Source of the DNA: a virus
Strand: one strand, 5' to 3'
IMG/VR virus record: IMGVR_UViG_3300021519_000068
Span: 1 to 25,172 of that record
DNA: 25,172 bases
Of the stretch, positions 1 through 25,172 are shown piece after piece. Positions within the stretch are counted from its first letter, which is position 1, and every line of letters begins with the position of its first letter. A program made the position numbers and the translations under genes. Under the pieces are notes generated by a model that was not told the origin of the DNA, did no database searches, and saw only the letters and a list, made by a program, of their open reading frames with translations.

Positions 1-1049
1 CCGTAGCCGACAAACACGTCAGAGGTTCCGGCCTTGCCGCCGCCAATATTCACGAGGAAAGAAGACCCGGCCGAGTAAGAATCGGTTGCAGTATCGTTCC
101 CCATAAAAATGGCGTAACTGCCGGTGCCGAACGTGGTGCTGGCCACGGAGGACCCAATCAATATACTGCGAGACGCAGACGTAGCAATGCCGCCGGCATT
201 GGCGCCCAAGGCTGTCATGTTGCTGCCGGCGACGAGTGCGGTTAGCGCGGAATCGCCGATGCCCGTATTGAACGTCCCCGCACACAGAAGTAAAGCCGCA
301 CGCCCGACTCCGGTTGAATTGGAACACGCGCCGGTTCCGTTATGGCCCGCATTTACCCCCAGCATTGTAGTATTGCTGGCAGTCATATTATACCCAGCCC
401 CCTGGCCGACGAAGACCTGGCCCGCCCCCGCTCCTGCGTTTTGGCCGGCAGACGCGCCCAAGTAAGTGTTATACGATCCCGTGGCATTCTTACCAGCCTG
501 AACACCAACGTAGGTAACTTGGGCGCCGGTCAGATTGGCGTAACCAGCCGCCTCGTTCCCTGTCCCACCGGCATAGTAGTTACCCCCGCCAAAACCAAGA
601 AGCGCGGAAGTCGCGGACGGAGTATAAGGCCCCCATTTTAAGGTCAGTGTGGCACCTGTCCCGGCCCCCGAGCTACTTGCTTGCGCCAGCGTGCCGATGG
701 GTGGGATCGAACAAACCCCAGGATTTGACACCCAAAAGTTTGCAACGCCCGTCCCGGCCCCGCCGGTAAGGGCAGTCACCACGGCGATGGGCGCAGTGGT
801 GCAGGTTCCGCCTGCGAGCGTGATCGTATCCCCGACATTGTAGCCTGTGCCGGCCGCGACCGGCGCTCCTGCGGAAATCAGCAGTGCGCCATACGAAGGC
901 GTCCAACCCCCGACCCCAAAGCCGCCGTTGAACGTCCACGCTCCTGACACCGTACAGGAAGCACCGGCAGGGCACGAGCCGTTCTGTGTAATCTGCTGCG
1001 CGTGTGCGGTCCCGGCGAGCAGCAGGAACAAAAGGATCAGAGCGCGCAT
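1..1049 (-). CDS. Secreted fibre/adhesin-like protein, partial (runs off the left edge)
   Basis: The frame is open for 349 codons from the ATG and is cut by the window end. It begins with a clear Sec signal peptide (MRALILLFLLLAGTAHA, AHA/Q cleavage). Residues about 65-140 form a Gly/Thr-rich beta module of the GTGYNVGDTITLAGG type. From about residue 165 come degenerate repeats of the form VGxxAGxNxTGSxNTxLGxxAG, resembling the head repeats of YadA/Hep_Hag adhesins and many phage fibres. Cysteines come in close pairs, which suits an oxidising compartment. The ATG overlaps the upstream stop by one base (TGATG). A receptor-binding or cell-surface role is inferred from repeats and position. A signal peptide is unusual for a virion protein assembled in the cytoplasm. 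Confidence 0.8.
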   Translation of the reverse strand, partial: MRALILLFLLLAGTAHAQQITQNGSCPAGASCTVSGAWTFNGGFGVGGWTPSYGALLISAGAPVAAGTGYNVGDTITLAGGTCTTAPIAVVTALTGGAGTGVANFWVSNPGVCSIPPIGTLAQASSSGAGTGATLTLKWGPYTPSATSALLGFGGGNYYAGGTGNEAAGYANLTGAQVTYVGVQAGKNATGSYNTYLGASAGQNAGAGAGQVFVGQGAGYNMTASNTTMLGVNAGHNGTGACSNSTGVGRAALLLCAGTFNTGIGDSALTALVAGSNMTALGANAGGIATSASRSILIGSSVASTTFGTGSYAIFMGNDTATDSYSAGSSFLVNIGGGKAGTSDVFVGY

Positions 1050-1405
1050 CACTTTGTCCCCACTGTGATGGCTTGCGTGCCAGATGCGACAATGCAGGAG
1101 CCGGTTCCACCGCCCCATGTGATCAGAGACCCTGCCGTGTAGGCTTGGCTGGCGGTCGTTGTCGTTGCCGTGGTTGGCGTTGCCTGGGTGCCACCCCAGC
1201 CGAAGAACACAGGAGCCGCTGCCGTGGTGGGGACTTGGACGGTCAGATATTGGCTGCCAGCGACACCGAACGCGGTGGACGTAGTGCCGCACGTTACGGA
1301 GATGTGCGTCATGCCGCCTGTGTTTGGCGCTGTGGTTTGGCTGGTCGTCTGGGCAAAAACGGGAGCCGACAGGATCAACCCGGCGGCGATGATGATGCGC
1401 TTCAT
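1049..1405 (-). CDS. Small secreted protein of unknown function (signal peptide)
   Basis: The 118-residue product starts with a textbook Sec signal peptide: MKR, a hydrophobic core and SAPVFA/Q as the likely type I cleavage site. The mature part of about 99 residues is Thr/Ala/Gly-rich, probably beta-stranded, and has two cysteines about 65 residues apart that could form a disulphide. I do not recognise a family. The ATG overlaps the cupin gene stop by four bases (ATGA), and the stop overlaps the next start by one base, so it is tightly coupled to the secreted fibre-like gene downstream. The two may act together outside the cytoplasm, but this is inference from order and shared export signals. 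Confidence 0.8.
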   Translation of the reverse strand: MKRIIIAAGLILSAPVFAQTTSQTTAPNTGGMTHISVTCGTTSTAFGVAGSQYLTVQVPTTAAAPVFFGWGGTQATPTTATTTTASQAYTAGSLITWGGGTGSCIVASGTQAITVGTK

Positions 1406-1674
1406 GGGGCCATTCCTGTCAGGATGTTATAGACGCGGGTATGAGGTTGCGTGGCGATGATCTCGTGCGACTGCCCGACACGGAACACGACAGAGCGCCC
1501 GGCGGCATAGCGTTTGCCGTTAATCTCGACTTCGCCAGTTGCCACGATGGTAATGTGAACGCTGGCGGCGTCATGCGAATGGCGTGGCAATCCATCCCCG
1601 ACGTTGGCGAAATCGTAGACGATGCCACGGACAACGCCTTCGGTGAACGAGACAGTGGGGGGCGGCGTGTTCAT
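1402..1674 (-). CDS. Cupin-domain small protein
   Basis: The 90-residue protein has the layout of a minimal single-domain cupin. RHSHD is followed by VHITIVATGEVEINGKRY (cupin motif 1 region: H-x-H, then G-E-V-x-I-N-G), then GQSHEI near the end (motif 2 region with a third His). The three histidines could bind a metal, but the usual motif-1 glutamate cannot be assigned with confidence. Known cupins include isomerases, dioxygenases and pure binding proteins, so substrate and reaction cannot be predicted. It lies between a small protein after the tail fibre and the secreted proteins, with ATGA overlaps on both sides. Small cupins do occur in tail regions of some phages; their role there is not known to me. 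Confidence 0.75.
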   Translation of the reverse strand: MNTPPPTVSFTEGVVRGIVYDFANVGDGLPRHSHDAASVHITIVATGEVEINGKRYAAGRSVVFRVGQSHEIIATQPHTRVYNILTGMAP

Positions 1675-1928
1675 GCCAGTTCTTCGATGTGAGGGGGGAT
1701 CGGCACATCATCCGGCGAAGGTTCCCGATTGACCGCCCCATATGGCGCGACGGTGCCAGACGCGAGCAACTCCGCGTGCATGGTCTTGCCGTATGGTTCC
1801 GTGTCATCCAGCGACGCGGTGAACGGGATTACCTGCCCGGATGCCATAGTCAGGTTGCATGTGATCGTGCGGCCTTGCGGATCGGAGAACACCGCATCCG
1901 AAAAGCCGATGAAGGTCAGTTCCGCCAT
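1671..1928 (-). CDS. Small protein following the tail fibre, function unknown
   Basis: The frame is open further upstream, but the start is placed at the ATG overlapping the fibre stop (TAATG), giving 85 residues beginning MAELTFIGF. The body has a short beta-rich segment (QGRTITCNLTMASG, then IPFTASLDDTEPYG) and an acidic, proline-rich tail ending PPHIEELA. No signal peptide, membrane segment or known catalytic motif is visible. Small proteins directly after a fibre gene are often fibre chaperones or tip proteins; nothing in the sequence proves that here. The stop overlaps the cupin start by four bases. Confidence 0.7.
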   Translation of the reverse strand: MAELTFIGFSDAVFSDPQGRTITCNLTMASGQVIPFTASLDDTEPYGKTMHAELLASGTVAPYGAVNREPSPDDVPIPPHIEELA

Positions 1929-2944
1929 TACACAGTCCTCAAAAAGTGGCCAAAGCCTTCCGTAATCGGGCACCCGTTCACGAATGCAACCACAGGTCCG
2001 CCCATGTTCCGCCAAGTGCCGGATAGCGCGACGCCATCGTCGGTCAAAGTAAGCGCTGCGCCGTTGGACAATATTGCGCCATAGAGGCTTGACCCGGCTA
2101 CAGTCGCACCCTTGGCAATGGTCGAAAGGCTCCGGCTCCCGGCCAAAATCATGGACCCGACCGCACCGACAGCGATCCCAGCCATCGCCGTGCCAACGTC
2201 CGCCGTCGTGAGAGACACCGCGCCCGTGCGGGTATTGAACGTCGTCACACCACTGGCCGGAGCTTGAAATGATGGATCAGCCGACGCACCGTTGTCGGTC
2301 AGCACCCACCCCGCCGTGCTTGGCGCCGCCGCGTTGAACGCCCCCGTTCCCTGCCCAATCAGAACGGCGTGGTTGGTATTCGTCGCCCGTCCAGACCCGC
2401 CAGAGGCCACCCCAAGCGGCGATGCAAGGTTGGTGACGCTGCCCCCGTTGATCGTCCCGCTGTTGGTCGTGGTGCCGGTCAGTGTCGTGCCAGCGATAGA
2501 CCCGAACGTGGCAGCGCCCGATACCCCAAGCGTCCCGGTGACAGTGGCATTTGCCGTGAACGACGCAACGCCAGTCGAGACCGTGAATGTGCCGTTGACC
2601 GATGAATTGCCCGTGATCGCCGCCCCGCCAGCCGTCACCGTCAGGCTAGTAGAAGCCGTCAACGTGGTGGCACTGATAGCGAACGTCCCGCCCGTGAACT
2701 GGCCAAGGGTCATGTAGTCGCCAGAGCCGACAGCTGGAGAAGCCCCCGTGTGCCGAAAGCCCGCCATCGGAAGGTTGGCTGTTGGCTGGCCCTGTCCGTC
2801 CCGCGTGATGCAGTTCCCCAGCCCGTTGGCCACGATATCGTTGGTATCCGCATCCATCCGGGATGCAGTGATATTGATCGAAGCTGCCTTATCCGCAATC
2901 CACGAATACAGGCGGACAAAGGTGCCAGAACCGTTCCAAGACAT
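1928..2944 (-). CDS. Tail fibre protein
   Basis: The 338-residue protein opens with MSWNGSGTFVRLYSWIADKA, an N-terminal attachment module seen in many short-tailed phage fibres, followed by a polar segment (SRMDADTNDIVANGL). Residues about 85-200 are a low-complexity Thr/Ser/Gly/Ala beta region with fibre-type TLTG and SGAATFG repeats. A second common fibre module, GVASGGSGRATNTNHAVLIG, follows near residue 180. The C-terminal 60 residues (TLTDDGVALSGTWRNMG and onward) form a distinct tip. A GGAG Shine-Dalgarno sits about ten bases upstream of the ATG, inside the preceding small ORF. The role is host recognition at the tail; the receptor is unknown. Confidence 0.85.
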   Translation of the reverse strand: MSWNGSGTFVRLYSWIADKAASINITASRMDADTNDIVANGLGNCITRDGQGQPTANLPMAGFRHTGASPAVGSGDYMTLGQFTGGTFAISATTLTASTSLTVTAGGAAITGNSSVNGTFTVSTGVASFTANATVTGTLGVSGAATFGSIAGTTLTGTTTNSGTINGGSVTNLASPLGVASGGSGRATNTNHAVLIGQGTGAFNAAAPSTAGWVLTDNGASADPSFQAPASGVTTFNTRTGAVSLTTADVGTAMAGIAVGAVGSMILAGSRSLSTIAKGATVAGSSLYGAILSNGAALTLTDDGVALSGTWRNMGGPVVAFVNGCPITEGFGHFLRTV

Positions 2945-3090
2945 TACGCTGGCACTCCTTCATCGCGCGGGGTAGAATGGGGTATGGACAAAAAGCCATT
3001 TGAACCGGCATGGCCGGAGAAGCCGTCGCAGTTCTGTTTGCGATTGAACTGTATGCCAATATTTATCCCGATGTTCATCATTCTGTTCAT
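2944..3090 (-). CDS. Small hypothetical protein, 48 aa
   Basis: This short frame exactly fills the gap between the ejection-type gene and the tail fibre. Its ATG overlaps the upstream stop by four bases (ATGA) and its TAA overlaps the fibre ATG by one base (TAATG), the same junction styles used throughout this operon. The product begins MNRMMNIGINIGIQFNRKQN and is polar and glycine-rich, with no signal peptide, membrane helix or known domain. It may exist partly to couple translation of the fibre. The overlaps at both ends are the main evidence. A 43-residue hydrophobic frame lies antisense to it (2984-3115, plus strand), so certainty is moderate. Confidence 0.5.
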   Translation of the reverse strand: MNRMMNIGINIGIQFNRKQNCDGFSGHAGSNGFLSIPHSTPRDEGVPA

Positions 3091-5021
3091 CGCGGCGTCA
3101 CACCCGCCCCGATAAGCATGCGCGCAAGCCGTGATGGCATTTCTGGCGCAATCGACAAATTGCGCCCAAAAATCGACGATACCATGGGGTTGAGTGCGGT
3201 AGCCTGAGCGATACGCCCAGCGACGTTCGGGGCAAAAAAACCAGTCAAGCCGCCCGCGACCATCCCAGGCGTCCCGAGTAAATCATGCCCTTCTTTCGCC
3301 ATTTCTAAAGCCGTTATCAATCGCATCGGACCGCGAGCGGCATGTGTTGCTGTCGGCGAGCTGGCAAGATCACGCTCTACCGGCTGCATGGCCTTCCCGG
3401 TCGCGGCAAGGTCCGCAATCTGGCCGCGGACATTCTGCGGGAACAGAGCATCCTGCGCTTCTTGTGACAATTGAGGCCGTCGTCCGAGCAAAGCATTAGC
3501 AAGCGCCGACGGACTTTCTGTATTGCCGGCGAGATTACGAAGGGAATACGCGCCGAGATCACCGCCAGCGCCGGGGATGGCTTGTATGATGCCACCGATC
3601 CGGCTGCCACCAAGACGCGCCTGTGATAACGCCCATTGCGCTGCGCCTTCAGGATTAGGCGCTTGCAAAATCGGGGATAGAGAATTTTCCAACGTCGCAT
3701 GCATGTCCCTTGTGGCATTATTCGCCACATTGAACGCATTTTCCGCCGCCGGCCCTTGGGGTGCTACGCCGGCTTTGATGTCATCGGTGAGCGCCCCATA
3801 AATCCGTTTCATCGCAGCCTGCGACGTATCAGATACGAGTTGCGGATTGGCCAATCTTTCTCCGATGGCCGTTCGTGCAGAATGGATCGCCCCCGCCGGG
3901 ATCAGACCGCCATTTCCCATCGTCGTAGGATAGAGCGAAGCGTCCCGTTCCAATGCATTCGAAAGAACCTTGAGTGTCCCCGGCTGAAGCGCCGCCGCGA
4001 GATTATCGGCCCCTTGGTATTTCCCGAGAAGTTCCCTTAGAGCATCAGTAGTCGCCGATGTCGGGTAAAGCGTTGAAGGCGGAACGGACGAATGATATTG
4101 GTCCCACAGTTGGGCCGTTGTGGCTTTTTGGTTGTCAAGCCAATCCTTCGCGGCCGTTTGTAGCGTTGTGCCGAGTTCTTGCGGTGTAGATGCCGAGCCC
4201 ATCCCACCAGAGACGCGATTGAGCGCATCTTGCCAGCTTTCGACAAGATTGCCTCGCGCATTGGCCATAGAACTTTCGCTACCGGGCATACGTGATGCAA
4301 GTTTTTCGGCGTAGATCAAACCAGGCGATCCGGTGGATGTGCCGGAAAGATTAGTCGGAAGATCGAGCCTTTTGAACGCGCCATAGGGTTCGCTGATATT
4401 GCTCCCGGTAATCGCACCAGCGAGACGCTGTGGCATACCCGCTACTGCATTCCCGATATACATCCCCGGGACCGACCCAAGAAGTGCCGCGATCAATGGA
4501 CGATCCGGGAACATTTCTGCTGCCGTGCCACCCGTTACGGCGCCTCCGGTTGCAGCTGGGATTGCGCGCCAGTTTCCCGTCGCACCCAACATTGCGCCTG
4601 TTGTGGCATCCATCATCCGACGACCGGCCCACGTTGTCGGTTGGTATTCTGTGCCCCCCGTCGTGTTGAAAGCCATATTTTGGGCTGTCAGAAAATCAGG
4701 GAACGCTGGCTTAGTCGCATCCGTCGGGTCCTTGATGGCCGCTAATGCGGCATCTGCACCCGGATGAAACCCGGCCTTTTCTCCGACCCAATCGACACCT
4801 TGAGCGAGCGCCCGGGGCGTTGACACCAGAGCCGCCATAGCCCGCGCTGCGCCTGTCCCGACCACGCGTCCGGCATCTTTCAGGATATCTCCCGAAGCAG
4901 TCGCGACCGGATGCGGAGGCGGGATGGTATATCCTTCAGGCAAGCCGTCATCCTGCGCCAACAGGATTGACCCCGGAGCGCGCGTTTGAAGCGTGTAACC
5001 TTCGGGTAAACTATCGCTCAT
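3087..5021 (-). CDS. Large ejection-type internal virion protein
   Basis: The 644-residue protein lies directly upstream of the fibre genes and resembles the long Ala/Gly-rich DNA-ejection proteins of P22-like phages. The N-terminus carries two copies of LPEGYT (residues about 5-10 and 27-32), a short repeat common in such proteins. Residues about 125-215 are rich in Gly/Ala with amphipathic or weakly hydrophobic stretches (GAMLGATGNWRAIPAATGGA, LIAALLGSVPGMYIGNAVAG) that could insert in a membrane during DNA delivery. The middle is mainly helical. The C-terminus again has a Gly-rich hydrophobic patch (GTPGMVAGGLTGFFAPNVAG). No enzyme motif was seen. Its start overlaps the preceding ejection gene by four bases. 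The assignment rests on composition and position. Confidence 0.65.
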   Translation of the reverse strand: MSDSLPEGYTLQTRAPGSILLAQDDGLPEGYTIPPPHPVATASGDILKDAGRVVGTGAARAMAALVSTPRALAQGVDWVGEKAGFHPGADAALAAIKDPTDATKPAFPDFLTAQNMAFNTTGGTEYQPTTWAGRRMMDATTGAMLGATGNWRAIPAATGGAVTGGTAAEMFPDRPLIAALLGSVPGMYIGNAVAGMPQRLAGAITGSNISEPYGAFKRLDLPTNLSGTSTGSPGLIYAEKLASRMPGSESSMANARGNLVESWQDALNRVSGGMGSASTPQELGTTLQTAAKDWLDNQKATTAQLWDQYHSSVPPSTLYPTSATTDALRELLGKYQGADNLAAALQPGTLKVLSNALERDASLYPTTMGNGGLIPAGAIHSARTAIGERLANPQLVSDTSQAAMKRIYGALTDDIKAGVAPQGPAAENAFNVANNATRDMHATLENSLSPILQAPNPEGAAQWALSQARLGGSRIGGIIQAIPGAGGDLGAYSLRNLAGNTESPSALANALLGRRPQLSQEAQDALFPQNVRGQIADLAATGKAMQPVERDLASSPTATHAARGPMRLITALEMAKEGHDLLGTPGMVAGGLTGFFAPNVAGRIAQATALNPMVSSIFGRNLSIAPEMPSRLARMLIGAGVTPR

Positions 5022-7051
5022 TTTGGCACCCAGTCACCATTCCGGCGCACAAGCGTAGGTTTATTCGGATGCGTGATAATGAGTCCTTCTGGGAAATTTT
5101 GCGGTTTCGGCTGAGCATTCTCCTTTGGCGTTGCGCTTGGAGAGGGCGCGGAAGGCGCGGGGACACGACCAGCCGGCTGTTCCATTTCGCGGGAAAGGGG
5201 GTCGTAAATCGGGGCGAAGCCGTTCTTCGCGGTATAGGCTGCGCGCCACCCAGGAGAGAGCATGCCGGTGTTCGGATCGGTACTTTTCGCTGCGTCCATC
5301 GCCATGTTGTGGTTATAGAGATACTGCGATCGCGCCCAACCCATAATACGTTCCAATGCTTGCGGGTCCGTTTCAATCCCCGGTTGTGTATGGATGAAAT
5401 GCTCAATTTTCGCATCCGTGATAACGCCAGCTCCAAGCGCGGTTTGCAGGATATTCGCACCTACTACGCCGAGAGTTTTTCGAGCAGATTGCACGTTCCC
5501 GACAGCAGTTGGATCAATGTTAAGCGCTTGTAAATTGATCCCGAGAGACTTTCCAGCGGCAGCGGCGGTGGCGAGCCATGGCGCAAAGAAGCCTGAGTTG
5601 ATGCCGCCTTTCGCGGCTTCATGAAGCTGGTTCAGACCGTAGTCAATGTTGCCAATATTGGTTGCCGCCTCGCGTCCAATATCAAACATCTTGTCGGATG
5701 TGGCTACAGCGGCCTTGCCGGTTGCCGAGCCTTGTTCATTCGCGGCGGCACGATCAGCAACGCCGTTGTTATTAGCCCCCGCTACTGGGAAAATAAAGCC
5801 ACCCGACCCAACCGCCCCCACGTCTCCGGACGGGGTTTGATAAACGCGGGGAGTCGGCTGATAGGTTGGCGGGTGCGTTCCTGTCGTATCAACGGCGCCA
5901 AACGGCGTTTGAACATAATTCGGGTTCGGTGCGGCGGCGCTAACCATTTGGCCAGTCCGGGTATTGACCTGCGTCCCATTCGGGCCGGGCGCGAACGTAT
6001 CCAGCCCCATCAGCATCTGGGCTTCCGCAATCTTCGCGTGCCCCATTTGCTGAATTTGTGGGTCATACGGGTTCGCTATCATCATCTGTTGCGCGCGGTG
6101 GATCATGCCAATGGCATTCTGCACCATCGGGCTGTTAAGGCCGGTCTGCACGGACGCGGGGACATTGGCGGCGGGTTGGCCAGCCGAGGCTACGGCACCC
6201 GGCACCATCGGGCTGTTAAGTCCGGTTGGCGCGGCCCCTTGTCCAGGAGCGGTAGGGGCCGCAACTGACGCAACGCCACCAGCCGCCGGGACCGGAACTG
6301 GTGCCCATTTCGCCGCGATGGTGTTGGGCGTGTTCAAACCTTGCGCACCGTAGTTCTGCAACAGAGCATGAGCCGCTGCTTCCCCGTGTTCCGGGGTTTC
6401 GAACTGCGCAAACCGACCATCGGTTCCAATGTAGCCGGGCTGTTTTTGGGTCCAAGCCGAGGCTTCTAAATTCCCGGGATTGTTGTTGCGCGTGCTGCGA
6501 ACGCCCGGGCCTCTGCCCTCATTATTGCTGATAGCGGAGACAAGCCGAGCACGGACCATCGGGTCCGTCATGTCCAATTTGTCGTCTGGCCCAATCCCGA
6601 GTTGCGCTGCCAGTTTTGGGCCATACCCGGCATTCTCCGCCTCCCCGCCACCGCTACTGGGGACGGAGGGCTGTGCGGTCACGGGGGGCGGCGAAGCGGC
6701 GGGGGGCGGAGATTGCGTACCGCCTTGAATAATACCTCCAGAAGAGGGCGGCATGAACTGCCCGCTCCCGCTCATAAAAGCATTCGCCGCGATGGCGTTT
6801 TGCTGTCTTTGCTTGGCATAGTCAGCAACGTCGTTCTGAGCGCTGTTCATCGCGTAGCTGCCCAGCAACGCCTGAGCGATCTTGCCCAGCCCGCCATACT
6901 TGGAACTGGCAACCGGCGCCATCGACGTGCCTTCTTCAAGCATAGCCTGCGCCAGCTTCATTTTGGGCATAATCCCCAAGAGCGCCGGGTCCTGGTTTTG
7001 CGGCACTCCGCCAGCCATCAAAGCTTGTAACGTCAGGTCAGAACTGGCCAT
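5018..7051 (-). CDS. Ejection-type virion protein with a peptidoglycan-directed NNNPGN domain
   Basis: The 677-residue protein has a helical N-terminus (1-90), a Pro/Gly/Ser-rich linker (95-140) and a compact domain at about 165-250. That domain contains AISNNEGRG (Glu178), then RNNNPGNLEA and FAQFETPEHGEAAAHALL. This RNNNPGN pattern occurs in phage virion proteins thought to act on the cell wall, with the early Glu a candidate catalytic residue by analogy with transglycosylases. A second linker with a duplicated TGLNSPMV motif follows. A long helical C-terminal region (about 440-620) and a basic tail (RRNGDWVPK) finish the protein. A role opening the periplasm during DNA entry is inferred. 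Its ATG overlaps the PP-loop gene stop by one base. Confidence 0.7.
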   Translation of the reverse strand: MASSDLTLQALMAGGVPQNQDPALLGIMPKMKLAQAMLEEGTSMAPVASSKYGGLGKIAQALLGSYAMNSAQNDVADYAKQRQQNAIAANAFMSGSGQFMPPSSGGIIQGGTQSPPPAASPPPVTAQPSVPSSGGGEAENAGYGPKLAAQLGIGPDDKLDMTDPMVRARLVSAISNNEGRGPGVRSTRNNNPGNLEASAWTQKQPGYIGTDGRFAQFETPEHGEAAAHALLQNYGAQGLNTPNTIAAKWAPVPVPAAGGVASVAAPTAPGQGAAPTGLNSPMVPGAVASAGQPAANVPASVQTGLNSPMVQNAIGMIHRAQQMMIANPYDPQIQQMGHAKIAEAQMLMGLDTFAPGPNGTQVNTRTGQMVSAAAPNPNYVQTPFGAVDTTGTHPPTYQPTPRVYQTPSGDVGAVGSGGFIFPVAGANNNGVADRAAANEQGSATGKAAVATSDKMFDIGREAATNIGNIDYGLNQLHEAAKGGINSGFFAPWLATAAAAGKSLGINLQALNIDPTAVGNVQSARKTLGVVGANILQTALGAGVITDAKIEHFIHTQPGIETDPQALERIMGWARSQYLYNHNMAMDAAKSTDPNTGMLSPGWRAAYTAKNGFAPIYDPLSREMEQPAGRVPAPSAPSPSATPKENAQPKPQNFPEGLIITHPNKPTLVRRNGDWVPK
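6121..6226 (-). repeat. Internal 81-base-spaced direct repeat in the ejection gene
   Basis: Two 25-base copies (6121-6145 and 6202-6226) differ at one base and lie 81 bases, or 27 codons, apart. In the protein they encode two TGLNSPMV motifs separated by a Pro/Ala/Val-rich stretch. The in-frame spacing suggests an old tandem duplication in a flexible linker, now diverged between the copies. Confidence 0.75.
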
Positions 7052-7779
7052 CAGACCGCCTCCAATTCATGCCGGAGATTGACCAAAGAGGCAGTCACTT
7101 CCGCCGCGACAACCTGCAATCCGGCCATGTAATCGCGGTGCAATTCAGGATGGTATCGCTTGAGATATGCCCCCCGTTTTTCACCCCACCATGCCGGGCA
7201 ACGGGCGCATTCCGGCGCGCTGGTCATGTGGTCATACAGACGGTTGTGAGGCGCCCCCACGTCGCGCAGATACCCCATGACGCGGGTATGCGCCCAACCC
7301 TGAATGGGGTGCCAGAATTCAATACCGTCCACCACGGCACCCGACTGAACCGGCAGGCGCGGCACGTCCACGGTCTTGCTACCACGGATCACCAAAGTAT
7401 TGCCATCCGCGACAATCCGATCCCAAATCGGCGCCATCAGGTTCGTAAAGCAGCACTCATATCGCTGCACCATGCGCGGGCCTTGCGCGGCTGCCTGCCC
7501 CACGACATGCGCCGAAAACGGGAGAAGGTCCGTCGGCATGCCATTCGCCGCGGTCCACCCCCTCGCATCACCGTGGATATGGACGAAATTCGGCGCCAGC
7601 GTTTTCGCATGCTCCACTTGCTCCATGATCTCGGGGAGAAGGTCGCCTGTGTCGTTGTGATAAACCGTGATGCGGTGCAGATGGTCACGAAGCAAATATA
7701 GGACAGCAACGCTATCCTTCCCGCCGGAAAAGCAAAGCGCGGCTTTGTCATGACGGGCGAGGGGGGCGATGTCGATCAT
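7051..7779 (-). CDS. PP-loop ATP-pyrophosphatase, PAPS/APS-reductase-like, with Fe-S type cysteines
   Basis: The 242-residue protein belongs to the PAPS reductase/adenine-nucleotide alpha-hydrolase superfamily. The PP-loop SGGKDS is at residues 18-23 and an RGSK segment at about 132-135. Cysteines 109-110 form a CC pair and 191/194 a CxxC, about 80 residues apart. That is the pattern that binds a [4Fe-4S] cluster in bacterial APS reductases. The C-terminal ECGxH catalytic motif of true (P)APS reductases is absent; the protein ends HELEAV. It probably activates a nucleotide or substrate by adenylation, as in sulphur-transfer enzymes or the DNA phosphorothioation protein DndC, rather than reducing sulphate. 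It sits, oddly, between ejection-protein genes, joined by one-base overlaps on both sides. Function remains open. Confidence 0.8.
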   Translation of the reverse strand: MIDIAPLARHDKAALCFSGGKDSVAVLYLLRDHLHRITVYHNDTGDLLPEIMEQVEHAKTLAPNFVHIHGDARGWTAANGMPTDLLPFSAHVVGQAAAQGPRMVQRYECCFTNLMAPIWDRIVADGNTLVIRGSKTVDVPRLPVQSGAVVDGIEFWHPIQGWAHTRVMGYLRDVGAPHNRLYDHMTSAPECARCPAWWGEKRGAYLKRYHPELHRDYMAGLQVVAAEVTASLVNLRHELEAV

Positions 7780-8684
7780 CAGAAAAAATACATCCCTGCC
7801 GCGCCAATGCCAGCGCCAGCAATACCGCTGAGGGCGCCAGTATTGGCGTTTTGGGCCGACACTTGCGCCTGATACTGCGCCATGGCTGCGTTGTTCGCGG
7901 CTGCCTGCGCCCCCACGACATCAGTCGGAGCAATCGCCGTCTGGCCGGGCGTCGCAATCGGCTGCGTCGGAGTGGCTGGGGTCGCACCATACAGGGCAGA
8001 CAGCAACGATAGCGGCTGCGTCGCGGCAAGCTGCTGCTGTTGGATATTCTGGTTCTGACCCGCCTGCGCCAGCCCAAACAGATTGGAAGCCGCCGCCGAA
8101 CCCGCGCCGGTCGCGCTGTTCATCGCGGACTGATATGCCTGCGTCCGGGAACTTGCCAATTGCCTTTCAGCATTGTTGTAGGCGTCGCTGCCAACGGCGA
8201 TACCTTGCCGCGAAAGCTGGTCCTGTAGCTTTTGATCCTGATCCTGCCACTGAGGGTCAAGGAAAGACTTCTGCTGCTGATAGAGTGCGTCCGTCGTTTT
8301 TTGGTCTAGTTGCTGCGGTCCCTGGCTCAAATAGGACGAAAATGGGGTATTGAAGTCAAGCGGCTTCGTCGTCGCAGCCGAAGTCTGTTTGGCAAGGTTT
8401 TCAGCCGTCGGGATCAGAGTTGCCGAGACATTTTGCTCGCCACCCAAGATCGCCTGCCCCATCGGGGAGAGTGAAGTCGTCTGCGTGAACGTCGGGACCG
8501 TATCGCCTTGCGGGTTCGTATAGGACCCCGTTTGGTCATACTTCGTCGCACCGTAGGGCGTGTTCTGGTTGACAAAGTTCATCACCGCCTGAGAGGCGGC
8601 GGAACTCGTGTTAGCCTGCCCTTGAGCAGCGGCTGTTTGCGATGCCGACGGGACCGCTGGCTGTGATGGCGCTGATTTACCCAC
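7779..8684 (-). CDS. Ejection-type virion protein, Ala/Gln-rich
   Basis: The start is placed at a GTG that overlaps the GNAT stop by one base (TAGTG), with AGAGGG six bases upstream. This gives 301 residues beginning (V/M)GKSAPSQP. An ATG at 8705 would add seven residues but overlaps the GNAT gene by 22 bases and lacks a good ribosome site. The body is rich in Ala, Gln, Ser and Asn. A central helical segment has the recurring phage pattern LDPQWQDQDQKLQDQLSRQG followed by GSDAYNNAERQLA. The C-terminus is glycine-rich and hydrophobic (GIAGAGIGAAGMYFF), as in proteins that enter the envelope with phage DNA. The role is inferred from family resemblance and position after the tail hub. Confidence 0.7.
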   Translation of the reverse strand: MGKSAPSQPAVPSASQTAAAQGQANTSSAASQAVMNFVNQNTPYGATKYDQTGSYTNPQGDTVPTFTQTTSLSPMGQAILGGEQNVSATLIPTAENLAKQTSAATTKPLDFNTPFSSYLSQGPQQLDQKTTDALYQQQKSFLDPQWQDQDQKLQDQLSRQGIAVGSDAYNNAERQLASSRTQAYQSAMNSATGAGSAAASNLFGLAQAGQNQNIQQQQLAATQPLSLLSALYGATPATPTQPIATPGQTAIAPTDVVGAQAAANNAAMAQYQAQVSAQNANTGALSGIAGAGIGAAGMYFF

Positions 8685-9097
8685 TACGAACCCTCTGCCA
8701 ACCATCGGGCGGCGTCCCTGCGGAGCAACCCAAACGTGATAGCGTCCCCGGTCTCTAGCGCATCCGGGTGGACGCCTTCTTCATGGAAGCCAAGGCGGCA
8801 GAGGAATGCACGGGCGTGCTGGTTCGTAGCCTCGGTAATACAGCTTACCCTCTTACAACCTAACTGCAAGAATGGATACCGCAAAATATCCCGGATGACC
8901 TGTTTCGTTGCCCATTTTGGCGTCGTTGTCGCAAAGCTGATCTCGATATTCGGCGGGCGGAACTGACTGAACACGCACCCCGCCACAATCTCGCCCTTGC
9001 GGAAAACACCTATCGCCTTGCATGGGCCGAAGTCAGAAACCCCAAGCCGCTGCCCTACCCAATGAGCAATTGCCGCATCGTGGTTGTAAATTATCAT
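8684..9097 (-). CDS. GNAT-family N-acetyltransferase-like protein
   Basis: The 137-residue protein matches the compact GNAT fold. It has an N-terminal segment with AIGVFRKGEIVAGCVFSQF (beta strands 2-3), then IEISFATTTPKWATKQVIRD leading into a helix, and a late NQHARAFLCRLGFHEEG stretch typical of GNAT strand 5 to helix 4 (N-x-x-A-x-x-x-x-x-R-L-G-F). The acetyl-CoA pyrophosphate loop (Q/RxxGxG/A) is not well conserved, so activity is uncertain. GNAT-like genes recur in tail clusters of short-tailed phages, sometimes annotated as virion-linked; the acceptor is unknown. Its ATG overlaps the tail hub stop by four bases. Confidence 0.75.
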   Translation of the reverse strand: MIIYNHDAAIAHWVGQRLGVSDFGPCKAIGVFRKGEIVAGCVFSQFRPPNIEISFATTTPKWATKQVIRDILRYPFLQLGCKRVSCITEATNQHARAFLCRLGFHEEGVHPDALETGDAITFGLLRRDAARWLAEGS

Positions 9098-10629
9098 AGG
9101 GCATTACCGCCTTCCGTCCTGACATCCGTGCGATACCACGCGATCAACTGAGTAGCGTTCACCTTGATCCCGAAGCTGACTGCCGCCCCCGTGCCGCCGC
9201 CCGTGTGCCACGTCGTATCAACCGTCGCATCGCTGGACCATTTCGACGTATCCCACGGCGACGTATCCCATGGCGTGCCAGTGGAAGGCGTCAGCCCAGG
9301 CGTCAGGATATCGAGCGCCGAATAATCAAACCCAAACGCGAACGAATAAGAAATACCGCCCAACGATTGAACAACCGGCCGCGCGCCAGTGACACGCTTC
9401 CGTAGCGCGGTGCCAAACTTGTTCCAAGATTGCTGAGCCGTCGCGACAATCGGGCTGCCGCTGTCCATATTGCCAGTATCCGCAAGGTAAACCGTGCCGT
9501 TGGGTCCACCGAAATACAGGAGATCGTTGTAGAGTGCCCAGCACGAGGCATTCAGCCCGATATACCGGCACCACGGCTGGGCTGGCAGCCCGGTGTTGCA
9601 GACATGCTGCGAAAAGGTCCCGTCGATATTCGGGATATTGAATATCAGCACCCGGCCGCGCGGATAATAGATCGCCTGCCAGCCGAACGCCGACTTGTTG
9701 GCCGTCACCGCCGCTTGCACAGCCTTAGATACTTTGGACCGAGGCGGCAACTGGCCAGCCCGCAACGACGTGAACATCTGCTGAATGGTGAAATGGTCGT
9801 CATATGTCGTGATGAAGCTATCCCCGCCATAATCAACGACGGCACGCGGAGAAACCGGGGGTGACATCCGGTATTCCCCAACCAAGGACCAATTAGACGC
9901 CAGCGACGGGTCATTCCCTTGGAACATCAGCATATCGCCGGATGACATGATGAACACGGCATAATTCAGCACGCCGTTGCCGCCATCGTATGAGATGGAA
10001 GTCATCGCCGTTAAGTTGCCACCACGCGGGCAAAACGGAGAAAGGTCATAGAATGACAGCGCCCCCGTGATCGAATTGAGCGGCGCATACCAAAACCCGG
10101 TCGAGTTGTTGGCCCAGAAAAATAGCCGCTGTTGGAACTGCCAAACCCCTACCAGCGTGCTTGTCGCTACGCCGGTCCATGTGTCGTTGGCAATCGTAGA
10201 CCCGTTATAGACCTTGCCGTGATCCACGCCGTTGACCAGAAACACGCGGCCAAGGAAAGACACCGTTTGCCAGCGATTATTGGTCAGACCACTGGCAAGC
10301 GCGGCGCCAACCGCCCCGCTATTCGACACATCATAGATCGAGCCGCCAGACGCGGCGATGAATTTGACCGTCCCGCCAGAGTTGTAAGCCGCCAGAGTTT
10401 CCACCGGGCTTGACCCCATGCCTGTGGCATAGGACGACGAACCGCCGCGAACGAACAAACCGCCAGCGTCCGGGAGCCAATTATCAAGCTGCACTGCGTC
10501 GAGAGGGTCCATCGCGTCGAGTTCATCCCGCGCGTTCCAACCCTTTGTCGGAGCCGGGACCGAAAGCGCGGCCGATATCGGCATTTGCCCCGCTGATATG
10601 CGCTGATCCTTGGTCAGAAACTTCGCCAT
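9094..10629 (-). CDS. Tail hub / packaged-DNA stabilisation protein (P22 gp10-like)
   Basis: The 511-residue protein has the hallmark opening of this family: PAPTKGWNARDELDAMDPLD, then AVQLDNWLPDAGGLFVRGG, around residues 25-63. Repeated beta segments with FLGRVFLVNG, WQFQQRLFFW and LYFGGPNGTVYL follow, as expected for a propeller-like hub. In P22, gp10 closes the head-tail channel below the gp4 adaptor and carries the tail needle. The order adaptor, conserved unknown, hub seen here fits that role. The C-terminal 90 residues contain a TPWDTSPWDTSKW repeat and end TEGGNAL. It starts at an ATG overlapping the preceding stop (TGATG). Confidence 0.85.
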   Translation of the reverse strand: MAKFLTKDQRISAGQMPISAALSVPAPTKGWNARDELDAMDPLDAVQLDNWLPDAGGLFVRGGSSSYATGMGSSPVETLAAYNSGGTVKFIAASGGSIYDVSNSGAVGAALASGLTNNRWQTVSFLGRVFLVNGVDHGKVYNGSTIANDTWTGVATSTLVGVWQFQQRLFFWANNSTGFWYAPLNSITGALSFYDLSPFCPRGGNLTAMTSISYDGGNGVLNYAVFIMSSGDMLMFQGNDPSLASNWSLVGEYRMSPPVSPRAVVDYGGDSFITTYDDHFTIQQMFTSLRAGQLPPRSKVSKAVQAAVTANKSAFGWQAIYYPRGRVLIFNIPNIDGTFSQHVCNTGLPAQPWCRYIGLNASCWALYNDLLYFGGPNGTVYLADTGNMDSGSPIVATAQQSWNKFGTALRKRVTGARPVVQSLGGISYSFAFGFDYSALDILTPGLTPSTGTPWDTSPWDTSKWSSDATVDTTWHTGGGTGAAVSFGIKVNATQLIAWYRTDVRTEGGNAL

Positions 10630-11150
10630 CAGAACCCGCCACCGTAACGCGGGGCACGATCATCAAATAGGATTGCTCCGTTTTTGCCTACGAGCTGATC
10701 TTGATTGTTCCATGCTGGCGCCCCCGGAGTCGCCCATTGAGACTGATCCGAAAACGTCTCATGAAGCGGGGTTTTCCAATAATCTGGGTAGTGCATTTTG
10801 CTATCGTTCGGGTCAATAGCACTCACTGCAATTGGGTTTTTATTTTGCAGCCCAAGGTAGAACCCGCGCATATCATAGTCCGTCACAGGCGCAGAAACAT
10901 CAAACGGGACATTGTTCTGCTTTAACCACCCACGAAATTGCATTTCCTGAGATGGCGGGAGAGCGGTGTTATAATTTCCCGGGATTGACCATTGGCTATT
11001 ACGATCAGCCCACATTTTTTGCATTTGGTCCCGCGACGGCCCAAATTGTTTCAAATTATTTGACATGACAGGGATGATTGAAGAAAGCGGCACAGGCGCG
11101 CCTTCTTTGGATTGATCGGGCAAAATAGCCTGTAAAAGTGAACCGCTCAT
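10629..11150 (-). CDS. Conserved phage protein of unknown function
   Basis: The 173-residue protein contains a pattern I recognise from many phage tail clusters but for which no function is known to me: LPPSQEMQFRGWLKQNNVPFD, then TDYDMRGFYLGL, then MHYPDYWKTPLHETFSDQSQ and a final LFDDRAP. It is polar and aromatic-rich, with no signal peptide or membrane helix. It lies between adaptor and hub, overlapping both by one base, so a structural or assembly role at the head-tail junction is plausible but unproven. Confidence 0.75.
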   Translation of the reverse strand: MSGSLLQAILPDQSKEGAPVPLSSIIPVMSNNLKQFGPSRDQMQKMWADRNSQWSIPGNYNTALPPSQEMQFRGWLKQNNVPFDVSAPVTDYDMRGFYLGLQNKNPIAVSAIDPNDSKMHYPDYWKTPLHETFSDQSQWATPGAPAWNNQDQLVGKNGAILFDDRAPRYGGGF

Positions 11151-12097
11151 CAGTGGCCATACCCGCTATCTGGCACGCTCCAAGACGTAATGAGCGGATT
11201 CACCCGGCTTTGCGCGATATTGAGTGTCGGCATACCGCCATCGGCTGCCATGGCCTGATCTGCCAACTGTTCAAATTCGCTCAGTTCTTCGCTGTAGGAC
11301 AATCCCATACGGCGCAGCAACCGCCATTTGACCGCCAGCTTGATAATGTATTCATCAAGCAAGCAAACGTCCGTATCCAGCATCCAAGACGATTGCGGCG
11401 TGCCAGTCAGGCTCTCGCACCATGCGTTTGACTGATACTCCATGACAAGCTGACCGCCGTTGTCATACGGCACCGGGTCAATGCTGATATACAAACTTGG
11501 GGAATTGCCCGCCGCGTTGCGGATTGTGCGAAACCGATACCGGCGCTGGATCGAAGCGCGGCCAACCGGGCTGGATTTGTAAAGCTGCCACTGTTGAGGC
11601 GACAACGGCCCCCGCATTTCCCAATAGCGCGACCGATCCCAAAGCGTGCCATCCACCACAGACGTAAAATCAGCGGGCAACGGATAATCGGATTGCCCGA
11701 ATTGGAACGTCCCGGCGCCCGTCTGCGTCGCTGCCTGATTGATCGTCACCGTGGTAGATGTGACAGCCGTCACGATGGCATTGAGAGGAACGCCCGTGCC
11801 GCTGGCTTGCCAAATACCCGTCGTGATGGCGCTAATGCCGGTCAAACCCGAGATGATACCGAACCCGCCAACATTGGCGATGGTGCCAGACTGAGGCAGC
11901 ACGGCAGCCGTGGAAAAGTCATACTCCCGGATCATAGACACCCACCCATTTTGAGGGCGGCGCGCTAAGCTCTCGCAAGCATCCGAGGCCAAACCAAGCA
12001 GCAATACCGCCGTCTGGTCAGAGTTCCCGATAATGAAAGACGGCACCGATATGGGCGCCGTCTGGCAAGCGGACTGGCATATGGTCAGGAGCGACAT
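11150..12097 (-). CDS. Head-tail adaptor (P22 gp4-like)
   Basis: The 315-residue protein begins MSLLTICQSACQTAPI, followed by a helix with QTAVLLLGLASDACESLARR. This matches the N-terminus of the portal-bound adaptor in P22-like and T7-like phages. Residues about 60-140 are a beta-rich insertion (ATAxTSTTVTINQAATQTGAG). The C-terminal part, LLDEYIIKLAVKWRLLRRMG, gives the helices that pack against the portal, ending in an extended tail. In P22 such a protein docks below the portal and closes the packaged head. A GGAG ribosome site precedes the ATG by about eight bases. Similarity is judged from pattern, not from a search. Confidence 0.8.
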   Translation of the reverse strand: MSLLTICQSACQTAPISVPSFIIGNSDQTAVLLLGLASDACESLARRPQNGWVSMIREYDFSTAAVLPQSGTIANVGGFGIISGLTGISAITTGIWQASGTGVPLNAIVTAVTSTTVTINQAATQTGAGTFQFGQSDYPLPADFTSVVDGTLWDRSRYWEMRGPLSPQQWQLYKSSPVGRASIQRRYRFRTIRNAAGNSPSLYISIDPVPYDNGGQLVMEYQSNAWCESLTGTPQSSWMLDTDVCLLDEYIIKLAVKWRLLRRMGLSYSEELSEFEQLADQAMAADGGMPTLNIAQSRVNPLITSWSVPDSGYGH

Positions 12098-12121
12098 AGC
12101 ACTTACTCCGGCTGGATCGTG

Positions 12122-12850
12122 CTAATATCCGGGGCCAGTGGGCGGTTGCAACGGCATCCCATAGGTGCCCCCGGCAGTCCCCGGAACGCCCGGCGGATTG
12201 CCGTCTTTCCGCGAATTTTGCAGCCATTGCATGATTTGATCCATGGCCCCGCCGCCCTGCCCGGGCGCCCCTTGCATCCCGCCCTGAGATTGCGGGTCCA
12301 GGAACGTGGTTACGGGCGCTTGGCCGCTTCCGCCGGTCGTTTGCGTGCCCATAGCGCCTTGGACTGGCGCCGCACCGGACGGCCCGGGCATTGGAGGCAA
12401 TGACGCCCCGCCGCCCTGCCCTGGCAACTCTGGCATCCCGTTTGGGTTATCAACCCTGAACGTACCAGGCGCCTGCGGCATCTGGCGTTGCACCCAATCC
12501 GACACAGCCGACATCGGGCCGGGAGTGCTTTGCGACCATTGCGCGTTGATGGTAGACGACGCGGGCGCCGCGAGCAGCGCTTGCGGGTCAGAACCGGCAC
12601 CGCCAAGCGGGTTAGCGTCCTTCGGGGGCCATTGTTGCGATAGGTCCCGCTTCTTGACGTAATCGGCCATCATCCCGTTGCGGATGCTATCAAGTCCGGC
12701 GGCAAGCCCCCCGTAAGGGGACGGGGTTGTTGGCATCTGAGGGGGGCGCCCCGCCAGAGCCGCCGCCAGAGAACTGCCCGACGGCATGGCCTGCGCCGAT
12801 TGCGGAGACTGCTGGATCGTCGGACTGGTAAAGAGAGGACGCATTGCCAT
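12122..12850 (-). CDS. Pro/Gly/Gln-rich virion-associated protein, function unknown
   Basis: The 242-residue protein is low complexity: Pro, Gly, Gln, Met and Ser dominate, with runs such as GQGGGAS, GPSGAAPVQGAMG and GAPGQGGGAMDQ. Only a few short helices stand out, for example LAAGLDSIRNGMMADYVKKR and MDQIMQWLQNSRKDG. There is no signal peptide or enzyme motif. AAGGA upstream of the ATG can serve as ribosome site and directly follows the stop of the preceding gene. Position between head and adaptor genes suggests a minor structural or disordered linker protein; this is inference. Confidence 0.65.
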   Translation of the reverse strand: MAMRPLFTSPTIQQSPQSAQAMPSGSSLAAALAGRPPQMPTTPSPYGGLAAGLDSIRNGMMADYVKKRDLSQQWPPKDANPLGGAGSDPQALLAAPASSTINAQWSQSTPGPMSAVSDWVQRQMPQAPGTFRVDNPNGMPELPGQGGGASLPPMPGPSGAAPVQGAMGTQTTGGSGQAPVTTFLDPQSQGGMQGAPGQGGGAMDQIMQWLQNSRKDGNPPGVPGTAGGTYGMPLQPPTGPGY

Positions 12851-12868
12851 TCGCGACGATCCTTAAAG

Positions 12869-13633
12869 TTAAGCGGACACAGCCTCAGCCAACGCGGAAG
12901 TGCGCGAGCCGGGCGGGCGACCGCGACGCGGTGCGGCCAAACCATCCAGAGACGAAGCCGCAATCGGCGCCACCGGAGCCACGCCACTCTGCGACTGCAT
13001 CGGGTCGTGCATCCCCGGCACATATGTCGCAATCGGGTGATGGCTGTTGCGTAACGCCATAAGCTCGCCGTGCATCTGATCCATCATGGTTCGCATTTCG
13101 CTGGTCTGGCGTTCCATGTCGCCAATCCGAGCTTCGGCACGTTCCGCGCGGGCAATCGCCTCCGTCGTCACTGCCATCTGTTCGGCTTCATCCAAATACG
13201 CCTTAGCCAGTTCACGAATACGCAAACCGCCCATGCCAATCCGCTGAATGGCAAGGTCCGTCAGGCCTGCGCACTGTTCAACCGTATGCAGGTCGATGGC
13301 CTTCATTTCCAGCACCTGCGCCCGGCTCAGAACCGGCCACTGTTCAAGCGGCGTGCCGTTCGCAACGTGATCTTCGCCACGCCGGAAAGCGGCATACTGA
13401 TCCGGCCAACGCTGGCGGTGTTCGTCATTGACCAGCATAACAGGCTGGTTGGGATTGCCGGGCTGGATGATCTGAACCCGTTCCTCATTGACGAAAATCG
13501 GGCGCCCTTGGGCAGCCGTGGCAAGATCGTCCTGCCGTGGATGCATGTGAAACCGAGGGAAAGTCGCGTCCCTGCCCGTTCGAGGTGCCCCCTCTGTCCG
13601 GGTGTAGCTTCCTTGTCCAAGTGCGCCCGACAT
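12869..13633 (-). CDS. Conserved head-region protein with coiled coil and basic tail
   Basis: The 254-residue protein has an N-terminal beta part (VNEERVQIIQPGNPNQPV) and then RWPDQYAAFRRGEDHVANGT leading to PLEQWPVLSRAQVLEMKAID, a pattern seen in proteins next to capsid genes of similar phages. A small helix-hairpin-helix-like segment follows (LHTVEQCAGLTDLAIQRIGM, about 115-135). A helical, probably coiled-coil region runs from about 140 to 195, with repeated Glu/Arg/Met. The C-terminus has an AT-hook-like PRRGRPPGSR, suggesting DNA contact. AAAGGAG precedes the ATG. Function is unknown; a capsid-associated DNA-binding role is possible. Confidence 0.7.
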   Translation of the reverse strand: MSGALGQGSYTRTEGAPRTGRDATFPRFHMHPRQDDLATAAQGRPIFVNEERVQIIQPGNPNQPVMLVNDEHRQRWPDQYAAFRRGEDHVANGTPLEQWPVLSRAQVLEMKAIDLHTVEQCAGLTDLAIQRIGMGGLRIRELAKAYLDEAEQMAVTTEAIARAERAEARIGDMERQTSEMRTMMDQMHGELMALRNSHHPIATYVPGMHDPMQSQSGVAPVAPIAASSLDGLAAPRRGRPPGSRTSALAEAVSA

Positions 13634-13647
13634 AGATACTCCTTTAA

Positions 13648-14328
13648 TTAGTTGGTGCCGGTGACGACGAAGAAGTTAAGGATAACGTCAGCCGCCGCGC
13701 CGGTCGTTTGCGATGCGCCCGTGATCACGAAGTTCATAACCGCGCTTTCAGTTTGCGTCGGGAATAGCGGCACCGTGATGCCACCGTGAGTTGTCCCGGT
13801 GATGAACTGAGATTGCGAATACTGCGTGTTCGATCCAGCCGCGCCGATCTTGGCGTAGTTGGTGTAAGCGCCCCAGCCAACCGCGTTGCCCGTCTGCGCG
13901 CCGCTATCAAGCAGCAACACGCCGGAACCGGCACCCGTCACGGTGCCACCCGAGATAACGCCATTGGTTACGGTCTGGCCCGACATCGTGGGGTTAACCC
14001 AAATTCGGAACCGCTTGTTGTTGGCCGTCGCGCCGAACTTACCCTGAGCGCTGATAATCAACCCACGGCTGGAGACATCGAACGCCCCCGCCGGGATGAC
14101 AATGCCGCCCAAGATATCGTCCGTGGTGTCGGCCGCGTTGGCCGAGAACGGGTTGCCCGTCACGCGATAGATGTTTCCTTCTTCGTAGAAAACACCGTTC
14201 GCCGTGATCGGATTGGAACCGCCAAAGGTGGAGGTCGCGTTCGGACTGAAAATCTGGTTTTCGAGTTCGTTCGCGAGCGCCCACGGCGTTCCGACGTGAC
14301 AGAGATTCTCTTTGTTCGGGAACGTCAT
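13648..14328 (-). CDS. Beta-rich head protein, possible decoration or fibre protein
   Basis: The 226-residue protein has alternating hydrophobic/polar strands and Gly/Thr/Asn turns across its length (GGIVIPAGAFDVSSRGLIIS, then FRIWVNPTMSGQTVTNGVIS), with no helix-rich domain. Its Thr/Gly-rich C-terminus ends NFFVVTGTN. The ATG follows a strong AGGAGG by six bases, and that site overlaps the stop of the preceding gene, suggesting high expression. Position two genes after the major capsid protein, good ribosome site and beta composition fit a decoration or surface protein. I do not recognise a named family. Confidence 0.65.
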   Translation of the reverse strand: MTFPNKENLCHVGTPWALANELENQIFSPNATSTFGGSNPITANGVFYEEGNIYRVTGNPFSANAADTTDDILGGIVIPAGAFDVSSRGLIISAQGKFGATANNKRFRIWVNPTMSGQTVTNGVISGGTVTGAGSGVLLLDSGAQTGNAVGWGAYTNYAKIGAAGSNTQYSQSQFITGTTHGGITVPLFPTQTESAVMNFVITGASQTTGAAADVILNFFVVTGTN

Positions 14329-14339
14329 GGCATGCCTCC

Positions 14340-15188
14340 TTAGACGACCTGACCTTGCAGGAACGGACGCTGAATGGCCGCGATGGCAAACGGAGCCTGA
14401 GACGTGAGGGTCGCAGTGCCGTTAAGACCAGCCGTCGCAGTGCCGCCCGAGAGCGTGACCGGACTGGTCGGAAGCGTGGTGTAGAAACCCGCCTCATACA
14501 CAGCCAAGCCGGTGATGACGCCAGCCGAGGCAGTCACCGTAAGCTGCGCCTGACCGATGATACCGGTGCCACCGCTCACATTGACGATCTGGCCAGTGAC
14601 ATAGCCGGTTCCACCCACCGCAACGACAGCCGAGGCGACGTTGACGTTGGCCGGCGTGCCGACAGCCTGGACAAGCTGCGAGTTGACGATCTGCAACCCG
14701 TTTGCCTGCGTGCTGGTGACGAGACCGGCCGTCGCGGACTGATACATGCGCGTCGGAGCGCCGGTCGCGGTGTTGTTTGTGAACACCACGGCATTGCCAG
14801 CGATCTGATACCAACCGAAAGCAGCGGTCGGCTGAAGCCCACCCACAGCGGTCGGATAGCCCGCCATCGCCACACCCACCGGGCGCGACTGGCCTGCCGT
14901 GTTGGTCGTCAGAGCCGCCTGATACTGCGCTTCCAGCGTCGCACCATCACCAACGACGGCGCCATAGCCGCCCCAGGTGACGAGATGGCCCGGGGACTGC
15001 CCGCCAACCATCTGGAGATAGATGAATTCCCCTTCGCCATACACCGGATCATAAGCCCGGATGATAGTGCCGAGAGGATGCTCCTTATTCAAGAACGGCG
15101 ACTGACCGCTCTGAAACAGGGTATTGCCCACGTTGCCGAACGCAATCGGCTGAACGCCCAGGCGGCTTTCGATAGGAGTGTAGGCCAT
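14340..15188 (-). CDS. Head protein next to the capsid gene, decoration-like
   Basis: The 282-residue protein has a first part (residues 1-160) typical of proteins encoded next to this capsid family: HPLGTIIRAYDPVYGEGEFI, then RPVGVAMAGYP and AFGWYQIAGNAV. Residues about 185-270 are a Gly/Thr beta module (GGTGYVTGQIVNVSGGTG, then TLPTSPVTLSGGTAT). The module is like one in the secreted fibre-like protein at the left end of the window. The C-terminus is FAIAAIQRPFLQGQVV. A capsid-surface role is likely from position and composition; no enzyme motif is present. The ribosome site is a modest AAAGGA about twelve bases from the ATG. Confidence 0.7.
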   Translation of the reverse strand: MAYTPIESRLGVQPIAFGNVGNTLFQSGQSPFLNKEHPLGTIIRAYDPVYGEGEFIYLQMVGGQSPGHLVTWGGYGAVVGDGATLEAQYQAALTTNTAGQSRPVGVAMAGYPTAVGGLQPTAAFGWYQIAGNAVVFTNNTATGAPTRMYQSATAGLVTSTQANGLQIVNSQLVQAVGTPANVNVASAVVAVGGTGYVTGQIVNVSGGTGIIGQAQLTVTASAGVITGLAVYEAGFYTTLPTSPVTLSGGTATAGLNGTATLTSQAPFAIAAIQRPFLQGQVV

Positions 15189-15215
15189 TGTCGGGTTTTC
15201 CTTTCTTTCGCCGGA

Positions 15216-16247
15216 TTACGCCGACAACACGCCTTGCAGGAACCGATTGGACATGGCGAGGTTACCCGCCCATCCGATCAGCTTGACCATCGCGTCCTGG
15301 TTGACGCTGAACCGGTCAGGGTCGAGCGGAACCATGTTGCGGTTCGCATGCGGGCGCAGGAAGATGTATTCCGTGTTCAACGCATACATCGTGGACGCCG
15401 GGGCGCCGGAACCGGACAGGTAAGAACCACCCGTGCCGAGAACGCTCACGTTGCTGCTGGTCGTGCCCTGGAAGCCGCCGTCATAGACGACATCGGCGTC
15501 CATGAATTTGAGCGACTGGAACCCGGCCATGGCGGTGTTATCGCTGCCGATGCGCTGGATGGCCTGGAGGCTTTCCCAGTAATACCGGAAATACACGTTG
15601 TCCGCGATGAACAGGTCCGGGCGATCCGCCTGACGCGCGATGGTCAGATAAAGCCGGTTCATCATGGTCTGGATGGTCGCGGTGCCGGGCGTCAGGGAGT
15701 TGGCCGCGAACGACAAAGCCGAGTTCTGCCAGAAACCCCAGACCGAACTGTCAATGCCACCGATGGTGCCGCTGTTGTTAATGGCTGAAACCAGCAACTG
15801 CAACCCGCCAATCTGCTTGCCACCGTCAGCCGTGCCGTTGGAATAGGCGTCGTTCGACAGGTTGTTCTGAAATGTCCGCTCGGCGTTGCCGATACGGCTT
15901 TCCAGCAAGTCGATCATCTTCTCCCGGCCGGAGTTCTGGAGCATTTCCAGACCCGAGATGGAAACGGCGACCGCCGCCTGCGCCCACGGGAACTGAGCCG
16001 AGGTGAACACGTCAGACGGGCTGATATTCAGCACGTCATACCCGGAATAGCGCTTGTAAGTGCCATTCTCGCTGTATTCGATTTCCTGAATGATGGCCTG
16101 CCCACCATCGACGGGCTTGACCTTGTTCTTCTGCGACAGGCGACGCAGGAGGGCGTTGTTCTTCGTGACGGAATCAGCGAGCTTACGCGACCGGTTGAAC
16201 AAGGTCGTAGTCGTGATTTCCGGCCAATTGGTGTTTGGTAGGGCCAT
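15216..16247 (-). CDS. Major capsid protein
   Basis: The 343-residue protein matches a common major head protein family of short-tailed phages. The N-terminus is WPEITTTTLFNRSRKLADSV with NALLRRLSQK. It is followed by GGQAIIQEIEYSENGTYKRY, PWAQAAVAVSISGLEMLQNS and GREKMIDLLESRIGNAERT. Later come KQIGGLQLLV, RPDLFIADNVYFRYYWESLQ and the C-terminal MVPLDPDRFSVNQDAMVKLI leading to a GWAGN-S-R-LQGVL ending. An HK97-like fold is expected from this family, not shown directly. GGAG lies about eight bases before the ATG. It directly follows the scaffold gene, the usual order for head assembly. Confidence 0.92.
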   Translation of the reverse strand: MALPNTNWPEITTTTLFNRSRKLADSVTKNNALLRRLSQKNKVKPVDGGQAIIQEIEYSENGTYKRYSGYDVLNISPSDVFTSAQFPWAQAAVAVSISGLEMLQNSGREKMIDLLESRIGNAERTFQNNLSNDAYSNGTADGGKQIGGLQLLVSAINNSGTIGGIDSSVWGFWQNSALSFAANSLTPGTATIQTMMNRLYLTIARQADRPDLFIADNVYFRYYWESLQAIQRIGSDNTAMAGFQSLKFMDADVVYDGGFQGTTSSNVSVLGTGGSYLSGSGAPASTMYALNTEYIFLRPHANRNMVPLDPDRFSVNQDAMVKLIGWAGNLAMSNRFLQGVLSA

Positions 16248-16286
16248 GGTTTACTCCGACGGCGCTATGCCAGCGCACGCTCAGGG

Positions 16287-17486
16287 TTATGGGGAAGCAG
16301 CGTCTTCAAACGCCGCCATCAGATCATCGCGCAGTGAGCCGCCGCCCGCTTTCGCGGTTCCACCCGTTGGCGTCTGGCCAAGTCCTGGGGACCCGGTGAC
16401 GGAACTAGATGCGCGCCTCGCCTTCTCCGCTCTGGCCCTGGCCTCCGATGCTGCCTTGTTCGCCTCGGCTTGCCGCTGGGCCTCTTGGGCTGCGGTTTGT
16501 GCTGCCAAAGCAATCTGGCGCGTGGAGGGGTTTGCCCACACGGCTTGCTCATAAAGTTCATCCAGCGGCGGGATAGCCTCGCCACGGGATTTTGACGCAA
16601 GGGCCAGACGAGCCATATGGTCCTCGATGGCGTCAAAATGGGGGTGCAACGGGGCGCCATTCGCGTCCCGGGCTGACTTGAAGTTGTCGATCACGCTGAC
16701 GACGCGCCCGGTCAATTCCTGGTGCTGCCGCACTTGCGCAAGACGCTGCGTTTCATGCTGCGTCGCGATGAACTGATCGAACGAATTGAGCTTTTCCAGA
16801 ACCTCGGGCGGGAGCGCGGCCGGGGCCGGGTTCTGAGGGTCAGGGGGCGCGACAGTGCCGGGGGCCGGAGTGCCATTCAAGCCAAGCGCGGCGGCAAGCG
16901 CGGCACGGTCAACCTTGTAGCCGTTCACCATCGACGCAATGATCGGAATGGCCCGACCTTCTTGCAGTCCCTGTTCAACGTCCATCCATGCTTTGACCAG
17001 CGTGGCAGGGGTATGGCCAGCGGCGCGCATGTTTTCGTAGTGCGGCGCGAGTAGACCAGCCACGGGTTCAAAATCGCGTTTGAGAGCGGCGACTTCCTGC
17101 GTCTTCCGCGTGTAGTCCGCCTCCATGTCGCGATGACGGGATAGGAGGAACGTCTGCGCATCAGGCGGCAGACCCTTGAACGCGGCCTTGTCCGCATCTT
17201 TCCAATTGGACGGCGGTTCTACGCCGCTCGCGGTGGGTTCGGTGACGGGCTTTTCGGCTTCACCCGGAGGATTGGCGACACCTTCGACAGTTTCATCCGG
17301 GGCGGCTTCTGTGGTTTCTGCCTTGGCGAATTTGCCATCAGGGCCACGGACGCGCGTATCAGCGGGAGGATCAGCCGTGTCGCCAGCGGGTTCGACTGCA
17401 TCCATCGCCGCCGCGATGGCAGACCGGATATCGTCGGGTGCCTCTACAACCTCGTCGTGCGTTTCGGTGGTATCGTCCAACGCCAA
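16287..17486 (-). CDS. Head scaffolding protein (TTG start)
   Basis: The 399-residue protein sits immediately before the capsid gene. Its first 90 residues are acidic and disordered (Asp/Glu/Pro/Thr-rich). Then comes a recognisable scaffold-type core: PPSNWKDADKAAFKGLPPDA, LSRHRDMEADYTRKTQEVAA and a following helix. A Pro-rich linker, long amphipathic helices and an Ala/Glu/Arg coiled segment lead to a Gly-rich tail ending RDDLMAAFEDAASP. The start codon is TTG: GGAGG lies about seven bases upstream and no in-frame ATG is nearby. The role is to guide capsid assembly and then leave the head; no protease domain is visible. Confidence 0.8.
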   Translation of the reverse strand: MALDDTTETHDEVVEAPDDIRSAIAAAMDAVEPAGDTADPPADTRVRGPDGKFAKAETTEAAPDETVEGVANPPGEAEKPVTEPTASGVEPPSNWKDADKAAFKGLPPDAQTFLLSRHRDMEADYTRKTQEVAALKRDFEPVAGLLAPHYENMRAAGHTPATLVKAWMDVEQGLQEGRAIPIIASMVNGYKVDRAALAAALGLNGTPAPGTVAPPDPQNPAPAALPPEVLEKLNSFDQFIATQHETQRLAQVRQHQELTGRVVSVIDNFKSARDANGAPLHPHFDAIEDHMARLALASKSRGEAIPPLDELYEQAVWANPSTRQIALAAQTAAQEAQRQAEANKAASEARARAEKARRASSSVTGSPGLGQTPTGGTAKAGGGSLRDDLMAAFEDAASP

Positions 17487-17500
17487 TGGGAGCCTCCGAG

Positions 17501-17523
17501 ATAGGTCAGCATTATTGACCTAT
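17501..17523 (-). promoter_or_regulatory. Perfect 8-bp inverted repeat upstream of the scaffold gene
   Basis: ATAGGTCA and TGACCTAT are separated by seven bases, just 15 bases before the scaffold start and next to its GGAGG ribosome site. In RNA this forms an eight-pair stem-loop; as DNA it is a two-fold symmetric operator candidate. No U-run follows, so it does not look like an intrinsic terminator. It may affect translation, RNA processing or regulator binding. Confidence 0.6.
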
Positions 17524-17527
17524 TCAG

Positions 17528-17557
17528 CGGCTATCATGGCATGGTGCGTCGTGTCAA
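17528..17557 (-). promoter_or_regulatory. Candidate promoter upstream of scaffold and capsid genes
   Basis: A perfect -35 consensus TTGACA is read on the minus strand at 17557-17552. A weak -10 (GATAGC or TAGCCG) follows after 16-18 bases, just before the hairpin. This is one of few places in the operon with a true intergenic gap, and strong scaffold/capsid expression would make a promoter useful here. The -10 match is poor, so the call is tentative. Confidence 0.3.
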
Positions 17558-17564
17558 TCGGCAA

Positions 17565-17903
17565 TTAACGGTCGTGCGTGTTCGATCCATAATCCCCAAG
17601 CGCGCGCCGGATGGCCTCGATCCGCTCGCCTTTGCTCGTATCAGCATGCGCCGGGGCCATCGGCCGCTCATTCCCGTATTCGATGTAGCCATTGCGCGAT
17701 AGGAATGCCCGATGCGTCGAACGGGAGCCAACCACGATCCGCTTGCCACCGGCTGCCACGTCGCTGCCTGCCGTGCGATAAGGTTCGATGTCCCGGATAA
17801 TCTGCACGCCAGACGTCGGATCATCGGGATGGTTACTCCCCGGGCCGCGTATCTGCACCATGGCGTCAAGATCGGAATCATACGCATACGTGCGACGTGT
17901 CAT
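17565..17903 (-). CDS. Conserved small phage protein before the scaffold gene
   Basis: The start is placed at the ATG overlapping the upstream stop (TGATG), giving 112 residues that begin MTRRTYAYDSDLDAMVQIRG; an in-frame ATG at 17954 lies inside the previous gene. It contains SGVQIIRDIEPYRT, then GKRIVVGSRSTHRAFLSRNG and YIEYGNE. This is the layout of a small protein often encoded between portal and scaffold genes: a statement of identity, a short basic helix (SRSTHRAFLSRNG) and a polar tail. Its function is not known to me. It ends before the candidate promoter and hairpin. Confidence 0.7.
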   Translation of the reverse strand: MTRRTYAYDSDLDAMVQIRGPGSNHPDDPTSGVQIIRDIEPYRTAGSDVAAGGKRIVVGSRSTHRAFLSRNGYIEYGNERPMAPAHADTSKGERIEAIRRALGDYGSNTHDR

Positions 17904-18163
17904 CAGTGCCTCGTGGCTTTGATATTCTGGCGCGCGGCCCACTCGACGTTCCATGCAAACTCATGCGCGGAAAAGCCGGACTGGATCACGTCAAGCGCGG
18001 CCTCGTCACTCAAAATGCCATTCTTGTGGGCAGCGCGGGCAATCTCCCCAAGCTTCTCCCGTGAATATTCAACCGGGCGTTTCAGCCGGTCGCGCCATTC
18101 AGGCAAGCGCCGGTTCGCCAATTCGGCCGTGATATCAGCCCATTCGCCGAGAGACCTATTCAT
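17903..18163 (-). CDS. Small helical hypothetical protein
   Basis: ATG at 18163 is chosen because AGAAGG lies about eight bases upstream; a GTG at 18172 and an ATG at 18169 are in-frame alternatives only 2 bases or less from that site. The 86-residue product (MNRSLGEWADITAEL...) is highly charged and helical, with REKLGEIARAAHKNGILSDE and a Trp-rich end (AHEFAWNVEWAARQN). No known domain is recognised. It overlaps the previous small gene by eight bases and the next by one. A role in head assembly is suggested only by position. Confidence 0.65.
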   Translation of the reverse strand: MNRSLGEWADITAELANRRLPEWRDRLKRPVEYSREKLGEIARAAHKNGILSDEAALDVIQSGFSAHEFAWNVEWAARQNIKATRH

Positions 18164-18317
18164 CGTCATCACCTTCTACATCGCCGCCTGTGCCAGACCG
18201 TTCAAGCGGCCACCGCTCTCCGGGTCGCGGTCGCTCGCGCCCCAACACGCCCGCCCGCCATTCGTTGAACTGCGCCAACTGATCCCGGATCGGGATATCG
18301 CGCGCATCATTCCCCAT
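18156..18317 (-). CDS. Small acidic-tailed hypothetical protein, 53 aa
   Basis: This short frame fills the only gap between neighbouring small genes and overlaps both (11 bases upstream, 8 bases downstream). The product begins MGNDARDIPIRDQLAQFNEW, continues with a basic proline segment (GRERPRPGERWP) and ends in an acidic tail (GGDVEGDDDE). The composition is protein-like, while the other two frames of the gap give stops or Arg/Trp-rich shadow peptides. No domain is recognised. The ribosome site is weak, so translation probably relies on coupling to the gene before it. Confidence 0.65.
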   Translation of the reverse strand: MGNDARDIPIRDQLAQFNEWRAGVLGRERPRPGERWPLERSGTGGDVEGDDDE

Positions 18318-18537
18318 CGGCAGGACCCCGCATCGCGTCGTTCATCCGCTGTGCCAGATAATCCCGGCGCCGCGTGCTGTTCTGTGCCGCGCTCATACCC
18401 AAAATCGGACCAAATCGGTCTAGTTCCTTGTTGGATATCTCAATGGTCCAGCGCTTGCCGTCCCGCGCCCCCGTGTAGGTGAATACATCCCGCGCCGCGT
18501 CATACCCTGAACCGACAATTTCCTCTTCGTGGTTCAT
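18307..18537 (-). CDS. Small hypothetical protein after the portal
   Basis: The 76-residue protein begins MNHEEEIVGSGYDAARDVFT and has a beta-type centre (YTGARDGKRWTIEISNKELD) followed by a helical, Arg-rich end (RRRDYLAQRMNDAMRG). It starts at an ATG overlapping the portal C-terminal ORF stop by four bases. No signal peptide, membrane segment or known catalytic motif is seen. The function is unknown; it belongs to the block of small genes between portal and scaffold. Confidence 0.7.
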   Translation of the reverse strand: MNHEEEIVGSGYDAARDVFTYTGARDGKRWTIEISNKELDRFGPILGMSAAQNSTRRRDYLAQRMNDAMRGPADGE

Positions 18538-19286
18538 ACGAGCCTCCCAGCGGCGCGAGCGTTCATCATGTTCATCCGCGCCTGCTCAATCTCATGTTCC
18601 GATTGCAGCTTCGCGCCAGCCATCGCAATTTCAGCCTGAGAGCGCTCATTTTCAGCCACCGCCCGCTGCTGCGCAATCTGCGCCTGCAAGTTGGCAGCTT
18701 GCGCCTTCTGAGCAATCGCCGCCATGTCCGTCTTGGCCTTAAGCTCGTCACCATGAACATTGGCTTCGATCTTGCCATGTTCAACGGCGGGGTCAGGACC
18801 GTGGCCACCTTTCTGCCCCGGCGGCTGTTGCGGAGGCATCTTCGCGATTGCCTCGAACCCTTCCTCAAACGCTTCTTCCAACGTCCTCGACACGCGGAAC
18901 CCGCGCATGGCGAATAGCACCATCTGCGATGCCATTTCGGCCAGCGGGGGATTACCCTGCGCAATCGGCACCACGGTTTGAAGCATCGGGATCATCTGTT
19001 GCAGGAACTCGACACGCGCCGCCTTCTCCGCCTGTTCGTCCGGTTCAATCGTGCTGTCAGCCTCGACATCCAGACGGAACCCGCGAACGCCATCCTTCCG
19101 CATCAACTCGCACGCGGCCATGAACGCGGCTTGCGCCTGTTGGTTCGCTTGCTCAATCGCCATCGCGGCCTGGTACTGCTGCAACCACTGCGCGAACGCA
19201 GGGTTAGGCATCATCCCCGGAGGCGCCATAGGCTGCCCCTGTGGTGGCCCTGCCGGTAGCACGGGCGGTGGCATTGTCCCGCTCAT
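18534..19286 (-). CDS. Portal protein, separate C-terminal part
   Basis: The 250-residue ORF starts at an ATG overlapping the stop of the main portal ORF by four bases (the frame is open upstream to at least 19361). After a Pro/Met/Gln linker it contains ELMRKDGVRGFRLDVEADST and IEPDEQAEKAARVEFLQQMI, which in related P22-type portals is part of the single portal chain. Helices (QMVLFAMRGFRVSRTLEEAF) and a long Ala/Gln/Glu coiled tail follow, matching the helical barrel region. The two ORFs together (526 + 250 aa) approach the length of an intact portal. It may be made by translational coupling and assemble with the N-terminal part, or be joined by -1 frameshifting. Confidence 0.75.
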   Translation of the reverse strand: MSGTMPPPVLPAGPPQGQPMAPPGMMPNPAFAQWLQQYQAAMAIEQANQQAQAAFMAACELMRKDGVRGFRLDVEADSTIEPDEQAEKAARVEFLQQMIPMLQTVVPIAQGNPPLAEMASQMVLFAMRGFRVSRTLEEAFEEGFEAIAKMPPQQPPGQKGGHGPDPAVEHGKIEANVHGDELKAKTDMAAIAQKAQAANLQAQIAQQRAVAENERSQAEIAMAGAKLQSEHEIEQARMNMMNARAAGRLV

Positions 19287-20863
19287 TGCGGCGCCCCCAT
19301 CGGCATCTGCGGTTGCGGCGGCGCCATCATCTGAGGCGGTGGCATCGGTGCGGGAACCCACATCGGAGGCGGCGGCGGCAACTGCGGCACCGGCTTAAGC
19401 TGCGGATACCCCGTGATCGCGCTGATCGTCTCTGGCGCGAAGTGTTCCGCCACCACGCCACCAACAAGACGGATCAGGTCACGCGCGAACCGGGCAACCT
19501 CCGTCTGCTGTGGCTTGATCCGGCGGGTAGAAAAATTAGCCTTCAACTGCTGCGCCCCGAGCGTCTCATTGGGCGATGTCTGGCCCCGCATGATGTCGCC
19601 AATGCCCGTTACCTCGTAAAGCAGGTCCTTGGTTTTCTCGCGCGCGGCATAGAGTTGCACCAGCGTTTCGGCAACCTCCCGAATGGGCATCCACTGGATG
19701 AAAGACGCCAGACCGCCCTTGTCCTGCCATCCATTCCAATCCTCGACCGGGATCAGTTGGTTTTCAGTGTCCGCCGATATCAGCCGGTTGAGGATGTCTT
19801 TCTGAACGCCCGGGTAGACGCCCGACAGCTTCAACGCCCGCGTCAGCACATCAATTCGCGCCGTCAGGTTGTCGATTGCGTCCGCCTGATCCTGATACTG
19901 GGCATAATCAGGAACCGGGATGCGGCTCTCGGTTGTCGTTGTCGCCAACAGAGGATTGGGCGACGGGAAGAAGTCTGGCAGGCAAAGCGGGTCCGCCTGC
20001 CGATCCAGGATCAGGTCAGGCGTGCCAGGGGCCAGCCACACAACCTCTTTCTTGCTCTTGTCCCAAAACTCAAACACCCGCGCCTTTTTGAAGATATCGG
20101 GCGGCGTTGCCGTTTCGACGTTCATTTCCGCGCCCGGCGGGGTGTGGTCCAGGTTGACCCGCTTGCCCTTCTGGCCGAACCGCTTGATCAGTTCATCCTT
20201 GGTCATATAGGACTGATACCGCACCCACGGGACCTCGCGCCACGTCCTGGCCGGTCCCTCGCGATAATCACCCCAGAACAAATAGGTAATCGCCGCTTCC
20301 TCGAACACGACTTCGCGCGGGGCGGCTTCCGGCGGCTCGGGATCAGGCTCACCCGACGGATCGCCCTCGGCCCCAGCTTCCGGGGCAATCGCCGGAAGTG
20401 GCTCTCCAAAATGAGGGATATACACGACCCGCGCCGTGCCGCGCCCTGGCAGCAACCGGTCCTCAACCGCGCCCTTCATCACGTCGTCAAATGAACACTG
20501 ATCCAGCGCATATCCTATGCACCGCTCCAGCAGCAGCGACGCATACCGGCCTGTATCGTCCTCATCCAGAAATCGACGTTGAACATCGGCCTTCGGCGTG
20601 CGGGCATAGAGCGTGGGTATCAGCGTCTGGACATTGGACCAGAGGATATTAAGCCGGTGTAGACCGCGATCCGTGCTTCCGCGCTCATCGCGGTAGCGCT
20701 TGATGATCTTCTCGCCGCGCTTGGCCCAAAGATCCTCTTTCTTGCCCGCGATCCGATCCTGCCCCATCCAGAAAGCCCAGAGCGCGGGGTCCCCGTCGCC
20801 GAGGTCGTCCCGCTCATCGATCATATCCGTGGACGCAGTGATATCAACCATGGCCAAAGCCAT
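19283..20863 (-). CDS. Portal protein, N-terminal and core part (P22-type)
   Basis: The 526-residue protein forms the ring through which DNA enters and leaves the head. Diagnostic stretches are LHRLNILWSNVQTLIPTLYA near residue 70, FWGDYREGPARTWREVPWVR with RYQSYMTKDELIKRFG in the middle, and LLYEVTGIGDIMRGQTSPNE with LGAQQLKANFSTRRIKPQQT near 430. It ends early, in a Pro/Met/Gln-rich stretch, just where related portals continue to the DVEADST segment now in the next ORF. The ATG used has no strong Shine-Dalgarno; an in-frame ATG four codons later is an alternative. A five-G run at 19298-19294 near the end is a possible slip site. Confidence 0.88.
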   Translation of the reverse strand: MALAMVDITASTDMIDERDDLGDGDPALWAFWMGQDRIAGKKEDLWAKRGEKIIKRYRDERGSTDRGLHRLNILWSNVQTLIPTLYARTPKADVQRRFLDEDDTGRYASLLLERCIGYALDQCSFDDVMKGAVEDRLLPGRGTARVVYIPHFGEPLPAIAPEAGAEGDPSGEPDPEPPEAAPREVVFEEAAITYLFWGDYREGPARTWREVPWVRYQSYMTKDELIKRFGQKGKRVNLDHTPPGAEMNVETATPPDIFKKARVFEFWDKSKKEVVWLAPGTPDLILDRQADPLCLPDFFPSPNPLLATTTTESRIPVPDYAQYQDQADAIDNLTARIDVLTRALKLSGVYPGVQKDILNRLISADTENQLIPVEDWNGWQDKGGLASFIQWMPIREVAETLVQLYAAREKTKDLLYEVTGIGDIMRGQTSPNETLGAQQLKANFSTRRIKPQQTEVARFARDLIRLVGGVVAEHFAPETISAITGYPQLKPVPQLPPPPPMWVPAPMPPPQMMAPPQPQMPMGAPQ

Positions 20864-21065
20864 AACACATGAGATAGGACAGTGTCACTGCCGTATTGTG
20901 TGCCGCTTTCCTCACCTTACCCCACAAAATGACCGGTTACCCGGCGGCTGACGGGGTTTTCCCATTCGCGCGCGCTAGAAACCAAGGGACGCGGCTGCGA
21001 TAGGGAGGTGAGGCGTTAGGTTCACGCGAGAGCGAGCGGCGCAATCTGCGAGATTATCAGCTCCC
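20864..21065 (-). other. Intergenic DNA before the portal, no gene seen
   Basis: About 200 bases between the frameshifted gene remnant after TerL and the portal start hold no convincing frame; the best is a 17-codon one. Two short inverted repeats are present: CAGTG-T-CACTG at 20880-20890, about 20 bases before the portal ATG, and AATCT-GCG-AGATT at 21043-21055. Neither has a U-run, so no terminator is called. No clear promoter was recognised. Confidence 0.6.
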
Positions 21066-21175
21066 CTATTCGGTTGGTGTGAGCGGGGTCATGCCCCACA
21101 TTTCAGCGCGTGCGGCTTCCTCATCAGCGACGGCGGCGGCGTGATTGGCAGGTGCCTCGGAAACCCGCCCATCAT
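21066..21175 (-). pseudogene. Frameshifted small gene downstream of TerL
   Basis: An ATGATG overlaps the TerL stop in the style of the other junctions, but its own frame yields an implausible peptide and stops after 28 codons. The next frame over the same bases reads GRVSEAPANHAAAVADEEAA then RAEMWGMTPLTPTE and ends in TAG. This is a normal-looking acidic small protein, yet it has no ATG, GTG or TTG start. A one-base indel just after the start would explain both facts. It could be a real broken gene, a sequencing error or coincidence in GC-rich DNA. Confidence 0.35.
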
Positions 21176-23667
21176 ATCCGCACCCTTTTTCCGCCGAGCG
21201 TCCTCGGGTTCGTCAGCTTCCACGCCTCAGACATCGTCATCTGCATCGTGCCCCGGATCGGCTCAATAGGCTTCGGCGCCACCGGCTTTTCCATGCGGTC
21301 AAGCAGCTGGCCAACTAGGCCAAGAGCATCGCAATTATGCGTCAACACCCCGTTCGCATAAAAGGCGTGCGCGCGGCTTACGGTGAGATTTAGGACCCTC
21401 GCCTTCTCCGAAAGCGCCCTTTTCTCGATAACGCATACCGCAGGCTTTTGAGCAATAAGCAGCGATCTCAGGCCATTTTGTGGTGAACAAGCGCGCGCAA
21501 CACCGGCAAGGGACCGCTTCACCTTCCGCCACAAATCGCCCGCGCTTGGATGCTCCGCCACCGATGCCCCGCTGCTTGCACCCGCCGCTGCAAAATATGG
21601 CCCGTTCAAAAAAGGCATCGAACCCGACGCCGCAAGAAGCGCAGACCTTGTGGAAAATAGCTGCGCGGTTGTTCCAACTCGCCGCACCATGTTGCTTATG
21701 CCAAGCCAACCCCTCTGGGCTAGAATGCCAAGCCACCGCCATGGGGCGGATTGAAGCGAGATGCTCGCCCATGGCTTCGTCAAAGGGGCGGAGATGAATG
21801 CGTCTGTGATCCCCTTCTTGGACACATTCAAGGTTTGATAGGTCGTTGTTGAGAGTGTTCCCGTCCTTGTGGTGGATATCATGTTTCGGCGGGATAGCGC
21901 CGTTCGCATCTTCCCATATATGCCGATGAAGGAAACCACGCCTTGGTTCCGAACCCGTGTAATACCGGGCATGGTGAACGTGTTTGCTTTCAGGGTATCT
22001 CCGATACCGATGCCCCCGATATTCCACCACATCCGCCTTTGACGTGCCGCGTCGCATTGACCATGATCCGTTGTTATCTGGTCCATTATACCCAACGAAC
22101 CCAACGAAACAAAGCCCCTTCCAACAACATGGACCGGATGATTAGGCGTTCCTGTCAGCACTGAGCCATCCGAGAACGCAACCTGCATTACATCGGCCGC
22201 TTCATCGGTCACGCCGCACGCTTCGACAGCGCACGGGCCTTCATGCGTCGCCACCACGTCACCAATGCGGACATCCTCAATCGGCTTGCGCGACCCATCA
22301 GCCATCGTGATCAGCGTGCCTTCGATCAAACATTGGTCGTCATGCTTTCCGACGGGGAAACTTAATATCTCGCTCTCAAAGGAACCGCGCCATTCCGCAG
22401 TCGCGAGATAGCGTATCCCATCGACGGCCATTCGTCCACGAATAGACTGCGCCCGGATCGCCTTGTCGCCGCGCGTCGGAAAGTCCACCCGATGCACATA
22501 AGCACGGCGTTCCCGCATCGTGCGCGTCAGGAATGGCCCGACAGACGCCTTGATCTGCCCGCCTTCTTCCGCCCATGCCAGCGGCTTCCACCGCCTCACA
22601 AGGGCACAGAACGCCTCCACCCATTCGTCGGCCGTGGTTTGCTCGCGCCATAGGTCCAAAATCCATAGCCTGCCGTCCGCATCCATCCCTACGACCACAT
22701 GCACGGTGTAATCGCCACCGGCTGCCGTCACAGCGTAATCGGAGGCGCCATACACTTTGAGCGCAGAGACCGGCGGCAGGGATGGCACCGGCACCAGCCA
22801 CTGGCGCAGGAAATAGCTCCCTGTGTCGGGCACCGGGTTTTGTTGATAGAGCGCGGACCATGTGCGGCTAGCCCCGGATCGATCAAACTCGCTCTTGATC
22901 GCGCGCGCCTCCGCTGCCCATGGCCATTTGGGATCATCGCCCCAGAGCATTTCCCCGGGTTTGCGTCCGAGCGCGTCGTTATCCTCGGCTATGGCAGGCA
23001 ACCGCACCACGCGCCAGTCATGCGCCTGCGCCTCCAGCAACCGGCCAGCCAAGTCATCCTCGTGCCAGCGGGTCATTATCACGATAACCCGCATACCCGG
23101 CTTGGCTCGCGTCCGCACATCCGCTGTATACCAATTCCAGGCGATGGCTCGGTATGTCTCGCTTTGCGCGTCTTCGTAGGACTTCACGGGGTCATCAATG
23201 ATGATGCAGTCAGCGCGACGGCCAGTAACAGACCCCCCGATTCCGATTGCCTTGTATTCGCCGCCGTTCGATGTGCCCCATGCTTTCATATTCTCAGAGG
23301 CCAGAGTGTATCCGATGGAGCCGCAATGCTCTCGCGCGACGTTCATAACTTTCTTGGAAAACGCCTCGGCAAGATCGCTGGTATGCGATGCCCCGACTAC
23401 GCACTGGCGCGGATGCGTCGCCAGAAACCACGCGGGAAATAACTCTGACCCGTAACTGCTTTTCCCGCTGCCGGGCGGCAGAAACATCATCAGCCGTTTG
23501 GTGTCGCCGCGCGCGACCGCCTCAAGCTCCCGGATAATCAGGCGATGATGCGGCTGTATCGTGAACCCCCGGTCAGCCATAACCCGCTCACAGAACCGGC
23601 CGAAGTCGGCGCGCGTTAGCCCCGCGTCCACGTCGTCCAGGTCCTCCAAGTCTAGCAGGTCACTCAT
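21172..23667 (-). CDS. terL: Terminase large subunit, intein-containing precursor
   Basis: The 831-codon frame encodes the packaging motor, split by an intein. N-extein (1-445): Walker A LPPGSGKS (63-70), Walker B CIIIDDP (154-160) and coupling segment MTRWHEDD (199-205) form the ATPase. The RNase H-like nuclease begins at YGASDY (Asp310) with the AWAEEGG acidic motif near 365-370. The third nuclease motif is interrupted: KHDDQ ends the N-extein and CDALGL starts the C-extein (779-831). After splicing the protein is 498 residues, normal for the family. There is no Shine-Dalgarno before the ATG, but a GC hairpin; a GTG at 23631 with GGAGG upstream is a possible alternative start. Motor and nuclease cut and pump genome DNA through the portal. 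Confidence 0.93.
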   Translation of the reverse strand: MSDLLDLEDLDDVDAGLTRADFGRFCERVMADRGFTIQPHHRLIIRELEAVARGDTKRLMMFLPPGSGKSSYGSELFPAWFLATHPRQCVVGASHTSDLAEAFSKKVMNVAREHCGSIGYTLASENMKAWGTSNGGEYKAIGIGGSVTGRRADCIIIDDPVKSYEDAQSETYRAIAWNWYTADVRTRAKPGMRVIVIMTRWHEDDLAGRLLEAQAHDWRVVRLPAIAEDNDALGRKPGEMLWGDDPKWPWAAEARAIKSEFDRSGASRTWSALYQQNPVPDTGSYFLRQWLVPVPSLPPVSALKVYGASDYAVTAAGGDYTVHVVVGMDADGRLWILDLWREQTTADEWVEAFCALVRRWKPLAWAEEGGQIKASVGPFLTRTMRERRAYVHRVDFPTRGDKAIRAQSIRGRMAVDGIRYLATAEWRGSFESEILSFPVGKHDDQCLIEGTLITMADGSRKPIEDVRIGDVVATHEGPCAVEACGVTDEAADVMQVAFSDGSVLTGTPNHPVHVVGRGFVSLGSLGIMDQITTDHGQCDAARQRRMWWNIGGIGIGDTLKANTFTMPGITRVRNQGVVSFIGIYGKMRTALSRRNMISTTRTGTLSTTTYQTLNVSKKGITDAFISAPLTKPWASISLQSAPWRWLGILAQRGWLGISNMVRRVGTTAQLFSTRSALLAASGSMPFLNGPYFAAAGASSGASVAEHPSAGDLWRKVKRSLAGVARACSPQNGLRSLLIAQKPAVCVIEKRALSEKARVLNLTVSRAHAFYANGVLTHNCDALGLVGQLLDRMEKPVAPKPIEPIRGTMQMTMSEAWKLTNPRTLGGKRVRI
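21335..22057 (-). CDS. HNH homing endonuclease nested out of frame inside the TerL intein
   Basis: The 240-residue protein is read in the -1 frame relative to TerL. It has an N-terminal VEYRGHRYRRYPES segment and LHRHIWEDANGAIPP. A full HNH motif follows (IHHKDGN at 61-67, NNDLSNLEC at 70-78, GDHRRIH at 82-88). IRPMAVAWHSSPEGLAWHKQ comes next. Two zinc-binding modules lie at C139-x2-C142/C156-x3-C160 and C184-x2-C187/C202-x3-C206. This is the usual domain order of HNH enzymes found in phage inteins and introns. The only standard start in this frame is ATG 22057, with a weak GGA nine bases before it. The TAA stop is formed by the CAT-AAT codons for the intein His-Asn. It would cut intein-less terL alleles to spread the element. 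How it is expressed is unknown. Confidence 0.88.
   Translation of the reverse strand: MRRGTSKADVVEYRGHRYRRYPESKHVHHARYYTGSEPRRGFLHRHIWEDANGAIPPKHDIHHKDGNTLNNDLSNLECVQEGDHRRIHLRPFDEAMGEHLASIRPMAVAWHSSPEGLAWHKQHGAASWNNRAAIFHKVCASCGVGFDAFFERAIFCSGGCKQRGIGGGASKRGRFVAEGEAVPCRCCARLFTTKWPEIAAYCSKACGMRYREKGAFGEGEGPKSHRKPRARLLCERGVDA
22091..22108 (-). repeat. 9-bp tandem duplication between intein block B and the HNH start
   Basis: CCCAACGAA occurs twice back to back on the plus strand, giving SLGSLG in the intein frame and FVGFVG in the HNH frame. A nine-base duplication keeps both frames. It lies 34 bases before the HNH ATG, at the point where the intein N-terminal splicing domain ends and endonuclease coding begins. 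Confidence 0.8.
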
Positions 23668-23683
23668 GCGGGGGCAGCCCGCG

Positions 23684-24049
23684 TCATATCGTCAAAGCCC
23701 CCGGCCCGCGCCCTGTCAGGCGTTGGATCGTCGCCAGCGCCCCGCTCAGTTCCGCGCGCTCGCCCGGTGTCAACGCGCTCAGATCGACCAGCCCGTGCCC
23801 GTCATCCTCGCCTTGTGGCATATCCGTGGGTTTCCCCAATGTCCGGTCTAAAACCTCTTTGACGGCTACCATCGCAACGCGGTCATCGTCGCTCGCCACT
23901 AACTGGCGCAGCCTGACCGATGCCTCGGGCGTCATGCTGTTGATTTCCGCCAAGACCGCCTTTTTCGCCGCCTTAAACGATGTTCCGCCGCGCGCCGGAT
24001 ACATCGGACGGAGCGCGCCGCCATGAGGTTGGGGGATGAGGTCGCTCAT
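23684..24049 (-). CDS. Candidate terminase small subunit
   Basis: The 121-residue protein precedes TerL and overlaps the ribbon-helix-helix gene by four bases (ATGA). It has a basic N-terminal part (SFKAAKKAVLAEINSMTPEA), a helical repeat with VRLRQLVASDDDRVAMVAVK then EVLDRTLGKPTD, and an acidic C-terminus (LTPGERAELSGALATIQRLTG). The A-x-x-x-VLDRxLGKP pattern is frequent in proteins encoded just before large terminases and often annotated as small terminase. A clear helix-turn-helix is not obvious, so the name rests on position and this pattern. A small terminase would select genome DNA and stimulate TerL. Confidence 0.6.
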   Translation of the reverse strand: MSDLIPQPHGGALRPMYPARGGTSFKAAKKAVLAEINSMTPEASVRLRQLVASDDDRVAMVAVKEVLDRTLGKPTDMPQGEDDGHGLVDLSALTPGERAELSGALATIQRLTGRGPGALTI

Positions 24050-24342
24050 ATCCTACCGTCGCGCGTGCGAGGCCGTGGGTTGATTAGCGCGCCACCCGTC
24101 ATACACCCTCGGAAGTCTTCCCCCGCGTGACGCGCGTGCGGTAGCGGGGAGGTTGATAGGTCTTTAAGAGAGGTGACGGGTTTTTCATCGGTGTCAATAG
24201 CTGCGTTGCGCGCCTCGATGGCTTCGCGCAGCAGCTTGACCATCATATTGCCGACCGGCCTTTCATCGCGGGACGCAAGCGCGCGGATTCGCTCGATTAG
24301 ATCGGCGGGCGGGCGGAATACAAAAGGGTGCGATGTGCTCAT
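24046..24342 (-). CDS. Ribbon-helix-helix (Arc-like) DNA-binding protein
   Basis: The start is set at ATG 24342, giving 98 residues from MSTSHPFVF; the frame stays open to 24459, but the extra residues look like translated control DNA. The first 45 residues match a ribbon-helix-helix domain: strand HPFVFRP, helix PADLIERIRALASRD, a turn (ERPVG), then helix NMMVKLLREAIEARN. The rest is polar and probably disordered. Such proteins bind short repeated DNA sites as dimers; clustered TATCC half-sites lie directly upstream, between this gene and the divergent plus-strand gene, so autoregulation and control of both sides is plausible. Confidence 0.7.
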   Translation of the reverse strand: MSTSHPFVFRPPADLIERIRALASRDERPVGNMMVKLLREAIEARNAAIDTDEKPVTSLKDLSTSPLPHARHAGEDFRGCMTGGALINPRPRTRDGRI

Positions 24343-24490
24343 ATCGGATATATACGGCATTGCCTCAATTACACGTATGCGTTTATGTGTTATCCGGTAT
24401 GCAATTATGTCTGTATCCGCCTTGGATACCATGGGATACAAGAATTGCACCGCAGGCAATCAAGCCTCGGCCGAGCCACGGGTTCCGATC
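24343..24490. promoter_or_regulatory. Divergent control region with clustered TATCC half-sites
   Basis: This gap separates the leftward packaging operon from the rightward DUF932 gene and is more AT-rich than its surroundings. TATCC or its complement GGATA occurs five times, at 24346, 24391, 24414, 24424 and 24434. GTATCC and GGATAC form an inverted repeat with a five-base spacer (24413-24429), and a further GGATAC sits ten bases on. GTATGC also recurs 22 bases apart (24375, 24397). Promoters for both genes should lie here, but no strong -35/-10 pair was recognised. Ribbon-helix-helix binding is a reasonable guess. Confidence 0.45.
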
Positions 24491-25172
24491 ATGTCCTACA
24501 TTTCCTCCGCTTTCCGTTCTTCCTCCGCTTTTGGCGCTCATGCGGCGTTGGATGATGACCGCTTGCACCAGCTGGCGCCGTCTATTTTTGCTACGGAGGC
24601 GCACGAGAGCCGGTCCGCGCGTTATGCCTACATTCCGACTGCCGAAGTTTTGGCCGGGATGCGGAAAGAGGGCTTTGTCCCGGTGCGCGCATCGCAAGGC
24701 CGTTCTCGGGTTGTTGGGAAGGCGGAATACACGAAACATATGATTCGCTTCCGCCATTCCGACTTTATCGGCACGGAAAGCCTCGGCCAGATCGTTCCGG
24801 AAATCGTGCTTGTGAATAGCCATGACGGCACATCGTCATACCATTTGATGGCCGGCTTGTTCCGCATCGCCTGCCTCAATGGCCTGATCCGCTGCGAAAG
24901 CACAACCGCCGACGTGAAAATAGCCCATAAGGGCAATGTGATAGATAACGTAATTGAAGGGGCTTTTACGGTCATTTCCGATAGCCGGGACGCGGTGACG
25001 CAAGCCGAAAGCTGGGGCAGTCTGCGCCTAAATCACGACGAAAAGATGGCGATGGCCGATGCGGCCCGTGTGATCCGGTTCGGGGATGCCGAGGGTAATG
25101 TTGAAACCCCGATTGAAGCGCGGCAGCTTCTCGGCGCGCGCCGGCAGGCAGATCGCGGGGATGACAGCCTAT
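24491..25172 (+). CDS. DUF932-family protein, partial (runs off the right edge)
   Basis: The only confident plus-strand gene; 227 codons are visible and no stop is reached. MSYISSAFRSSSAFGAHAAL leads into the family signature: LAPSIFATEAHESRSARYAY, then IPTAEVLAGMRKEGFVPVRA and later GLFRIACLNGLIRCES. DUF932 proteins are common in phages and mobile elements and have no settled function; most sit in early or replication-side regions. ATG 24491 is preferred because families begin close to this point, but an in-frame ATG at 24431 would add 20 residues. Neither has a strong Shine-Dalgarno. It is transcribed away from the packaging genes. Confidence 0.88.
   Translation, partial: MSYISSAFRSSSAFGAHAALDDDRLHQLAPSIFATEAHESRSARYAYIPTAEVLAGMRKEGFVPVRASQGRSRVVGKAEYTKHMIRFRHSDFIGTESLGQIVPEIVLVNSHDGTSSYHLMAGLFRIACLNGLIRCESTTADVKIAHKGNVIDNVIEGAFTVISDSRDAVTQAESWGSLRLNHDEKMAMADAARVIRFGDAEGNVETPIEARQLLGARRQADRGDDSL

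Follow-up and report, generated by a model that had tools for sequence, protein, structure and literature searches.

The window, by which is meant the whole stretch of DNA analysed here, is a complete IMG/VR virus record of 25,172 bases that represents a contig fragment. It carries the structural genes of a tailed phage as a minus-strand operon, which encodes terminase, a portal-size protein, tail proteins, an injection/lytic protein and a fibre of 338 residues, in addition to a major head protein that matches PHROG 9953. The fibre gene is followed by genes for a small tail-fibre-type protein, a cupin-like protein of 90 residues and two further proteins, P0002 and P0001, which are translationally coupled and lie at the end of the tail module, where P0001 runs into the contig end (Table 1). 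Stop and start codons overlap at the cupin/P0002 junction (ATGA) and at the P0002/P0001 junction (TGATG), so that the start codons of both proteins are credible, and both reading frames occupy the positions and the strand given in a preliminary description of this DNA. Sister podoviruses do not have this cassette, the fibre gene in these phages directly adjoining the lysis genes, and since the window phage also has a separate cytoplasmic fibre, the cassette is regarded as accessory in this lineage.

Elsewhere in the operon, the large terminase subunit (21172-23667, minus strand) is interrupted from about residue 446 by an intein-like Hint segment, and the region encoding it is overlaid, in another frame of the same strand, by an HNH_3 ORF (PF13392, 1.9e-14; 21338-22057, minus strand), giving a nested homing-endonuclease arrangement. 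The operon also includes a PAPS-reductase-like gene (PF01507, 6.8e-10; 7051-7779, minus strand) and, between tail genes, a gene with a weak match to GNAT acetyltransferases (8684-9097, minus strand).

Table 1. Features at the end of the tail module of the window.
Feature	Positions	Strand	Basis
338-aa fibre, cytoplasmic, no signal peptide	1928..2944	-	PHROG 13989 virion structural protein, 2.4e-23
Small tail-fibre-type protein	1671..1928	-	PHROG 1141 tail fiber, 3.9e-5
90-aa cupin-like protein, no signal peptide, translationally coupled, upstream of P0002	1402..1674	-	Cupin_2 match weak, below cut-off
P0002, small exported protein, 118 aa (mature about 100 aa), predicted all-beta	1049..1405	-	ORF/translation; signal rule
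Predicted Sec signal peptide of P0002, residues 1-18, MKRIIIAAGLILSAPVFA	1352..1405	-	Rule and sequence
P0001, large exported fibre-like protein, first 349 residues, 3' part past contig end	3..1049	-	ORF; complete homologue P0003
Predicted Sec signal peptide of P0001, residues 1-17, MRALILLFLLLAGTAHA	999..1049	-	Rule; identical in L003
P0001 N-terminal GTGYxxGD-type domain, residues about 50-140, cysteines 83 and 113	630..902	-	Sequence comparison
P0001 YadA-head-like beta-roll repeats, residues about 150-349	3..602	-	L003 comparison; model of P0003

Signal peptides and the small protein

Signal peptides were called with a fixed, home-made rule (not SignalP) that looks for a positive n-region, a hydrophobic core and a small-x-small cleavage site. 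Only two of the 28 window genes have a signal peptide by this rule, and these are the adjacent genes for P0002 and P0001, each of which shows the n-region, core, cleavage site and supported start of a Sec type I signal. Cleavage is predicted between MKRIIIAAGLILSAPVFA and QTT in P0002 and between MRALILLFLLLAGTAHA and QQI in P0001, and a lipobox was not found on inspection of either sequence. The preliminary description had assigned Sec signals to both proteins, in agreement with the rule, and A-x-A sites to both, which is correct for P0001 (A-H-A) but not for P0002 (V-F-A). It had also set the pair apart from the fibre upstream, and the 338-aa fibre is indeed without a signal.

P0002 has two cysteines, at positions 39 and 104, and a single-sequence model of low confidence (pLDDT 61) predicts an all-beta jelly-roll, the cupin/jelly-roll structure matches of which (Z up to 9) are weak because of that pLDDT. 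Its counterpart in the relative L003 is 100% identical in amino acid sequence, with one synonymous change and no others, a divergence too small for any test of selection. No homologue of P0002 was found beyond L003. One P0002-like match, in L178/L179, was rejected, as it was to a similar signal peptide on a different protein of 70 residues. L178 encodes an exported protein of 1,685 residues followed by the exported 70-aa protein (L178:228-5504), in line with apparent virion genes.

Layout and divergence of the large protein

The complete large protein is available from L003 (IMGVR 3300004774_000028), which has the same genes and is 94% identical in DNA to the window. Here P0003 (L003:6357-7688; 443 aa) consists of a signal peptide, an N-terminal domain, beta-roll repeats of 16 residues and a C-terminal beta-sandwich, and as P0001 is cut by the contig end, the C-terminal domain of P0001 itself is inferred from L003. 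The signal of P0003 is identical to that of P0001. Six cysteines are found in the part of P0001 that is present and ten in the complete P0003. Further along L003 are ORFs of 65 and 110 residues and, downstream of the pair, a third exported protein (L003:8589-9017; 142 aa) with a lipobox-like AMAGC signal. Past the common stretch there is a mosaic exchange in this otherwise 94% identical relative (L003:1-4181 versus window 3087-7051), in which both injection/ejection-type genes have been exchanged for different ones (581 and 812 residues versus 677 and 644 residues).

The first 50 residues of P0001 and P0003 are nearly identical; from residue 150, nonsynonymous changes exceed synonymous changes and one 16-residue repeat has been gained or lost. 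Divergence of this kind is what would be seen in a protein whose variable binding part sits on a conserved base. A more distant relative, L007, has the same N-terminal domain as P0001 and more repeats, and the GTGYxxGD-type domain recurs only in L003 and L007. A relationship of this domain to a 282-aa protein near the capsid gene of the window was considered and dropped, the comparison being not significant.

P0003 was modelled as a monomer with AlphaFold2 using 74 sequences. Residues 1-165 gave no confident model, while residues 178-300 are predicted to form a strand every 16 residues (pLDDT about 70-91) and residues 340-443 the C-terminal beta-sandwich (pLDDT 87-97). The fibre-like repeats noted in the preliminary description are thus NTxxGxxAG-type units modelled as a beta-roll with a 16-residue period, and residues 178-443 as a whole are predicted to have a beta-roll body and a beta-rich tip, as in receptor-binding proteins. 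The best matches among solved structures are tailspikes, namely those of Sf6 (VIA Z 12.8, rmsd 8.7), Dettilon, Klebsiella depolymerases and P22, and tail spikes and fibres are also among the matches in a viral structure library. Because the rmsd is large and the Foldseek E-values against the PDB are only 0.004-0.005 at best, the modelled fold is taken as a tailspike-like arrangement and not as homology. Pfam, NCBIfam and PHROGs assigned no family to P0001 or P0002, a sequence search of the PDB with P0003 assigned none either, and a tail spike family, phrog_4636, was matched weakly (E 0.0099 for P0001 and 0.13 for P0003). A tblastn search of cultured phages and plasmids for P0001-, P0002- or P0003-type proteins found nothing, to which low-complexity masking may contribute.

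Signal peptides and cysteines in the C-terminal domain family

Searches for the C-terminal domain of P0003, with one query that included the cysteines and one that did not, and with the signal peptide in neither, recovered 108 distinct ORFs. Nearly all of them lie on IMG/VR contigs of uncultured tailed phages, which are metagenomic and in many cases incomplete. The domain was not detected by tblastn in 50,697 cultured-phage records or in plasmids, a search that is limited by masking, and a species-genome collection contained only two ORFs with the domain, both in Acidobacteria MAGs. By eye, one of these belongs to a phage, with terminase on one side of the gene and portal on the other (L057), and the second is a bacterial chromosome (L058), where an exported domain protein (L058:3183-5282) lies beside folD- and coaE-like genes in an Acidobacteriaceae MAG; the domain therefore also occurs on a bacterial secreted protein.

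Associations were tabulated for the 100 ORFs with a readable N-terminus, the eight with an unreadable one being left out. A signal was called by the rule in 77 of them, and a cross-strand cysteine pair, which joins the strand after a conserved Trp to the last strand, is present in 73 of these 77 and in 1 of the 23 without a signal (Fisher 4e-17). After dereplication at 80%, the pair is present in 71 and missing from 4 carriers with a signal versus 1 and 11, respectively, of the 12 signal-less carriers, and at 60% the corresponding numbers are 30 and 1 versus 0 and 6 (p=3e-6). On inspection by eye, the only signal-less ORF with the pair (L134) has an evident signal peptide that the rule missed, and three carriers with a signal and no standard pair (L057, L058 and L122) have alternative cysteine partners; the signal call in L172 is probably false. 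A cysteine as such is tolerated in signal-less carriers, since single cysteines do occur at either position, but the pair is missing.

The two cysteines also shift together. When the first lies at W+2, the last is at its usual place in 55 of 55 cases (one cysteine per strand), and when the first lies at W+4, the last is two residues earlier in 9 of 9 (55/0 versus 0/9, p=4e-11). These opposite two-residue shifts are what the pairing of antiparallel strands requires. In the AlphaFold2 model of P0003 the cysteines are C392, in strand 390-396, and C440, in strand 435-442, which could pair antiparallel (392+440 = 394+438). Two further cysteine pairs co-occur (C84-C100 and C11-C51, in alignment columns), and the cysteine count is even in 67 of 75 exported carriers (p=1e-12). 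Among close relatives, L093 has no signal and Ala at both positions while L027 and L035 have a signal and Cys at both, and L012/L137 versus L136/L167 is a second sister example. In a tree of the short domain the signal label needs seven changes, and the two well-supported independent contrasts are both concordant and too few for significance, so shared ancestry may contribute in part to the association of signal and pair. Better evidence than the association test comes from the register covariation and from the sister examples.

Taken together, the signal/pair association, the register covariation and the even cysteine counts provide strong evidence, drawn from sequence comparison, for export and disulfide folding of the family, without pointing to a particular function, and they bear out the export and oxidative folding proposed in the preliminary description. 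P0001 and P0002 are very probably exported, disulfide-bonded proteins of the fibre type. That the signals are real but incidental or recently acquired, on what are ordinary fibres assembled in the cytoplasm, would account for the signal-less carriers of the domain, but it is contradicted by the way in which cysteine pairs and signals change together and runs against the even cysteine counts. In addition, the L007 homologue of P0001 has diverged in its signal sequence, to VRFLAILAALAWLSVSNAWA, and this is still a signal peptide. We regard incidental signals as very improbable.

The genes that adjoin exported carriers match PHROGs for terminase, portal, major head, baseplate, tail and endolysin proteins, and a single Pfam family alone detects terminase on 18 of 47 carrier contigs. 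Such neighbours speak against the carriers being secreted proteins of bacteria on misassigned or mis-binned contigs, an idea to which the chromosomal position of L058, one of only two matches among genome contigs, lends some support, and for the window, a tailed-phage structural operon, it is contradicted. A bacterial origin is therefore given hardly any weight. The +1 neighbour is itself exported in 18 of 60 cases for exported carriers, whereas none of 97 genes that neighbour carriers without a signal is exported; the background rate of the signal rule in carrier loci is 93 of 737. One exported neighbour (L013:4814-6037) is a Pfam-positive S74-chaperone tail fibre with tail fibre PHROG matches, and another (L061:5333-7873) is a fibre with a GDSL esterase domain whose N-terminal domain is common to the adjacent exported fibre. 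The carrier L033 has a pectate-lyase-like tailspike domain, and the contig of L029 has a second S74 ORF that passes the signal rule (L186), which five other S74 ORFs examined fail. Four of the phages (L013, L061, L009 and L122) each encode two different exported proteins with the same domain directly after the signal.

A possible route from the periplasm to the virion

The fibres of tailed phages are generally taken to be cytoplasmic proteins. Known tail fibres and tailspikes, such as those of Sf6 and P22 and the S74-chaperone fibres, resemble the proteins described here in their place in the virion operon, their repetitive beta structure, their rapidly diverging distal part and the fold matches, and they differ in that the window family has a Sec signal and covarying disulfides. 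The resemblance to S74-chaperone fibres extends to the Pfam-positive S74 fibre among the exported relatives, but P0003 itself ends in a predicted disulfide beta-sandwich and has no S74 match. Trimeric autotransporter adhesins (YadA) have similar NTxxGxxAG-type head repeats and an export signal, whereas P0003 ends in the beta-sandwich and lacks the YadA anchor barrel (no Pfam match).

The explanation that we favour, as a complete chain and with a probability of roughly 0.45, is that these proteins are secreted receptor-binding fibres of a tailed phage that fold in the periplasm and dock on virions at lysis. P0001 and P0002 would be made late, together with the virion proteins, and exported with cleavage of the signal. 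As disulfide-stapled, probably trimeric fibres they would fold in the periplasm and be stored there until lysis, when the mature N-terminal domain would most likely dock onto virions released through the periplasm and the docked fibre would serve the progeny as an extra adhesin. The smaller of the two, P0002, which does not vary, may be an adaptor or base and P0001 the variable fibre. Docking is favoured because of the shared N-terminal domains, the position in the virion operon and the fibre families involved, the common domains after the signal suggesting, by analogy, multiple receptor-binding proteins with one virion anchor. A further point in favour is that the post-signal domain of L013 is similar to the N-terminal end of a tailspike-like ORF without a signal in MT835568, a faecal phage, but this match is weak (41% over 63 aa, E=0.02) and concerns L013 and not P0001. 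Late docking is feasible, given that completed particles can take up P22 tailspikes and T4 fibres in vitro; to our knowledge, docking after the dilution that accompanies lysis has no precedent. Other observations argue against docking. The N-terminal domain of P0001 has relatives only in L003 and L007, and a cytoplasmic fibre is already present in the window phage, which makes the exported cassette an accessory.

Alternatively, the proteins may never join the virion and may instead bind host glycans or receptors from the periplasm or the lysate, sparing the progeny adsorption to debris or to cells that are already infected, or act as soluble depolymerases. Export is clear and the signals are of type I, some exported members have esterase or pectate-lyase-like domains, and the cassette is an accessory beside a separate cytoplasmic fibre. 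There is also a precedent in T5 Llp, a periplasmic phage protein with one disulfide that causes superinfection exclusion by blocking FhuA (PMC9586334). Llp and Cor thus resemble the window proteins as disulfide-containing phage proteins in the periplasm, but they are small lipoproteins, whereas the window proteins are fibre-like and have no lipobox with which to be anchored. Even a loose lipobox pattern is found in only 2 of 75 exported carriers, so superinfection exclusion of the lipoprotein type, one of the roles listed in the preliminary description, finds no support. The paired proteins with common post-signal domains suggest a docking partner, and sizes up to about 1,466 residues together with virion-operon positions fit structural roles; we consider free blockers less probable than docking, but a serious alternative. 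Of the other roles proposed at the outset, both receptor masks and fibres added after lysis are possible.

It has also to be considered that the proteins decorate the living host as surface adhesins or factors of lysogenic conversion. In lambda, lom lies between the genes for the tail spike and the tail fibre, and its product is exported to the outer membrane and expressed in lysogens (PMC12309495). A pneumococcal PblB, a tail-type protein of phage origin for which a signal peptide is predicted, mediates adhesion; in the same paper, S. mitis PblB is drawn without a signal peptide (PMC4508584). The presence of the domain in an Acidobacteriaceae chromosome (L058, by eye) would also fit. Lom is, like P0001 and P0002, an exported protein coded among tail genes, but it is an outer-membrane beta-barrel, whereas P0003 is modelled as a soluble fibre with beta-roll repeats and a beta-sandwich and no barrel. 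PblB shows that a phage tail-type protein can act as an adhesin, with a signal predicted in one pneumococcal version, but its host is Gram-positive and PMC4508584 reports no disulfide domain family. An integrase was found on only 7 of 47 carrier contigs, although many of these may be fragments, no outer-membrane anchor or barrel was found, and the carriers sit in structural operons. A biofilm-type adhesin, as listed in the preliminary description, has little general support if it were to act by lysogenic conversion, and decoration of the host surface seems improbable. None of Lom, Llp and PblB represents a family of exported fibres whose disulfides covary, and no description of signal-bearing tail fibres in uncultured phages was found in the open-licence papers searched.

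At the level of the sequences, these data indicate that fibres fold outside the cytoplasm in some uncultured tailed phages, which is not predicted by textbook assembly. The export signals and disulfides that come and go together are sequence-level evidence for fibre-type proteins made outside the cytoplasm, and since masked tblastn, within its limits, did not turn up the domain in cultured-phage records, it is only with metagenomes that the question can be raised. This evidence bears on virion maturation and on how progeny avoid re-adsorption to debris, as well as on how receptor-binding proteins are to be recognised and expressed, that is, under oxidising conditions and with the signal removed. 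We put forward more tentatively still that widespread uncultured tailed phages may split their assembly, with particles built in the cytoplasm and receptor-binding fibres that are secreted, undergo oxidation and folding in the periplasm, and are mounted only when the particles cross it at lysis. If docking were shown, this would be a new assembly route.
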